A DNA stretch of 64,000 nucleotides from Blattabacterium sp. (Mastotermes darwiniensis) str. MADAR (GTDB lineage Bacteria; Bacteroidota; Bacteroidia; Flavobacteriales; Blattabacteriaceae). Location of the stretch: assembly GCF_000233435.1 (NCBI RefSeq), contig NC_016146.1:325001-389000 (forward strand). The letters are read 5' to 3'. How positions within the stretch are numbered: the stretch's first letter is position 1; every line of letters starts with the position of its first letter. Both the position numbers and the translations under genes were made by a program. The notes beneath the pieces were generated by a model. The model was not told the DNA's origin, did no database searches, and saw only the letters and a list, made by a program, of their open reading frames with translations. This document shows, piece after piece, positions 1-64,000 of the stretch.

Positions 1-66
<66 letters not shown>

Positions 67-129
67 AAATAATATCAAATACACAATAACCTTATTATTA
101 AATTAAGGCTAAGAGCTACTCATTTATAA

Positions 130-138
130 TGAAAGAAC
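130..138 (-). promoter_or_regulatory. possible boxA-like element in 16S leader
   Basis: The minus strand reads GTTCTTTCA about 65 bases upstream of the 16S 5' end, resembling the GTTCTTT core of boxA antitermination/processing elements in rRNA leaders. The match is short and A/T-rich, so it is only a candidate. No convincing -33/-7 pair was found for the 16S gene; CATCTTTG (minus strand, about 147-154) is one base from the TAnnTTTG consensus. Confidence 0.25.
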
Positions 139-180
139 GATATTTCAAAGATGCAATTATACATTTTTTTTTCATCTTTT

Positions 181-208
181 TTTGAAAAAAAAAAGTTTTT
201 TTTTCAAA
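181..208. repeat. perfect A/T inverted repeat between 16S and queA
   Basis: TTTG followed by nine A at 181-193 is exactly complementary to nine T followed by CAAA at 196-208, leaving two bases between the arms. It lies between the divergent 16S and queA transcripts, upstream of both. No gene ends towards it on either strand, so a simple terminator role is unlikely; it may be a curved or cruciform-prone promoter-upstream tract. Confidence 0.6.
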
Positions 209-240
209 TTTTGAAAATTATCAAAAACAAACTTTATAAC

Positions 241-248
241 TATATTTG
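241..248 (+). promoter_or_regulatory. Bacteroidota -7 box upstream of queA
   Basis: TATATTTG matches the Bacteroidota -7 consensus TAnnTTTG and ends 18 bases before the queA ATG, which would give a very short leader. The surrounding 13 bases (AACTATATTTGTT) recur exactly in front of sodA. A TTG at 211-213 is too far upstream (27-base spacer) to be a convincing -33 element. Confidence 0.45.
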
Positions 249-266
249 TTCGTTTCTAATTTAATT

Positions 267-1310
267 ATGAGAACTTCAGATTTTAACTTTTCTTTCCCTT
301 CAGATTTTATAGCCTACTATCCAACAAAAGAAAGAGACGAGTCTAGATTAATGGTTATTCACAGAAAAAAAAATTCTATCGAACATAGATTATTTAAGGA
401 TTTATACGAATATTTTGAGAATGGAGATACTATTATCCTCAACAATACAAAAGTATTTCCAGCAAGACTATTCGGAAACAAAGAAAAGACAGAAGCCAAA
501 ATAGAAGTGTTTTTATTAAGAGAATTAGATCCTATAGATAGAATTTGGGATGTTTTAGTAGATCCTGCAAGAAAAGTAAGAGTAGGTAACAAACTAAATT
601 TTGGAAATGGATTGACAGGAGAAGTGATAGACAATACCACTTCCAGAGGAAGAATTTTGCAATTACACTTTTGTGGATCACATGAAGGACTTATAAAAAA
701 AATAAAAGAATTAGGAAAAACTCCTTTACCAAAATATATCCAGAGATCACCAGAAAAAAGTGACGAACAACGTTATCAAACTATTTATGCAAAAAAAGAA
801 GGTTCTGTTGCCGCACCCACAGCTGGATTACATTTTTCTAAACATTTATTAAAAAAATTGGAAATAAAAGGAATAAATTTAGTAGAAATAACCTTACATC
901 TTGGTTTAGGAAGTTTTTTACCAGTAGAAGTAGAAGATATATCCAAACACAAAATGGATTCTGAAAAATGTTTTATTACAAAAGATGTATGTAATATTGT
1001 TAATCAAACTATTAAACAAAAAAAACGTATATGTGCTGTAGGTACTTCATCTATGCGAGCTATTGAAAGTTCGGTATCTTCCAGTAAAAATTTAAATCAT
1101 TTTTCAGGATGGACCAATAAATTTATATTTCCTCCTTATAATTTTAACATAGCCAATTCTATGATAACAAATTTTCATATGCCAAAATCAACACTACTTA
1201 TGATGACTGTAGCTTTTGCAGGATATGATTTAATCATGAAAGCTTATCAAATAGCTATAGAAAAAAAATACAGATTTTATTCCTATGGAGATGCCATGTT
1301 AATTTTATAA
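267..1310 (+). CDS. queA: S-adenosylmethionine:tRNA ribosyltransferase-isomerase
   Basis: QueA transfers the ribosyl group of SAM to preQ1 at position 34 of tRNAs with GUN anticodons, making epoxyqueuosine. Family signatures are the N-terminal [14 protein letters not shown], the [10 protein letters not shown] motif, [13 protein letters not shown] and the C-terminal [11 protein letters not shown]. The frame is open from a TTG at 246, but the ATG at 267 gives the normal family N-terminus (about 347 residues, full length). The first gene right of the 16S leader, it has its own -7 box at 241-248. The asparagine tRNA in this window (GTT) is a potential substrate. Confidence 0.95.
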
Positions 1311-1329
1311 ATTAATAAATAAAAAAATT

Positions 1330-2310
1330 TTGAAAAAAATCCTTGAAAAGGTGAAAAATTCCATAAAAGAGGAAATGAAAATTTTCGAAAATCAATTCAT
1401 CAATATCATAAAAAATAAAGTTCCTCTTATAGATAAAGTTTCACATTACATTATTCATAGAAAAGGAAAACAAATTCGTCCTATGTTTGTTTTCTTAATC
1501 GCTAAAATGTTAGGTCCTATACGAAAAAAGACCTATCATACTGCCTCTTTAATAGAATTAATACATACAGCTACTCTTGTTCACGACGATGTAATCGATA
1601 ACAGCAATCTTCGTCGTGGCTATTTTTCTATCAATGCTATATGGAAAAATAAAATAGCTGTATTAATAGGAGATTATTTAATTTCCAAAAGTCTTCTATT
1701 AGCTACCAATAATAATTATCATGATCTCCTTAAAATAATTTGTAAAACTATTAAGGATATGAGTGAAGGAGAACTATTACAAATAGAAAAATCAAAAAAA
1801 TTGAATATTAATGAAAAAATTTACAATCAAATCATCTATCATAAAACGGCAAGTTTAATTGCTGCCTCTTGTGAAGGAGGAGCTCGTTCAGTAAACGCAG
1901 ATGAAAAAACAGCATTGAATATGAAAAAATTTGGAGGATTAACCGGTTTTGCTTTTCAAATCAAAGATGATTTATTTGATTATGAAGATTCCCACAATAA
2001 AAACCCAATTGGAAAACCTATAGGAATGGATTTAAAAGAAAAGAAAATAACACTTCCACTTATTTATGCTATTCAAAAATCCTCTCAAAATGATCAAAAA
2101 TGGATATTAAATTCTATAAAAAATTATAATGAAAAAAAAAGACATAAGATTATTGCTTACGTTAAAAAATATGGAGGAATAGAATATGCTACTCAAAAAA
2201 TGATAAAATTTCGTAACGATGCATTAAAAATATTAGATCATTACCCAGAAAGCACAATAAAAGAAGCATTAAAAACAATGGTTAATTTTATTATAGAAAG
2301 AAACATATAA
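1330..2310 (+). CDS. polyprenyl diphosphate synthase (IspB/IspA-type)
   Basis: A trans-prenyltransferase that lengthens farnesyl-type diphosphates with isopentenyl diphosphate. The first aspartate-rich motif HDDVIDN has DDxxD at residues 86-90; the second is KDDLFDYED, and GKQIRPMF is the usual early motif. At 326 residues it is normal for long-chain synthases. The TTG at 1330 gives an N-terminus like flavobacterial homologues; the next ATG, 15 codons in, is an alternative. The stop overlaps the topA start (TAATGA-like junction), so they are probably cotranscribed. I infer that it makes the menaquinone side chain used by MenA; chain length cannot be read from sequence. Confidence 0.88.
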   Translation: MKKILEKVKNSIKEEMKIFENQFINIIKNKVPLIDKVSHYIIHRKGKQIRPMFVFLIAKMLGPIRKKTYHTASLIELIHTATLVHDDVIDNSNLRRGYFSINAIWKNKIAVLIGDYLISKSLLLATNNNYHDLLKIICKTIKDMSEGELLQIEKSKKLNINEKIYNQIIYHKTASLIAASCEGGARSVNADEKTALNMKKFGGLTGFAFQIKDDLFDYEDSHNKNPIGKPIGMDLKEKKITLPLIYAIQKSSQNDQKWILNSIKNYNEKKRHKIIAYVKKYGGIEYATQKMIKFRNDALKILDHYPESTIKEALKTMVNFIIERNI

Positions 2311-4403
2311 TGAAAAATAACTTGGTAATTGTAGAATCTCCCACTAAAGCTAATACTATACAGATGTTTCTAGAAAAAAATTTTCATGTAGTATCAAGTT
2401 ACGGACATCTTATAGATCTTCCGGAAAAAGAAATAGGAATTGATATAAAAGAGAATTTTAGACCAAATTATGTAATATTACCTAAAAAAATAAAAATCGT
2501 TCAAAATCTTCAAAAATTAATTAAAAATTATAATACAATATGGTTAGCTTCTGATGAAGATCGTGAAGGTGAAGCCATTGCTTACCAAATTTATAAAACA
2601 TTAAACATTCCTAATGAAAAATTACGAAGAATAGTATTTCACGAAATAACAAAAAAAGCTATTCTTAATGCTATAGAAAACCCAAGATTAATTAATTATA
2701 ATCTCGTTTACGCTCAACAAGCAAGACGGATTTTAGATAGATTAGTAGGATTCAAGCTATCTCCTATTTTATGGAAAAAAATAAATTACGGTCTTTCCGC
2801 AGGAAGAGTTCAGTCAGCAGCTGTTAAACTTATAGTAGAACGAGAAAAAAAAATTCAAAATTTTACTCCTATTCCCGGATATCAAATATACGGAACTTTC
2901 AATCACAAAAAAAAAATTACTCTTCATGCTAAATTTGAACATAAAATAGAAGGAAAAGAAAAAATGAAGAAAATTCTTTTATCATGTATAAATACTAATT
3001 TTTTTGTAAAAAAAATTATTACTAAACAAGAAAATAAAACACCTCCTCCCCCATTTACAACATCTACTTTACAACAAGAAGCTTCTAAAAAGTTAAATTA
3101 CTCCATATCTAAAACTATGTTTCTAGCACAGAAACTATATGAAGAAGGTTTTATTACATACATTCGTACGGATAGCACAAGTTTATCCAAAGAAATTCTG
3201 TCTCAAATAAAAAATTATATTCTTTATTCATATGGCAAACAATATTTATCTAAAAAAGAATTTTCATCCAATAATAAATTTTCTCAAGAAGCTCACGAAT
3301 CTATTCGTCCAACGGACATAACAAAAAAAACTTTAGAGACTTTAGAATTATCTCAAAAACGTCTTTATCAACTTATATGGAAAAGAACCGTAATAGGACA
3401 AATGTCAGATGCAAAAATTGAAACAAAATATTTTTATATTCAATCTTCAAATATTGAAAATTTTTTTATTTATACAAATAAAACTATTGTATTTGATGGT
3501 TTTATGAAAATAGAAAATGCTAGAAACGAGAATACTTATTTATCTCAAATTAAAAAGGGGACTCCTTTACAAGAAAAAGAAATTATAGCCAAACAAATTT
3601 TTACCCAACATCTACCTAGATATAATGAAGCCACCTTAGTTAATAATTTAGAAAAACTAGGAATAGGAAGACCTTCTACTTATGTTCCTATTATTTCCAC
3701 TATAAAAAAAAGGAATTATGTGAATATACAAAAATACATCAAAAAAATAAAACTACGTGAATGTTTTTTTCTTAAAAAAAATGTCATTATCGAAAAAAAA
3801 GATAAAATTACCGAAATAGAAAAAAATAAATTTATACCCACAGAAATAGGTATTCTAACTACTGATTTTTTGGAAAGGAATTTTCAAGAAATCGTAGATT
3901 ACAATTTCACAGCAAATTTAGAAAAAAATTTAGATAATATAGCTAAAGGTAAAGAGTCCTGGCATAACGTTATTAAAATTTTTTATGAGGAATTCTATAA
4001 TAAAATAAAAAAAGTAAAAAAAAATGTAGAAAAGATTCACAAACAACGTTTTCTTGGTTTTGAGCCTATATCTAATAGAAAAATATTTGCTAAAATAGCT
4101 CGTTTTGGTCCTATCATTCAAATAGGAGAATTCAAAGATAAAAAAAAACCAAAATTTTATCCTTTATTAATTCATCAAAAAATTGATACAATCACCTTTA
4201 GGGATTCCTTAAAAATTATCGAGTTACCTAAATATTTAGGAACCTTTGAAGAACAAAAAATATTTTTAAAAATGAATAAATACAACATTTATATACAACA
4301 TAAAAACAAAATAATTCCAGTTGAAGAAAAAATTTTTTTTGATTCATTAACTTTAAAAAAAGCTATTGATATTATTCTAGAAAATAAAAAAAAAAATAAT
4401 TAA
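2310..4403 (+). CDS. topA: DNA topoisomerase I
   Basis: A type IA topoisomerase that relaxes negative supercoils by a 5'-phosphotyrosine intermediate. The TOPRIM domain begins with NLVIVESPTKA and has the acidic DEDREGE motif from residue 82. The active-site tyrosine is Y284 in GFITYIRTDST; AGRVQSAAVKL and EAHESIRPTD are further family motifs. The 697 residues lack the C-terminal CxxC zinc ribbons found in many TopA proteins, though the C-terminus keeps a topoisomerase-like repeat (RFGPIIQIGEF). It overlaps the upstream prenyl synthase by one base and abuts the convergent hypothetical gene with no gap. Confidence 0.95.
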   Translation: MKNNLVIVESPTKANTIQMFLEKNFHVVSSYGHLIDLPEKEIGIDIKENFRPNYVILPKKIKIVQNLQKLIKNYNTIWLASDEDREGEAIAYQIYKTLNIPNEKLRRIVFHEITKKAILNAIENPRLINYNLVYAQQARRILDRLVGFKLSPILWKKINYGLSAGRVQSAAVKLIVEREKKIQNFTPIPGYQIYGTFNHKKKITLHAKFEHKIEGKEKMKKILLSCINTNFFVKKIITKQENKTPPPPFTTSTLQQEASKKLNYSISKTMFLAQKLYEEGFITYIRTDSTSLSKEILSQIKNYILYSYGKQYLSKKEFSSNNKFSQEAHESIRPTDITKKTLETLELSQKRLYQLIWKRTVIGQMSDAKIETKYFYIQSSNIENFFIYTNKTIVFDGFMKIENARNENTYLSQIKKGTPLQEKEIIAKQIFTQHLPRYNEATLVNNLEKLGIGRPSTYVPIISTIKKRNYVNIQKYIKKIKLRECFFLKKNVIIEKKDKITEIEKNKFIPTEIGILTTDFLERNFQEIVDYNFTANLEKNLDNIAKGKESWHNVIKIFYEEFYNKIKKVKKNVEKIHKQRFLGFEPISNRKIFAKIARFGPIIQIGEFKDKKKPKFYPLLIHQKIDTITFRDSLKIIELPKYLGTFEEQKIFLKMNKYNIYIQHKNKIIPVEEKIFFDSLTLKKAIDIILENKKKNN

Positions 4404-4826
4404 CTAACTATCAAAATATCTTTGATTTAAATATGTAGTGGGATAAGCTTGATCATGTCCTGTACGTCTAATATGATCTAAATATTTAGGAATATATGAT
4501 AAAGCTTTCACTCTGTCAGATAAAGACATTCTATTCCATATATTCTCTGCCATTTTTTTTTTACCTACTTTATATCTATAATCGGACCAAAAACGATTGA
4601 AAGATAAATCTGCAGGAATTTCTTCTATGGAAAATGCAGCCCTAGAATTTTTCATTCTATTTATAATGGATTCATTATAAGGTAAATATTTTCCTATCCA
4701 TATATAATGTGATAAAGAAAGGCTCTCGGGAAATATGACTTCTCTTAAAAAACCATGAAAATCATACTTAAATATGATCTCTCCAGATACCAAATGACTT
4801 CTGAATATATATTGTTTACCTTTCAT
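4404..4826 (-). CDS. conserved hypothetical protein (Flavobacteriales type)
   Basis: A 140-residue soluble protein with no signal peptide or membrane segment. I do not know its function. The C-terminal half (about 75-140) is helical and basic, with FWSDYRYKVGKKKMAENIW, then a WNRMSLSDRVKALSYIPKY helix and a final YPTTYLNQRYFD. This WxxLs..D+..AL.yIP..YPxTYLnxRxw pattern resembles a small C-terminal module seen in some replication-associated and phage-related proteins and in flavobacterial hypotheticals; that comparison is from memory. Its stop directly touches the convergent topA stop. Retention in a reduced genome argues it is useful to the cell. Confidence 0.7.
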   Translation of the reverse strand: MKGKQYIFRSHLVSGEIIFKYDFHGFLREVIFPESLSLSHYIWIGKYLPYNESIINRMKNSRAAFSIEEIPADLSFNRFWSDYRYKVGKKKMAENIWNRMSLSDRVKALSYIPKYLDHIRRTGHDQAYPTTYLNQRYFDS

Positions 4827-4907
4827 TACTTTTTTTTATTTCATCAGCATTAATTAATTTATAAAAAGGCATTAATAAATTCTTCATATGTTATCCTTAA
4901 ACAAAAA

Positions 4908-5582
4908 ATGCTATATATAGTTCCTACTCCTATAGGAAATTTAGAAGATATAACTTTTAGAAGTTTACGAATATTAAAAGAGGTAGATCTTATTCTAACA
5001 GAGAATTATAAAATTTCAAAAAAATTGTTGAATTTTTATAATGTTAAAACTTCTACAAAAACTTATCATATTTATAATGAACGTAAAAAGATTCCCTTTA
5101 TTTTAAAAGAAATAAAAAATGGAAAGAATTTAGCATTGATTTCTAACGCTGGAACTCCAAGTATATCCGATCCAGGATTTTTACTTATTAAAAATTGTAT
5201 AAAACATTCTATAGAAATAGAATGTTTACCAGGACCAACATCTATTATTCCAGCATTGGTAATTTCTGGTTTCCCTATTAATGAATTTACATTTATTGGT
5301 TTCTTACCGAAAAAAAAAAGAAAAATGAAACTCGAAAAATTATCAAAAGAAAACAGAACTTTTATTTTCTACGAATCTCCTCATAGATTATTACGAACAT
5401 TAAACGATTTAAAAGATTTTTTTGGATTAAAAAGAAAAATTGTTATTTGCAAAGAAATATCCAAAATTTTTCAAGAAACTTTGAGGGGGAATATTAAAGA
5501 TATGATTTTATATTATGAAAACGTTAAAAAAATATTTGGAGAATATATTCTCATTCTTGACAAAAAAAATGAAAATGAATAA
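4908..5582 (+). CDS. rsmI: 16S rRNA (cytidine1402-2'-O)-methyltransferase
   Basis: RsmI methylates the 2'-OH of C1402 in the 16S decoding centre, using SAM. The N-terminus has the tetrapyrrole-methylase fold signature LYIVPTPIGNLEDITFRSL; SNAGTPSISDPGF, CLPGPTSIIPAL, FIGFLPKK and FYESPHR are all typical. At 224 residues it matches the family core but lacks part of the longer C-terminal domain of the E. coli protein. Its stop is four bases from the stop of convergent asd, leaving no room for a conventional terminator. Confidence 0.93.
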   Translation: MLYIVPTPIGNLEDITFRSLRILKEVDLILTENYKISKKLLNFYNVKTSTKTYHIYNERKKIPFILKEIKNGKNLALISNAGTPSISDPGFLLIKNCIKHSIEIECLPGPTSIIPALVISGFPINEFTFIGFLPKKKRKMKLEKLSKENRTFIFYESPHRLLRTLNDLKDFFGLKRKIVICKEISKIFQETLRGNIKDMILYYENVKKIFGEYILILDKKNENE

Positions 5583-5586
5583 ATAT

Positions 5587-6582
5587 TTAAACATATTTCT
5601 TCTTCATCAAGAATTCTGCAATTTGTACCGCATTTGTTGCGGATCCTTTACGTAAATTATCTGCTACAATCCAAAGATTTAAAGAATTCAAACAAGAATA
5701 ATCTTCACGAATTCGTCCAACAAATACTTCGTCTTTTCCATGAGACATAAATGGCATTGGATAAATATTCTCTTGCGGAGAATCTTGAACAATAATTCCT
5801 TTACTTTTTAAAAGAATATCGTAAATATGATCAATATTAGGTTCTTTCTTAAATGTTATATTTACACTCTCTGAATGTCCTCCTATAACCGGGACACGAA
5901 CAGCTGTAGCTGTAAGGGATATATCTCGATTATTCATAATCTTTTTCGTTTCCTCTACCAATTTCATTTCTTCCATTGTATAACCATTTTCTAAAAAATC
6001 ATCACAATGCGGTAATATATTTTGATAAATTGGATGTGGATATATTTTTTCTTCAAAAGAAATAGTTCCTTCTTTTTCTTTGTTCATTTGAATTAAAGCT
6101 TTACTTCCTGTTCCAGTAACAGATTGATATGTGGATACAATAACACGATCTACACAATATTCTAAATGTAAAGGATACAAAACCATAACTAATTGTATGG
6201 TAGAACAATTAGGATTTGCTATAATCTTATCTTTTTTAGATAAACAAGAAGCATTGATTTCAGGTATAATTAATTTCTTTTCATCATCCATTCTCCATGC
6301 AGAAGAATTATCTATTACAGTACTCCCTATTTTTACAAATTCAGGAGCCCATTTTTTAGATATATATGATCCAGCTGAAAATAAAACAATATTCGGTTTT
6401 TTTGAGAGTAATTCTTTTATGCTAATAGTTTGGTATCCTTTTTTCCTGAAAATAAGTTCTTTTCCTATCGATTTTTCAGAAGTGGATAAATATAATTCAC
6501 TAACTGGAAATTTTCTATTTTCCAATACATCAATCATTACACGTCCAACCATTCCTGTTGCTCCTACTATTCCTAATTTCAT
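5587..6582 (-). CDS. asd: aspartate-semialdehyde dehydrogenase
   Basis: Asd reduces aspartyl phosphate to aspartate semialdehyde with NADPH, the branch point to lysine/diaminopimelate, threonine and methionine. The start chosen (ATG at 6582) places the NADP-binding loop GIVGATGMVG at the N-terminus; the frame is open to 6609 but the extra residues do not fit the family. The catalytic cysteine is C126 in ANPNCSTIQ, and GGHSE near residue 237 carries the active-site histidine. The 331 residues are full length. It is convergent with rsmI (four-base gap) and divergent from gmk. Confidence 0.95.
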   Translation of the reverse strand: MKLGIVGATGMVGRVMIDVLENRKFPVSELYLSTSEKSIGKELIFRKKGYQTISIKELLSKKPNIVLFSAGSYISKKWAPEFVKIGSTVIDNSSAWRMDDEKKLIIPEINASCLSKKDKIIANPNCSTIQLVMVLYPLHLEYCVDRVIVSTYQSVTGTGSKALIQMNKEKEGTISFEEKIYPHPIYQNILPHCDDFLENGYTMEEMKLVEETKKIMNNRDISLTATAVRVPVIGGHSESVNITFKKEPNIDHIYDILLKSKGIIVQDSPQENIYPMPFMSHGKDEVFVGRIREDYSCLNSLNLWIVADNLRKGSATNAVQIAEFLMKKKYV

Positions 6583-6642
6583 AAATATTATTAATTTGTT
6601 CCCAACCAACTAAAAATTAAAAAATAAAATCATGTAAAAAAA

Positions 6643-7209
6643 ATGAAAAAAGGAAAAATGATTATTCTATCAGGTCCTTCAGGATCTGGAAAAACAACTA
6701 TTTCACAATACTTACTTTCAAAAATCCCAGAATTAAAATTTTCCGTATCGTGTACCACACGTTCCATGAGAAATAATGAAAAACATGGAAAAGATTATTA
6801 TTTTCTTTCTACAAAGAGATTTATTTCCAAGATAAAAAAATATCAATTTGTAGAATGGGAAGAAGTTTATCCTCAATTATTTTATGGAACGTTAAAAAAC
6901 GAAATTTCCAAAATTTGGAACGAAAACAAACATATCTTATTTGATGTAGATGTAAAAGGTGGCTTATCTTTACAAAGAAAATATCCATACAATTCTTTAT
7001 CCATATTTGTAATGGTAAAATCCATGAAAATTTTAAAAGAAAGACTTTTTACAAGAAATTCCAATAATATGAATATACGTTTAAATAAAGCCAAAATAGA
7101 ATGGAAATATGCAAATTTATTCGATGTCATTTTGCTAAATGTAGATTTGTTGAAAACAAAAAAAAAAGCCGTTCAATTAGTTTCTAATTTTATAAATAAA
7201 TCGGGGTGA
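6643..7209 (+). CDS. gmk: guanylate kinase
   Basis: Gmk phosphorylates GMP to GDP with ATP, feeding GTP/dGTP synthesis. The P-loop SGPSGSGKTT is at residues 9-18, followed by the GMP-binding SCTTRSMRNNEKHGKDYYF segment and a lid region with LFTRNSNN. The 188 residues are normal length. Its last codons and TGA stop lie inside the 3' end of the tRNA-Pro gene on the opposite strand (nine shared bases). Confidence 0.95.
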   Translation: MKKGKMIILSGPSGSGKTTISQYLLSKIPELKFSVSCTTRSMRNNEKHGKDYYFLSTKRFISKIKKYQFVEWEEVYPQLFYGTLKNEISKIWNENKHILFDVDVKGGLSLQRKYPYNSLSIFVMVKSMKILKERLFTRNSNNMNIRLNKAKIEWKYANLFDVILLNVDLLKTKKKAVQLVSNFINKSG

Positions 7210-7274
7210 CTGGACTTGAACCAGCGACCACACGCCCCCCAGACGTGGACTCTAACCAACTGAGCTACACCCCG
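7201..7274 (-). tRNA. tRNA-Pro (anticodon GGG)
   Basis: The minus strand folds as a 74-base cloverleaf: acceptor CGGGGTG paired with CACCCCG, D-arm GCTC/GAGT, anticodon stem CACGT/GCGTG around the loop CTGGGGG (anticodon GGG), and T-arm GCTGG-TTCAAGT-CCAGT. The discriminator is A and the CCA end is not encoded. Its 3' end overlaps the gmk stop codon on the other strand. Confidence 0.95.
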
Positions 7275-7282
7275 ATAAATAA

Positions 7283-7356
7283 CTCCTCAGGCTGGATTTG
7301 AACCAGCGACACCCTGATTAACAGTCAGGTGCTCTAACCAACTGAGCTACTGAGGA
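7283..7356 (-). tRNA. tRNA-Asn (anticodon GTT)
   Basis: The minus strand folds as a 74-base cloverleaf: acceptor TCCTCAG/CTGAGGA, D-arm GCTC/GAGC, anticodon stem CCTGA/TCAGG around CTGTTAA (anticodon GTT), T-arm GCTGG-TTCAAAT-CCAGC, discriminator G. CCA is not encoded. It lies eight bases upstream of tRNA-Pro on the same strand and four bases downstream of the rpiB stop, so processing from one transcript is likely. A GUN anticodon makes it a queuosine substrate. Confidence 0.96.
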
Positions 7357-7360
7357 TTAT

Positions 7361-7795
7361 TTATTTTATTGGAATTTTTTCTATTCTTATTTTATGTCTC
7401 CCTCCTTCAAAATCCGTTTGAATAAACATTTCTACTATTTCTAAAACTTCTTTTTTATCTACAAAACGAGCAGGTAAACTAAGAATATTTGCATTATTAT
7501 GTCTTTTTGCTAAAAAAGCTATTTCTTTTTTCCATACTAAAGCAGCACGAATTTTTTGATATTTATTGGCTGTCATAGCAGCTCCATTTCCACTTCCACA
7601 AATAATAATACCAAAATCAGCTTCTCCTTTTTCCACGGATTCTGCTGTGGGATGAATAAAATCAGGATAATCCACCTTTTCTCCATAATTAGAGTATCCA
7701 AAATCTTTTATTCTATGTCCTTTTTTAATTAAATAATTAATTATCAAATACTTATAATCTATTCCTGTATGATCCGATCCTATTGCTACTTTCAT
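7361..7795 (-). CDS. rpiB: ribose-5-phosphate isomerase B
   Basis: RpiB interconverts ribulose 5-phosphate and ribose 5-phosphate in the non-oxidative pentose phosphate pathway, feeding nucleotide synthesis. The N-terminal IGSDHTGIDYK, the catalytic cysteine C66 in ICGSGNGAAM, and the RHNNANILSLPAR motif are family hallmarks. The 144 residues are full length. The two tRNA genes follow it closely on the same strand. Confidence 0.95.
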   Translation of the reverse strand: MKVAIGSDHTGIDYKYLIINYLIKKGHRIKDFGYSNYGEKVDYPDFIHPTAESVEKGEADFGIIICGSGNGAAMTANKYQKIRAALVWKKEIAFLAKRHNNANILSLPARFVDKKEVLEIVEMFIQTDFEGGRHKIRIEKIPIK

Positions 7796-7880
7796 CTTTT
7801 CTATGACTAAAGACCATATAAAAATACATCAAAAATTTGTAATTTTTTTTCCATACAAAAAATATTTAAATTCTGCAAAT

Positions 7881-9089
7881 ATGATAGAGAATATAAAAAC
7901 TGTAAATGATTTTAATTTCAAAAATAAAACAGCTATAGTTAGAGTAGACTTTAATGTTCCTATCAATAATAATCTCATTATTGATGATACACGTATTCAA
8001 TACAGTCTTCCAACTATTCGAAAGATAATTCATGATCATGGAAAAGTAGTATTGATTTCTCATTTTGGAAGACCAAAAGGAATCCCTTCAAAAATTTATT
8101 CTTTAAGATTTATGATTTCTTATTTATCCCATCAACTAAAAATTCCTATAAAATTTTCGGAATATTGTATAGGAAGTTCTGTAGAAAAATATGTAAATGA
8201 ATTAAAAAATGGAGAAGTTTTGCTGTTGGAAAACATTCGATTTCATAAAGAAGAGGAAGAAGGAAATGAAAAATTTGCTTTTCAATTAGCAAAACTCGGA
8301 GATATTTATGTAAATGATGCATTTGGAGTTTCTCATCGATTTCATTCTTCTATTACTATTATTCCAAAATTTTTTAAAAATAAAAAATGTATTGGATTTC
8401 TTATGAAAAAAGAAATTCAATCCTTACAGAAAATATTGGGTAAAGGAAAAAAACCTATTACAATCTTATTAGGAGGAGCTAAAATAACTTCTAAAATATC
8501 CATTATTAAAAATATTATTCATTTGATAGATAATATATTAATAGGAGGAGGAATGGCCTATCCTTTTATAAAGGTACAAGGTGGAAAAATAGGAAATTCC
8601 ATTTTGGAAAAATACAATGAAATTGAAAAAATATTAAAAAATATTATTGATCTATATCAGAAACAAAACCAAACCAATATACACTTTCCAAAAGACGTTG
8701 TTATAGCTGATTCTTTCAACAATAAAGCTAATACTAAAATTGTCCCCATTTATTCCATTCCAAATGGATGGAAAGGATTGGATATAGGGCCTCAATCTAT
8801 AAAATATTTTTGCGATATCATAAGAAAATCTAAAACGATTCTTTGGAATGGTCCACTAGGTGTATTTGAATTTTCCAATTTCTCTTTTGGGACTAAATCT
8901 ATAGCAAAAGCTATTGTAAATAGTACTGAAAAAGGAGCTTTTTCTTTAGTAGGAGGTGGAGATTCTATTGCTGCATTAAGAATGGAAAATTACGAAAATA
9001 AAATCAGTTATTTATCTACTGGAGGAGGAGCTATGTTGGAATGTTTAAAACAAACAATTCTTCCTGGTATCAAAGCTATAATTGAATAA
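7881..9089 (+). CDS. pgk: phosphoglycerate kinase
   Basis: Pgk transfers phosphate from 1,3-bisphosphoglycerate to ADP in glycolysis. The N-terminal domain has IVRVDFNVP and SHFGRPKG, the middle has LLLENIRFHKEEE and NDAFGVSHR, and the C-terminal nucleotide site has GPLGVFEF and GGGDSIAAL. The ORF is open from 7803, but the family N-terminus fits the ATG at 7881, giving 402 residues. It and rpiB are divergent. Together with eno and gpmI in this window it supports an active lower glycolysis/gluconeogenesis. Confidence 0.96.
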   Translation: MIENIKTVNDFNFKNKTAIVRVDFNVPINNNLIIDDTRIQYSLPTIRKIIHDHGKVVLISHFGRPKGIPSKIYSLRFMISYLSHQLKIPIKFSEYCIGSSVEKYVNELKNGEVLLLENIRFHKEEEEGNEKFAFQLAKLGDIYVNDAFGVSHRFHSSITIIPKFFKNKKCIGFLMKKEIQSLQKILGKGKKPITILLGGAKITSKISIIKNIIHLIDNILIGGGMAYPFIKVQGGKIGNSILEKYNEIEKILKNIIDLYQKQNQTNIHFPKDVVIADSFNNKANTKIVPIYSIPNGWKGLDIGPQSIKYFCDIIRKSKTILWNGPLGVFEFSNFSFGTKSIAKAIVNSTEKGAFSLVGGGDSIAALRMENYENKISYLSTGGGAMLECLKQTILPGIKAIIE

Positions 9090-9112
9090 AAAACTATCAA
9101 AAATTTTTTAAC

Positions 9113-9120
9113 TATATTTG
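9113..9120 (+). promoter_or_regulatory. Bacteroidota -7 box upstream of sodA
   Basis: TATATTTG matches TAnnTTTG and ends 21 bases before the sodA ATG. The 13-base context AACTATATTTGTT is identical to that before queA, and both are preceded by TATCAAAAA. No clear -33 TTG is visible at the usual distance. Confidence 0.45.
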
Positions 9121-9141
9121 TTAATTACCATTTAAATTATC

Positions 9142-9771
9142 ATGAATATGTCTTTTAAACTTCCAAAATTATCTTATTCCTATAAGGATTTTGAACCTTA
9201 TATAGATCGAAAAACTATGGAAATTCATTATACGAAACATCATGCAGGGTATACAAATAACCTAAACAAAGCTATTGAAGGAACAGACATGCTAAATTTA
9301 TCTATAGAAGAAATCTTAAGGAGAGCTAATATTGAAAAATCTATAATACGAAACAATAGTGGAGGTTTTTATAATCATAATTTTTTTTGGAAAATATTGA
9401 TTCCCCATTCGGAAAGCACTCTTCCAAGCAAATATATGAACGAAATACTTCAAAAAAGTTTTAAAACCTTTGATTGTTTTAAAGAAAAATTTCACTCTGC
9501 AGCAATGAATCGTTTTGGTTCTGGATGGGTTTGGTTATGTGTAAATAGAAAAAAATTAACTATTTGTTCTACAGCTAATCAGGATAATCCACTAATGTTA
9601 GGAATAGGTTGTGAAGGAATTCCTATATTAGGATTAGATGTTTGGGAACACGCTTATTATCTTCAATATCAAAATCGAAGGAATGATTATATTTCTTCCT
9701 TTTGGAAAATTGTTAATTGGAAAAAAGTAGAAGAAAATTATAAATCAGCCATGAGAATCAGAATAGAATAA
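9142..9771 (+). CDS. sodA: superoxide dismutase (predicted Mn type)
   Basis: A cytosolic superoxide dismutase of the Fe/Mn family. Metal ligands are expected in the N-terminal HYTKHHAGY, in NHNFFW, and in the C-terminal LDVWEHAYYLQY. The residues NNSGG before NHNFFW and STANQDNPLM resemble manganese enzymes (Gly in the first site, Gln in the second) rather than iron ones; metal preference is inference. The 209 residues are typical. The start may be the first ATG or the one two codons on. folB follows after two bases. Confidence 0.95.
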   Translation: MNMSFKLPKLSYSYKDFEPYIDRKTMEIHYTKHHAGYTNNLNKAIEGTDMLNLSIEEILRRANIEKSIIRNNSGGFYNHNFFWKILIPHSESTLPSKYMNEILQKSFKTFDCFKEKFHSAAMNRFGSGWVWLCVNRKKLTICSTANQDNPLMLGIGCEGIPILGLDVWEHAYYLQYQNRRNDYISSFWKIVNWKKVEENYKSAMRIRIE

Positions 9772-9773
9772 CC

Positions 9774-10121
9774 ATGGGAAAAATTATTTTAGAAAATATA
9801 AAGTTATTTGGTTACCATGGATGTATACCGGAAGAATCCTCTATAGGATCTTATTACAGAGTAAATATAGAAGTAGAATTAGATTTCTATCAAGCTTCTA
9901 TTAGCGACGATTTATCCAAAACCATTGATTATGTACATTTGTATCGTATTGTAAAAGAAGAAATGGCTATTAATTCAAAATTACTGGAACATTTAGCTCA
10001 TAGAATAATTCAAAGAATCAATAAGATAGATTTGGTTCAATCTACAAGAATAAAAATTTGTAAAGAAAATCATCCACTGAAAAACAATGTGGATAAAATC
10101 TGTGTTATTTTGAATGGATAA
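9774..10121 (+). CDS. folB: dihydroneopterin aldolase
   Basis: FolB cleaves 7,8-dihydroneopterin to 6-hydroxymethyl-dihydropterin in folate synthesis. The N-terminal ILENIKLFGYHGCIPEE is the family signature, the middle has the conserved TIDYVHLY and the second half the active-site region LLEHLAHRII. The 115 residues are normal. It follows sodA by two bases, and its TAA stop is immediately followed by the first base of tRNA-Cys, so the tRNA is probably cut from the same transcript. Confidence 0.93.
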   Translation: MGKIILENIKLFGYHGCIPEESSIGSYYRVNIEVELDFYQASISDDLSKTIDYVHLYRIVKEEMAINSKLLEHLAHRIIQRINKIDLVQSTRIKICKENHPLKNNVDKICVILNG

Positions 10122-10192
10122 GGCACTGTGGCCGATTGGAAAGGCAGAGGTCTGCAAAACCTTTTATAGCGGTTCGATTCCGCTCTGTGCCT
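10122..10192 (+). tRNA. tRNA-Cys (anticodon GCA)
   Basis: A 71-base cloverleaf: acceptor GGCACTG/CTGTGCC with one T-T mismatch, a short D-arm GCC/GGC, anticodon stem GAGGT/ACCTT around CTGCAAA (anticodon GCA), T-arm AGCGG-TTCGATT-CCGCT and discriminator T, as expected for tRNA-Cys. CCA is not encoded. It starts on the base after the folB stop. Confidence 0.95.
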
Positions 10193-10198
10193 TTTATT

Positions 10199-12046
10199 TT
10201 ATTCTACTGTTACAGACTTAGCAAGATTTCTTGGTTGATCTACATTCTCTCCGAGGATAAAAGCTATTTGATAAGCTAGAATTTGAAGAGGAATAACCGT
10301 TAATAATGGACTAAGTTCTTCAGAAACGTTTGGAATTTTTATTACGTGATCAGCCAACATGCTAACTTGAAAATCCCCTTCATTAACTATGGCTATAACT
10401 TTTCCCTTTCTTGCTTTAATTTCTTGAATATTTCCTATTATTTTTTCATAACATCCTTTTTTCGTAGCAATAATAACTACTGGCATACTTTCATCAATTA
10501 AAGCGATAGGACCATGTTTCATTTCTGCTGCCGGATAACCTTCCGCATGGATATAAGAAATTTCTTTTAATTTTAAAGCTCCTTCTAAAGCTACTGGAAA
10601 ATTTATCCCCCTACCTAAATATAGAAAATTATTTACTCCATGATATATTTTAGATATTCTTTTTATAGTATCATCTATTTTTAAAGTAGAATTTACTTTA
10701 TCTGGAATGGATCCAAGTTCTTTACATAAATAGTTATAACGACTATCCGTTATAGTCGATCTGTATTTCCCTATTTTCAAAGCTAACAATACTAAAACTG
10801 TTATCTGTGCTGTAAAAGACTTTGTAGAGGCTACTCCAATTTCTGGACCTGCATGTGTATAAATTCCTGCATCTACATTTCGTGCTATAGAAGATCCTAC
10901 AACATTACAAATACCAAAAACAAAAGCTCCTTTCTTTTTTGCTAGTTCTAAGGCAGCTATAGTATCTGCGGTTTCTCCTGATTGAGAAATGACAATAACT
11001 ATATCTTTTTTTTTTATAATTGGATTTCTATATCTGAACTCTGAAGCATATTCTACCTCTACTGGAACACGTGCAAGTTCTTCTAACAAATATTCTCCAA
11101 TTAAACTTGCATGCCATGAAGTTCCACATGCAACAATGGTAATTCCTTTTGCCTTAAGGAAAATATCCTTATTAGATTCAATACTGTCAATATATATCAA
11201 CCCATCAGTAATCAATAATCTCCCACGTAAAGTATCTAGAATTGTTTTTGGCTGTTCATTGATCTCTTTTAACATAAAGTATTTATACTTTCCTTTTTCA
11301 ATTTCTTTTATATTAATTTTAAGTTCTTTAATTATTGGACTAATTTTATGATTATTTAAGATTTTTCGTAAATCTAATTCTTTATTCTTTCTAAGAATAG
11401 CCATTTCTCCATCCTTTAAATAAAGAGCGTTTTTAGTATAATCAATAAAAGGAATAGGATCAGAAGCTATAAAAAATTCTCTATCATTAATACCCAAAGC
11501 AAGAGGACTTCCTAATTTAGCGATAACAATTCTTTCTGGATGAGATCTTTCTACTATAGCTATAGAATAAGCTCCAATGATTTCATTCAAAGAAATTCGT
11601 ACAGCCTCTTCTAAAGATAATTTATTTTTTTTTTGAATATATTCAATCAAATTTACAAGAACTTCTGTATCTGTTTGGCTTTTAAAAGTAAAACCATGCT
11701 TCAGCAAAATAACTTTAAGAGAATGATAATTTTCTATAATTCCATTATGAATCAATACTAATTCCTTAGAATTAGAAACATGAGGATGTGCATTGATATC
11801 ATCTGGAATTCCATGAGTAGCCCATCTCGTATGTCCTATACCAGTTGTACCTTGAATAATACTTCCAGAAATGATTTTTTTTTCTAATTCAGAAACCTTT
11901 CCCTTAGTTTTATATAATTTATATCCATTATTATCAAAAACAGCTATTCCAGAACTATCATAACCACGGTATTCCAATTTCTTTAATCCATTGATAAGAA
12001 TGGGATAGGCATCTTTATAACCTAAATAACCAATTATTCCACACAT
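10199..12046 (-). CDS. glmS: glutamine-fructose-6-phosphate aminotransferase (isomerizing)
   Basis: GlmS makes glucosamine 6-phosphate from fructose 6-phosphate and glutamine, the first step to UDP-GlcNAc for peptidoglycan. Cys2 of MCGIIGYLG is the glutaminase nucleophile; HTRWATHG and HNGIIENY follow. The isomerase half has two SIS domains with CGTSWHAS, SQSGETADT and EGALKLKEISYIHAEGY, ending in LAKSVTVE. The 615 residues are full length. It lies 17 bases downstream of the GT5 gene, an arrangement also familiar from flavobacteria. No glmS-ribozyme-like leader is possible in the short gap. Confidence 0.97.
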   Translation of the reverse strand: MCGIIGYLGYKDAYPILINGLKKLEYRGYDSSGIAVFDNNGYKLYKTKGKVSELEKKIISGSIIQGTTGIGHTRWATHGIPDDINAHPHVSNSKELVLIHNGIIENYHSLKVILLKHGFTFKSQTDTEVLVNLIEYIQKKNKLSLEEAVRISLNEIIGAYSIAIVERSHPERIVIAKLGSPLALGINDREFFIASDPIPFIDYTKNALYLKDGEMAILRKNKELDLRKILNNHKISPIIKELKINIKEIEKGKYKYFMLKEINEQPKTILDTLRGRLLITDGLIYIDSIESNKDIFLKAKGITIVACGTSWHASLIGEYLLEELARVPVEVEYASEFRYRNPIIKKKDIVIVISQSGETADTIAALELAKKKGAFVFGICNVVGSSIARNVDAGIYTHAGPEIGVASTKSFTAQITVLVLLALKIGKYRSTITDSRYNYLCKELGSIPDKVNSTLKIDDTIKRISKIYHGVNNFLYLGRGINFPVALEGALKLKEISYIHAEGYPAAEMKHGPIALIDESMPVVIIATKKGCYEKIIGNIQEIKARKGKVIAIVNEGDFQVSMLADHVIKIPNVSEELSPLLTVIPLQILAYQIAFILGENVDQPRNLAKSVTVE

Positions 12047-12063
12047 TCTAACCTTTAAAATTT

Positions 12064-12882
12064 TTAATTAATCTGTTCGGAAACAGTTTCTTGATAAAAT
12101 TGTTGATAAACGGTTTCTATTTTATCTACAGGATAATATTTCAATACTAACAATTTATTTTTTTCTATATAATCCTCTATTTCCTTAGGAAAAGAAAGAT
12201 CTCCTTTTATTATTGCATCAGAAAAATACATGCAGAACTTTATTAAGTTAAAATAATCAGGATTTTCCAAAAGTTTTAATTTTATAGACTTTATCCCATC
12301 TAATTTTATCTTTTGAAGAATATCCTTATTCAAAGTCCCTTGAAAAGGTTTGTTATATATAGATGTAACAATTTTTGTATTGTGATAAACAGGATCATTT
12401 TTATAAAATTCCTTTATATATAATGGAATAAAAGTAGTTATCCATCCATATATATGAATAATATCTGGTCTCCAATTCAATTTTCTTACGGATTCTAAAA
12501 CACCTTTCGTGAAAAATAAAGCTCTTTCATCATTATCGGAAAAAAAATTTCCATTTTTATCTTCATATATCGCTTTTCTTTTAAAATATTCTTCATTGTC
12601 TATAAAATAAACTTGCAACCTAGCATCTGGAATAGATGCAACCTTAATCAATAAAGGTCGATCCATTTCATTAATGATTAAATTCATTCCTGATAAACGA
12701 ATAACTTCATGCAATTGATGTCTTCGTTCATTTATTACCCCAAAACGTGGCATAAATATGCGAATATCATTTCCTATTGATTGCATAAACTTAGTAGCTT
12801 TTAAAACAGATAAAGAAATAGGATTCTCTGAAGAGAAAGGAAATAAATCTGAAGATACATACAATATACGTTTACCTGTCAT
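12064..12882 (-). CDS. glycogen/starch synthase-like GT5 domain protein
   Basis: A 272-residue protein equivalent only to the N-terminal ADP-glucose-type (GT5) half of glycogen synthase. It begins KRILYVSSDLFPF, close to the family ..vsE..P..KvGGL region but without its GGL, and has RIFMPRFGVINER and RPDIIHIYGWITTFIP. The C-terminal GT-B half that supplies much of the nucleotide-sugar site is absent. Short proteins of this kind are known beside glmS in flavobacteria, so the shortness is ancestral rather than a recent truncation. Whether it has transferase activity is unclear. It heads the glmS operon, with a good promoter at 12938-12966. Confidence 0.8.
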   Translation of the reverse strand: MTGKRILYVSSDLFPFSSENPISLSVLKATKFMQSIGNDIRIFMPRFGVINERRHQLHEVIRLSGMNLIINEMDRPLLIKVASIPDARLQVYFIDNEEYFKRKAIYEDKNGNFFSDNDERALFFTKGVLESVRKLNWRPDIIHIYGWITTFIPLYIKEFYKNDPVYHNTKIVTSIYNKPFQGTLNKDILQKIKLDGIKSIKLKLLENPDYFNLIKFCMYFSDAIIKGDLSFPKEIEDYIEKNKLLVLKYYPVDKIETVYQQFYQETVSEQIN

Positions 12883-12937
12883 CTTAAGAGTAATTTTTTA
12901 TTTTTAAATATATGTATAGTAAAAAAACGGATCGTTA

Positions 12938-12966
12938 CAAAGATAATAAATAATATAATATCCAAA
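12938..12966 (-). promoter_or_regulatory. Bacteroidota promoter for the GT5-glmS operon
   Basis: On the minus strand TTTG (12963-12966) is followed after a 17-base spacer by TATCTTTG (12938-12945). This matches the Bacteroidota -33 TTG / -7 TAnnTTTG pattern with an allowed spacer, and the -7 box lies about 55 bases before the start codon. It is the best complete promoter I see in the window. Confidence 0.65.
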
Positions 12967-12967
12967 G

Positions 12968-12989
12968 TTCTATCTAAAAAACGATAGAA
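12968..12989. repeat. 7-bp inverted repeat between GT5 gene and rnr
   Basis: TTCTATC (12968-12974) and GATAGAA (12983-12989) are perfect complements separated by eight bases. The repeat lies just upstream of the -33 element of the minus-strand promoter and upstream of rnr on the plus strand, so it is placed like an operator. No regulator can be named. Confidence 0.45.
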
Positions 12990-13040
12990 TTTATTTTCAG
13001 TAAATTCTTGTAGATTGTAACTTTTTAATAGTTTATTGAT

Positions 13041-14981
13041 ATGCATTTTCATAATAAGAAAAATTTTCTTTTAGCTACTGGTTTTATCAATATTACTAGT
13101 CGTGGATATGCTTTTGTAAATGTAGAAAAATTTGAGAAAGAAATTTTTATTCCCAAAAAAAAAACTAACAGAGCTATAGAAGGAGATTTAGTTCAAATAA
13201 AATTTAAAGAAAATAAAAAATTAGGAAAAAAAACGGAAGGAGAGGTCATAAAAATAATCAAAAGAAAAAGGAATAAATTTATTGGAATATTAAAAATAAA
13301 AGATCATTCAAAATATGGATCAGTAATAGTTGATAATAAGAAAAATATTCATGTCGATATATACATTCCTAAAAATAAATTAAAAGGATATAAAAATAAT
13401 GAAAAAGTATTAGCTAAAATAGTGGAATGGCCAAAAGATTTAAAAAATCCTTTAGGAGAAATAATTAAAGTATTTGGACTATCTGGAGAATATAAAACAG
13501 AATTTTTTTCCTTATTAGAAGAATATAGAATCCCTTATGAATTTCCTAAAAAAGTGGAAGACGAAGCGAAAAATATTGTTATGAAAAAAGAATTAGACAT
13601 CAATCTTAGAAGAGATATGAGAAATATAAATACCTTTACTATAGATCCTTTTGATGCTAAAGATTTTGATGATGCTATTTCTATTAGAAAGTTAAGCTTT
13701 AATACTTGGGAAATAGGAATTCATATTTCAGATGTTTCTTATTATGTTAAAGAAGGAAGTAATTTAGATAAAGAAGCCTATATTCGTGCAAATTCTATTT
13801 ATCTTATAGGAGAAGCAATTCCTATGCTTCCAAAAATATTATCCAACGATCTTTGTTCTTTACATCCAAAAAAAGATAAACTAAGTTTTTCTTCTGTTTT
13901 TAATGTAGATAATAAAGGAAAAATATTAAAAAGTTGGTTTGGAAAAACAATTATACGATCCAATAGAAGATTTACGTATGAAGAAGTTCAAAATATTATA
14001 GAAAAAAAAAAGGGAGATTTTCGAGAAGAACTTTTAACCTTATTGTTTTTTTCTAAAATATTAACTAGAAAAAGATTAAAAAATGGATCTATTCTATTAG
14101 ATAGAGTTGAAATGAAATTTTGTCTAGATAAAAACAATAATCCAACAAAATTATACTTAGAAAGGAATAAGGATGCTCATCGTTTGATAGAAGAATTTAT
14201 GTTATTGGCCAATAATAAAATATCAGAGTTTGTCAGTTTAAATACGAATGGAGAAATTCCTAACAAAACGTATATTTACAGAGTACACGATGAACCCGAT
14301 TTTCATAAAATTTTCGTCCTTAAAAAAATAATAGAACCTTTAGGCTATTTTTTAGATTTAAAGAATATAAAAAAATCCATTAATTGCTTATTGAGGAAAA
14401 TTCAAGGAAAACCAGAAAAAAATATGATCGAAAATTTGATTCTTCGTTCTATGAGCAAAGCTAAATATTCCACTATAAATATAGGACACTATGGATTATC
14501 CTTTATCTATTATACTCATTTTACTTCTCCTATAAGAAGATACTCAGATATTATAGCACACCGTTTATTAAATTATTATTTAACCAAGGATCAATCAAAA
14601 TTAAAATCCATAGAATTTTATGAAAAACAATCCCAACATTGCAGCGTTAGAGAACGTTTATCGATAGATATCGAAAGAAACTTTTCAAAATTTATACAAG
14701 TTAAATATATAAAAAAATTCCTATTAGGAAAAAAACTTGACGGAATCATTACAGGATTTACAGATTGGAGTATTTTTATTGATTTATTGTTCTTTCAAAC
14801 AGAAGGAATGATACGCATACGTGATATTAAAGAGGATATATATACTATAAATTCAAGCAATTACAGTATAATTGGTAGGAAAAAAAGAAAAATATATCAT
14901 CTTGGAGACAAAATAAAAGTAAAACTTATAGACGCTAATATAGAAAAGAAACAAATTATTCTTGAATGGCTCGGAAATTAA
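13041..14981 (+). CDS. rnr: ribonuclease R
   Basis: A processive 3'-5' exoribonuclease that degrades structured RNA. An N-terminal cold-shock-like domain (TGFINITSRGYAFV) is followed by the RNB catalytic domain, whose metal-binding aspartates are in DPFDAKDFDDA (from residue 202); HYGLSFIYYTHFTSPIRRYSD is the typical end of RNB. A C-terminal S1 domain (LDGIITGFTDWSIFIDL) completes the RNase II/R layout. At 646 residues it is shorter than E. coli RNase R because the terminal extensions are missing. It is divergent from the GT5 gene. Confidence 0.95.
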   Translation: MHFHNKKNFLLATGFINITSRGYAFVNVEKFEKEIFIPKKKTNRAIEGDLVQIKFKENKKLGKKTEGEVIKIIKRKRNKFIGILKIKDHSKYGSVIVDNKKNIHVDIYIPKNKLKGYKNNEKVLAKIVEWPKDLKNPLGEIIKVFGLSGEYKTEFFSLLEEYRIPYEFPKKVEDEAKNIVMKKELDINLRRDMRNINTFTIDPFDAKDFDDAISIRKLSFNTWEIGIHISDVSYYVKEGSNLDKEAYIRANSIYLIGEAIPMLPKILSNDLCSLHPKKDKLSFSSVFNVDNKGKILKSWFGKTIIRSNRRFTYEEVQNIIEKKKGDFREELLTLLFFSKILTRKRLKNGSILLDRVEMKFCLDKNNNPTKLYLERNKDAHRLIEEFMLLANNKISEFVSLNTNGEIPNKTYIYRVHDEPDFHKIFVLKKIIEPLGYFLDLKNIKKSINCLLRKIQGKPEKNMIENLILRSMSKAKYSTINIGHYGLSFIYYTHFTSPIRRYSDIIAHRLLNYYLTKDQSKLKSIEFYEKQSQHCSVRERLSIDIERNFSKFIQVKYIKKFLLGKKLDGIITGFTDWSIFIDLLFFQTEGMIRIRDIKEDIYTINSSNYSIIGRKKRKIYHLGDKIKVKLIDANIEKKQIILEWLGN

Positions 14982-14996
14982 AATTCTATCACATTA

Positions 14997-15461
14997 TTAA
15001 ATTCTTACAGAATTAGGAACAAATATTGTGTAATTTCCTCCATTTTTTATAATTTCTCTAACCAAACAAGAACTGATATACGATCTTTCATAAGAAGAAA
15101 GAATAAATACGGTTTCAATACAATCATACAATTTTTTATTGGCATAATATAAATTTTTTTCAAATTCGAAATCTAATTGATTTCGAATTCCTCTTAATAA
15201 GAATTTAGCCTTTTTTCTTTTACAAAAAGAAATAGTTAAACCTTTAAAAAGGTCTATCTCTATTCCAGAAAAATCTAAAAAAGTTTTTTGTATCCATTCT
15301 TTTCTCTTTTTAACAGAGAACATATTATTTTTTTCAGAGTTATTTCCAATAGCTATAACAATTTTATCAAATAAGTTTAAAGACTTAATGATTACATCAT
15401 AATGTCCTAAAGTTATTGGATCAAAAGTTCCAGGAAATACTGCTATTCTTCTATGATTCAT
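14997..15461 (-). CDS. coaD: pantetheine-phosphate adenylyltransferase
   Basis: CoaD adenylates 4'-phosphopantetheine to dephospho-CoA, the penultimate step of coenzyme A synthesis. The nucleotidyltransferase motif PGTFDPITLGH (with the TxGH histidine) lies at about residues 10-20; LLRGIRNQLDFEFE and the C-terminal ISSCLVREI (normally ISStlvkE) are present. The 154 residues are full length. Convergent with rnr (15-base gap) and divergent from the RicT-like gene. Confidence 0.95.
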   Translation of the reverse strand: MNHRRIAVFPGTFDPITLGHYDVIIKSLNLFDKIVIAIGNNSEKNNMFSVKKRKEWIQKTFLDFSGIEIDLFKGLTISFCKRKKAKFLLRGIRNQLDFEFEKNLYYANKKLYDCIETVFILSSYERSYISSCLVREIIKNGGNYTIFVPNSVRI

Positions 15462-15510
15462 ATAGAAATATAAATTTATATCAAAAAAGTAATAAGCAGA
15501 ATAAAATTTT

Positions 15511-15518
15511 TATTTTTG
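15511..15518 (+). promoter_or_regulatory. candidate -7 box for the RicT-like gene
   Basis: TATTTTTG fits TAnnTTTG and lies 30 bases before the ATG at 15549. A seven-base inverted repeat, TAAGTTT/AAACTTA, spans 15525-15540 between the box and the start. No -33 TTG is seen, and such strings are common in A/T-rich DNA. Confidence 0.3.
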
Positions 15519-15548
15519 TTTCTTTAAGTTTTTAAACTTATTAAAATA

Positions 15549-16601
15549 ATGGAAAAATTATGTTCCGGTTGTTTAACCAATAATAAATGTTTTCTTAAAA
15601 AGGAAAAAAATTTTTTCTATAATAAATGTTTGAAACTGAATGTAGTAGATTGGTTATCCCATATACAATCTCCTTTTGAATACGAGTTTGATATTGTAGA
15701 AGTTCAATTTAAAAATGATAGAAAAGAATTTTTTCATAACGAGAAAAAAATACCTCTTCGTAAAGGAGATTTTGTCACTGTAGAATCTACATCTATAGGA
15801 TATGATATAGGAATGATCACTATAACTGGAGAATTAGTAAAATTGCAAATCAGAAATAAAAACATTTATTCTATAAAAAATATAAAAAAAAGGATATACA
15901 GAAAATCTACAAATAAAGAATTAAGTCTATGGAATTTTTTAAAAAAAAAAGAAAAAAATATTCTTTCAAAATCTAAAAAAATTGCAAAAAGTTTAAATCT
16001 ATCCATGAAAATTTGTGATGTAGAATATCAAGGAGATGGAAAAAAAGCTACTTTTTATTATACATCGGAAAATAGAATTGATTTTAGAAAATTGATTAAA
16101 GAATTGGCTGCTTCATTTCATATACGTATAGAAATGCGACAAATTGGATATCGACAGGAATCCGCAAAAATCGGAGGAATAGGATCTTGTGGTCGTGAAC
16201 TATGTTGTTCTACTTGGTTAAAAAATTTTAAAAGTGTTACAACTAATTCTGCTAGATATCAACAACTATCTATAAATGCAGAAAAATTAACTGGACAATG
16301 CAGTAAATTGAAATGTTGTTTAAATTATGAGTTAGATGCTTATTTATCAGCCATAAAAGATTTTCCAGACATTAATAAAAAAATCTATACAGAAAAAGGA
16401 GTTGCAAAATGTATGAAAATCGATGTATTCAAGAAAAAAATGTGGTTTTCTTATGTTAAAAATTCAAACACTTGGTTCAGAATAGAAATAAAAAAAATTA
16501 AAGAAATTTTAGAAAATAAAAATAAAATAGCTCCTCCTTTGGAAAAATTATCAACAATGAATGTTATTCCAAAAACAGAATTAACATTTAAAGATTTATA
16601 A
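15549..16601 (+). CDS. PSP1-domain protein, RicT/YaaT-like
   Basis: A 350-residue cytosolic protein with an N-terminal cysteine-rich start (CSGCLTNNKCFLKK) and a PSP1 C-terminal domain. Conserved features are RKGDFVTVES, FRKLIKELAASFHIRIEMRQIG, and the cysteine motifs GSCGRELCCSTWL and CSKLKCCLNYE. In Bacillus subtilis the related YaaT (RicT) forms a complex with YmcA and YlbF that binds Fe-S clusters and modulates RNase Y processing; no partner genes are seen here. In flavobacteria it precedes gldH and a class A PBP, and the PBP follows here. Confidence 0.85.
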   Translation: MEKLCSGCLTNNKCFLKKEKNFFYNKCLKLNVVDWLSHIQSPFEYEFDIVEVQFKNDRKEFFHNEKKIPLRKGDFVTVESTSIGYDIGMITITGELVKLQIRNKNIYSIKNIKKRIYRKSTNKELSLWNFLKKKEKNILSKSKKIAKSLNLSMKICDVEYQGDGKKATFYYTSENRIDFRKLIKELAASFHIRIEMRQIGYRQESAKIGGIGSCGRELCCSTWLKNFKSVTTNSARYQQLSINAEKLTGQCSKLKCCLNYELDAYLSAIKDFPDINKKIYTEKGVAKCMKIDVFKKKMWFSYVKNSNTWFRIEIKKIKEILENKNKIAPPLEKLSTMNVIPKTELTFKDL

Positions 16602-16604
16602 ATA

Positions 16605-16646
16605 ATGATTATGAGACAAAAAAGAATCCTTTTAAGTTTTGCATAA
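16605..16646 (+). pseudogene. possible gldH signal-peptide remnant
   Basis: Between the RicT-like gene and the PBP gene is a 13-codon frame starting ATGATTATGAGACAA and encoding MIMRQKRILLSFA. It looks like the start of a lipoprotein signal peptide. Many flavobacteria carry the gliding lipoprotein gene gldH at this place, so it may be the last trace of that gene. The sequence is too short to prove homology, and it overlaps the chosen PBP start by eight bases. Confidence 0.25.
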
Positions 16647-18912
16647 CAAAGAAAGAAAAAAAAATGGATTTTATTTCCGTCTACTTCTCTTCTACTTTTG
16701 GTTCTTCTTTTTTATAGGAATATGCTCTGTATTTTTTATCTTTTATGCAGCATCTAAAGGTTATTTAGGGACCTTGCCTAGCACTAAGGATATAGAAAAT
16801 CCTACAATGGAAGTAGGATCGGAAGTCTATGATTCCAATGGAATTTTACTGGGAAAATTTTTTTCAGAAAATAGAATACTAATTACTTATAACAAACTTC
16901 CAAAAGATCTTATTAATGCTCTCATAGCAAAGGAAGATATTCGATTTAGATATCATTCTGGAATTGATGTAAAATCTCTTCTTAGAGCTATTCTTTCTTT
17001 AGGGAAAAGAGGAGGAGGAAGTACTATTTCTCAACAACTTGCTAAACTTCTTTTTACAGGTAAATCGGCGAAAAACAAGTTACAAAGAATGCATCAAAAA
17101 CTTCTAGAATGGGTAATGGCTGTAGAATTGGAAAAACGTTATACAAAAGAAGAAATTATCACAATGTATTATAATAAATTTGATTTTCTATACAATGCAA
17201 AAGGAATTGAAACAGCAGCTCGTACTTATTTTAATAAGACAGCTTCTAAACTTAATTTAGGAGAATGTGCTATGTTGGTTGGTATGTTGGAAAATCCTTC
17301 TTTATATAATCCAAAAATGTACCCTAATAGAGCAAAAAAACAAAGAAATTTGGTTTTATATAAAATGAAAAAATATGATTTATTGAATTCCCATAGATAT
17401 AAAAAAGAATTAGAAAAACCCGTAAAAATAAATTTTCAAATACAAAGAAAGGACTTTGAATTATTAACTTATTATGGTGAATTTTTGAAAAAGGAAATTC
17501 AGGAAGTATTAGATGATCATGAAAAAGAAACTGGAAAAAAACTTAATCTTTATTCTAGTGGATTGAAAATATATACATCTATTGATTCAAAAATGCAAAA
17601 TTATGCAGAAAGAGCAGTAAAAAAACATCTTCGTCAATTACAAATTGCATTTAACAATACTCAAAGAAAAAATAAAAATGCTCCATTTTTAAATATTCCT
17701 CCAGAAAAAATAAATAGAATTCTTATATCGGCTATGCATAGAACAAAACTCTATCAATCCATGAAACAAAAAGGAATGACAGAAGAAGATATTGTAAAAG
17801 AATTTAAAAAACCAAGACCTACAAAATTATTTACCTGGAATGGATCAAAAAAAGTATTGATGTCTCCATGGGATTTTATACGTTATCAAAAAAGTATTAT
17901 CCAAGCTGGAATGATATCTATAGAACCCTATACAGGATATGTAAAATCGTGGGTAGGAGGAATAGATTTTAATTATTTCCAATATGATCATGTAGCTAAG
18001 ACGAAACGTCAAGTAGGTTCTATTTTCAAACCTATTTTATATGCTACAGCCATTAAAGAATTACATTATAACCCTTGCACAAAAATTTCCAATGAAAAAT
18101 TCCATTTAGGAAAATGGAGTCCTAGAAATTCAAATGGAAAGTATGGTGGAGTACTGACTTTAAAAGATGGATTAGCTCTATCTGTTAATACCATTTCTGC
18201 TCGTCTCATAGAGAAAATAAAACCAGCTCCAGTAATAGATTTAGCAAAAAAAATGGGAATAGAATCTACGATCCCTGAACATCCATCTATAGCTCTTGGA
18301 GCTGCTGATTTAACATTATACGAAATGACGGGAGCTTTTAATACATTTACTAATTATGGAATCTATGTCAAACCGAGAATTTTAGTAAAAATAGAGGATG
18401 AATATGGAAAATTAATTAAAGAAAAAATGGATTTTAAAAGAAAAGTCTTTAATGAAGAAGTAGCGTATATCATGTTAAAATTAATGCAAGGAGTAGTGCA
18501 ATATGGAACCGCTAAAAGATTACATAAGTATAATTTTTTTGTAGAAAATATCGCAGGAAAAACAGGAACAACCAATGAAAATTCAGATGGGTGGTTTATA
18601 GGAATGATCCCTAATTTAACTACTGGAGTTTGGGTGGGTTGGGAAGATCGATTTTCTCATTTTGAAAATATTCAATTTGGACAAGGAGCAAACATGGCAT
18701 TGCCAATATGGGCATATTATATGAAAAGCTTATATAAGGATCCAAATCTTATTTATCATGAAAAACTTATTTTTCATAAACCAGAAAATTACCAATATCA
18801 TTGGGATCGTTGTGAAGAAAATAATAATGAGGAAGAAAAACAAAATTTCTTTTTCAAAGATATTATTGATTTTGATGGAAATTTCAATACTGAAAATGTA
18901 AATAAAAAATAG
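16639..18912 (+). CDS. mrcA: class A penicillin-binding protein 1A
   Basis: A bifunctional peptidoglycan glycosyltransferase/transpeptidase. One N-terminal membrane anchor (about residues 12-36) is followed by the GT51 domain with the catalytic EDIRFRYHSGID and GGGSTISQQLAKLLF. The transpeptidase domain has the SxxK motif in RQVGSIFKPIL, SVNTISARL as the SxN motif and KTGTT. The 757 residues are full length. No ATG gives the anchor, so the TTG at 16639 is taken as start. Retention means this cell still builds a cell wall, with glmS and asd in the same region providing precursors. Confidence 0.94.
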   Translation: MHNKERKKNGFYFRLLLFYFWFFFFIGICSVFFIFYAASKGYLGTLPSTKDIENPTMEVGSEVYDSNGILLGKFFSENRILITYNKLPKDLINALIAKEDIRFRYHSGIDVKSLLRAILSLGKRGGGSTISQQLAKLLFTGKSAKNKLQRMHQKLLEWVMAVELEKRYTKEEIITMYYNKFDFLYNAKGIETAARTYFNKTASKLNLGECAMLVGMLENPSLYNPKMYPNRAKKQRNLVLYKMKKYDLLNSHRYKKELEKPVKINFQIQRKDFELLTYYGEFLKKEIQEVLDDHEKETGKKLNLYSSGLKIYTSIDSKMQNYAERAVKKHLRQLQIAFNNTQRKNKNAPFLNIPPEKINRILISAMHRTKLYQSMKQKGMTEEDIVKEFKKPRPTKLFTWNGSKKVLMSPWDFIRYQKSIIQAGMISIEPYTGYVKSWVGGIDFNYFQYDHVAKTKRQVGSIFKPILYATAIKELHYNPCTKISNEKFHLGKWSPRNSNGKYGGVLTLKDGLALSVNTISARLIEKIKPAPVIDLAKKMGIESTIPEHPSIALGAADLTLYEMTGAFNTFTNYGIYVKPRILVKIEDEYGKLIKEKMDFKRKVFNEEVAYIMLKLMQGVVQYGTAKRLHKYNFFVENIAGKTGTTNENSDGWFIGMIPNLTTGVWVGWEDRFSHFENIQFGQGANMALPIWAYYMKSLYKDPNLIYHEKLIFHKPENYQYHWDRCEENNNEEEKQNFFFKDIIDFDGNFNTENVNKK

Positions 18913-18920
18913 GACTAATC

Positions 18921-19868
18921 ATGAAAATATTAATCTTAGATAAAAATCACCCTTTTATAATATATAAATTAAGAAAAGAAGGTTTCATTTGTGATGAAAA
19001 TTACCATGATTCTATAGAATACATTATAAAAATAATATCCCTATATGATGGTATCATTTTAAGAAATAGATTCAAAATAGATAAAGAATTTATTGAAAAA
19101 GCGGAAAATTTAAAATTTATAGCTCGTGTAGGATCCGGAATAGAAAATATAGATAAAGATTATGCTTTAAAAAGAAGAATAACATTGATTTCTACTCCAG
19201 AAGAAAATAAAGATTCAGTAGCAGAGCATACTATAGCCATGCTTTTATCTATGATGAATCATATTATCCGTTCTGACCAAGAAATTAGAAAAGGAAAATG
19301 GAATAGGGAATCCAATAGGGGAATAGAAATAATGGGAAAAACTGTGGGGATTATTGGATATGGAAATACAGGAAAAGCTCTCGCTAAAAAACTTTCAGGA
19401 TTTGAATCTACAATATTGTGTTACGATATTTTACCTAATATAGGAGATATTTATGCCAAACAAGTAGATATAAAAACAATTTTTATGAGATCTGATATAA
19501 TTAGTTTACATGTTCCTTATACAAAAAAAACTAAAGGAATGGTTAATGAAAAATTTATAAAAAAATTTCATAAACCCTTTTATTTTATTAATACTTCTCG
19601 TGGAGAATGTGTACTTACCAATCATTTAATAAAGGCATTAAAAGATGGAAAAATATATGGAGCTTGTTTAGATGTATTGGAATATGAAACCCTTTCTTTT
19701 GAACATTTTTTTCATAAAAAAAAAATTTCAAAAAATTTTTTTGATCTTATTCATTCCAATAAAATACTCTTAACACCACATATTGCAGGATATACTAAGG
19801 AATCAAAATATAAAATGGCCAAGAAAATCGTTAAAAAAATTATTTCATTTAAATTCAATAAAACTTGA
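18921..19868 (+). CDS. serA: D-3-phosphoglycerate dehydrogenase (short form)
   Basis: A D-2-hydroxyacid dehydrogenase, most likely the first enzyme of serine synthesis. It has ARVGSGIENID near residue 72, the NAD-binding GIIGYGNTGKAL near 135, INTSRGECV and the catalytic-histidine region TPHIAGYT. At 315 residues it has no C-terminal ACT domain, so serine feedback is not expected. It follows the PBP gene by eight bases. Serine made here is the acceptor for CysE in the operon just beyond. Another 2-hydroxyacid specificity cannot be excluded. Confidence 0.85.
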   Translation: MKILILDKNHPFIIYKLRKEGFICDENYHDSIEYIIKIISLYDGIILRNRFKIDKEFIEKAENLKFIARVGSGIENIDKDYALKRRITLISTPEENKDSVAEHTIAMLLSMMNHIIRSDQEIRKGKWNRESNRGIEIMGKTVGIIGYGNTGKALAKKLSGFESTILCYDILPNIGDIYAKQVDIKTIFMRSDIISLHVPYTKKTKGMVNEKFIKKFHKPFYFINTSRGECVLTNHLIKALKDGKIYGACLDVLEYETLSFEHFFHKKKISKNFFDLIHSNKILLTPHIAGYTKESKYKMAKKIVKKIISFKFNKT

Positions 19869-19879
19869 ACATCAAATTT

Positions 19880-21331
19880 TTAAAAAAAACAATTATACAA
19901 AATCCTAACACTCCAAATAATAACCAAAGTCCCTATGAAAAAACACATTATTCTCATAGGTATTTTCCCAGATATTTTCGCTGCTAAAGGAGCAGAAAAT
20001 AAACTCCCAAAAACCAATCCAAGAACTATTTTCCAATAATGTATTCCTAATAAATAAAAAAAGGTAATCGCACTAGAAATAGTCACAAAAAATTCAGATA
20101 AACTGACAGAACCTATTACATATTTTGGTTTTCTTCCTTTTGATATTAAAGTACTTGTCACAAAAGGACCCCATCCTCCACCTACAAAAGAATCTAAAAA
20201 ACCTCCAATTCCAGCAATCCATCCTATTTTTTTTATTTTTATATCTATTTTATTTTTTTTCCATAATACAGAAGTTAGCAATATTTTTGTACCTAAACAA
20301 AAAGTATAAAACCCTAACATAGGTTTTATATAAGAAATATAACTTTCTCCAAATTTAGAAAGAAAAAAAGAACCAATAATAGAACCTATAACTCCTGGAA
20401 TTAATAATATTTTCAATAATTTTTTATTAACGTTTCCCATTCTATAATGACTTAATCCAGATATCCCGCTAGAAAATATTTCTGCAGTATGAATACTAGC
20501 ACTAATAGATGAAATAGGAATCCCTAAGGTAAGCAATATTGTTGTACAAGTAAGTCCATATCCAACCCCTATAGCTCCATCCACAATCTGAGCAAAAAAT
20601 CCAGTAAAAAATAAGTATAAAAAATTTTTATCTAAATATTTTTTAAAAAAAACTGTTAAGAATAAATATCCTACCATTAATAATGGAAGAACTAAAAATA
20701 TTTTTTTGAATTTTTTTTTTCTTTTTTCCTCAAATGAGGTTTCTAACAACCATTTATTTGTTAATTCATTCAGCTTTTTTACTTTAAAATCAAAATTACC
20801 TTGCAATTTTTTCCTTATTTCATACATATTTATCAATGCTTCATTTAATTCATGAGGTAAAACTTCATAAAAAATTTCTTTCAAACGTTTGGCTATAGTA
20901 GGAGATTTCCCATTGGTAGAAATGGCTATTTTTAGATTTCCTTTTTGTACAATGGATCCAAGATAAAAATCACAAAGTTCAGGGACATCAGAAACGTTCA
21001 CCAATTTATGCATTCTTTTTGCATCTCTTTTAATTTTTTCACTTAACATTAAATCATTCACAGCGACAATGATAACATCCATATTTCTTAAATCGGAAGT
21101 TCCATATACTTTTTTAATTAATTTTATAGAAATAAATAGTTTAGCTAATTCATAAACTTTCTGATCAATACGAGATGCTATAAGATTTATCCTTGTATCA
21201 GGATTATTTTGTAATACTGCATTCAATTTTTTTAAAGCAGTTTTTCCACCACCAATAATTAAAAGAGAAATTTTTTCTAACTGTAAAAAAATAGGAAAAA
21301 GTTTATTATTTTCTTTATTTATCTTTATCAT
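19880..21331 (-). CDS. fusion: precorrin-2 dehydrogenase (Met8/CysG-N) + TSUP sulfur transporter
   Basis: The 483-residue protein joins two domains. Residues about 1-200 are a Met8/CysG N-terminal domain: NAD-binding LLIIGGGKTALKKL, VAVNDL with the catalytic-region aspartate, and NVSDVPELCDF / ISTNGKSPTIAKRLKE, as in siroheme synthase. Residues about 210-483 form a TauE/SafE (TSUP) membrane domain of roughly eight segments, with AQIVDGAIGVGYGLT and GWIAGIGGFLDSFVGGGWGPF as the paired half-site motifs. It is last in the sulfate-assimilation operon, ten bases after cysI. The dehydrogenase would oxidise precorrin-2 for CysI siroheme. The TSUP part may import sulfate (as proposed for C. glutamicum CysZ) or export sulfite. 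Confidence 0.9.
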   Translation of the reverse strand: MIKINKENNKLFPIFLQLEKISLLIIGGGKTALKKLNAVLQNNPDTRINLIASRIDQKVYELAKLFISIKLIKKVYGTSDLRNMDVIIVAVNDLMLSEKIKRDAKRMHKLVNVSDVPELCDFYLGSIVQKGNLKIAISTNGKSPTIAKRLKEIFYEVLPHELNEALINMYEIRKKLQGNFDFKVKKLNELTNKWLLETSFEEKRKKKFKKIFLVLPLLMVGYLFLTVFFKKYLDKNFLYLFFTGFFAQIVDGAIGVGYGLTCTTILLTLGIPISSISASIHTAEIFSSGISGLSHYRMGNVNKKLLKILLIPGVIGSIIGSFFLSKFGESYISYIKPMLGFYTFCLGTKILLTSVLWKKNKIDIKIKKIGWIAGIGGFLDSFVGGGWGPFVTSTLISKGRKPKYVIGSVSLSEFFVTISSAITFFYLLGIHYWKIVLGLVFGSLFSAPLAAKISGKIPMRIMCFFIGTLVIIWSVRILYNCFF

Positions 21332-21340
21332 TATTCATCA

Positions 21341-23029
21341 TTATATTACCCATTGTTTTCTAATAGAAAAATTACCAAATTTTTCTCCATCCAATTTTTC
21401 TTTTTGAAAACAATTAAAAAATTGATCAAGTTCCTTTAAAATAGAAGATTCATCCATATTTTTCTTGTACAATTTGTTCAAACGTGTTCCCTCAGGATCT
21501 CCTCCCAAATAAAGATTGTATCGTCCATAAGAAACTCCTACAAAACCTATTTCTGCTAAATAAGGACGAGAACACCCATTAGGACATCCTGTCATACGAA
21601 TAATAATCTCTTCTTTTCCTAATTTATATTTATTTAAAATAAATTCTATTTTAGATATCAAATGTGGAAAATAACGTTGTCCTTCAGCTAAAGCTAAAGG
21701 ACATGTGTTAAGAGCCACACAAGCCATAGAATTTTTTCTAATAGAGGAAACATGATTCATATAATTAACAATACCATATTCATCAAGAATAGACTGTATT
21801 GTTTTTTTATTTTTCGCATGAATATCAGTTAACGTAATATTTTGATTACAGGTGAATAAAAAATTACATATTTCATACTCTGCTATCTTTAACAATGCCG
21901 ATTTCAATTTTAAATTGACTCTATCAAAAACTAAACCATTTTCTATAAAAATAGTGTAATTCCATAATTTCATATCATCTTGTATCCAACCAAAATAATC
22001 ACATCTTTCTGTAAAAAAGAATGGTCTCTCTTTTTTTAAAGAAAATCCAATTCTATTTTCCAATTCTTTTTTAAACCATTCTATCCCATAATTATCTATG
22101 GTATACTTTAGACGAGCAAATTTACGATCACTTCTATTGCCATAATCGCGTTGAATTGTTAGAATTTCGTATACTATTCTTAATATTTTTTCTTCAGAAT
22201 CATAAAAACCAATTATTGTTCCTAATCTAGAATAAGTTTTTGAATTCCCATGTGTGGTAGACAAACCCCCTCCAACGGATATATTAAATCCTTTCAATTT
22301 TTTTTTATCAGAATCTATGATAGCTATTAATCCTATATCATTTGCAAATACATCAACATCGTTATTTGGAGGAATTGCTATAGCTATTTTAAATTTTCTA
22401 GGTAAGTAACTTTTTTTATAAATAGGTTCTTTATTTTCTTTTTCAAGAATTTTCTTTTCGTCCAACCATATTTCATAATAGGCTCTTGTTTTTGGAAGAA
22501 ACATTTTACTAATTTTAGAAGCATAAGTCAATATTTTTTTATAATGAGTTCTAGAATATGTACTACATATAACGTTTCTATTAATATCTCCACAAGTAGC
22601 AATAGAATCCAATTTAGAAATATTAAAAAACTGAATAGTCGGTTTAATATTAGATTTTATCAATCCATGTAATTGAATAGTTTGTCTACTAGTTACTTTT
22701 ATAACTCCAGTTGAATTTATTTCTGAAATTTGATGAATAGACAACCATTGTTTAGATTTAATAAAACCACCTGGAATTCTCAAACGAATCATAAAAGAAA
22801 ATAAACGATCCAATTTTTTTTTTGCCCTATATTCTCTTATATCCCTATCGTCTTGTTGATACAATCCATGAAATTTAATTATAATCTGATCCTTATCAGA
22901 AATACCACCAGACAATTCATCCTTCACACTTTCAATAATAGATCCTCGAAGACCTCTGCTTTCTTCTTTAATTTTCTCCTCCATTGTTATTTTATTTGAA
23001 AAACTATCTATTTTCATATTTTCAATCAA
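21341..23029 (-). CDS. cysI: sulfite reductase (NADPH) hemoprotein beta subunit
   Basis: CysI reduces sulfite to sulfide using siroheme coupled to a [4Fe-4S] cluster, with electrons from CysJ. The cluster cysteines are seen as CVALNTC (C-x5-C) and TGCPNGCSRP (C-x3-C). The substrate-side region has TSRQTIQLHG and ATCGDINRNV. The 562 residues are close to E. coli CysI. It is 18 bases after cysJ. A shorter start is possible at the fourth residue (second Met). Confidence 0.96.
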   Translation of the reverse strand: MIENMKIDSFSNKITMEEKIKEESRGLRGSIIESVKDELSGGISDKDQIIIKFHGLYQQDDRDIREYRAKKKLDRLFSFMIRLRIPGGFIKSKQWLSIHQISEINSTGVIKVTSRQTIQLHGLIKSNIKPTIQFFNISKLDSIATCGDINRNVICSTYSRTHYKKILTYASKISKMFLPKTRAYYEIWLDEKKILEKENKEPIYKKSYLPRKFKIAIAIPPNNDVDVFANDIGLIAIIDSDKKKLKGFNISVGGGLSTTHGNSKTYSRLGTIIGFYDSEEKILRIVYEILTIQRDYGNRSDRKFARLKYTIDNYGIEWFKKELENRIGFSLKKERPFFFTERCDYFGWIQDDMKLWNYTIFIENGLVFDRVNLKLKSALLKIAEYEICNFLFTCNQNITLTDIHAKNKKTIQSILDEYGIVNYMNHVSSIRKNSMACVALNTCPLALAEGQRYFPHLISKIEFILNKYKLGKEEIIIRMTGCPNGCSRPYLAEIGFVGVSYGRYNLYLGGDPEGTRLNKLYKKNMDESSILKELDQFFNCFQKEKLDGEKFGNFSIRKQWVI

Positions 23030-23047
23030 TTTAATTTCAAAAAAAAA

Positions 23048-24715
23048 TTAGTAGACATCCTTTAAATAACGTCCCTCCTCTTTCATTTTTTTTATAAAAA
23101 ATTCTGGAAAATTATATCCACCAACTTGTTCTATTATACGAAATATGGTTTTTTCTACATCTATACTCATAGGCTTTTTATTTCCACAAATGTAGATATA
23201 AGCTCCTTTTTTTCCTATCCATGTAAAAAATTCTTCACGATTTTCCCATATTTTATCTTGTATATATATTTTCTTTTCTTGATCTCTAGAAAAAGCAAGA
23301 CTTACACGATATAAGACCCCATTTTTTTTCCAATTTTGTATTTCTGTCTGATATAAAAAATCAGTGGAAAAATGTTGATCTCCAAAGAAAAGCCAATTTC
23401 TTCCCGTTGCTCCTACAAATTCTCTTTCATATAAAAAAGAACGAAAAGGAGCTATCCCTGTTCCAGGTCCTATAAGAATGATATCTTTATTGTTTTTTGG
23501 TAACTTAAATAAATAATTTTTATGTATATAAAAAGACAAACTATCGCCTTCTTTTAATTTAGAAAGATAATTCGAACAATAACCATATCTATTTTCTCCG
23601 TTAACTTTAAATCTATGACGTGACACTGTAATATGAATTTCAGGATAATGAACTTTAGGGGAAGAAGAAATAGAATAAAATCTAGGTCTTATAGGATCCA
23701 TAATTTCAATTAAATTTTTTAAAAATTTTTTCTTTTTTATAGGAAATTTATTTAATAGATCAAAAAAATTCCACATTCTATCATTAGGTATTTTTTTCCC
23801 TACCAATAAAGAATACTTTCTTAACATATTAATGGACAAACGAAAGATATTCCATTCCTCTTCTAATAAAAGCCTAACTTTTTTCCTCTCCTTTGAATTT
23901 TCAAAGAGATCTTTTTTTTTAAAAAAATCTATAATATTCTGTACTTCATCTACAGGATTTTTAGCTATAACAGCTATAGAATCTCCTGGAAGATAATCGA
24001 ATTTTTCCATTCCATTCTCCATTAAAATTTCAATATGATGAATTTCTTTATTAGAACCTCTTTCTTGATCATTTAAAAGGATATTAGTCAAAATCTTTCC
24101 ATGAATTTTTTTTTTTCTATCTACTTTTTTTTTTTTTAAAATATTTAAAACTTCTGATAACCAATCTTTTGCTTTAAATTCAAAATCAATATCACATTTA
24201 TACAATGGAATAACTCTGCATGCCCCCATTTCATACAAACGTTTATCTAAATCTTCTCCCGCTTTACAAAAAAAAGGATAAGAACGATCTCCTAATGCTA
24301 ATACCCCATACTTCATATTTTCTAAACGAAAATTTAGATTCTTATGAATAAAATTGAAAAAAGATTTAGCGGATGAAGGAGGTTCTCCTTCTCCATGCGT
24401 ACTAATAATTACAAAAAAATAATTCTCTCTTTTTAAATCTAAAAAACGATATTGATCCAAACTTATCAGATTAATTTTAAAATTTTCTTTTTTCATTTTC
24501 TCAACAATGGAAAAAGATAGATTTTTAGCATTTCCTGTTTCTGTTCCATAAACAAGTGTTATTCTTTCTACTTCTTTCCTCAATACTTTCGTTTTTTCTT
24601 CTTCATGAAAAGACGATAAGATTCCAGATATATATCCATATATCCAAATAAGCTCTTCTCTAGAAATATTTTTTATCAATTCTATAAATATTTTATTCTT
24701 TGATTCAGATAACAT
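23048..24715 (-). CDS. cysJ: sulfite reductase (NADPH) flavoprotein alpha subunit
   Basis: CysJ passes electrons from NADPH through FAD and FMN to CysI. The flavodoxin-like FMN domain has TLVYGTETGNAKNLS and STHGEGEPPSSAKSF; the FAD domain has RPRFYSISSSP and RYGYCSNYLS; the NADPH domain has GPGTGIAPFRSFLYER and IYICGNKKPM. At 555 residues it is slightly shorter than the E. coli protein, mainly at the N-terminus. It follows cobA in the operon by 19 bases. Confidence 0.95.
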   Translation of the reverse strand: MLSESKNKIFIELIKNISREELIWIYGYISGILSSFHEEEKTKVLRKEVERITLVYGTETGNAKNLSFSIVEKMKKENFKINLISLDQYRFLDLKRENYFFVIISTHGEGEPPSSAKSFFNFIHKNLNFRLENMKYGVLALGDRSYPFFCKAGEDLDKRLYEMGACRVIPLYKCDIDFEFKAKDWLSEVLNILKKKKVDRKKKIHGKILTNILLNDQERGSNKEIHHIEILMENGMEKFDYLPGDSIAVIAKNPVDEVQNIIDFFKKKDLFENSKERKKVRLLLEEEWNIFRLSINMLRKYSLLVGKKIPNDRMWNFFDLLNKFPIKKKKFLKNLIEIMDPIRPRFYSISSSPKVHYPEIHITVSRHRFKVNGENRYGYCSNYLSKLKEGDSLSFYIHKNYLFKLPKNNKDIILIGPGTGIAPFRSFLYEREFVGATGRNWLFFGDQHFSTDFLYQTEIQNWKKNGVLYRVSLAFSRDQEKKIYIQDKIWENREEFFTWIGKKGAYIYICGNKKPMSIDVEKTIFRIIEQVGGYNFPEFFIKKMKEEGRYLKDVY

Positions 24716-24734
24716 CTCATTAAAATTTTATATT

Positions 24735-25553
24735 CTAATACATAAAATAATTTCTTTTACAAAAAATAGAAGAACTAGAAGAATTCCATTTAAAACACTT
24801 ATAAAGATTTACTATTTTTCCAATAATAACCAAAGAAGGAGATAAAAAATTTCTTTCTATCAAATATTTTTTACAATTATAAAGAGTAGTTGTATACACT
24901 TTTTGCATAGGAGTAGTAGCTTGTTCTATTATGGCGATCAATTTATTCGAATAACAAGATTCCTTTTTCTTAATAAGTATCATAAATTTGTCAATAATAT
25001 AATATAATTTTTTAATACACATATAAAAAACCAAAGTATCCTTAGTTGTTAAGAATTCCTCCCACTGATTAGAATCGATAGAATTTGGATTATGTAATGT
25101 TACGAAACGAACTGAAGAAGCATATCCTCTTGCTGTAAGAGGAATTCCAGTATAAGCAGCTGCGCCTAAAGCTGCAGTAACTCCTGGAATAATCTCATAA
25201 GGAATATGATATTTGTTTAGTTCTATTAATTCATCCATTATATTAGAGAAAATAGAAACATCTCCTCCTTTTAATCGAACTACATATTTTCCTTTTAAAG
25301 CATGATAAACCATTAGATGATTAATACTCTTTTGATTATTTTTAAAAAAGTATTTTTCTTTATGCATTATGGAATCATTATTTTTCCCTACATATAAAAT
25401 CTTTCTTTTTGGATGTAAATATTCATTTACTATTTCAGGACTTACAAGACGATCTACCAATACTATCTCAGATTTTTTCAAATGATTGATAGCTTTAACA
25501 GTAATTAAATCAGGATCCCCAGGTCCTGCTGAAATAAAAATTACTTTTTTCAT
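24735..25553 (-). CDS. cobA: uroporphyrinogen-III C-methyltransferase
   Basis: SUMT methylates uroporphyrinogen III at C2 and C7 with SAM to form precorrin-2, the first step to siroheme. VIFISAGPGDPDLITVKA, ADLV-like VLVDRLVSPEI, VVRLKGGDVSIFS and EIIPGVTAALGAAAYTGIPLTARG are the family motifs. The 272 residues are full length for a stand-alone SUMT. With the Met8 domain of the last gene of the operon it replaces bifunctional CysG. The ferrochelatase step could be done by the Met8 domain, but this is not shown. Expected sole client: CysI. Confidence 0.93.
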   Translation of the reverse strand: MKKVIFISAGPGDPDLITVKAINHLKKSEIVLVDRLVSPEIVNEYLHPKRKILYVGKNNDSIMHKEKYFFKNNQKSINHLMVYHALKGKYVVRLKGGDVSIFSNIMDELIELNKYHIPYEIIPGVTAALGAAAYTGIPLTARGYASSVRFVTLHNPNSIDSNQWEEFLTTKDTLVFYMCIKKLYYIIDKFMILIKKKESCYSNKLIAIIEQATTPMQKVYTTTLYNCKKYLIERNFLSPSLVIIGKIVNLYKCFKWNSSSSSIFCKRNYFMY

Positions 25554-25567
25554 CTCTTCTCTTTAAG

Positions 25568-26488
25568 TTATAAAAAAAGATCTTCTACTGAAAGATATCT
25601 TTCTCCAGAATCATAATTAAACGTAAGTATCCTAGAATCTTTAGAAAAATAAGATAAGTGTTTTTCAATAGACGATAAAACGGCACCTGTAGAAATTCCC
25701 ACTAAAATCCCTTCTTTGATTGCGGTTTTACGAACAAAATAAAATGCTTCTTCTTTAGAAACTAAAAAAGTCCCATCCAATAGATTTACATTTAAAATAG
25801 GAGGAATAAAACCGGCCCCCAAACCTTGTAATGCATGAGGTTTAGCTTCTCTTTCTCCTCCAAATATAACTGGAGATTCAACAGGTTCTACGGAAAATAT
25901 TTTTATATCTGGAAATTTTTTCTTTAATACTTCTCCTATTCCAGTAATATGTCCTCCTGTTCCAACCCCAGTAACAAAATAATCTATTCCATCAGGAAAA
26001 GAATCTATAATTTCCTTTGATGTAATACTCTTATGGATATTTGTATTCGATAAATTTTCAAATTGTTTTGGCATCCAAGAATTAGGAATTTCATGTACCA
26101 ATTCTTCTGCTTTTTTAATGGCTCCTTTCATTCCTTTTTCTCTAGGAGTAAGTACTAATTTTGCTCCAAAAATAGAAAAAATTTTTCTTCTTTCTATACT
26201 CATAGATTCCGGCATTACTAAAATAAGGCTATATCCTTTTACAGTGGAAACCATAGCTAATCCAACTCCAGTATTTCCAGAAGTAGGCTCAATGATTACC
26301 TCTCCTTTTTTTTTAAGAATTCCTTTTTTTTCTGCATCTTCTATCATTGATAACGCAATTCTATCTTTAATACTCCCTCCAGGATTATTCCTTTCTAATT
26401 TCATCCAAACTTTATGAAATGGATATAAACGACGAAGAAGTACATGGGGTGTATTTCCAATAGTTTGCAATATACTCTCTACTTTCAT
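25568..26488 (-). CDS. cysK: cysteine synthase A (O-acetylserine sulfhydrylase)
   Basis: A PLP enzyme that makes cysteine from O-acetylserine and sulfide. [15 protein letters not shown] contains the Schiff-base lysine near residue 41; [12 protein letters not shown] binds the substrate carboxylate, and [10 protein letters not shown] binds PLP phosphate. GVGTGG and GAGFIPP favour CysK over CysM, although some annotations of related genomes may use cysM. The 306 residues are full length. It lies eight bases after cysE, with which it probably forms the cysteine synthase complex. Confidence 0.9.
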
Positions 26489-26496
26489 CTTTTTTT

Positions 26497-27330
26497 TTAT
26501 ATAGTTATTTTTTTTTTCTGAGAAGAACTGTTATTACGAATTTTAATCTCACTAGTTTGAGAAACTATTGAAAAAGGAGGAATACTATGAGTTATCCATA
26601 CGTTCCCTCCAAGTATACTATCATGACCAACTACTGTATCTCCTCCCAAAATTGTTGCACCAGCATAAATAGTTACTTGATCCTCTATAGTAGGATGACG
26701 TTTTTGATCCCTCAACTTTTTATCTACATAAATAGCTCCTAAAGTAACTCCTTGATATATTTTTACCCTATTTCCTATTTTTGTACTAGAACCAATCACT
26801 ATTCCTGTTCCATGATCAATAGCAAAATATTTTCCTATTTCTGCAGAAGCATGAATGTCGACTCCTGTTTTACTATGAGCATATTCTGTAATCAATCTTG
26901 GAAGAATTGGAATCTTTAGTACCCATAATTGATGAGCTATTCGGTATAATGCAGTAGCAAAAAAACCAGGATAGGATAAAAAAATTTCCTCTATTACTGT
27001 TGCAGCAGGATCAAAATCTAATATAGCATTAGCATCCATAATTAATGTTTGATAAATATTGGGAATTTTATCAAAAAAATTTTCTACAAATTTTTTTGAC
27101 TCCCTTTTTTCAAGATTAAAATCAAGAAGAATACAATACAATTTTTGTTGTAATTTTTTATAATTTACTTTTAATGAATCAATCTTTTCTAAAAGACCTT
27201 GATCAGGTGTAAAAAGAAGATGAAATAATTCCTCTACAAATTTTTCGGATGTATTTTTGTTAGGAAATGGATTTTTCCATTTTCTTTTATTATCTTCAAA
27301 TAATCTCTTCAAAAAATCCTTATTAGACAT
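26497..27330 (-). CDS. cysE: serine O-acetyltransferase
   Basis: CysE acetylates serine with acetyl-CoA to O-acetylserine. The N-terminal helical domain includes [12 protein letters not shown]; the C-terminal left-handed beta-helix has hexapeptide repeats, with [31 protein letters not shown] and the active-site histidines (DHGTG, RHPTI). The 277 residues resemble the longer plant/Bacteroidota form. The C-terminal tail ends [10 protein letters not shown], without the terminal Ile-type residue context of E. coli, but does end in Ile as needed for CysK docking. Confidence 0.93.
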
Positions 27331-27348
27331 TTTACAAGTTTTTTTTAT

Positions 27349-28605
27349 TCATTGAATCATACAAGCAGCTACTGTAGAATAGCTTATTTCATCTATTAAA
27401 ATAGAAGCTCCGTTTTCTTTTATTTTTCTATAAGGGTCATGTGGAATAGGTTTGGATGTATGAATCCTAACTTTCACTAAATCATTTAATCCTGCATTTT
27501 TAGGATACTTTTCCCTTTTCAAAGTATTCACATCTATACGATAAATGATATCTTTAATCAAAATTGGAACTTGAAGACTATGAATTTGAAATAAATATTT
27601 ATTTCCTCGTTTCAATAAACTGTTTTCCATCCAACAAAGAATAGCATCAAATTCTTTAGAAACTATAGGTAAATCATCACTATTTTTTTTTACAAATAAA
27701 TCTCCACGAGAAATATCCATTTCATCCTCTAAATATATAATAATGTTCTGAGGTGCAAATCCCTCTTTAATTTTTTTTCCATTCATTTTTATACATCTAA
27801 TTTTTGTATAAAATTTATGAGGATAAACAATTATATCATCTCCTTCCCTATAAATTCCACTAATAATTTTTCCAGCATATCCACGATCCACTTTATGAAG
27901 ACTACTACATTTGGAACGAATGATATATTGGACTGGAAATCTAGATGGTTCCAAATAAGGTTCTTTATGAATAACAATATTTTCCAATAAAGAAAGAAGA
28001 CTAGGACCAGTATACCATTTCATATTAGAAGATTGATCCACTACATTATCTCCATTTTTTGCACTTATTGGTATTGTATCTATATTCTTTAATCCTACTC
28101 TACAAGCTGTAACTTTATATTGACTAATAATAGCTTTATATATTCTAAAATCATAATTAATCAAATCCATTTTATTAATGGCTAAAATAATTTTTTGAAA
28201 ATTAAGTAATCCAAGAATTAGAGAATGTCTTTGTATTTGTTCTACTACACCATAACGTGCATCAATCAACACAATTGCTAAATCGGCATGAGACGCTCCT
28301 GTTAACATATTTCTAGTATATTGAAAATGACCAGGAGTATCGGCTATAATAAATTTCCTTTTAGATGTAGAAAAATATTTATAAGCTACATCAATAGTTA
28401 TTCCTTGTTCTCTTTCAGCTCGTAATCCATCCGTTAATAACGAAAAATCTATTTTATTTCCTCCATATCTTCTTATACTACTCTTTTCCGTTATTGTAGA
28501 TAATTCATCCATAAGTATAGAATCACTATCATATAACAAACGTCCTATTAGAGTACTTTTTCCATTATCTACACTTCCGGATGTAATAAATCTCAAAGTA
28601 TCCAT
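27349..28605 (-). CDS. cysN: sulfate adenylyltransferase subunit 1 (GTPase)
   Basis: CysN is the EF-Tu-like GTPase that drives CysD to make adenylyl sulfate from ATP and sulfate. Motifs: G1 GSVDNGKSTLIGRLLYDS, switch I EREQGITIDVAY, G3 DTPGH, and G4 NKMD. The 418 residues have the G domain and two beta-barrels but no fused APS kinase (CysC), which agrees with direct use of APS by the APS-type reductase CysH. It follows cysD by 14 bases. Confidence 0.96.
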   Translation of the reverse strand: MDTLRFITSGSVDNGKSTLIGRLLYDSDSILMDELSTITEKSSIRRYGGNKIDFSLLTDGLRAEREQGITIDVAYKYFSTSKRKFIIADTPGHFQYTRNMLTGASHADLAIVLIDARYGVVEQIQRHSLILGLLNFQKIILAINKMDLINYDFRIYKAIISQYKVTACRVGLKNIDTIPISAKNGDNVVDQSSNMKWYTGPSLLSLLENIVIHKEPYLEPSRFPVQYIIRSKCSSLHKVDRGYAGKIISGIYREGDDIIVYPHKFYTKIRCIKMNGKKIKEGFAPQNIIIYLEDEMDISRGDLFVKKNSDDLPIVSKEFDAILCWMENSLLKRGNKYLFQIHSLQVPILIKDIIYRIDVNTLKREKYPKNAGLNDLVKVRIHTSKPIPHDPYRKIKENGASILIDEISYSTVAACMIQ

Positions 28606-28619
28606 GATATGAATTGAAT

Positions 28620-29528
28620 TTAAAAGTATCCTTGTTTTTTTCGGTCTTCCATAGATGTTTCAGATAATGTATCATCAATTCTTGTTTGACCTCTCTCACT
28701 TATTTTTGTATCCAAAAGTTCCTGAATGATTTCTTCTACATTTTTAGCATTTGATTCTATAGCAGCTGTACAAGTCATATCTCCTATAGTACGATAACGT
28801 AAATTTTTTATATGAACTAGCTCATTTGGATTAGCCTTAATTAATTTAGATAAAGCAATCCACTTCCCTTGGAAATTAATAACTTTTCTTTTGTGTGAAA
28901 AATAGATAGAAGGTAATAATATTTTTTCTTTTTGAATATAATTCCAAACATCTAATTCTGTCCAATTACTAATAGGAAAAACTCGCATATTTTCTCCTTT
29001 ATGTATTTTTCCATTATAAATATTCCATAATTCAGGTCTTTGTAATCTTGGTTCCCAACTTCCAAATTCATTTCTAATAGAAAATATTCTTTCTTTAGAT
29101 CTTGCTTTTTCTTCATCTCTACGACCTCCACCAATACAAGCATCGAATTGAAATTCTTCAATTGTATCTATAAGAGTATATGATTGTAAAATATTTCTAT
29201 TAGGAAATCTTCCTTTAGGTTCAGATAAATTTCTACGTAAAATAGTATCCTCTACTTTGCGTATAATAATTTTTTCTCTTATTTTTTTTACAAAAAAATC
29301 TCTAAATTCCAATGTTTCAGGAAAATTATATCCAGTATCTATATGTACCAAAGTAAAAGGAAATTCTCCTGGTTTAAATGCCTTTAAAGCTAAATGAACT
29401 AATAAAACAGAATCTTTTCCTCCAGAAAATAATAAAGCAGGTCTATCAAATTGCCCTGCTGTCTCTCTATAAATATGGATGGTTTCTGATTCTAATTGTT
29501 CCAAATAATTTAAACGATAATTTTTCAT
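28620..29528 (-). CDS. cysD: sulfate adenylyltransferase subunit 2
   Basis: CysD is the catalytic ATP sulfurylase subunit of the PP-loop superfamily. The PP-loop LFSGGKDSVLLVHL is near residues 32-45; LVHIDTGYNFPE, GGGRRDEEKARSKER and NWTELDVWNYI are typical, as is the C-terminal RGQTRIDDTLSETSMEDRK. The 302 residues are full length. It works with CysN and lies 37 bases after cysH. Confidence 0.96.
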   Translation of the reverse strand: MKNYRLNYLEQLESETIHIYRETAGQFDRPALLFSGGKDSVLLVHLALKAFKPGEFPFTLVHIDTGYNFPETLEFRDFFVKKIREKIIIRKVEDTILRRNLSEPKGRFPNRNILQSYTLIDTIEEFQFDACIGGGRRDEEKARSKERIFSIRNEFGSWEPRLQRPELWNIYNGKIHKGENMRVFPISNWTELDVWNYIQKEKILLPSIYFSHKRKVINFQGKWIALSKLIKANPNELVHIKNLRYRTIGDMTCTAAIESNAKNVEEIIQELLDTKISERGQTRIDDTLSETSMEDRKKQGYF

Positions 29529-29565
29529 AATTCATTATACATATGTATCCATTTGATATCCTATA

Positions 29566-30303
29566 TCATTTTTTATTTTTTTTTAAATGTAATCCACATT
29601 CTTTTTTTACCGAATCGTTCTCCCAATACCAACGACCACTACGATAATTCTCCCCATGCTTAACCGAACGAGTACATGGAGCACATCCTATACTGAAATA
29701 TCCCTTATTATATAAATGATTATAAGGAATATTATATTTTTTAATAATTTTTTCTATTTTTTCTAATTTCCAATCAAGAAGTGGATGGAACTTAATCAAT
29801 TGATTGCTATCATCCCATTCTAAATGATTTAAATTTTTTCTTTCCATAGAATGTTCTGAACGTAGTCCAGTTATCCAAACGGAATTTCCTTTTAAAGCCC
29901 TTCTTAAGGGTTCCACTTTTCGTAAAAAACAGCATTTCATTCTATCCTGAACACTCGCATAAAATGAATTAGGCCCTTTTTTTGATAAAAATTTTTCCAA
30001 TTTATTCGTATCTGGATAATAAGCAGTAATGGAATAATTATAAAACTTATTTGTATCTGACCAAACTTTATAAGTTTCTTCAAAAATTCTTCCTGTATCC
30101 AAAGTAAATATTTTTATAGGAATATTTTCATGTAGAATAAAATGAGAAATTAATTGATCTTCAATATTAAAACTTGTAGAAAAAACTATTTCTCCCGGAA
30201 ATATTTCTGAAAGATTTCTTAATTTTTCTTCTATGGAAGAGGATTCTATTCTTCTCGAAAGATCAGATATATTTATGCATTTTTCATTTTTATTCATTCC
30301 CAT
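29566..30303 (-). CDS. cysH: adenylyl-sulfate (APS) reductase
   Basis: CysH reduces activated sulfate to sulfite with thioredoxin-type thiols. The PP-loop fold has FSTSFNIEDQLI and TLDTGRIFEETY. A CC pair (RMKCCFLRK) and GCAPCTR provide the four cysteines for a [4Fe-4S] cluster, diagnostic for APS rather than PAPS reductases; the catalytic cysteine is in the C-terminal KKECGLH. The 245 residues are normal. First gene of the sulfur operon, with a -7 box at 30343-30350. The start may be the first or third codon. Confidence 0.94.
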   Translation of the reverse strand: MGMNKNEKCINISDLSRRIESSSIEEKLRNLSEIFPGEIVFSTSFNIEDQLISHFILHENIPIKIFTLDTGRIFEETYKVWSDTNKFYNYSITAYYPDTNKLEKFLSKKGPNSFYASVQDRMKCCFLRKVEPLRRALKGNSVWITGLRSEHSMERKNLNHLEWDDSNQLIKFHPLLDWKLEKIEKIIKKYNIPYNHLYNKGYFSIGCAPCTRSVKHGENYRSGRWYWENDSVKKECGLHLKKNKK

Positions 30304-30342
30304 TCCATTATGGTAGAAAACCCTTAACGTAGATCAAAACGA

Positions 30343-30350
30343 CAAATATA
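30343..30350 (-). promoter_or_regulatory. -7 box for the sulfate-assimilation operon
   Basis: The minus strand reads TATATTTG (TAnnTTTG) 39 bases before the cysH start. The nearest upstream TTTG is 27 bases away, outside the usual 17-23 spacer, so the -33 element is uncertain. The 149-base cysH-icd gap contains nothing else I can support. Confidence 0.45.
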
Positions 30351-30452
30351 AGAATTTCTTTTATTAAAATTTCATTACAAAATGAATATTTTTTTATTAG
30401 AAACATGTAATATTATTAATTAACAAATTAACAACGATATAAAACAATTAAT

Positions 30453-31712
30453 ATGAAGAAAATAAAAGTAACCAATCCTATAGTAGAAATGGATGGAGAT
30501 GAAATGGCTAGAATCATATGGAATCTTATTAAAAAATATTTAATATTTCCTTATTTAGACATGAAAATTATTTATTTTGATCTTTGTTTAAAAAACAGAG
30601 ATTTTACAGAAGATAAAATTACTATAGAGGCAGCTAAAGCAATAAAAAAATACAATGTTGGAATTAAATGCGCAACAATTACACCCGATCAAGAAAGAAT
30701 GAAAGAATTTCATTTAAAAAAAATGTGGAAATCTCCAAATGGAACAATACGAAATATTATTGATGGTACAATTTTTAGAGAACCTATCTTAGTTAAAAAT
30801 ATCCCTATCCCAATTAAAAATTGGAAAAATCCTATATGTATAGCCCGTCATGCAAACGCAGATCAATACAACGCAATAGATTTTATTATTAAAAAAAAAG
30901 GAAGATTATATCTTTATTTTATTCCAGATAATAATGAAAAAAAAGATTTTCAAAAATATGAAATACATCACTTTACGGAACCAGGTATAGCTATTGGAAT
31001 GTACAATACAGATGAATCTATATACAGATTTGCACGTTCTTGTTTCAATTATTCTATTTACAAAAAATGGCCTCTTTTTCTTTCTACAAAGAATACTATT
31101 CTAAAAACATACGATGGGAGATACAAAGATATTTTTCATGATTTATACCAAAAAGAATTTCTCCCAATATTTGAAAAACTTAAAATTACTTATGAACATC
31201 GTTTGATTGATGATATGGTGGCATATGCTATAAAATCTAATGGAGGATTTGTCTGGGCTTGTAAAAATTATGATGGAGATGTACAATCGGATGCTATAGC
31301 TCAAGGATTTGGATCTATAGGAATGATGACTTCTATATTGATTACTCCAGATGGAAAAACTTTAGAATCTGAAGCCGCGCATGGAACAATTACTAAACAT
31401 TATAGATTGCATCAAAAAGGAAAAATAACATCCACCAATCCTATTGCTTCTATTTTTGCTTGGACTCGTGGCCTTAAACATAGAGCTTTTTTAGACAAAA
31501 ATTATCCACTAAAAAATTTCTCAGAAAAATTGGAAAAAAGTTGTCTAGAAGTTATAGAATCAGGAAAAATGACTAAAGATTTATTCAAGCTGATTTATGG
31601 ATCCAATGACATTAAAAACAGTAAAAATAAATACTTAGATACGGAATCTTTTTTTCATGAATTAAAATTAAATTTTGAAAAAAAAACCAAAAATAGAGAA
31701 ATAGATAATTGA
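30453..31712 (+). CDS. icd: NADP-dependent isocitrate dehydrogenase (eukaryote-like type)
   Basis: Icd oxidatively decarboxylates isocitrate to 2-oxoglutarate, providing NADPH and glutamate precursors. NPIVEMDGDEMARIIW at the N-terminus, CATITPDQERMKEF, WKSPNGTIRNIIDGTIFREPI and ESEAAHGTITKHYR mark the subfamily shared with eukaryotic NADP-IDH, not the E. coli type. The 419 residues are full length. Divergent from the sulfur operon, it overlaps convergent menE by 45 bases. NADPH made here could serve CysJ. Confidence 0.95.
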   Translation: MKKIKVTNPIVEMDGDEMARIIWNLIKKYLIFPYLDMKIIYFDLCLKNRDFTEDKITIEAAKAIKKYNVGIKCATITPDQERMKEFHLKKMWKSPNGTIRNIIDGTIFREPILVKNIPIPIKNWKNPICIARHANADQYNAIDFIIKKKGRLYLYFIPDNNEKKDFQKYEIHHFTEPGIAIGMYNTDESIYRFARSCFNYSIYKKWPLFLSTKNTILKTYDGRYKDIFHDLYQKEFLPIFEKLKITYEHRLIDDMVAYAIKSNGGFVWACKNYDGDVQSDAIAQGFGSIGMMTSILITPDGKTLESEAAHGTITKHYRLHQKGKITSTNPIASIFAWTRGLKHRAFLDKNYPLKNFSEKLEKSCLEVIESGKMTKDLFKLIYGSNDIKNSKNKYLDTESFFHELKLNFEKKTKNREIDN

Positions 31713-32813
31713 ATATTTTTTGATATTATTTACTATTATTCGATTTATTATTTCTTTTATTTTCAATTTTCCCAAATAATTTTCTATAAAATGTTCTACA
31801 AAAAAAACATTTTTTGGTTTATAAAACCTTTTTTTTTCAATAAAAATTGATTTAGGAATCCTAACAGTAAAAGTAGGTCCTTCAATAATTAATATTATTC
31901 TTTCTCCTAATATTGTATCTGGAATGGAAGAAACAAAAAATCTTCGACGATGAGGAATAAATGGAAAAATTTCTTTTTCCACTAATTCAGGAATTATTTT
32001 AATTCCTCCACTATTAATAACATGATCAAATCTTCCTATCCAATTAAATCTATTTTCAGAAATAAGATGAACAATATCATTAGTTTGAATAAGAGTATCC
32101 ATACAATATGGATAAAATATCCTTAAACAATTTCTATTATCTATACCGATAGAAACATCTTTTAACGATTCATAATAATCAGTCTTGTCTAATCCGTTAA
32201 TTTTTTTTAAAGCTATATGGCCTAGTGTTTCTGTCATTCCATAAGTAGAATAACAAATAGTTGAAATATTTTGCAATTTTTTTTCTAAATATTTAGAAAT
32301 AGGCGCTCCTCCTATCAAAAGAATTCTTATTCTTTCCAAATTTTTTAAACTATAATAAACTTGTATAGGGACCATGGATACAATATCAAAATAACCTTTT
32401 ATATTCCTTAAAGGATTAGATGATGGAGGAATACAATAAATATTCCATCGAAATATAATAGCACGAATTAAAAACATTTTGGATGCTATAGATTCCGGAT
32501 GCAAACATAAAAGACCTTTAATTCCACTGCTTGTTATATTTAATAAATATGCTGTTCTTTTCGCACATTCATACATATATTCTTTTTTAAAAAAAATTCT
32601 TTTAGGAATTCCTGTTGTTCCAGAAGTAGAAACTTTCAATATAGATTTACTCTCATTTTTCCAATCATTTAAAAACGAAAGAATGGTTTCTTGCCATTGA
32701 TATAAAGGATGACCTTTAACAACTAAATGATCAGATATTCTTTTTGATTGAAAATCAATACGTATTCCTAAATAATCTTCTTTAAATCCCATATCCTTAA
32801 AGGATCGTACCAA
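31668..32813 (-). CDS. menE: o-succinylbenzoate-CoA ligase
   Basis: MenE activates o-succinylbenzoate to its CoA thioester in menaquinone synthesis. It is a short acyl-adenylate enzyme: the P-loop STSGTTGIPKR is near residue 63, YGMTETLGHIA is the A5 motif, and GRFDHVINSGGIKI the A8 hinge; the C-terminal lysine region is LGKLKIKEII. The 381 residues are typical of short flavobacterial MenE. Its 3' end overlaps icd on the other strand by 45 bases and its 5' end overlaps menC. A start seven codons later is possible. Confidence 0.9.
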   Translation of the reverse strand: MVRSFKDMGFKEDYLGIRIDFQSKRISDHLVVKGHPLYQWQETILSFLNDWKNESKSILKVSTSGTTGIPKRIFFKKEYMYECAKRTAYLLNITSSGIKGLLCLHPESIASKMFLIRAIIFRWNIYCIPPSSNPLRNIKGYFDIVSMVPIQVYYSLKNLERIRILLIGGAPISKYLEKKLQNISTICYSTYGMTETLGHIALKKINGLDKTDYYESLKDVSIGIDNRNCLRIFYPYCMDTLIQTNDIVHLISENRFNWIGRFDHVINSGGIKIIPELVEKEIFPFIPHRRRFFVSSIPDTILGERIILIIEGPTFTVRIPKSIFIEKKRFYKPKNVFFVEHFIENYLGKLKIKEIINRIIVNNIKKYSIIYFSIFGFFFKI

Positions 32814-33838
32814 ATATGACCTTTTTTTATGTGTAAAGGAGAAAAAAAATCGTTATAAAAATATCCTGTATTTAATCCATGAATTCCTTGATCTTTTTTT
32901 TTCCCCATCTTAAAAATCCATTGTGATATAGCATTGATTCCTATTTTGCTCTCTAATGAAGAACTAATCCACCATCCTATTTTTCTTTTATTAGCTTCCA
33001 TTATCCATTCTTTAGATCCTAAAAAACCTCCACATACACTAGGCTTTAATACTATGTACTTGGGAATAATAAAATCCAATAAACTTTTTTTTAATTTTAA
33101 TTCTCGAATTCCTATTAATTCTTCATCCAATGCTATTGGTAATTTTGATTCTTTACATAGTTTAGATATATCTTTCCAATTTCCGTTTTTTATAGGTTGT
33201 TCTATAGAATGAACAATATTTATATCGTAAAGTTTATTGATACAAAATAAAGCTTCTTCTTTTTTTTTGAAAGTTCCATTAGCATCAACACGTATTTTTA
33301 TATGTGGATGTTTTTTTTTTATTTCTTTCAAAACTAAATATTGATAAGAAAAAAATTTTTGGCTTATTTTCATTTTAATGAATGAAAAACCTTTAGAAAT
33401 TTCTTTTTCTATTTTCTTTATTCCAATTTCTGTCTTTTTAAAAGAGTGTAACCATATTATACTATTGATAGGAATACCCAATTTTCCTTCGATAAACTCA
33501 GAATTATACAATATAGGAAAATTATTTTTTAACCCCAAGAATGCCTGTTCCAATCCAAATAAAATGGATGAATAAGAAATATATGGATGATAATAAGAAA
33601 ATTCTGTTTTCTTCATGGTATTGATTTTTTTAGAAAGTATACGAAGTTCTCTTTCGTATTCCTCTAAATTTCGGGAAACATCCACATCCAATAAAGGATT
33701 ACATTCTCCAATTCCTATTTTATCTTCTTTTTTTAAAATAAAAAACCAAACTATACTATAACGGAATATTCTTTTAGAATTCTTTACTTCTTGTTTAAAA
33801 AAAAACTTATGTTGTCTTAAGGTCGATTTTATCGTCAT
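32768..33838 (-). CDS. menC: o-succinylbenzoate synthase
   Basis: MenC dehydrates SHCHC to o-succinylbenzoate; it belongs to the enolase superfamily. FIKMKISQKF carries the KxK catalytic pair, IRVDANGTF and SIEQPIK carry metal ligands, ALDEELIG follows, and VLKPSVCGGF includes the second catalytic lysine. The ATG at 33838 gives a family-like N-terminus (356 residues); the frame is open seven codons further. It overlaps the UPF0173 gene by 32 bases and menE by 46. Confidence 0.88.
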   Translation of the reverse strand: MTIKSTLRQHKFFFKQEVKNSKRIFRYSIVWFFILKKEDKIGIGECNPLLDVDVSRNLEEYERELRILSKKINTMKKTEFSYYHPYISYSSILFGLEQAFLGLKNNFPILYNSEFIEGKLGIPINSIIWLHSFKKTEIGIKKIEKEISKGFSFIKMKISQKFFSYQYLVLKEIKKKHPHIKIRVDANGTFKKKEEALFCINKLYDINIVHSIEQPIKNGNWKDISKLCKESKLPIALDEELIGIRELKLKKSLLDFIIPKYIVLKPSVCGGFLGSKEWIMEANKRKIGWWISSSLESKIGINAISQWIFKMGKKKDQGIHGLNTGYFYNDFFSPLHIKKGHIWYDPLRIWDLKKII

Positions 33839-34547
33839 AAATAGATATAACTTCTCCAATTTTTAATAAAAAAAGTTCTTTTTCATTTTCTAAAAATTTT
33901 TTCTCCGCCTTTTTTTGATCAATTTGAATTGAATCAAAAGTATTATAATGGACTCCTAATATTTTATCACATCCTAAAAAATTAGAAGCTAAAATAGCTT
34001 CTTCAACATCCATAGTATAAACTCCTCCTATGGGTAATACAGCCATTTTTAACTTTCCAAATTTAGGAATAAGACTCATTTCATATGTTAAGGAAGTATC
34101 CCCTGATAAATAAATATTTCCTTCATCTGTATGGAAAAGAAAACCTCCAGGATTTCCTCCATAAGATCCATCGTTAAAAACGCTAGAATGAGCGGCCCAA
34201 ATGTATTTCAATTTTCCAAAAGGAAAAGAAATGAAAGATCCATAATTCATTCCATAGGTTTTCAATCTCTTTTTTTGATCAAAATAATTAGATATTTCAT
34301 AATTCGATATGATTAAAGAATCAAATTTTTTTGCGAAAAATTCAACATCACATACATGATCATAATGTGCATGGGTTAATAAAATGTAATCTATCCTTTC
34401 AAAATTACCAAAATTTCGGATATATTTATTCCACAATAATGGATTATTTTTTATGATGGGATTTTCAGAAAAGAATGGATCAATCAATAGAAAAAATCCA
34501 TGTATTTCTAACATACAAGTACTGTGAGTAAGAAAAGTAATTTTCAT
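33807..34547 (-). CDS. UPF0173-type metallo-beta-lactamase-fold hydrolase
   Basis: A 246-residue metal-dependent hydrolase. The metal site is LLTHAHYDHVCD (HxHxDH), with AAHSS, LSGDTSLTYE and LGVHYNTFDSI as later ligands. No signal peptide or membrane segment. Substrate is unknown. It is embedded between menA and menC with overlaps or gaps of only a few bases, so it is cotranscribed with menaquinone synthesis. A thioesterase-like or repair role there is conceivable, but nothing in the sequence shows it. Confidence 0.85.
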   Translation of the reverse strand: MKITFLTHSTCMLEIHGFFLLIDPFFSENPIIKNNPLLWNKYIRNFGNFERIDYILLTHAHYDHVCDVEFFAKKFDSLIISNYEISNYFDQKKRLKTYGMNYGSFISFPFGKLKYIWAAHSSVFNDGSYGGNPGGFLFHTDEGNIYLSGDTSLTYEMSLIPKFGKLKMAVLPIGGVYTMDVEEAILASNFLGCDKILGVHYNTFDSIQIDQKKAEKKFLENEKELFLLKIGEVISIYDDKIDLKTT

Positions 34548-34549
34548 TT

Positions 34550-35458
34550 TTATTTTATTTGTGCTCCAATTCCTATGCTCATAGAGTATAAAAAAGTTAA
34601 GTGTATTAATCTTTTCAACTCTGAATTAAAACATTCTGGATTCTCTATAGAAATAATTCTTTTTAAATGCCGTATAAAAAAAGGAATATTCAATATAAAG
34701 AATAACCATTTATAAATGTTCTTATAATCATTTAATATATTAAAAAATATGCCTAATACTATAGATATTATAATAGAAAAAATATGATATAATTTTGCAT
34801 ATTTGATGCCCAATATACCTGCAACAGTATATTTCCCATTTTTATAATCGTTCTTTATATCTCTCATGTTATTAATATTCAAAACAGAAAGACTCAACAA
34901 TCCTATTGATAAAGATAAAAGAAATATATCCAAAGAAAAAACTTTAGTATATAAAAAATAGCTCCCTCCTACAGAAACTAAACCAAAAAATATAAAAACA
35001 GAAAGATCTCCCATTCCTAGATATCCATAAGGATAGGGACCTACACTATATTTAATAGAACTATATATACAAACAAAAATTCCTATGAAATAAAAAAAAA
35101 AAAAAAAAAAATTATTCAATTCAATTGATCTATAAATTAATAAAAGACCAGAACAAAAAGATAAAATAGATAATATATTTATTGCTTTCTTCATTGCAAA
35201 TATAGAAATTAAACCGCTTTGAATAGTTCTTTTTGGTCCAATACGTTGATAATTATCTACTCCTTTTATACTATCTCCATAATCATTAGAAAAATTGGCC
35301 AATACTTGTAAGAATATAGAAGTTATAATACATAATAAATAAGTATAAAAATCTCCATATCCTTTGGATATAGAAATTAAATAACTTAAAGTTATTCCAG
35401 AAAAAGATAAAAGCAAAGTTTGAGAACGTACGGCACAAAACCAATATTTTAATCTCAT
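34550..35458 (-). CDS. menA: 1,4-dihydroxy-2-naphthoate polyprenyltransferase
   Basis: MenA attaches the polyprenyl chain to dihydroxynaphthoate at the membrane. A UbiA-family protein with eight to nine hydrophobic segments, the first aspartate motif [14 protein letters not shown] near residues 56-69, and a second, [19 protein letters not shown]. The 302 residues are normal. The segment of six consecutive phenylalanines (about residues 116-121) is encoded by a run of 20 T on the coding strand, an obvious slippage site. It overlaps menB by four bases. Confidence 0.92.
35092..35111. repeat. 20-base A homopolymer within menA
   Basis: The plus strand has 20 consecutive A; on the menA strand these are 20 T coding for six Phe codons flanked by AAT and TAT. 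It is the longest single-base run I noticed in the window. The reading frame is intact as given. Length error in sequencing, polymerase slippage or allelic variation would all shift the frame. Confidence 0.9.
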
Positions 35459-36279
35459 AAAAATTTGGTAAATTTCCTAAAATTTGGATTTCTTTTTTCT
35501 AAAAAAGCTTTCTTTCCTTCTTGAGATTCTTCCATCAAATAAAACATTAAAGTAGCATCTCCTGCTAATTGCATTAATCCATGTTGTCCATCTAATTCTG
35601 CATTTAAACAACGTTTAATCATTCTTAAAGACATAGGACTTCTTTTTTGTATGATTTTACACCATTCTATAGTAGTTTTTTCTAATTCTTTTAGAGGTAC
35701 TATTTTATTGATTAACCCCATTTGTAAGGCTTCATATGCAGAGTATTCTTTACACAAAAACCACATTTCTCTTGTTTTTTTTTGACCAATATGACGTGCT
35801 AAATAAGAAGCTCCAAAACCTCCATCAAAAGATCCTACTTTTGGTCCTACTTGACTAAAAATAGCATTATCAGATGCAATAGTTAAATCACAAACTACAT
35901 GTAAAACATGTCCTCCACCTACAGAAAATCCATTAACCATTGCAATAACTGGTTTAGGTATCTCTCTGATTTTTTTATAAAAATCCAAAATATTTAATCT
36001 AGGAAGACCATCTTTTCCTAAGTATCCACCAAGTCCTCGTGTTTTTTGATCTCCTCCAGAACAAAAAGATTTTTTCCCGGATCCGGTTATAATCAATACA
36101 TCTATATCTCTTCTTTCACGACATATATCTATAGCATCAATCATTTCTTTCACAGTTTCTACGCGAAAAGCATTGAAACATTCAGGTCTATTTATTACTA
36201 TTTTAGATATTCCTTTCCAAAAATAAAATAAAATATCCTCATATTTTTTAATAGAAATCCAATCTATTGTAGAGTTCAT
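35455..36279 (-). CDS. menB: 1,4-dihydroxy-2-naphthoyl-CoA synthase
   Basis: MenB closes the second ring of naphthoquinone from o-succinylbenzoyl-CoA. A crotonase-fold protein: [25 protein letters not shown] (oxyanion-hole loop), [22 protein letters not shown] and [15 protein letters not shown] are MenB-specific. The 274 residues are full length. It starts the men cluster; menF, menD and thioesterase genes are not in this window. Confidence 0.95.
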
Positions 36280-36320
36280 GATAAAATAAATTCAAATTGA
36301 TGTTTATTTTTACAAAATAA

Positions 36321-36345
36321 CAAAAAAAATACTTTTCTTAAGTAT
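36321..36345 (-). terminator. possible minus-strand terminator hairpin
   Basis: On the minus strand ATACTT (36340-36345), a five-base loop and AAGTAT (36329-36334) are followed by eight T. This is hairpin-plus-T-tract geometry but with only one G-C pair, so it is weak. It lies downstream of nhaD (reading antisense through the 136-residue gene) and just before menB, where it could separate the two transcripts. Confidence 0.3.
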
Positions 36346-36350
36346 GTTAT

Positions 36351-36761
36351 ATGTATCGTAATTTTTTTGCAGTATTTATGGGAATATTAGTTAGTATAAC
36401 TGAAATACTTTATTCTATTCAATGGATAAAAAAGTGGTTTAAAAGTATACAATTTGTTCCATTGAAAAATTTACAGTATGTATTCGTTCATGCACCTTCT
36501 GAATTTTTTATAACCTTATTTTTTTTCTATGTTTTTAGTGCTTTATCGGGAGGATTTACAACTGCTTTTTTCGTACAAAACGCTAAAAAAGCTTATGCAG
36601 TATTAACTGGTACCATTCTTTTTTTCCTTGCTTTTATTCACATATTTTTCTACACATTTCCATTATGGTTTGAAATAATGATTCTTCCTATTTTCTTCCC
36701 TTTTTCATATTTAGGAGGAGAATTCATAGAATTATTACAGAGAAAAAAATGGATCGATTAA
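36351..36761 (+). CDS. small integral membrane protein, function unknown
   Basis: A 136-residue hydrophobic protein with about four membrane segments (roughly residues 4-22, 50-70, 80-104, 107-125). Between the second and third is a small-residue turn, FSALSGGFTTAFFVQNAKKAYA, like those of small flavobacterial membrane proteins of unknown role. The N-terminus is followed by an amphipathic, basic stretch. Its end overlaps convergent nhaD by 27 bases. I do not recognise a family with known function. Confidence 0.65.
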   Translation: MYRNFFAVFMGILVSITEILYSIQWIKKWFKSIQFVPLKNLQYVFVHAPSEFFITLFFFYVFSALSGGFTTAFFVQNAKKAYAVLTGTILFFLAFIHIFFYTFPLWFEIMILPIFFPFSYLGGEFIELLQRKKWID

Positions 36762-38021
36762 TAATAAATAGATAAAACCAGTTAAATATCCTATTAAAGC
36801 CAACCAACTAATTTTTTTTAAATACCAAAAAAAATCTATTTTTTCCATTCCCATTGCTGTTATACCAGAGGATGATCCTATAAGAAAAATACTCCCTCCC
36901 GTTCCAGATATATAAGTTATAAAATGCCAAAATTCATGATCTATAGGATAAGAAAACATAGCTATAACAGCTGCAACTAAAGGAACATTATCTATAACAG
37001 AAGATATTAATCCAAATATAAATGTTGTTATTTTCCATGAAGTAACTGTATGATTAATCCAATAAGATAAATTGTATAATATACCTAAAGATTCTAAAGA
37101 AGAAATAGAGAGTAGTATTCCTAAAAAAAATAAAATACTAGAAAAATCTAGTTTTTTAAATACCTTATTCATAGAAAAATGATTCTTATAATAAATATTA
37201 GTTATCAGACAAAGAATTCCAAAAGAAAACATCATTCCCATATATGGAGGTATACCAGTTATGGTCTTAAAAAGAGGAACCAATAACATAAGGAATAAAC
37301 CAATCTTTAACATCCATAAACCTTTTTTAAAATCTTTTTTAGATAATTCAATTTTTTTCATTGTAATATATCCATCAAAAATCGGTATTAATGAACCTAT
37401 AAAAGTGGAAATACACATACATAAAACAGATGGAATGAATATTTTTTTAACAAGATTAATAGTAGTTACTTTATTCGTAATCCATAACATTGTAGTAGTT
37501 ATATCTCCTATAGGAGACCAAACTCCTCCTGCATTAGCAGATATAATAATCAATCCTAAATAATACCAACGTTCTTTATAATCAACTATAATTTTTTTTA
37601 AAATAGTAATTATAATTATAGTAGCTGTAAGATTATCTATAATAGCAGATAATAAAAAGGATAATAAACTTATTATCCATAAGAACTTACGTTTCGTATT
37701 CGTATTGGAATAAAATAAAACTCTTAGAGCTTCAAATCCATAATACATGTCCATAATAGAAATCATAGACATAGCCCCAACAAGAAAAAAAACAATTTCA
37801 GAAGCTTTTCCTAAATGAATCAATAATAAATGATAAGGATCTTTACATTTAATTAAATATCTATTAGATAATTCAAAAACAGGTATATTCCAAAACATAA
37901 TCAAGGACCAACAAATAGTAGCCATAAGAATAGATGGAATTACCTTATTTATGGATACAAAATCTTCAATGGTAATAAATAAATACCCAATGATAAAAAC
38001 TAAAATTATCATTGATTCCAT
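36735..38021 (-). CDS. nhaD: NhaD-type sodium/proton antiporter
   Basis: A 428-residue polytopic membrane protein of the ion transporter (ArsB/NhaD) superfamily. LSAIIDNLTATIIIITIL and ISSVIDNVPLVAAVIAM are the paired DN(L/V)-containing half-site motifs; NAGGVWSPIGDITTTMLW and GTGGSIFLIGSSSGITAMGMEK are the matching loop motifs. It is expected to exchange Na+ or Li+ for protons in the inner membrane. Ion specificity is inferred from family. It stands alone between eno and the small membrane gene. Confidence 0.9.
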   Translation of the reverse strand: MESMIILVFIIGYLFITIEDFVSINKVIPSILMATICWSLIMFWNIPVFELSNRYLIKCKDPYHLLLIHLGKASEIVFFLVGAMSMISIMDMYYGFEALRVLFYSNTNTKRKFLWIISLLSFLLSAIIDNLTATIIIITILKKIIVDYKERWYYLGLIIISANAGGVWSPIGDITTTMLWITNKVTTINLVKKIFIPSVLCMCISTFIGSLIPIFDGYITMKKIELSKKDFKKGLWMLKIGLFLMLLVPLFKTITGIPPYMGMMFSFGILCLITNIYYKNHFSMNKVFKKLDFSSILFFLGILLSISSLESLGILYNLSYWINHTVTSWKITTFIFGLISSVIDNVPLVAAVIAMFSYPIDHEFWHFITYISGTGGSIFLIGSSSGITAMGMEKIDFFWYLKKISWLALIGYLTGFIYLLLIDPFFSL

Positions 38022-38070
38022 AGTTTCATAGAATAAAAAATTTATGTAACCATATCAACCTCTTTCTCTT

Positions 38071-39357
38071 TTATTTTATAACCCATCCTGGATAATAAGA
38101 ATTATTTCCAAGAATATCTTCAATACGTAATAATTGATTGTATTTTGAAGTTCGTTCAGAACGACATAGAGAACCTGTTTTAATTTGTTCTATATTGAAG
38201 GCTACAGAAAAATCGGCTATGAAAGAATCTTCTGTATCTCCAGAACGATGAGAAATGATATTATTATAACCATTTTTTTTTGCTAAATAGATGGTTTCTA
38301 TGGTTTCTGTCAGTGTCCCTACTTGATTAAGTTTTATAAGTATAGAATTAGCTATCCCTTCTTTTATCCCTTTATTTAACCTATTCACCTGTGTAACAAA
38401 AAGATCATCTCCTACTAATTGGACTTCTTTTCCTAATTCGTTAGTCAACAATTTCCATCCTTCCCAATCATTTTGATCCATTCCATCTTCTATGGATACA
38501 ATTGGATAACGTTTGGTTAAATAAGACAAGTAATTCACATGTTCTTCTTTAGATTTTATATTTTCTTGTTTACTTTTTTTTTCAAAAAAAGAATAATTAT
38601 ACTTATCATTTTGATAAAATTCAGAAGCCGCACAATCTAAAGCAATTCCTATTTCATCATAAGGTTCATAATTGGCTATATGTATAGCTTCCAAAATATT
38701 ATCTAAAACTACTTCAATATTCTTAAAGTTAGAAGAAAAACCTCCTTCATCACCTACGTTAGTAGATAAACCTTTTTCGGATAAAATCTTTTTTAGTTGA
38801 TAAAAAACTTTATAACCCATTTGAATAGATTCAAAAAAAGTATTTGCCGTAATGGGGACTATCATAAATTCTTGAAATGCTATAGAAGTATCCGAATGTC
38901 TTCCTCCATTGACAATATTTATTAAAGGAACTGGAAGCCAATGAGCATATATTCCTCCTATATATTTATAAAGAGGAATATTTAATTCTTTTGCCGCAGC
39001 TTTTGTTGTAGCCAAAGAAATCCCTAAGGTAGCATTAGATCCTAATCTTCTTTTATTTTTTGTTCCGTCTAAATCTAATATTAATTGATCAATAAGTAAT
39101 TGATCCATTACCGATTTTCCAATCAATTCAGGAGCAATAATATTATTTACATTTTGAACAGCTTTTAAAACTCCATTTCCTAAAAATTCTTTTCCTCCAT
39201 CTCGTAATTCAATTGCTTCATTTTTCCCTTTTGAAGCTCCCGATGGAACAGAAAAACGTCCTAATATATTATTTTCTGTGATGACATCTACTTCTACAGT
39301 AGGATTCCCTCTAGAATCCAATATTTGTCTAGCCTGAATATTTTTAATCTTACTCAT
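38071..39357 (-). CDS. eno: enolase
   Basis: Eno interconverts 2-phosphoglycerate and phosphoenolpyruvate. ARQILDSRGNPTVEVDV, SGASKGKNEAIELRD, GDEGGFSS, the metal ligands in ALDCAASEF, SIEDGMDQNDW and VGDDLFVT, and the catalytic LIKLNQVGT lysine are all present; SHRSGDTEDSFIADF is near the C-terminus. The 428 residues are full length. It ends the alpha-operon run: its start overlaps the rplQ stop by one base, so it is probably read from the ribosomal protein transcript. Confidence 0.97.
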   Translation of the reverse strand: MSKIKNIQARQILDSRGNPTVEVDVITENNILGRFSVPSGASKGKNEAIELRDGGKEFLGNGVLKAVQNVNNIIAPELIGKSVMDQLLIDQLILDLDGTKNKRRLGSNATLGISLATTKAAAKELNIPLYKYIGGIYAHWLPVPLINIVNGGRHSDTSIAFQEFMIVPITANTFFESIQMGYKVFYQLKKILSEKGLSTNVGDEGGFSSNFKNIEVVLDNILEAIHIANYEPYDEIGIALDCAASEFYQNDKYNYSFFEKKSKQENIKSKEEHVNYLSYLTKRYPIVSIEDGMDQNDWEGWKLLTNELGKEVQLVGDDLFVTQVNRLNKGIKEGIANSILIKLNQVGTLTETIETIYLAKKNGYNNIISHRSGDTEDSFIADFSVAFNIEQIKTGSLCRSERTSKYNQLLRIEDILGNNSYYPGWVIK

Positions 39358-39779
39358 TAATCTATCTGTTTGATCCCCTTTTTTTTTCCACGTCTTACCA
39401 TCTTTTTCTTATTATAAATATTATTAAAATCTACTAATTCAATAAGAGACCATTTTGCCCTATCTCCAAAACGAAATCCTATCTTTATAATTCTTGTATA
39501 TCCACCAGGACGTTCACGCACTTTTTTGAAAGAATCTTCAAAAAGTTCTGATACCGCGGCTTTGTCTCTCAATAAAGAAAATATATTTCTTTTTGAATGA
39601 ATTGTGTCTATTTTTGATTTTCTTATAATAGGTTCAATATATTTTCTTAAAGCTTTTGATTTTGCGAGAGTAGTAAAAATTTTTTTCTTTTTAATCAAAG
39701 AAGAAGATAAATTAGATAATATAGCCCTCCTATGTCCAAACTTTCTTCCTAAATGATTATTTTTTTTTCTATGATTCAT
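39357..39779 (-). CDS. rplQ: 50S ribosomal protein L17
   Basis: L17 of the large subunit. The N-terminus HLGRKFGHRRAILSNL and the core SLIKKKKIFTTLAKSKALRKYIEPII match the family, as does the ERPGGYTRIIKIGFRFGD region. At 140 residues it has the modest basic C-terminal extension usual in Bacteroidota. It follows rpoA by 16 bases and overlaps eno by one. Confidence 0.96.
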   Translation of the reverse strand: MNHRKKNNHLGRKFGHRRAILSNLSSSLIKKKKIFTTLAKSKALRKYIEPIIRKSKIDTIHSKRNIFSLLRDKAAVSELFEDSFKKVRERPGGYTRIIKIGFRFGDRAKWSLIELVDFNNIYNKKKMVRRGKKKGIKQID

Positions 39780-39795
39780 ACTCTATTAATAAAAT

Positions 39796-40785
39796 CTATT
39801 TATTGTATTCTGAAATATCCATTCCAAAATATAATCCTTTTTCTTTCATTCTACTCTCCAATTCTTCCAATGATTTTTTTCCAAAATTCCTCATTTTTAA
39901 AATATTGGATCTATTAGACCTTACCAAATCTTCTATAGTTCGTATAGATGCAGATGTTAAACAATTTTTTGTACGTACAGATAAATCCATATCGTTTAAT
40001 TTAGATTTTAATAATGTACGCATACGCAAGAAATCTTCATCATATTTTTTTTCTGTACTAATTTTCTCGGATTCTTTTTTTCCAATCTTCCCATAAGAAA
40101 AAATAGAAAAATATTGAATCAAAATTTTAGAAGCTTCCATTAAAGCCTTTTTTGGACAAATAGATCCATCTGTTTTTATTTCCAATGAAAGATTTTCAAA
40201 ATCAGTCTGTTGACCAACACGACAATTCTCTATCGTGTATTTAACATTTTTAATAGGAGTATAAATAGAATCTATTGGAATATTTCCAATTAAATCTTCA
40301 TTATTCTTTTTATTTTCTTCTGCAGGAACATAACCTCTTCCTTCTTCTATAGTGAAACTCATTTCCAATGGAATAGATTTTTCCTTATTGCAAATAACCA
40401 AATCCGTATTCAAAATTTTAAAACTAGAAATAAATTTATTGAAAATCTTTCCAGTAACTTGCTCTTCCTCTTTAATGCAAACATTAACTATTTCTTTAGT
40501 TATTCCAGGTATTTTTCGTTTTAAACGAATTTTTTTTAAATTTAAAATGATTTCAGTAACATCTTCTACTACACCTTCTATAGTAGAAAATTCATATTGA
40601 ACTCCTTTAATTCTAATAGAAGTAATAGCAAATCCTCTCAACGAACCCAAAAGTACTCTTCTCAAAGCATTTCCTAATGTAAGACCATAACCGGGTTCTA
40701 ACGGTTTTAAATGGAAAAGACCTTTATTTTCTGAAAATTCAGAAACCGTAATTTTATCAGGTTTAACAAAATCTAGAATAGCCAT
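39796..40785 (-). CDS. rpoA: RNA polymerase alpha subunit
   Basis: RpoA nucleates polymerase assembly and contacts upstream DNA. The N-terminal dimerisation domain has [19 protein letters not shown] and the C-terminal domain (about residues 250-320) has [23 protein letters not shown] and [14 protein letters not shown]. The 329 residues are full length. It lies between rpsD and rplQ as in most bacteria. Confidence 0.97.
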
Positions 40786-40794
40786 ATTCTTTAT

Positions 40795-41400
40795 CTATTT
40801 TGAATAAAATTCCACAATTAACTGTTCTTTAATATTTTCGGGTATTTGTGTTCTTTTTGGCATCATTCTAAATATTCCAACCATCTTCTTCTCATCTAAA
40901 ATCAACCATTCTACTAATGAACTTATTTTTTTTATAGATTCTAATATCACTGGATGATTTTTAGATTTTTCTCTTATTCCAATTTTATCTCCAGGTTTCA
41001 ATCTAAAAGAAGGAATGTTAACAATATGATCATTCACAACAACATGTCTATGAGAAACAATTTGACGAGCAGAAGATCTAGATGGAGCAAATTTTAATCG
41101 GAAAACAATATTATCAAGACGGGATTCACATGCTTGCAATATTAATTCTCCAGTAATTCCCTTTTTTCTTGAAGATTCAGTGAACAATCTTTTAAACTGA
41201 CGTTCTAATATTCCATAAGTATATTTAGCCCTTTGCTTTTCCGATAATTGAACAAAATATTCAGAACGTTTTCCCCTACGACGATTATTTCCATGTTGTC
41301 CAGATGGATATTTTCTCCTTTCAAAATATTTATCTTCTCCGTATACACATTCTCCAAATTTACGGGAAATTTTTGTTTTTGGTCCTATATATTTAGCCAT
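40795..41400 (-). CDS. rpsD: 30S ribosomal protein S4
   Basis: S4 initiates 30S assembly at the 16S 5' domain and often represses its own operon. [35 protein letters not shown] and the S4 RNA-binding domain ([26 protein letters not shown]) are clear. The zinc-finger cysteines of some S4 proteins are absent. The 201 residues are full length. Confidence 0.97.
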
Positions 41401-41418
41401 AATTAATATTTTAAACCT

Positions 41419-41802
41419 TTAAACCCTCCTTCTTTTAGGAGGACGACAACCATTATGAGGTAAAGGAGTGATATCTTTTATTAAAGTTACCACAATTCCA
41501 GAATTACTTAAAGCTCGTATTGCAGCATCTCTCCCTGCTCCAGGTCCCTTCACCTTTACTTCAACCTTTTTTATTCCTGCATTCAATCCTTTTTTTGCAA
41601 CATCTTCTGCAGCCATTTGAGCCGCATAAGGAGTATTTTTTTTAGATCCCTTAAAATTCATTTTTCCAGCAGATGACCATGCTACTACTTCTCCTTTCTT
41701 ATTCGTCAATGTAATAATAATATTATTAAATGTAGATTGAATATGAGCCTCTCCTAACGAATCTACTATTACTGATTTTTTTTTATTATCAGACTTTCCC
41801 AT
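41419..41802 (-). CDS. rpsK: 30S ribosomal protein S11
   Basis: S11 lies on the 30S platform near the E site. [43 protein letters not shown] and the terminal [15 protein letters not shown] are diagnostic. The 127 residues are full length. One base separates it from rpsM. Confidence 0.97.
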
Positions 41803-41803
41803 A

Positions 41804-42184
41804 TTACTTGATTGTTTTTTTCTTATTGGCTACAGTTTTTTTTCTACCTTTTCTAGTTCTACAATTATTTTTAGTTTTTTGTCCTCTTAAAGGCAAACCT
41901 CTCCTATGCCTAGTCCCCCTATAACATCCGATATCCATTAATCGTTTAATGCTTAATTGTATTTCTGACCTTAATTCTCCTTCAATTTTTATATTATCAG
42001 ATATGTACTTCCTTATTTTACTAATATCTTCATCCGACCAATCCTCAACTTTTATATTCTCATCAATCCCTACACAAGATAAAATCTTTCTTGAAAGACT
42101 TTTACTAATTCCATACAAATACGTAAGTCCAATAACTCCTCTCTTTGATTTGGGAATATCTACACCCGAGATTCTAGCTGACAT
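41804..42184 (-). CDS. rpsM: 30S ribosomal protein S13
   Basis: S13 sits in the 30S head and contacts the P-site t[19 protein letters not shown], the GLTYLYGIS helix-two-turn-helix region and the C-terminal [28 protein letters not shown] match the family. The 126 residues are full length, with a lysine-rich tail. Confidence 0.97.
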
Positions 42185-42206
42185 TCAATATAATCTTTAT
42201 TATTCT

Positions 42207-42323
42207 TCAACCTTGTTTTTGTTTGAATCTAGGATTTTTTTTATTGATAATGCGTAAACGTCCTTTTCTTCTAATTATTTTACAATCACTAGTTCTCTTT
42301 TTTAAAGAAGTCCTTACTTTCAT
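42207..42323 (-). CDS. rpmJ: 50S ribosomal protein L36
   Basis: A 38-codon frame between infA and rpsM encodes a basic protein starting [19 protein letters not shown] and ending NPRFKQKQG, the L36 pattern. It is the zinc-free form: only one of the usual Cys ligands (the C of DCK) remains. Position between infA and rpsM is the standard one. It is too short to appear in ordinary ORF lists, but length, motifs and place all agree. Confidence 0.95.
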
Positions 42324-42324
42324 A

Positions 42325-42540
42325 TTAATATCTATAGGTGATTCTTCCTCTTTTTAAATCATAGGAAGACATTTCTAATCTAACTTTATCTCCAGGTAAT
42401 ATTTTTATGTAATGCATTCTCATTTTACCTGAAATATGAGCTTTAACAATACATCCATTCTCCAATTCCACACGGAATATAGCATTCGGTGCGGATTCTA
42501 AAATTGTTCCATCTACTTCTATATGCTTTTGTTTAGCCAT
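42325..42540 (-). CDS. infA: translation initiation factor IF-1
   Basis: IF-1 blocks the A site of the 30S subunit during initiation. The single OB fold has [43 protein letters not shown] and a [13 protein letters not shown]-terminus. The frame is open 12 codons further upstream, but MAKQKH at 42540 is the family start (71 residues). One base separates it from rpmJ. Confidence 0.97.
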
Positions 42541-42578
42541 AATATAATAAATTATTTTAAGACAAACAATATACAAAT

Positions 42579-43982
42579 TTATTTCTTCCTACTAAACGTG
42601 TATCTTCCACTACTATGAGTCTTCATCATCATCAAATCGTCGTAATAATAATTTAATAAATATATATCTACTTGTTGTATGATATCTAAAATAACTCCAA
42701 CTATAATTAATAATGAAGTTCCTCCATAAAATAAGGAAAAATTTTGAGTAATACCAAGACGAAAAACTATAGATGGAAGTATAGCAATTATGGCTAATAA
42801 TATAGAACCAGGAAGTGTTATTTTGGACAGAATAGAGTCTATATATTCTGCAGTTTCTTTTCCTGGTCTTATTCTTGGTATATGTCCTCCATTTCTTTTT
42901 AAATCATCTGCTATCTGATTTACTGGTATGGTAATAGCAGTATAAAAAAAAGTAAAGATTATCACTAATATAGAGAAAGTTAAATTATACCATAAACCAT
43001 AAACATCTTGAAAAAGATGAAAAAAATTTTTTACTTTTTCATTATGAACATAATCAGAAAAAGTTAATGGAAAAAGCATAATTGCTTGAGAAAAAATAAT
43101 AGGCATTACCCCTGCTGCAGTCATTTTTAATGGAATATATTGATGCTTTTTATTCTGAATAAATTCAGAACTATATCCCAAAGATTTATAATGGGAAACA
43201 TATTGCACAGGAATTTTTCTAATGGCTTGGATAATTACAATAGAAAAAAGTATAACCAATAACCATAAAAAAAATTCAAGTAATAAAAAAATTAAACCTC
43301 CATTTCCAATTTTCAATTTATTAAAAATTTCCTTGAATACAGCATCTGGGAAACGAGCTATAATACCAGACATGATAATTAAAGAAATTCCATTTCCTAT
43401 TCCTTCATCTGTAATCTTATCACCTAACCAAATAGTAAATAAAGTTCCAGAGGTTAATATAACTATTCCTATTATCCAAAATAAAGTTCTTCCATAAAAA
43501 GTATTGATATCTAGAAGATAGGTATTGGATGAAGAATAGGAAAAAGGAATAAATTGTTGAGTTAAAGAAATGAGGTATAAAGGAGCTTGTATCAAACATA
43601 TTCCAAGAGTTAGCCATCTTGTAATGAAATTAATTTGCCTTTTTCCATTTTCTCCATCCCTTTGTAATCTTTGTAAATAAGGAATAATGATGCACATTAA
43701 TTGAATGATAATAGAAGCGGATATATAAGGCATAATACCCAAAGCTAAAATAGATGCACGATTAAAAGCTCCCCCAGTAAAAGAAGAAAGAATTTGCATT
43801 AAACCTCTAGAACCTGAATTTATATTTTCCATAAAATCTAGAATACCCAAAGGATTAATCCCTGGAAGAGGAATATATGCTCCAAAACGATAAATCAATA
43901 AAAAATTTAAAGTTATTATTATTTTTTTCCTCAATTCTTTGGCATTCCAAATATTATGAAACGTCATTAAAAAATTATTCAT
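42579..43982 (-). CDS. secY: preprotein translocase subunit SecY
   Basis: SecY forms the protein-conducting channel with SecE/SecG. About ten membrane segments are visible; [11 protein letters not shown] starts TM1, [30 protein letters not shown] marks the plug/TM2 region, and [21 protein letters not shown] and [30 protein letters not shown] are diagnostic cytosolic-loop motifs. The 467 residues are slightly longer than E. coli. It overlaps rplO by eight bases. Confidence 0.97.
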
Positions 43983-44439
43983 TTTCTTTTATGAATAAAG
44001 CTTTCCCTCCTGCTTGTTTTATACAATTCATTGCTTTTTTACTAAATTTAGATGCAGTAATTATCAAAGAATGTCGTAATATTTCTTTACCAGCTAAAAT
44101 CTTGATCGAATCATATTTTTTTACTAAATGATTGTCCAAAAATGTTTTTTTGTTAATAATATTCGATATCTTCTCCTTATCTACTAATTTTTGTAAAGTA
44201 TCCAAATTCATAACAGAATATTTCTTTCTATGACTATTTTTAAATCCAAATTTAGGAATCCTCCTTTGTATAGGCATTTGACCCCCTTCAAATCCGAATT
44301 TTTTAGAATATCCAGAACGAGATTTAGCTCCTTTATGTCCTCTCCCACAAGTACCCCCTTTTCCAGAACCTTGTCCTCTACCCAATCTTAATTTTTTCTT
44401 TTTAGATCCTTTCTTTGGTTTCAAAAAATTTAACTTCAT
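43975..44439 (-). CDS. rplO: 50S ribosomal protein L15
   Basis: L15 is a late-assembly large subunit protein. The glycine/basic-rich N-terminus has [28 protein letters not shown]-like spacing (residues about 14-42), then [17 protein letters not shown], and the C-terminal globular part [22 protein letters not shown]. The 154 residues are typical. rpmD, which normally lies between rpsE and rplO, is missing. Confidence 0.96.
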
Positions 44440-44453
44440 AAAAAAGTTATATT

Positions 44454-44933
44454 TTATCCATTATATACTTTTTCAATAGAAATTCCTCTTAGTCTAGAAA
44501 TCATTCGTACATCCCTCATATCTCTAAGTGCTTTAATCGTCGCTTTAATCACATTATGGGGATTTGATGATCCCTTGGATTTTGATAATACATTTTTCAA
44601 TCCAACAGCTTCTAAAACAGCCCTTAAAGCCCCTCCAGCAATAATTCCAGTCCCTTCAGAAGCAGGTTTAATAAGTACACGAGCCCCTCCATACTTAGCT
44701 TCTTGTTCGTGAGGAATAGTCCCTCTATATATGCATACCTTACATAAGTTTTTCTTTGCCTGTTCTCCAGCTTTATGAATAGCATCAGAAGCCTCTTTAG
44801 ATTTTCCAAATCCATATCCTACCATTCCTTTCTCATTTCCTCTAATAACAATAGCACTAAAACTAAAATATCTTCTTCCTTTAGTTACTTTGCATACTCT
44901 GGTTACTCCTACTAATTTCTCTTTTAATTCCAA
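44454..44933 (-). CDS. rpsE: 30S ribosomal protein S5
   Basis: S5 lies near the decoding centre and affects fidelity. The N-terminal dsRBD-like domain has [19 protein letters not shown] and [17 protein letters not shown]; the C-terminal domain has [24 protein letters not shown] and [19 protein letters not shown]. The 159 residues are near normal. Only 14 bases separate it from rplO, leaving no room for rpmD. Confidence 0.97.
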
Positions 44934-44945
44934 TCCTGAATATTT

Positions 44946-45272
44946 TTAAAAATCCAAACCCATTTCTCTTATTCCCTCTACTAAGGACTTCACTCTACCA
45001 TGATACAAATATCTCCCCTTATCAAAAACTACTTTTTGTATGTTCAACGTCTTTGCTCTTTGACCTAATAATTTTCCTACTTCATTGGATAATTCTTTTT
45101 TTGTTTTTGTACAATTCTTAAATATTTTCTCTCTTGAAGAAGAAGAAACTAAAGTTCTACCAGATAAATCGTCAATTATTTGTACATAAATAGCTTTATT
45201 ACTCCTAAAAACAGAGATCCTTGGTCTTTTCGGTGTCCCAAATATTTTTTTTAATATTCTTCTTTTTTCCAT
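44946..45272 (-). CDS. rplR: 50S ribosomal protein L18
   Basis: L18 binds 5S r[73 protein letters not shown] match the family across its length in several short blocks. At 108 residues it is about ten shorter than usual, having lost most of the basic N-terminal tail. Confidence 0.96.
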
Positions 45273-45287
45273 TTTCCCCTATAGTTT

Positions 45288-45836
45288 TTAGGCCGATTTA
45301 CCTTCTTTTCTACGCACTTTTTCTTTTACATATCTTATTCCTTTTCCTTTATAAGGTTCTGGTTTCCTAAACGAACGAATTTTTGCTGCTATCATACCTA
45401 AAAGTTGTTTATCATAAGATCTTAAAATAAGAATAGGATTTTTTCCTTTTTCCACTTTTGTTTCTATACAAATCTCTTTAGGAATTTCCATCATAATTTT
45501 ATGAGAAAAACCTAAATTAAACTCCAATATATCTTCTTTATAATGAGAAACTCTATATCCAATACCTACCAATTCCAATTCTTTTTGAAATCCCTTTGAA
45601 ACTCCTTTAACCATGTTATCAATTAAAACACGATACAACCCATGCAAAGATTTAGTTCTTTTATCTTCTCTAACTTTTCTTAAATAAAGTTTACTATCTT
45701 GGATAATTACTTTTATTTCATCAGAAATATCCTGACTTAAAATTCCCAATCTTCCCTTTATAATAACCTTATTGTCAATAAGGTTTACTTTAACCCCTTC
45801 AGGAATAAATATAGGATTTTTTCCAATTCTAGACAT
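45288..45836 (-). CDS. rplF: 50S ribosomal protein L6
   Basis: L6 stabilises the sarcin-ricin loop region. MSRIGKNPIFIPEGVKV is the family N-terminus, so the ATG at 45836 is chosen over one seven codons upstream. The two repeats carry TKSLHGLYRVLIDNMVKGVSKGF and the C-terminal RKPEPYKGKGIRYVKE. The 182 residues are full length. Confidence 0.97.
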   Translation of the reverse strand: MSRIGKNPIFIPEGVKVNLIDNKVIIKGRLGILSQDISDEIKVIIQDSKLYLRKVREDKRTKSLHGLYRVLIDNMVKGVSKGFQKELELVGIGYRVSHYKEDILEFNLGFSHKIMMEIPKEICIETKVEKGKNPILILRSYDKQLLGMIAAKIRSFRKPEPYKGKGIRYVKEKVRRKEGKSA

Positions 45837-45841
45837 AATAT

Positions 45842-46225
45842 TTAATAAACATAACACAATATTTCACCTCCTAATTTTTTCTTTCTTGCTTGTTTATCCG
45901 TTATAACACCATAAGAAGTAGAAATAATAGCAATTCCCAATCCATTCAATACACGAGGAAGATTTTTATATTTAGAGTATTTTCTTAATCCTGGCTTACT
46001 TATTCTGATTATTTGTTTAATTACAGATATATTTTTACAATATTTTAAAGCAATTTTAATTTTTTTTTTGTTTTCTAATTTATAATCCAAAATATAACCA
46101 TTTTCTAATAAAACTTTAGAAATTTCTTTTTTTATCTTAGAAAATGGAACTTCTAAAAGTTTATGTTTGACGTAACATGCATTTCTTATTCTAGTTAAAA
46201 AATCAGCAATAGGATCAGTATTCAT
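45842..46225 (-). CDS. rpsH: 30S ribosomal protein S8
   Basis: S8 binds central-domain 16S rRNA and in E. coli represses the spc operon. [16 protein letters not shown] is the family start, so the ATG at 46225 is used rather than one seven codons upstream that would overlap rpsN. The C-terminal [33 protein letters not shown] is diagnostic. The 127 residues are full length. Confidence 0.97.
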
Positions 46226-46239
46226 AATAGTTTTACTTT

Positions 46240-46509
46240 TTACCAACTAGCTTTTTTTACTCCAGGGATAAGTCCTTGAGCAACCATATTTCTAAAAACT
46301 ATTCTAGATATACCAAATAAACGCATGTATCCTCTACATCTTCCAGTAATGGAACATCTATTTCGTAAACGAACTGGAGAAGCATCTCTAGGTAATTTTT
46401 GCAACAATTTATAATTTTTAGATTCTTTCAAAATTTTTCTTTTTCTTGCATATTTCAATACAATTTTTTCTCTTTTTTTTTGTCTTGCCTTTACAGATTC
46501 TTTAGCCAT
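46240..46509 (-). CDS. rpsN: 30S ribosomal protein S14
   Basis: S14 of the 30S head. It is the zinc-free, long form (89 residues): [17 protein letters not shown] at the N-terminus, [23 protein letters not shown] and the terminal [17 protein letters not shown]. One base separates it from rplE. Confidence 0.97.
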
Positions 46510-47064
46510 TTATTTATCATTTTTTTCAAAAGGTAATCCAAAATAAGATAAAAGAAATAGAGCTTCTATATTTTTTTTTGTAGAAGTCACAAATGTAATA
46601 TTCATTCCCATATTTTTTTTTATTTGATCGATATCAATTTCTGGATAAATAACTTGTTCAGAAATACCCATATTGTAATTTCCCCATCCATCAAAATTAG
46701 TTCTTTTTACTCCATTAAAATCTCTTACTCTAGGTAATGCAATAGTAATAAGTCTTTCCAGAAATTCATACATTCTTGTTCTTCGTAAAGTTACTTTTAC
46801 TCCTATAGGCATCCCTTTTCTTAATTTAAATCCAGATACATCATGTTTGGAATAACAAAAAATGGCTTTTTGTCCTGCAATAGAAGTGATTTCATTCATA
46901 GAATAATCTATAATTTTTTTATCATCCAAAACGGAAGAACCAACTCCTTGATGAACTACTATTTTTTTAAGTCTTGGAACTTCCATAACAGAAGTATATT
47001 TAAATTTTTTCATTAAACTCGGAACAATTTTCTCTTCATACAATCTACTTAATCTGGATCTCAT
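46510..47064 (-). CDS. rplE: 50S ribosomal protein L5
   Basis: L5 binds 5S rRNA and contacts the 30S head. VMEVPRLKKIVVHQGVG, ITGQ-like SIAGQKAIFCYSK, GMPIGVKVTLRRTRMYEFLERL and NYNMGISEQVIYPEID are family motifs. The 184 residues are full length. It overlaps rplX by 20 bases. Confidence 0.97.
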   Translation of the reverse strand: MRSRLSRLYEEKIVPSLMKKFKYTSVMEVPRLKKIVVHQGVGSSVLDDKKIIDYSMNEITSIAGQKAIFCYSKHDVSGFKLRKGMPIGVKVTLRRTRMYEFLERLITIALPRVRDFNGVKRTNFDGWGNYNMGISEQVIYPEIDIDQIKKNMGMNITFVTSTKKNIEALFLLSYFGLPFEKNDK

Positions 47065-47278
47065 TATTTTCTTTTTTTAAATTAGATATATGTATAGGAG
47101 CTTCTTTTTCCAGAATATCTCCTTTAGATCTATTTGTATTAGGTTTAACATGTTTTTTAACCATATTTATTCCACGTACAATAGCCTTCTCCTTTTTAGG
47201 AAAAACTTTGATAACAATTCCTTTATTTCCTTTATAATTTCCTGATAAAATAGAAACTACATCCCCTTTCTTTATCAT
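47045..47278 (-). CDS. rplX: 50S ribosomal protein L24 (short)
   Basis: L24 initiates large-subunit assembly. The KOW motif at the N-terminus (KKGDVVSILSGNYKGNKGIVIKVFP in short blocks) and GINMVKKHVKP match the family. At 77 residues it lacks about 25 C-terminal residues compared with usual L24 (around 100-105), ending where it runs 20 bases into rplE. The conserved N-terminal rRNA-binding core is complete. Confidence 0.94.
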   Translation of the reverse strand: MIKKGDVVSILSGNYKGNKGIVIKVFPKKEKAIVRGINMVKKHVKPNTNRSKGDILEKEAPIHISNLKKENNEIQIK

Positions 47279-47290
47279 AAAAAAAGTTTT

Positions 47291-47662
47291 TTATAAAACT
47301 TCTTGAGCTAAAGAAATAATTTTCATATATTCTTTATCCCTTAATTCTCTTGCTACTGGACCAAAAACTCTAGTCCCTATCATTTCTCCAGATGGATTAA
47401 TAAGAACACAAGCATTATCATCAAAACTTATATATGAACCATCTTTTCTCCTTGTTTTTTTCTTTGTTCTTATTACTATAGCCTTGGTAATCTGACCCTT
47501 TTTAATCATACTTCCACCAGAAATAGCCGTTTTTATTGTAACAACTATAGTATCTCCTAATACAGCATATTTTTTTCCAGAACCACCTAAAACACGAATA
47601 ATTAAAGCTTCTTTCGCTCCAGTATTATCTGAAACTTTACACCTGGATTCTTGTTGTAACAT
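47291..47662 (-). CDS. rplN: 50S ribosomal protein L14
   Basis: L14 forms an intersubunit bridge with 16S r[23 protein letters not shown] is the family N-terminus, fixing the start at 47662 rather than 13 codons upstream. [26 protein letters not shown] and [28 protein letters not shown] (in parts) complete it. The 123 residues are full length. Confidence 0.97.
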
Positions 47663-47667
47663 ATTTA

Positions 47668-47958
47668 CTATTTTTTTATAATCGACACCAATCTCCAACA
47701 TTTATTTTTGCTAATAGGACGAGTCTCCATAATACTAACTATATCACCATTTTTAGATGTATTTCTTTCATCATGAACCATATATTTCTTTTTTTTCAAT
47801 ATACTTTTTCCATAATATTTATGTTTCATTTTTTTTATTTCAGAAACAATAATTGTTTTATTCATTTTATCACTGGTTACTATTCCTACTCTTTCTTTTC
47901 TTCTAGGAGCTCTTACACTACTACTACCAAAGTCCTTTTTTTTCTCTTCTTTTATCAT
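47668..47958 (-). CDS. rpsQ: 30S ribosomal protein S17
   Basis: S17 is a primary 16S-binding OB-fold protein. [38 protein letters not shown] and the [23 protein letters not shown] stretch are typical. At 96 residues it has an extra hydrophilic N-terminus of about 15 residues; an internal start cannot be excluded but no later Met fits. It overlaps rpmC by four bases. Confidence 0.95.
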
Positions 47959-48152
47959 TTATTACTTTTTAATTTATTTAATTCAGTTTTCAATTTAGCA
48001 ATATATTTTCTTAAAAATCTGATCTCTACAGGATTTTTTTTTAAACCAAAAGCATGATCGAATTTCATTCTTCGATAATTTTCTTTTTGTATATTTATAT
48101 GTGGTTCAATATCCTCTACAGAAAATATCTTTATTTTTGAATATTTTTTCAT
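47955..48152 (-). CDS. rpmC: 50S ribosomal protein L29
   Basis: L29 is a small two-helix protein near the peptide exit tunnel. NYRRMKFDHAFGLKKNPVEIR and RKYIAKLKTELN match the family's (L.k..f....g.l.np..ir..rr.iARikT) pattern. The 65 residues are normal. Its position between rplP and rpsQ is the standard one. Confidence 0.94.
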   Translation of the reverse strand: MKKYSKIKIFSVEDIEPHINIQKENYRRMKFDHAFGLKKNPVEIRFLRKYIAKLKTELNKLKSNK

Positions 48153-48159
48153 AATTTTT

Positions 48160-48561
48160 TTAAAAAATAAATTTTATTTTTATGGGAAGTTTTTGAGAAG
48201 CTAATCTTAACGCTTCTTTTGCTACTTTCATATCCACTCCATCTATTTCAAATAATATTCTTCCAGGTTTCACTACGGATACCCAAAATTCTACAGGCCC
48301 CTTTCCTTTTCCCATACGAACTTCCTGTGGTTTTTTTGTTGCTGGTTTATCCGGAAAAATATTTATCCACAATTTTCCCTCCCTTTTCATATATCTAGTC
48401 GCAGCAATACGAGCTGCTTCTAATTGTTTGGATGAAATCCAAGAAGCTTCCAACGCTTTTATCCCATATAAACCTCTTGAAAGAAAAGTTCCTTTTGCAG
48501 AATTCCCACGTATTCGTCCTTTTTGTTTTTTTTTATATTTTGTTTTTTTTGGTTGTAACAT
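48160..48561 (-). CDS. rplP: 50S ribosomal protein L16
   Basis: L16 helps position A-site t[19 protein letters not shown] is the family start, three codons after the first possible Met. [47 protein letters not shown] and [18 protein letters not shown] (in part) are diagnostic. The 133 residues are slightly short at the C-terminus. Confidence 0.97.
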
Positions 48562-48566
48562 ACAAT

Positions 48567-49271
48567 TCAAGATTTCTTTTTTCTAAAAGAAGAATATTTT
48601 TTAAAACGTAATTTTCTTTGTTGGATGCTAAACAATGGATATAATTCTCTCTTTCCATATATTTCTCCTTTCATGATCCAAACTTTAATTCCTATACTCC
48701 CATATACAGTATGAGCTACATCCATATAATAATCAACATCTGCACGAAAAGTACCGAGAGAAATACGTCCTTCTTTATAAGATTCCCTTCTGGCCATTTC
48801 AGCTCCATTCAAACGTCCAGAAATTTGTATTTTTATTCCCTTAGCATTCATTCTAATAGCTGATAGTATAGCTAATCTTATTGCTTTTTTATAAGAAATT
48901 CTATTTTCCAATTGTCTAACCAAACCTTTAGCTACCAAAGGAGCATCTAATTCAGGACGTTTTACTTCCGATATATTAATTTGAACTTCTTTTTTAGTGA
49001 GTCTTTTTAATTCTTTTCTAACTGTATCCACTTCATCTCCTCCCTTTCCTATAACAAGAGCTGGACGTGAAGTTCTAATAGTTATAGTTATAAACTTTAA
49101 AGTTCTTTCTATAATAACACGAGATATTATTCCCTTAGGAAAACGTGCTTCTATATATTTTCTAACTTTAGAATCTTCCTGTATTCTGTCTTTATAATTA
49201 TTACACCAACTTGATTGCCATCCAATAATGATTCCAAGACGATTAATGATTGGATTGGTTTTTTGCCCCAT
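48567..49271 (-). CDS. rpsC: 30S ribosomal protein S3
   Basis: S3 lines the mRNA entry channel. [14 protein letters not shown], the KH domain with [20 protein letters not shown] and the C-terminal domain with [20 protein letters not shown] and [19 protein letters not shown] are clear. The 234 residues are full length. Confidence 0.97.
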
Positions 49272-49284
49272 ACATATAATTTAA

Positions 49285-49659
49285 TTAATTTCCATTCCTT
49301 ATTCCTAAAACAACTAGAACATTACTTGACCTCTTTCTAATCCTATGTCCTCTACCTTGAGGAACAGGACGTAATCTTTTTAAAGTTTTTCCTTGATTAA
49401 CCATAATCTCCTTTATGTATAAGTATTTTTTAGAATCTTCCATATATTTTTGTCTGTAATTAGACAACAAAGAAAGAAGTAATTTTCTTAAATGAATAGT
49501 AATTTTATGCTTACTACTGTACTTCAATATATCCAATGATTTTAGAATACTTTTATTTCGAATAATATTAACGACTAATCTCATTTTTCTGGGAGAACTA
49601 CGTATTCCATTTAAAGAAGCTGAAACAATAGTATCTTTAACAGCATCTTTTTTTATCAT
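49285..49659 (-). CDS. rplV: 50S ribosomal protein L22
   Basis: L22 reaches into the peptide exit tunnel. IRSSPRKMRLVVNIIRNK at the N-terminus and VNQGKTLKRLRPVPQGRGHRIRKRSSNVLVVLG near the C-terminus (the latter containing the tunnel hairpin) define it. The 124 residues are normal; four bases separate it from rpsS. Confidence 0.96.
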   Translation of the reverse strand: MIKKDAVKDTIVSASLNGIRSSPRKMRLVVNIIRNKSILKSLDILKYSSKHKITIHLRKLLLSLLSNYRQKYMEDSKKYLYIKEIMVNQGKTLKRLRPVPQGRGHRIRKRSSNVLVVLGIRNGN

Positions 49660-49663
49660 AATT

Positions 49664-49948
49664 TTAATTCTTTGTTTTTAATTTATTTTTTGATCCAGCA
49701 TGTCCTCTAAAAGTACGAGTAGGCGCAAATTCTCCTAATTTATGTCCAATCATATTTTCTGTGATATAAACATTAATAAATTTTCTTCCATTATGAACTG
49801 CAAAAGTTTGTCCTACAAAATCTGGTAAAATAGTGGAAGGCCTTGACCAGGTCTTAATGATAGACTTTTTTTCCAATTTTATATTATTTAAAACCTTATT
49901 ATATAACTTATGAGAAACAAATGGACCTTTCTTTAAAGATCTTGCCAT
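49664..49948 (-). CDS. rpsS: 30S ribosomal protein S19
   Basis: S19 lies in the 30S head with S13. [48 protein letters not shown] and [18 protein letters not shown] are strongly conserved. The 94 residues are full length. Confidence 0.97.
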
Positions 49949-49960
49949 AAATTAAAAATT

Positions 49961-50785
49961 TTATTTTTTCCTTCGTTGCAAAATATATCTATCTGAATAT
50001 TTTTTTCTAGAACGTGTTCTAAATCCTTTAGAAGGGAAACCTTTTCTACTTCTAGGAATTCCACCAGAAGCTTTTCCTTCTCCTCCTCCCATTGGATGAT
50101 CTACAGGATTCATAGCTACCCCTCTAGTTCTAGGTCTTCTTCCAAAATGACGATTTTTTCCAGCTTTTCCATATGTTTCTGACTGATGATCTGGATTGGA
50201 AACTATTCCTATGGTAGCCATACAATTAATCATTACCATTCTCATTTCTCCAGAAGGAAATTTTAAAGTGGCATATTTTCCATTTTTTGCAAATAATTGA
50301 GCATAAGCTCCTGCACTTCTTGCTATTTTAGCTCCTTGTCCAGGGATCAACTCTATACAAGAAATATTCGTTCCTAATGGAATTTCACTCAAAAAAGTAG
50401 AATCTCCTATATTAAAAGAAATTTTTTTTCCAGAAATAATTTCTTGTCCTATTTTAAATCCATTCATAGCTATGATATATCGTTTTTCTCCATCCTTATA
50501 ATGTAAAAGAGCTATGAAAGAAGATCGGTTAGGATCATACTCTATAGATTTTATAATTGCAGGAATTCCAAATTTCCTTCTTTTAAAATCAATTATTCTA
50601 TATTTCCTCTTATGACCACCTCCAAAATAACGCATAGTCATTCTCCCATAATTATTTCTCCCTCCAGATTTACATAATCCCTTTGTCAAAGATTTTTCCG
50701 GATAATTATTTGTAATTTGATCATAATTATTGACAATTCTAAAACGTTGACTAGATGTTATTGGTTTTAATTTTTTTATAGACAT
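49961..50785 (-). CDS. rplB: 50S ribosomal protein L2
   Basis: L2 is needed for subunit association and peptidyl transfer. KKLKPITSSQRFR opens the protein; the ATG at 50785 is chosen because it fits the family and avoids a 20-base overlap with rplW. GGHKRKYRIIDFKR, GAKIARSAGAYAQL and the C-terminal NPVDHPMGGGEGKASGG loop (with the histidine region) are diagnostic. The 274 residues are full length. Confidence 0.97.
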   Translation of the reverse strand: MSIKKLKPITSSQRFRIVNNYDQITNNYPEKSLTKGLCKSGGRNNYGRMTMRYFGGGHKRKYRIIDFKRRKFGIPAIIKSIEYDPNRSSFIALLHYKDGEKRYIIAMNGFKIGQEIISGKKISFNIGDSTFLSEIPLGTNISCIELIPGQGAKIARSAGAYAQLFAKNGKYATLKFPSGEMRMVMINCMATIGIVSNPDHQSETYGKAGKNRHFGRRPRTRGVAMNPVDHPMGGGEGKASGGIPRSRKGFPSKGFRTRSRKKYSDRYILQRRKK

Positions 50786-50792
50786 ATAGACA

Positions 50793-51074
50793 TTATCTTT
50801 TAAAATAATCAATTTTTTGATTATCTTTCAATTGAACAATTGCTTTCTTCAATCTATTGGTTTTTCCATATAAAAAGCCCTTCTTTGTATATTTAGATTT
50901 ATCTTTCCTACAAGAAATCATTGTTCGAATACTCTTTACTGAAACCCCAAATATATCACTTATTTCTTTTTTTATCTGTTGTTTATTACTGTTGATACAT
51001 ACAGAAAAAACATAATAAGAATCCTTTTCTTTTATAGAATATTTTTCTGTAATAAAAGGTTTAATTAAAATCAT
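50793..51074 (-). CDS. rplW: 50S ribosomal protein L23
   Basis: L23 docks trigger factor and SRP at the tunnel exit. IKPFITEKYSIKEKDSYYVFSV, KKEISDIFGVSVKSIRTM and the RKDKSKYTKKGFLYGKTNRLKKAIVQL region match the family. The 93 residues are normal. It follows rplD by 12 bases. Confidence 0.95.
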   Translation of the reverse strand: MILIKPFITEKYSIKEKDSYYVFSVCINSNKQQIKKEISDIFGVSVKSIRTMISCRKDKSKYTKKGFLYGKTNRLKKAIVQLKDNQKIDYFKR

Positions 51075-51086
51075 ATATAATCTAAA

Positions 51087-51716
51087 TTAATTCATGAAAA
51101 GTTCACGAATTCTATTCACTGAACTTTCAGAAAAAATAATATATAAAAAATTCAACAAAGAGTAACAATCTAATTCTTCAACATTCAACAACTTAAATTT
51201 TTTTAAATTCCTAGATGATAAATATAAATTTTTATTTTTTATTCCAACTATCATCAATGATTTTTCATCTTTTAAATGTAAAATTCTAAGAAGATTAAAA
51301 ATAAATTTTGTATTCGGCTTTTCCAATTGAATATCTTCTATCACTCTGACTTTATTTGTTTTTAATTTATATTCTATAATAGTTTTCCTAACCAAATTTC
51401 TTGTAGATTTATTTATCTTTTCAAAATAACGTCTAGGACGTGGTCCGAAAACTCTCCCTCCTCCTTTAAATATAGGATTTTTAATATTTCCTTTTCTAGA
51501 TTCCCCAGTTCCCTTTTGCTTGTGTATTTTCCTAGTACTCCCAGATACCTCTCCTCTTTCCTTAGACTTATGTGTTCCTTGACGTTGTGCGGATAAATAT
51601 CTCTTTATTTCTAAATAAATAGAATGATCATAAGATTTTTTAGAAAAAAAAGCATCATTGAACTCAACTTTTCGATTGGTCCAATTACCTTTTATATCTA
51701 AAATTTTTATTTCCAT
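51087..51716 (-). CDS. rplD: 50S ribosomal protein L4
   Basis: L4 reaches the exit tunnel and in E. coli autoregulates the S10 operon. The tunnel loop [20 protein letters not shown] and [13 protein letters not shown] are diagnostic, as is the C-terminal Rossmann-like half with [10 protein letters not shown]. The 209 residues are normal. It overlaps rplC by ten bases. Confidence 0.96.
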
Positions 51717-52342
51717 CTTTTTTTCTTAATCATTAAATATGAATTCTTATTTCCTGGAACTGATCCTTTCAATACCAAAATATTTTTATATTCATCTATT
51801 TTTAATATTTCTAAATTTTGAATAGTAATATTTTTTCCTCCCATCCTTCCAGCCATCTTTTTTCCCTTAAAAATACGTGAAGGATCAGATCCTGCCCCAA
51901 TGGATCCAGGTGCTCTCAAACGATTGTGTTGACCATGACTAGTTTCTCCTACTCCTGAAAATCCATGTCTTTTTACTACACCTTGAAAACCTTTTCCCTT
52001 AGAAATACCTTTTACGTCTACTAATTCTCCTTCCATAAAAAAATTTACATTTATTTTATCTCCCAATTGAATAGAATCTTTTCCAAATAAACCTTTAAAT
52101 TCTAATAATTTTTTCTTTGGAGAAATTCCTGCCTTGTTAAAATGACCTTGTAAGGATTTCGTAGTATGTTTTTTCTTTTTTTCATCCATTCCCAGTTGAA
52201 TAGAATAATAACCGTCCTTTTTTACTGTTTTTATCTGCACAACATAACACGGTTCTATTCTTATAATAGAACATGGAATATTCTTTCCATCCTTAGAAAA
52301 AAAACTTGTCATTCCAAAATTTATTCCTATTAATCCTCCCAT
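51707..52342 (-). CDS. rplC: 50S ribosomal protein L3
   Basis: L3 is an early-assembly protein near the peptidyl transferase centre. [60 protein letters not shown] and [15 protein letters not shown] are family motifs (the loop near residues 140-155 carries the methylated Gln site in other bacteria). The 211 residues are full length. Confidence 0.97.
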
Positions 52343-52351
52343 CTTTTTTCT

Positions 52352-52657
52352 TTAGACTTTAATTTCCGCTTCAACTCCACTTGGCAATTCTAATTTCATT
52401 AGAGCATCTACTGTTTTAGATGAGGCATTATGGATTTGCAAAAGTCTTTTATGAGTAGGAAGTAAAAATTGTTCTCTTGACTTCTTATTCACATGAGGAG
52501 AACGTAAAACTGTGAATATCTTCTTTTCAGTAGGTAATGGAACTGGTCCATTCAACACCACTCCTGTTGGTAAAACAGATTTTACAATTTTCTCAGCAGA
52601 TTTATCCAATAAATTATAGTCATAAGACTTCAATTTTATTTTTATATCATGACCCAT
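52352..52657 (-). CDS. rpsJ: 30S ribosomal protein S10
   Basis: S10 is in the 30S head and doubles as NusE in antitermination. [48 protein letters not shown] and the C-terminal [11 protein letters not shown] match. The 101 residues are full length. Four bases separate it from fusA, so the S10 and str operons are merged. Confidence 0.97.
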
Positions 52658-52661
52658 AGTA

Positions 52662-54785
52662 TTATTGTTTTTTCACTTTTTTATTATCAATTTTATTAGA
52701 AGAATTTACTCCAATTATATTATCCATTATATTTTTTGGAACTGCATCATAATGAGAAAACTCCATAATAGAAGTTCCTCTTCCAGAAGAAAGTGTACGC
52801 AATATTGTTACATATCCAAACATTTCAGATAAAGGAACTAAAGCTTGAATTACTTTTATAGTATTCCGATTTTTCATATTTTGAATAATTCCTCTTCTAC
52901 GATTTAAATCTCCTATCACATCTCCCATATTTTCTTCTGGGATCATTACCTCTAATTTCATAATTGGTTCTAATAAAATAGGATTAGCCTTCTTTGCCGC
53001 TTCTTTAAAACCAAGTTTTCCCGCTATTTCAAAAGATAGTTGATCAGAATCAACAGGATGATAAGATCCATCCAATATCGTAATTTTTGCACTATCTATT
53101 TCATATCCAGATAGAGGTCCGTTTTTCATCATGTCTTTACATCCTTTCTCTATGGATGGAATATATTCTTTAGGAACATTTCCACCTCTTATTTTATTGA
53201 TAAATTCTAAACCTGGTTTTCCGATATTTCCTGGTTCTAATCTAAATAATACATCAGCATATTTACCTCTACCTCCTGTTTGTTTCTTATAAATTTCCCT
53301 ATGTTCCACTAAATTTGTTAAAGCTTCTTTGTATTCCACTTGAGGTTTTCCTTGATTAACTTCTACTTGAAATTCCCTTTTCATTCTATCTAAAATAATT
53401 TCTAAATGCAATTCCCCCATTCCGGAAATAATAGTCTGTCCGGTATAATTATCCGTACGAACTTGAAAAGTAGGATCTTCCTCCATTAATTTAGATAAAG
53501 CTAAACTCATTTTATCTATATCTGATTTCAACTTAGGCTCAATAGCTAGACCAATTACCGGATCAGGAAAAGATATATTTTCTAAAAGAATAGGAAATTT
53601 TTCATCACACAAAGTGTCTCCTGTTTTAATATCCTTAAACCCTACTACTGCTGCAATATCTCCAGCCCCTATTCTACAAATAGGATTCTGTTTATTAGCA
53701 TGCATTTGATATATTCTAGAAATACGTTCCTTATTTCCAGATCTAGTATTTAAACTATATGATCCTGAATCAATTTTTCCAGAATATACTCTAAAAAAAG
53801 CTAAACGTCCTACAAAAGGATCACTAGCTATTTTAAATGCTAATGCAGAAAATGGTTCCTTTTCACTAGGCTTTCTTCTTTCTATTTTTTGATTAATAGG
53901 ATTAATCCCTACAATATCTTTAACCTCAAGAGGAGATGGTAAATAACGACATACTGCATCTAACATAGCTTGAACTCCTTTATTTTTAAAAGAAGAACCA
54001 CATAATACAGGAATCAATTTCATTTCTATCGTATTCCTATGCAAAGAATTTATAATTTCTTCTTCAGAAATAGAAGAATTATCATACAAAAATTTTTCCA
54101 TAATCTTGTCATCATATTCCGATAAAGATTCTATAATCTTTTCCTGATATTCTTTCACTATCTTTTTCATTTCATATGGAATAGGAATTTCCTGATAAGT
54201 CACTCCATAATTCCTATCATCCCACACAATAGCTTTATTGGATATTAAATCCACAACTCCTATAAAATTATCTCCATTTCCTATAGGAATTTGTAATGGA
54301 ATAGAATTAGCTCCTAACATTTTTTTCATTTGCAAACAAACATCAAAAAAGTCAGCTCCTTGACGATCCATTTTATTGACAAAAGCTATTCTAGGTACAT
54401 TATATTTATCTGCTTGTCTCCATACTGTTTCTGATTGAGGCTCTACTCCATCTACAGCACTAAATAAAACTACCATCCCATCTAATACTCTTAACGATCG
54501 TTCTACTTCTACAGTAAAATCCACATGACCAGGAGTATCTATAATATTTATTTGATATTTTATATTGTTATAATTCCATTCACAACATGTAGCTGCAGAA
54601 GTTATAGTTATTCCACGTTCTTGTTCTTGCAACATCCAGTCCATTGTAGCTGCTCCATCATGTACCTCTCCCATTTTATGATTAATTCCTGTATAAAATA
54701 AAATTCTTTCTGTAGTTGTAGTTTTCCCTGCATCAATATGTGCTGCTATCCCTATGTTTCTCATAAACCTTAAATCTCTTTCCAT
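52662..54785 (-). CDS. fusA: elongation factor G
   Basis: EF-G is the translocation GTPase. G1 [15 protein letters not shown], switch [16 protein letters not shown]-like region, G3 [16 protein letters not shown] and G4 [10 protein letters not shown] are clear; the C-terminal half carries domains II-V with [14 protein letters not shown] and RRGIIQNM. The frame is open 39 codons upstream into rpsG, but [13 protein letters not shown] at 54785 is the family start (707 residues, full length). Confidence 0.97.
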
Positions 54786-54795
54786 ATTTTTTTTT

Positions 54796-55272
54796 CTAAA
54801 ATCTAAAATGGGAAAATGCTTTATTCGCTTCAGCCATTTTATGAATATTTTCTTTTCTTTTAACTGCTTCTCCTTGTTCTTTAAAAGCATCAAATATTTC
54901 AAAAGCTAATTTATTCGACATACTCTTCTCATTTCTAATAGCCGCACAAGATATCAGTAATTTCATTCCTTTTGTTATTTTACTATCGGGAGAAATAATA
55001 ATAGGAACTTGAATATTAGAACCTCCCATACGACGACTTATCACTTCTACATGAGGCATTACATTTTTTAATCCTACTTTCCATATTTCTAATGCGGATT
55101 TTTCCTCTTTTTCCTTGATCTGTTCTATTTTTTTCATAGCATCATAAAATATTTTATATGCTAAATTTTTTTTTCCATTTTTCATTAAATGATTGACAAA
55201 ACGAGTAACTAAAGAATCATTAAATTTTGGATCAGGAAAATATATCTTTTTTTTCTTCCTTTTTTTTCTCAT
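54796..55272 (-). CDS. rpsG: 30S ribosomal protein S7
   Basis: S7 nucleates the 30S head. [49 protein letters not shown] and the C-terminal [20 protein letters not shown] region are typical. The 158 residues are normal. It overlaps rpsL by four bases. Confidence 0.97.
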
Positions 55273-55673
55273 AACTCTTTTTTTGTTTGTTTTGTTTGAG
55301 AATTCTTAGAAATCTTAGATCCATATTTACTTCTACTCTTTTTTCTTCCATTTACTCCAGCCGTATCACGAGCTCCACGTACTATCTTATATTTTACACC
55401 TGGTAAATCCTTCACTCTTCCTCCTTTTACTAATACAATAGAATGTTCTTGAAGATTATGCCCTTCTCCAGTTATATAACTGATTACTTCTTTTCCATTA
55501 GTGAAACGTACACGGGCTACTTTTCGCATAGCAGAATTTGGTTTCTTCGGAGTAGTAGTATATACTCTCGTACAAACTCCTCTTCGTTGTGGACAAAATC
55601 CTAATGCAATAGACTTTCTTTTTTTAGAAACAGAGCTCCTCCCCTTTCTAATTAGTTGTTGTATAGTAGGCAT
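55269..55673 (-). CDS. rpsL: 30S ribosomal protein S12
   Basis: S12 lies at the decoding centre. [34 protein letters not shown] and [19 protein letters not shown] cover the streptomycin-site regions (PKKPNSA and GGRVKDLPG), both with wild-type lysines. The 134 residues are full length. It heads the merged str/S10/spc/alpha run; the 50-base gap to map shows no clear TAnnTTTG box. Confidence 0.97.
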
Positions 55674-55723
55674 ATTTCATTTTTAACGAAAATTTTTCAC
55701 AACAAATTACAACTAAAATAAGA

Positions 55724-56545
55724 TTAAAAAAAATCAATATTAATTTTTTCATTTTGAAAAGGTTTTTCTTCCAAAGAATGAATATTAAGTTTATCGTAAA
55801 TATAACGGAAAGTGGAAAGTAAACAAGGAAATCCATTCACAATAGCTACATTGTGCTCAAAATGAGCGGAAAGATCTCTATCTGAAGTTGTAATAGTCCA
55901 ACCATCTTTGTGAAAATCTACCTCAGATTTTCCTTTATTTACCATAGGTTCTATAGAAAGAACAAAACCTTCTTCTAATTTTATTCCTTTTCCTTTCTCT
56001 CCAAAATTAGGAATTTGAGGATCTTCATGCATTTTTTTTCCCAATCCATGACCAACAAGATCTTTTACCACACTATATCCATAATTTTCAATACAGGATT
56101 GAATAGAGTAACCTATATCCCCAATAAAATTTCCCTTTTTACATTTGGATAAACCTGCATAAAGAGATTTCTTTGAACAATTAAGAAATCTTTTAACAGT
56201 ATTCGAAACTATCCCTACTTCGAAAGTATAAGCATGTTCTCCATAAAATCCATTCATATAAACCCCACAATCTATAGACAAAATATCTCCTTCACACAAA
56301 GGATTTTGATTAGGGATTCCATGTACCACTTGATAATTTGGAGAAACACATAGAGTATTTGGAAAATCATACAAACCTAAAAAAGCAGGAACACCACCAT
56401 GATCCCGAATGAAATTCTCAGCAAGATGATCTAAATAAAGAGTATTTATTCCAGGTTTTACTTCTCCAGCTAACATTCCTAATGTTCTTGATGCTAAACA
56501 AGCACTTTTCTTTATAAGAATTATTTCCTCAATCGTTTTAACCAT
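55724..56545 (-). CDS. map: methionine aminopeptidase, type I
   Basis: Map removes the N-terminal methionine from nascent proteins. GLYDFPNTLCVSPNYQVVHGIPN contains the first histidine; metal ligands are in SIDCGVYMNGFYGEHA, LVGHGLGKKMHEDPQIPN, SIEPMV and the final AHFEHNVAI. The 273 residues are full length and lack the zinc-finger N-terminal extension. It overlaps gpmI by eight bases and lies 50 bases before rpsL. Confidence 0.96.
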   Translation of the reverse strand: MVKTIEEIILIKKSACLASRTLGMLAGEVKPGINTLYLDHLAENFIRDHGGVPAFLGLYDFPNTLCVSPNYQVVHGIPNQNPLCEGDILSIDCGVYMNGFYGEHAYTFEVGIVSNTVKRFLNCSKKSLYAGLSKCKKGNFIGDIGYSIQSCIENYGYSVVKDLVGHGLGKKMHEDPQIPNFGEKGKGIKLEEGFVLSIEPMVNKGKSEVDFHKDGWTITTSDRDLSAHFEHNVAIVNGFPCLLSTFRYIYDKLNIHSLEEKPFQNEKINIDFF

Positions 56546-58109
56546 TTTTTATTTTTTTTATTATAGAAAAACCACTCATTTCATTAGGTTTAGGTAACTT
56601 CATCAATTGAAGAATTGTAGGAGCTACATCCGATAGAGTTGCTTCTTTTCTTAAAAAAATATTTCTCCTATTTTTAAATCTTGGACTCAAAAGAATAAAA
56701 GGAACTAAAGAATTGGAATGAGAAGTATTTGGAGTTCCATCTGTATTAATCATACAATCCGCATTTCCATGATCCCCAACTATAACAACTGTATACAAAT
56801 TTTTCATAGCTTCTATAACACAAATATTGGTGCAATGATCAACAAATTCACAGGCTTTTATAGTTTCTTTCATTTTCCCAGTATGACCAACCATATCTGG
56901 ATTAGCGAAATTTAAACAAACAAAATCCACTTCTTTTCTTCTTAATTCAGGAACAATTTTATTCACAATCTTTCTTGCACTCATTTCAGGTTGTAAATCA
57001 TAAGTAGATACCTTAGGAGATTCACATAGAATTCTAGTTTCTCCATTAAAATTAGACTCACGTCCTCCTGAAAAGAAAAAAGTAACATGTGGATACTTTT
57101 CTGTTTCTGCTATGCGAATTTGTTTTTTTCCTTCTTTCTCTAAAATTTCTCCCAATGTATTGGATAAATTTTCTTTTTCAAAAAGAACATCAATATTTTT
57201 ATATATGGGATTATAACAAGTCATAGTTATATAATACAAATCCAATTTTCGTATTCCTGAAAAAGGAGTATTTTTTTCTTTTATATTATTAGTTAAAATT
57301 TCTGTTATTTGTCTTGATCGATCTGAACGAAAATTAAAACAAAAAACTACATCTTCTTTTTCTATTCTAGAAATAGGATGGCCAAAATTATCAACCACTA
57401 TTATAGGCAACAAAAATTCATCAGTAATTCCTTTATTATAAGATTTTTCTATATGTTTTATTACATCACTAGTCTTACAATAAAAACCTTTTGAATGAAC
57501 CATAGCATCATACGCAATTCTAATCCTATCCCATCGTTGATCTCTATCCATAGAATAATATCTTCCAACAATCGTTGATAATTCTCCCACATATTTTTTC
57601 ATCATATCCAAAAGATTTTTTAAATAATAAACTCCTTTTTTTGGAGAAGTATCTCGTCCATCAGTAAATACATGTACAAAAACTTTCTTTATGTTTTTTT
57701 CATGAGCTATTCTAAGTAAATACAAAAGATGATTCATATGGGAATGAACTCCTCCATCCGATAATAATCCAATAAAATGAATCCTTTTTCCAGAATCAAC
57801 AACATAATCAAAAACAGGTTTTATTTTTTCCTGAAAAAGTTTTCTATTAATAGATTCATTTATTTTTTCCAAACTTTGAATTACTTTTCGTCCAGATCCT
57901 AAATTAATATGACCAACTTCCGAATTTCCCATTTGTTTTTCTGGTAAACCTACATATGTTCCAGACGCACGAAGTTTACTATAAGGAAAAAATTTATAGC
58001 AATAATCCATAAACGGAGTTTTAGCAATTTCAATAGCAGAAGAATAAACAGAAAATTTTTCACAAGATAAACCCCATCCATCCAATATTATCAATACCAA
58101 TTTTTTCAT
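56538..58109 (-). CDS. gpmI: phosphoglycerate mutase, cofactor-independent
   Basis: GpmI interconverts 3- and 2-phosphoglycerate with two Mn ions and a phosphoserine intermediate. LVLIILDGWGLS starts the phosphatase domain, GNSEVGHINLGSGR contains the catalytic serine, HSHMNHLLYLLRIA and FTDGRDTSPKKG lie in the transferase domain, and VVIVGDHGNADCMI carries C-terminal metal ligands. The 523 residues are full length. It works between pgk and eno, both also in this window. Confidence 0.97.
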   Translation of the reverse strand: MKKLVLIILDGWGLSCEKFSVYSSAIEIAKTPFMDYCYKFFPYSKLRASGTYVGLPEKQMGNSEVGHINLGSGRKVIQSLEKINESINRKLFQEKIKPVFDYVVDSGKRIHFIGLLSDGGVHSHMNHLLYLLRIAHEKNIKKVFVHVFTDGRDTSPKKGVYYLKNLLDMMKKYVGELSTIVGRYYSMDRDQRWDRIRIAYDAMVHSKGFYCKTSDVIKHIEKSYNKGITDEFLLPIIVVDNFGHPISRIEKEDVVFCFNFRSDRSRQITEILTNNIKEKNTPFSGIRKLDLYYITMTCYNPIYKNIDVLFEKENLSNTLGEILEKEGKKQIRIAETEKYPHVTFFFSGGRESNFNGETRILCESPKVSTYDLQPEMSARKIVNKIVPELRRKEVDFVCLNFANPDMVGHTGKMKETIKACEFVDHCTNICVIEAMKNLYTVVIVGDHGNADCMINTDGTPNTSHSNSLVPFILLSPRFKNRRNIFLRKEATLSDVAPTILQLMKLPKPNEMSGFSIIKKIKNG

Positions 58110-58113
58110 TTTT

Positions 58114-58923
58114 TTATAAAAGACATATTCTTTTATAAGAATTTATTTTTATTTCTCCTTTTGTAAATTTTTTTATGTATTCTTGAACAGTTATTCTTTG
58201 ATCTTTTATAAATTTTTGATTTAAAAGAGTATTCTCTAATACAAATTTCTTAATTTTTCCTGAAATAATTTTTTTCTTCATTTCTTCTGGTTTTTTTACA
58301 ATTTTTACTTGATGTTGAATAATTTCCAATTCCTTTTTCATTAAATATTCTGGAATTTCTTGTTCATTTAAAGCTATAGGATCCATAGCTGTAATATGCA
58401 TAGCTATATCTTTCGCTACAGATTTATCAATTACAGAATTAAATCCAACCAAAGTTGCTATTTGATTATTATGAGTGTAATTGGTTACAAAAGGGGAATT
58501 AATTTTCTCAAATATTTTTAATTCAAGTTTTTCACCTACAACACTCATTTTTTCAAAAATCATTTCTTGAATACTTACTCCATGATGAAAACTAAATAAA
58601 AATTCTCTTTTTTTATCGTATAAAAATGATTTTCTGGATAATTCAAAAAGAAAGTCCAAAAAAATAGAACTTCTAGAAAGAAAATCCGTTTCACAACTTA
58701 AACCTATAATGGTTCCACAAGTACTATCAAGATTTATTGAAGAGGTAACAGCTCCTTCTTTCCCCTCTATATAAGAACGACGTATAGCTATTTTCTTTCC
58801 TTTTTTTCTTAATAAATCAATAGCCATTTCAAAATTTCCATTTGTTCTTATTAAAGCTTTTTTACAATCCATAATTCCAACCCCGGTAGTTTCCCTTAAT
58901 CTCTTAATAAGTGAAATTTTCAT
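58114..58923 (-). CDS. tsf: elongation factor Ts
   Basis: EF-Ts recharges EF-Tu with GTP. The N-terminal UBA-like domain has LIKRLRETTGVGIMDCKKAL, followed by AIDLLRKKGKKIA and the first core motif GTIIGLSCETDFLSRSS; AKDIAMHITAMDPIAL is the second core motif. At 269 residues it is near the usual length. It overlaps the rpsB stop by four bases. Confidence 0.95.
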   Translation of the reverse strand: MKISLIKRLRETTGVGIMDCKKALIRTNGNFEMAIDLLRKKGKKIAIRRSYIEGKEGAVTSSINLDSTCGTIIGLSCETDFLSRSSIFLDFLFELSRKSFLYDKKREFLFSFHHGVSIQEMIFEKMSVVGEKLELKIFEKINSPFVTNYTHNNQIATLVGFNSVIDKSVAKDIAMHITAMDPIALNEQEIPEYLMKKELEIIQHQVKIVKKPEEMKKKIISGKIKKFVLENTLLNQKFIKDQRITVQEYIKKFTKGEIKINSYKRICLL

Positions 58924-59618
58924 AAGTTTTCATTTTTATTTGAATGAATACCTTGTTGGATTGCTTTTGTTATGAACTGCAAAATCATATCGATGGATTT
59001 TGAAGAATCATCATTGGATGGAATAGGATAATTAATTCCATTTGGATCTGTATTAGTATCTACCATAGCAAAAACAGGAATATCTAATCTTATAGCTTCT
59101 GATAATGCTATTTTTTCTTTGTATGGATCTATCAAAAAAACTCCTCCTGGTAGATGTGTCATAGAGGAAATACTTCCTAGATTTTTATACAACTTGACAT
59201 ATAATCTATTGATCAATAACCGTTCTTTTTTAGATAAAGTATCAAAAGTCCCATTCTTTTTCATTCTTTCTATATTATTCATTCTTTTTACAGACTTTCT
59301 AATTGTAGCAAAATTGGTCAATAAACCCCCTAACCATCTTTCCGTAACAAAAGGCATACTTACACTTTTTGCATAATGACAAACTTTTTCTCTAGCCTGC
59401 GCTTTTGTTCCCACTAATAAAATTTTTTTACCCATAGTCACAATTTTTTTTAATTCTTTACAGGCTTCTTCTAGTTTAAGAATTGTTTTGGATAAATCTA
59501 TAATATGAAATCCACCTTTTTTCATGAAAATAAAAGGACGCATTTTTGGATTCCATTTCCGAGAAATATGTCCAAAATGAACTCCTGCTTTCAATAAATC
59601 ATTGGTATTAATTTCCAT
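58920..59618 (-). CDS. rpsB: 30S ribosomal protein S2
   Basis: S2 is a late-binding small-subunit protein. LLKAGVHFGHISRKWNPKM, PFVTERWLGGLLTNFATIRKSV and DIPVFAMVDTNTDPNGINYPIPSNDDSSKSI (in blocks) are diagnostic. The frame is open 27 codons upstream into rpsI, but MEINTNDLLKAG at 59618 is the family start (232 residues). Four bases separate it from rpsI. Confidence 0.96.
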   Translation of the reverse strand: MEINTNDLLKAGVHFGHISRKWNPKMRPFIFMKKGGFHIIDLSKTILKLEEACKELKKIVTMGKKILLVGTKAQAREKVCHYAKSVSMPFVTERWLGGLLTNFATIRKSVKRMNNIERMKKNGTFDTLSKKERLLINRLYVKLYKNLGSISSMTHLPGGVFLIDPYKEKIALSEAIRLDIPVFAMVDTNTDPNGINYPIPSNDDSSKSIDMILQFITKAIQQGIHSNKNENL

Positions 59619-59622
59619 TTTT

Positions 59623-60006
59623 TTAACGTTTCGAAAACTGAAATCTTTTTCTTGCTTTTTTTTGACCAAATTTTTTCCTTTCCACTTCTCTAGAATCACG
59701 GGTTAATAATCCTTTCTTTTTTAATATATTTCTATTATTGAAATCAAGTTGACAAAGTGCTCTAGATATAGCAAGACAAATCGCTTCCGCTTGTCCATTA
59801 AACCCTCCTCCATTAACTTGAATCGTTATATCAAACTTATAATTATCTATTAATTTAAGAGGATATAAAACTTTTACATGAACATTTTTTGGAAAATATT
59901 GTTCGTATTTTTGAGTGTTAATCATAATGGATCCCTCTCCTTGCCTTAGGTATATACGAGCAAGGGATCTTTTTCTTCTTCCTATAGTATGGATCATCTC
60001 TTTCAA
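59623..60006 (-). CDS. rpsI: 30S ribosomal protein S9
   Basis: S9's C-terminal tail touches P-site tRNA. HTIGRRKRSLARIYLRQGEG, VNGGGFNGQAEAICLAISRAL, RDSREVERKKFGQKKARKRFQFSKR (in part) match, with the typical ...FSKR end. The 127 residues are full length. The start overlaps the rplM stop by four bases. Confidence 0.97.
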   Translation of the reverse strand: MKEMIHTIGRRKRSLARIYLRQGEGSIMINTQKYEQYFPKNVHVKVLYPLKLIDNYKFDITIQVNGGGFNGQAEAICLAISRALCQLDFNNRNILKKKGLLTRDSREVERKKFGQKKARKRFQFSKR

Positions 60007-60437
60007 TAATTTAACAATATTGGTTTTTGTGCCTTATGCTTGTGTTCCTTCCCTGTATAAATATGAAGATTCTTTATGATCTTATATCTTAAACGATTTT
60101 TAGGAAGCATACCTTTAACTGCTTTATATATTAACTGTTTTGGATTTTTATGAAAAAGAGCTCTAACAGAGGTTATTTTTTTACCACCTGGAAAACCAGT
60201 ATAACGGACATATTTCTTAGAAATCCATTTTTTACCAGTTAATTTTATTTTTTCAGAATGAATCACTACAACATGATCACCACAATCTATATGTGGAGAA
60301 AAGTTAGATTTGTGTTTGCCTCTTATTCTTAAAGCAACCTTAGTAGAAAATCTTCCAAGACATTGGTTGCTTGCGTCCATTAAAATCCATTTCTTTGGAC
60401 AAATTTTATTAATAGTCTTAAAACTTAAAGAATCCAT
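60003..60437 (-). CDS. rplM: 50S ribosomal protein L13
   Basis: L13 is an early 23S rRNA-binding protein. WILMDASNQCLGRFSTKVALRIRGK, GDHVVVIHSEKIKLTGKKW, YTGFPGGKK and AVKGMLPKNRLR are the family motifs; the C-terminus HIYTGKEHKHKAQKP is typical. The 144 residues are full length. It is first in the 22-kb minus-strand run and has a -7 box seven bases before its ATG. Confidence 0.97.
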   Translation of the reverse strand: MDSLSFKTINKICPKKWILMDASNQCLGRFSTKVALRIRGKHKSNFSPHIDCGDHVVVIHSEKIKLTGKKWISKKYVRYTGFPGGKKITSVRALFHKNPKQLIYKAVKGMLPKNRLRYKIIKNLHIYTGKEHKHKAQKPILLNY

Positions 60438-60444
60438 GTAGGAT

Positions 60445-60452
60445 CAAATATA
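60445..60452 (-). promoter_or_regulatory. -7 box immediately upstream of rplM
   Basis: The minus strand reads TATATTTG (TAnnTTTG) with only seven bases between the box and the rplM ATG. With usual Bacteroidota spacing, transcription would begin at or within a few bases of the start codon, predicting a leaderless or nearly leaderless mRNA. A -33 TTG is not seen at the standard distance, so the call rests on the -7 box and position. Confidence 0.4.
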
Positions 60453-60548
60453 AGATATTTTCAGAAAAAAATTAATATTTAATGACTTTTTGTCATAAAA
60501 AAACAAATTTTTTTTTTGATTGAAAGCATATTATTGTCATACCTCTTA

Positions 60549-60561
60549 ATTATGGCATAAT
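60549..60561. repeat. palindrome upstream of dnaK
   Basis: ATTATG and CATAAT flank a single G at 60549-60561, a 13-base near-perfect palindrome 40 bases before the dnaK start. A second small repeat, ATGAC-TTTTT-GTCAT, lies at 60482-60496. It does not match the CIRCE heat-shock operator. Both could be chance in A/T-rich DNA. Confidence 0.35.
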
Positions 60562-60601
60562 GATTGGATATCTTGATTTATTAAGAAAAAAAGTAATAAA
60601 A

Positions 60602-62497
60602 ATGAGTAAAATTATAGGTATAGACCTGGGAACAACAAATTCCTGTGTAGCAGTAATGGAGATAAACGATCCTGTTGTTATTCCTAATTCAGAAGGAAAA
60701 AGAACTACTCCATCTATAGTTGCTTTTGTAGAAGGAGGAGAAAGAAAGATAGGAGATCCTGCAAAAAGACAAGCAGTAACCAATCCACAAAAAACCATTT
60801 TTTCCATTAAACGTTTTATGGGTAGAATGTTTTCTGAGGTAACAGAAGAATTAAAACACATTCCTTACAAAATTGTAAAAGGAGGAAATAATACTCCTCG
60901 TGTTAATATAGAAAATAGACTATATGCTCCTCAAGAAATATCGGCGATGATTCTTCAAAAAATGAAAAAAACAGCGGAAGATTATTTGGGAAAAGAAGTA
61001 AATCAAGCCGTTATTACTGTCCCCGCCTATTTTAATGATGCGCAAAGACAAGCTACTAAAGAAGCAGGAGAAATAGCAGGATTAAAAGTAGAAAGAATAA
61101 TTAATGAACCAACAGCCGCAGCATTGGCTTATGGATTAGATAAAAGTAATCAAAACAAAAAAATAGTAGTTTATGATTTAGGAGGGGGAACTTTTGATGT
61201 TTCTATTTTAGAATTAGGAGATGGAGTTTTTGAAGTACTTTCTACAAATGGAGATACCCATTTGGGGGGAGATAATTTTGATCAAGTAATCATCGATTAT
61301 TTTTCCGATGAATTTAAATCTAAAGAAGGAATAGATCTTAGAAATGATCCTATGGCTTTACAACGTTTAAAAGAAGCTTCCGAAAAGGCTAAAATAGAAT
61401 TATCTTCTTCTACTCAAACGGAGATTAATTTACCATATATTACGGCAACAGAATCCGGTCCAAAACATTTAGTTATCACATTAACTAGAGCTAAATTTGA
61501 ACAATTATCTGAAAGTTTAATACGTCGATCTATCTCTCCTTGTTCCAAAGCTTTAGAAGATGCTGGATTAACAACTAAAGATATTGATGAAATAATTTTA
61601 GTTGGAGGATCTACACGGATTCCAAAAGTCCAAGAAAAAGTTGAAGATTTTTTTAAAAAAAAACCATCTAAAGGAGTTAATCCAGATGAAGTAGTAGCTA
61701 TAGGAGCAGCTATACAAGGAGGAGTATTAACAGGAGATGTCCAAAATGTTTTATTATTGGATGTAACTCCTTTATCTTTAGGAATAGAAACTTTAGGAGG
61801 TGTTTTTACAAAACTTATAGAATCCAATACTACAATCCCTACTAAAAAATCAGAAATTTTTTCTACAGCAGCTGATAATCAATCTGCAGTAACTATAAGA
61901 GTAGGACAAGGAGAAAGACCTATGTTTAACGATAATAAAGAAATAGGTAGATTTGACTTAGTAGACATACCTCCTGCTCCTAGAGGAACTCCTCAAATAG
62001 AAGTTAGTTTTGATATTGATGCTAATGGAATACTTCATGTATCCGCAAAAGATAAAGGAACAGGAAAAGAACAATCCATACGAATTGAAACTTCTTCAGG
62101 TTTGAACCAAGAAGAAATTGATAAAATGAAAAGAGAAGCAGAAGAAAATGCCCAAAAAGACAAAAAAATTAAAGAGGAAATAGAAAAATTAAATGCTGCA
62201 GATAATCAAATTTTTCAAACAGAAAAACAGTTAAAGGATTATGGAAGTAAATTATCTGAAAATAATAAAAAAAATATAGAAAAATCCTTGGAAGAATTAA
62301 AAAAAGCCCACAATAAAAAGGATCTATCCTCTATTGATCTTTGCATAAAAAAATTAAGTGAAGCTTGGGCTAACGCTTCACAAGAACTTTATTCTTCTAC
62401 TAAAAAAAACGATAAATCAAATAATGATACTGGAAAAAATAAAAATGGGAAAGGAAATGAAAATGTTCAAGACGTAGATTATGAAGAAGTAAAATAA
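60602..62497 (+). CDS. dnaK: molecular chaperone DnaK (Hsp70)
   Basis: The ATP-driven Hsp70. The ATPase domain has [62 protein letters not shown] and [13 protein letters not shown]; the substrate domain has [14 protein letters not shown], and a helical lid ends in a hydrophilic tail DVDYEEVK. The frame is open 14 codons earlier, but [10 protein letters not shown] at 60602 is the family start (631 residues, full length). It stands alone: grpE and dnaJ are not adjacent. Its stop lies 19 bases from convergent psd. Confidence 0.98.
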
Positions 62498-62516
62498 AAA
62501 AGTAAGGGAGTTTTTG

Positions 62517-63170
62517 TTATTGTATAATGGAAATTATAGTTTTTCCACCAATAACTTTTTCTCCCTTCTTTATAATTATAATAGATTTTAACGGTAAATA
62601 GATATCTACTCGGGAACCAAATTTAATAAATCCAAATTCTTCTCCTTTTTTAGCTAAAAAATTTTTTTTAGCATAAATAATAATGCGACGAGCCAAGAAT
62701 CCTGCTATTTGTCGAAATAATATTTTTTGTTTCTCTTTGGTTTCCACTACTGTAGTTGTTCGCTCATTTTGAAACGAGGCTTTTTTATTCCAAGCAAACC
62801 AGTATTTTCCTGGATGATATCTAACATAAGTAATTATTCCAGATACTGGAAATCTATTCACATGTACATTAAAAGGAGACATAAATATGGATATACATAT
62901 ACAATCTTTTTTTAAATATTCGTTTTCAAAAACACTTTTTATTTCCAATATTTTTCCATCTGCAGGAGAAATAACTTCATTCTCATTATAAGAAAAATTT
63001 CTTTTTGGATTTCTAAAAAAGAAAAGAAAAAAACTATATAACGTAATTAAAAAAAAAGATATAAATAAATTGATAAGTATAGAGAATAAAAAAATGGAAA
63101 TAAAAAAACTTATTAATACAAAAATTAATGAACATATCAAAAACGAAAAACCTTCTTTATGTATTATCAT
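62517..63170 (-). CDS. psd: phosphatidylserine decarboxylase proenzyme
   Basis: Psd makes phosphatidylethanolamine from phosphatidylserine at the inner membrane. Two hydrophobic segments cover about residues 8-50. VISPADGKILEI, FMSPFNVHVNRFPVSG and the self-cleavage site KFGSRVDIYLP are seen; cleavage at the Gly-Ser bond would produce the pyruvoyl group on the serine. The 217 residues fit the short bacterial form. It overlaps cdsA by four bases. Confidence 0.95.
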   Translation of the reverse strand: MIIHKEGFSFLICSLIFVLISFFISIFLFSILINLFISFFLITLYSFFLFFFRNPKRNFSYNENEVISPADGKILEIKSVFENEYLKKDCICISIFMSPFNVHVNRFPVSGIITYVRYHPGKYWFAWNKKASFQNERTTTVVETKEKQKILFRQIAGFLARRIIIYAKKNFLAKKGEEFGFIKFGSRVDIYLPLKSIIIIKKGEKVIGGKTIISIIQ

Positions 63171-63973
63171 TTATTTAAAAAAAATACACTAACTGTAGCT
63201 ATAATGGGGATTACAAATATAAAACTATCTAATCGATCCAAAAATCCTCCATGTCCAGGAAACCATATCCCTGAATTTTTAACACTATAAGATCTTTTAA
63301 TAGTAGATTCTACAAGATCTCCAATAGTAGCAAAAATAGGAACAGTAAAAGAAAGAATTACCCAGTATTTTTCCCATATTTTGGATAAATATATTCCTAA
63401 TATCAAACAAAAAAATAAACCTCCAAGAAATCCTTCTACAGATTTCTTAGGAGATATGGATATAGCAATTTTTCTTTTTCCCCATTTCTTCCCTATTAAA
63501 TAGGATAAAGTATCATTTGTCCATATAAGAATAAATGTACCTAAAATTAACTTTTTTCCACCATGTATAGTATATATATAAGAAGCTAAATAGAAAGGCA
63601 TGATGATATAAATTAATCCAAAAATCAAATGACTTACTTGTGCTATTTTCTCTTTATGAGAGTATTTTCTAGAAAACAATTGAATGGTAAAAAATGTTAT
63701 AGAATAAGGGATAAAACATACAATGTATAAAATTAATCCTTTTTCCATAAAAAAATCTATAAATATAGAAAATAAAAAAAAAGAAGAAACTATTTTAATT
63801 AAAAAAGTTTTTGTTTTTGATATAACTAAAAATTCGAATAAACAAAAAAAAGATAATATCATCATTACAATTCTAAAAATCTTTTCTCCTTTTTCAATCG
63901 AAAGAACAATTAGAAGAATATAAATAAAACCAGTAAACAATCTTATAAAAAAATCCAATTTTTTTTTTTTCAT
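63167..63973 (-). CDS. cdsA: phosphatidate cytidylyltransferase
   Basis: CdsA makes CDP-diacylglycerol from phosphatidate and CTP, the precursor of phosphatidylserine and other phospholipids. A 268-residue polytopic protein with about seven to eight membrane segments. WTNDTLSYLIGKKWGKRKIA, ISPKKSVEGFLGG and the C-terminal signature GDLVESTIKRSYSVKNSG then PGHGGFLDRLDSF are diagnostic. It precedes psd in a lipid operon, as in flavobacteria. Its upstream neighbour is outside the window. Confidence 0.95.
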   Translation of the reverse strand: MKKKKLDFFIRLFTGFIYILLIVLSIEKGEKIFRIVMMILSFFCLFEFLVISKTKTFLIKIVSSFFLFSIFIDFFMEKGLILYIVCFIPYSITFFTIQLFSRKYSHKEKIAQVSHLIFGLIYIIMPFYLASYIYTIHGGKKLILGTFILIWTNDTLSYLIGKKWGKRKIAISISPKKSVEGFLGGLFFCLILGIYLSKIWEKYWVILSFTVPIFATIGDLVESTIKRSYSVKNSGIWFPGHGGFLDRLDSFIFVIPIIATVSVFFLNK

Positions 63974-64000
63974 TGTTTTAATTTAAGGATGACTTACTGA

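Follow-up and report, generated by a model that had tools for sequence, protein, structure and literature searches.

A siroheme-synthesis enzyme domain fused to a TSUP membrane carrier closes the sulfate-assimilation operon of a Blattabacterium genome and recurs across Bacteroidota

In Blattabacterium sp. (Mastotermes darwiniensis) str. MADAR, the last gene of a sulfate-assimilation operon joins a siroheme-synthesis domain of the Met8/CysG-N type to a membrane carrier of the TSUP (TauE/SafE) family. The gene lies at positions 19880..21331, on the minus strand, of the 64,000-nucleotide stretch analysed here, hereafter the window. The encoded protein is probably a bifunctional precorrin-2 dehydrogenase/sirohydrochlorin ferrochelatase (CysG-N/Met8 type) tethered to the cytoplasmic face of a TSUP protein whose part in assimilatory sulfate reduction is most likely the import of sulfate. 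The fusion is a real and widespread combination of known families that is barely described. A text search of open papers returned no description of it.

The open reading frame starts with ATG, encodes 483 amino acids and contains no internal stop. Three Pfam domains score above cut-off within it: the NAD_binding_7 Rossmann domain (residues 14-126; 20954..21292, minus; 74 bits, 1.4e-20), Sirohm_synth_M, which marks the start of the dimerisation/substrate domain (residues 131-152; 20876..20941, minus; 35 bits, 7.3e-9), and the TauE/SafE membrane domain (residues 240-475; 19907..20614, minus; 9.1e-36). The latter match reaches 124.1 bits against a gathering cut-off of 32.6 and covers profile positions 1-235 of 237 (PF01925). 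The N-terminal half is also recognised by TIGR01470 (cysG_Nterm) with 95.7 bits, the curated cut-off being 62.3. The AlphaFold2 model of the protein has a mean pLDDT of 84.8, with values of ~90-98 over most of the Rossmann domain and below 50 in a lysine-rich linker between the halves (residues 196-213; 20693..20746, minus). Within the TSUP domain, sequence comparison delineates an invariant GGGWGP motif (residues 384-389; 20165..20182, minus). The preliminary description of this DNA had proposed a single frame with a Met8/CysG-N domain followed by a full TauE/SafE domain. Its domains and their placement stand, and the motifs that it quoted (GGGKTALKKL, NVSDVPELCDF and STNGKSPTIAKRL) all occur exactly in the frame; it left the strand unstated, and it missed a variant with a dead Met8 domain which is presented below.

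Since many relatives carry Met8 and TSUP as separate genes, one could imagine two genes joined here by an assembly error or a frameshift. This explanation is refuted for practical purposes, because the full frame recurs in five other Blattabacterium genomes (489-506 amino acids from stop to stop, 69-78% identity) and in all of the best 80 loci of a species-genome scan; in other words, the same frame is found in six Blattabacterium genomes and in more than 80 independent assemblies.

The fusion is the ninth and last gene of a minus-strand run identified by profile matches: cysH (29566..30303), cysD (28620..29528), cysN (27349..28605), cysE (26497..27330), cysK (25568..26488), cobA (24735..25553), cysJ (23048..24715), cysI (21341..23029) and the fusion, separated by gaps of 8-37 nt. 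cysJ and cysI encode the flavoprotein and the siroheme-dependent hemoprotein of sulfite reductase. cobA encodes a uroporphyrinogen-III C-methyltransferase without a Met8 domain. The host genome is indeed reduced (590,336 bases in two contigs), and its closest named relative in the species-genome scan is Blattabacterium cuenoti. The fusion thus closes a sulfate-assimilation operon in a reduced genome, as had been proposed. In the same run, CysH displays a CC ... CAPC cysteine pattern and an ECGLH end, which we take to be typical of APS reductases. Given this pattern, the APS-to-PAPS step of Blattabacterium, published as 'missing', may not be missing after all.

The residues that define the enzymatic capacities of this protein family are retained in the N-terminal half. 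We refer to full-length fusions as class A, and 61 of them were checked for catalytic residues: the equivalents of CysG K27, N101, D104, P106 and P133 are kept in every one. The NAD-binding glycines Gly27-Gly28-Gly29 (21245..21253, minus) correspond to CysG G19-G21; the first and the third are invariant in class A and in the truncated class B introduced below, and the middle position is G or A. In CysG, D104 is needed for both dehydrogenation and chelation, the D104A variant being inactive, and P133 forms part of the platform for the tetrapyrrole; both residues have been functionally tested (PMC7018833). Their counterparts are Asp115 (20987..20989, minus) and the platform residue Pro144 (20900..20902, minus), and the combination expected of a bifunctional enzyme is present in 61/61 class A proteins. 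The Bacillus megaterium enzyme SirC, which only dehydrogenates, has a serine at the D104 position (PMC7018833), whereas class A fusions have aspartate throughout and so do not fit a SirC-type monofunctional dehydrogenase. The model of the N-terminal half aligns with CysG over residues 8-177 (VIA Z 18.7, rmsd 2.7) as well as with SirC (Z 16.5) and yeast Met8p (Z 15.3). Because of the conserved residues and these structural matches, the N-terminal half is best read as carrying out both last steps of siroheme synthesis, dehydrogenation and iron insertion. The earlier label 'precorrin-2 dehydrogenase' is probably too narrow in stopping at dehydrogenation.

The trifunctional CysG of Salmonella and E. 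coli likewise couples a Met8-type module, with the same catalytic aspartate and proline, to a pathway partner. However, this partner is the SUMT methyltransferase, which in Blattabacterium is a separate gene, its place being taken by a membrane carrier. Met8p and SirC share the fold and the NAD site with the fusion, but both are stand-alone proteins. A reverse arrangement is encountered at L185:2796-3986 in genome G227, where SUMT (CobA) is fused before the Met8 domain, opposite to the CysG order, in a frame which reaches the contig end.

The 2013 metabolic model of Blattabacterium Bge assigns EC 1.3.1.76 to BLBBGE_281 and the ferrochelatase step (4.99.1.4) to BLBBGE_278 (PMC3819652). Judged by locus-tag order, BLBBGE_281 is probably the fusion orthologue and BLBBGE_278 the siroheme/SUMT gene cobA. 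Its passages on these genes mention neither the fusion nor the TSUP half. The ferrochelatase activity fits the fusion better than cobA, since the window cobA has a TP_methylase domain only (Pfam).

The guess that similar fusions exist in flavobacteria proved correct and too modest, as a search for the domain pair and its neighbours revealed a spread over Bacteroidota, many free-living members included. All of the best 80 loci of the species-genome scan encode the full fusion (473-557 amino acids); most come from Chitinophagaceae, Rufibacter or further Bacteroidota. Of 345 genomes sampled evenly across the class, 40 have both halves in one frame, three of them on the basis of two pieces in a single frame. 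A NIR_SIR family protein is present in 38 of these 40 genomes versus 54 of the 305 genomes without the fusion. In the 48 named loci that span 17 kb or more, the neighbours of the fusion are homologues of cysI (47/48), cysJ (46/48), cobA (44/48), cysN (33/48), cysD (31/48) and cysH (28/48). As the domain pair and its cys neighbours recur across the sampled Bacteroidota, the component families are old. The G284 region holds a frame of 477 amino acids. One contig (L072), titled as a metagenome-assembled genome of the actinobacterium Williamsia sp., carries a fusion (54% identity) that falls among Chitinophagaceae-like proteins, and is probably mis-binned.

The history of the fusion may not be simple. 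In Chryseobacterium-like genomes (g7, genus inferred), the fused TSUP domains group with unfused TSUPs of the same genus and away from the TSUPs of the remaining fusions (AU p = 0.035), while their Met8 partners cluster with the Met8 domains of those fusions. This discordance hints at a domain swap or a second fusion, a tentative reading because the trees are quick and the branches long.

Natural splits and losses within Blattabacterium provide a view on the dependence between the halves. cysI is intact in 8/49 genomes, only where the fusion or its halves persist: six carry the full fusion, one (G043) a split version and one (G047) lacks the TSUP half. In G043, a poly-A run that differs by a single base separates the gene into two intact frames of 208 and 282 amino acids at the linker. 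Slippage in poly-A runs during transcription is a known effect in symbionts, and the two halves could still be joined by such putative slippage. In G047, cysHDNEK-cobA-cysJI and the Met8 half are all open and the TSUP half is reduced to relics; sulfate may enter there by another route, or the pathway may be dying. In G029, Met8, cysI, cysD and cobA are broken or gone and the TSUP frame is open. Its retention is poor proof of an independent function, since the otherwise invariant GGGWGP motif already reads GGRWGP. Two further genomes (L054 and L055, in G001 and G045) contain half-decayed cys operons in which cysE, cysK and most of cysJ are open while cysI, cobA, cysN and cysH are decaying.

The halves are therefore separable and obligatory coupling is excluded, because G043 has two frames and G047 lost the TSUP half but kept Met8 and the operon. 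The proposal that the fusion physically links siroheme supply to the movement of a sulfur anion holds for the protein itself and fails as a statement of obligatory coupling. One may ask whether the fusion means co-expression only, neighbouring genes having merged with their products acting independently. The G043 split, the G047 loss and the separate Met8 and TSUP genes found within the same cluster in other Flavobacteriales all suit this explanation, which is compatible with the main reading of the two parts. However, the fusion has been retained across Bacteroidota, the Chryseobacterium-like fused TSUP perhaps stems from another TSUP lineage through repeated fusion or swapping, and a dead Met8 domain is still conserved on the carrier in some genomes. 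On balance, we place co-expression alone a little short of an even chance.

These latter proteins form class B, found in six Weeksellaceae-like genomes (genus codes g44 and g33; family inferred). A truncated Rossmann domain and a TSUP domain share an open frame of 432-444 amino acids which follows cysH-cysD-cysN. The catalytic aspartate is replaced by serine or asparagine, counterparts of N101 and K27 are missing, and a deletion has removed the substrate/dimer region that holds the P133 equivalent; only the GGG site remains. TIGR01470 scores of 36-39 bits fall below 62.3. Neither a NIR_SIR protein nor another Met8 was found in these genomes, which are 99-100% complete and include three single-contig assemblies. 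Nevertheless, dN/dS (NG86) over the 98 codons of the Rossmann part is 0.014-0.059 in g44 and 0.10 in g33. On the TSUP tree, class B nests within the fused clade at two places, and the AU test rejects its placement in a single clade (p = 0.001). The enzymatic job of this domain has apparently been lost and the domain itself is still conserved on the carrier.

A dead Rossmann domain kept under strong purifying selection without sulfite reductase suggests a second role unrelated to siroheme; the domain might, for example, gate the TSUP in response to NAD(H) or stabilise it. We regard it as rather improbable, though worth stating, that the fused domain has such a job, with a pseudoenzyme kept apparently independently in two lineages, and that the full fusion may share it. 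A slightly less probable version is that the N-terminal Rossmann domain of the fusion also acts on the carrier, in an NAD(H)-responsive or stabilising manner comparable to that of KTN/RCK domains in TrkA and KefC. The low dN/dS of class B after loss of its catalytic residues agrees with this, and VIA matches to the TrkA and KefC domains reach Z ~11, a level which many Rossmann folds attain equally. Nevertheless, unfused TSUPs of the same pathway dispense with the domain, class B comprises six genomes of two genera only, and a folding constraint in the fused protein may explain the low dN/dS.

Clusters of cysHDN with TSUP (L186, L065 and L070, of class B, and L033-L039) also occur where no siroheme sulfite reductase was found, namely in class B genomes and in G053/G067 of g7. 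Thirteen genomes, either class B or g7 with an unfused TSUP, were scanned for a candidate CapA-like cysteate synthase of the sulfonolipid route (NF053679); 12 have hits of 540-556 bits, and the best hit in G128 reaches 443 bits. It is not decisive as a sulfite sink, because all matches stay below the 600-bit cut-off and are equally present in class A genomes.

The carrier half was considered against the other sulfate transporters of the genus. Genome-wide searches of 49 Blattabacterium genomes recovered SulP in none (0/49) and the sulfate ABC permease family in none (0/49), which extends to the genus the earlier remark that the window shows no CysPUWA-type importer. PiT (PF01384) is present in 49/49, including the 41 without intact cysI. 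It is thus untied to the sulfate pathway and was rejected as a pathway-specific sulfate carrier. Among the families searched (SulP, sulfate ABC permease, PiT and TSUP), TSUP alone follows the pathway and is thus the one candidate sulfate transporter tied to it. Furthermore, unfused relatives of the fusion TSUP adjoin cysH or cysN in 13/13 loci.

A precedent comes from Corynebacterium glutamicum CysZ, which is encoded in a cys operon, is presumed to be a high-affinity sulfate permease and is needed for growth on low sulfate; another, low-affinity route exists in that species as well (PMC1266029). CysZ is classed as a TSUP protein (PMC5840216). Like the fusion TSUP, this membrane protein has its gene among cysHDN and the sulfite reductase genes, and the location that characterises it, a TSUP gene with an assimilatory sulfate reduction operon, is the one observed here. 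It is unfused, and the likeness noted here is one of classification and context. No solved structure matching the TSUP part by sequence was found. The AlphaFold2 TSUP domain (window 19907-20614) can be superposed on BacA/UppP over 231 residues (VIA Z 12.0, rmsd 4.5); a fold relation is conceivable, although in a helical protein such a match may mean a similar arrangement only.

Taken with the missing SulP and ABC permeases, the pathway-independent PiT, the tracking of the pathway by TSUP, the cys neighbours and the CysZ precedent make sulfate import the preferred function, and the TSUP half most likely brings sulfate in. A sulfite exporter would instead vent sulfite when siroheme or reductant runs short, the tether balancing sulfite production and use. 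The family name and TauE-type exporters within the family (cited in PMC5840216) speak for export, as does the persistence of cysHDN-TSUP operons in genomes with no siroheme sulfite reductase, in which sulfite would accumulate if it had no outlet; loss of TSUP in G047 with its reduction genes intact would be easy if TSUP were a mere valve. The Cupriavidus necator sulfite exporter TauE shares PF01925 with the fusion, but it stands alone, belongs to organosulfonate degradation and transports outward. Since another pathway-specific sulfate importer was not found in pathway-keeping genomes and C. glutamicum offers uptake by a TSUP-classed protein of a cys operon, we deem export unlikely, although it is the main rival to import.

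Under the preferred reading of the fusion as siroheme enzyme and sulfate importer, CobA would make precorrin-2, which the N-terminal half would oxidise with NAD+ before inserting iron. The resulting siroheme would pass to CysI, and the TSUP half would supply the anion for reduction by CysDN-CysH-CysIJ. With both modules encoded in the terminal operon gene, fusion would fix their co-production, and direct substrate coupling would not be needed.

Little is known about how Bacteroidota take up sulfate or what most TSUP proteins transport, and the fusion assigns both of its halves to one pathway. It singles out a possible sulfate importer in genomes throughout the phylum, and the fusion gene is suggested as the place of the ferrochelatase step in the Blattabacterium model. 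Lastly, class B offers a direct test of whether a transporter can recruit a biosynthetic enzyme as a regulatory or structural domain.
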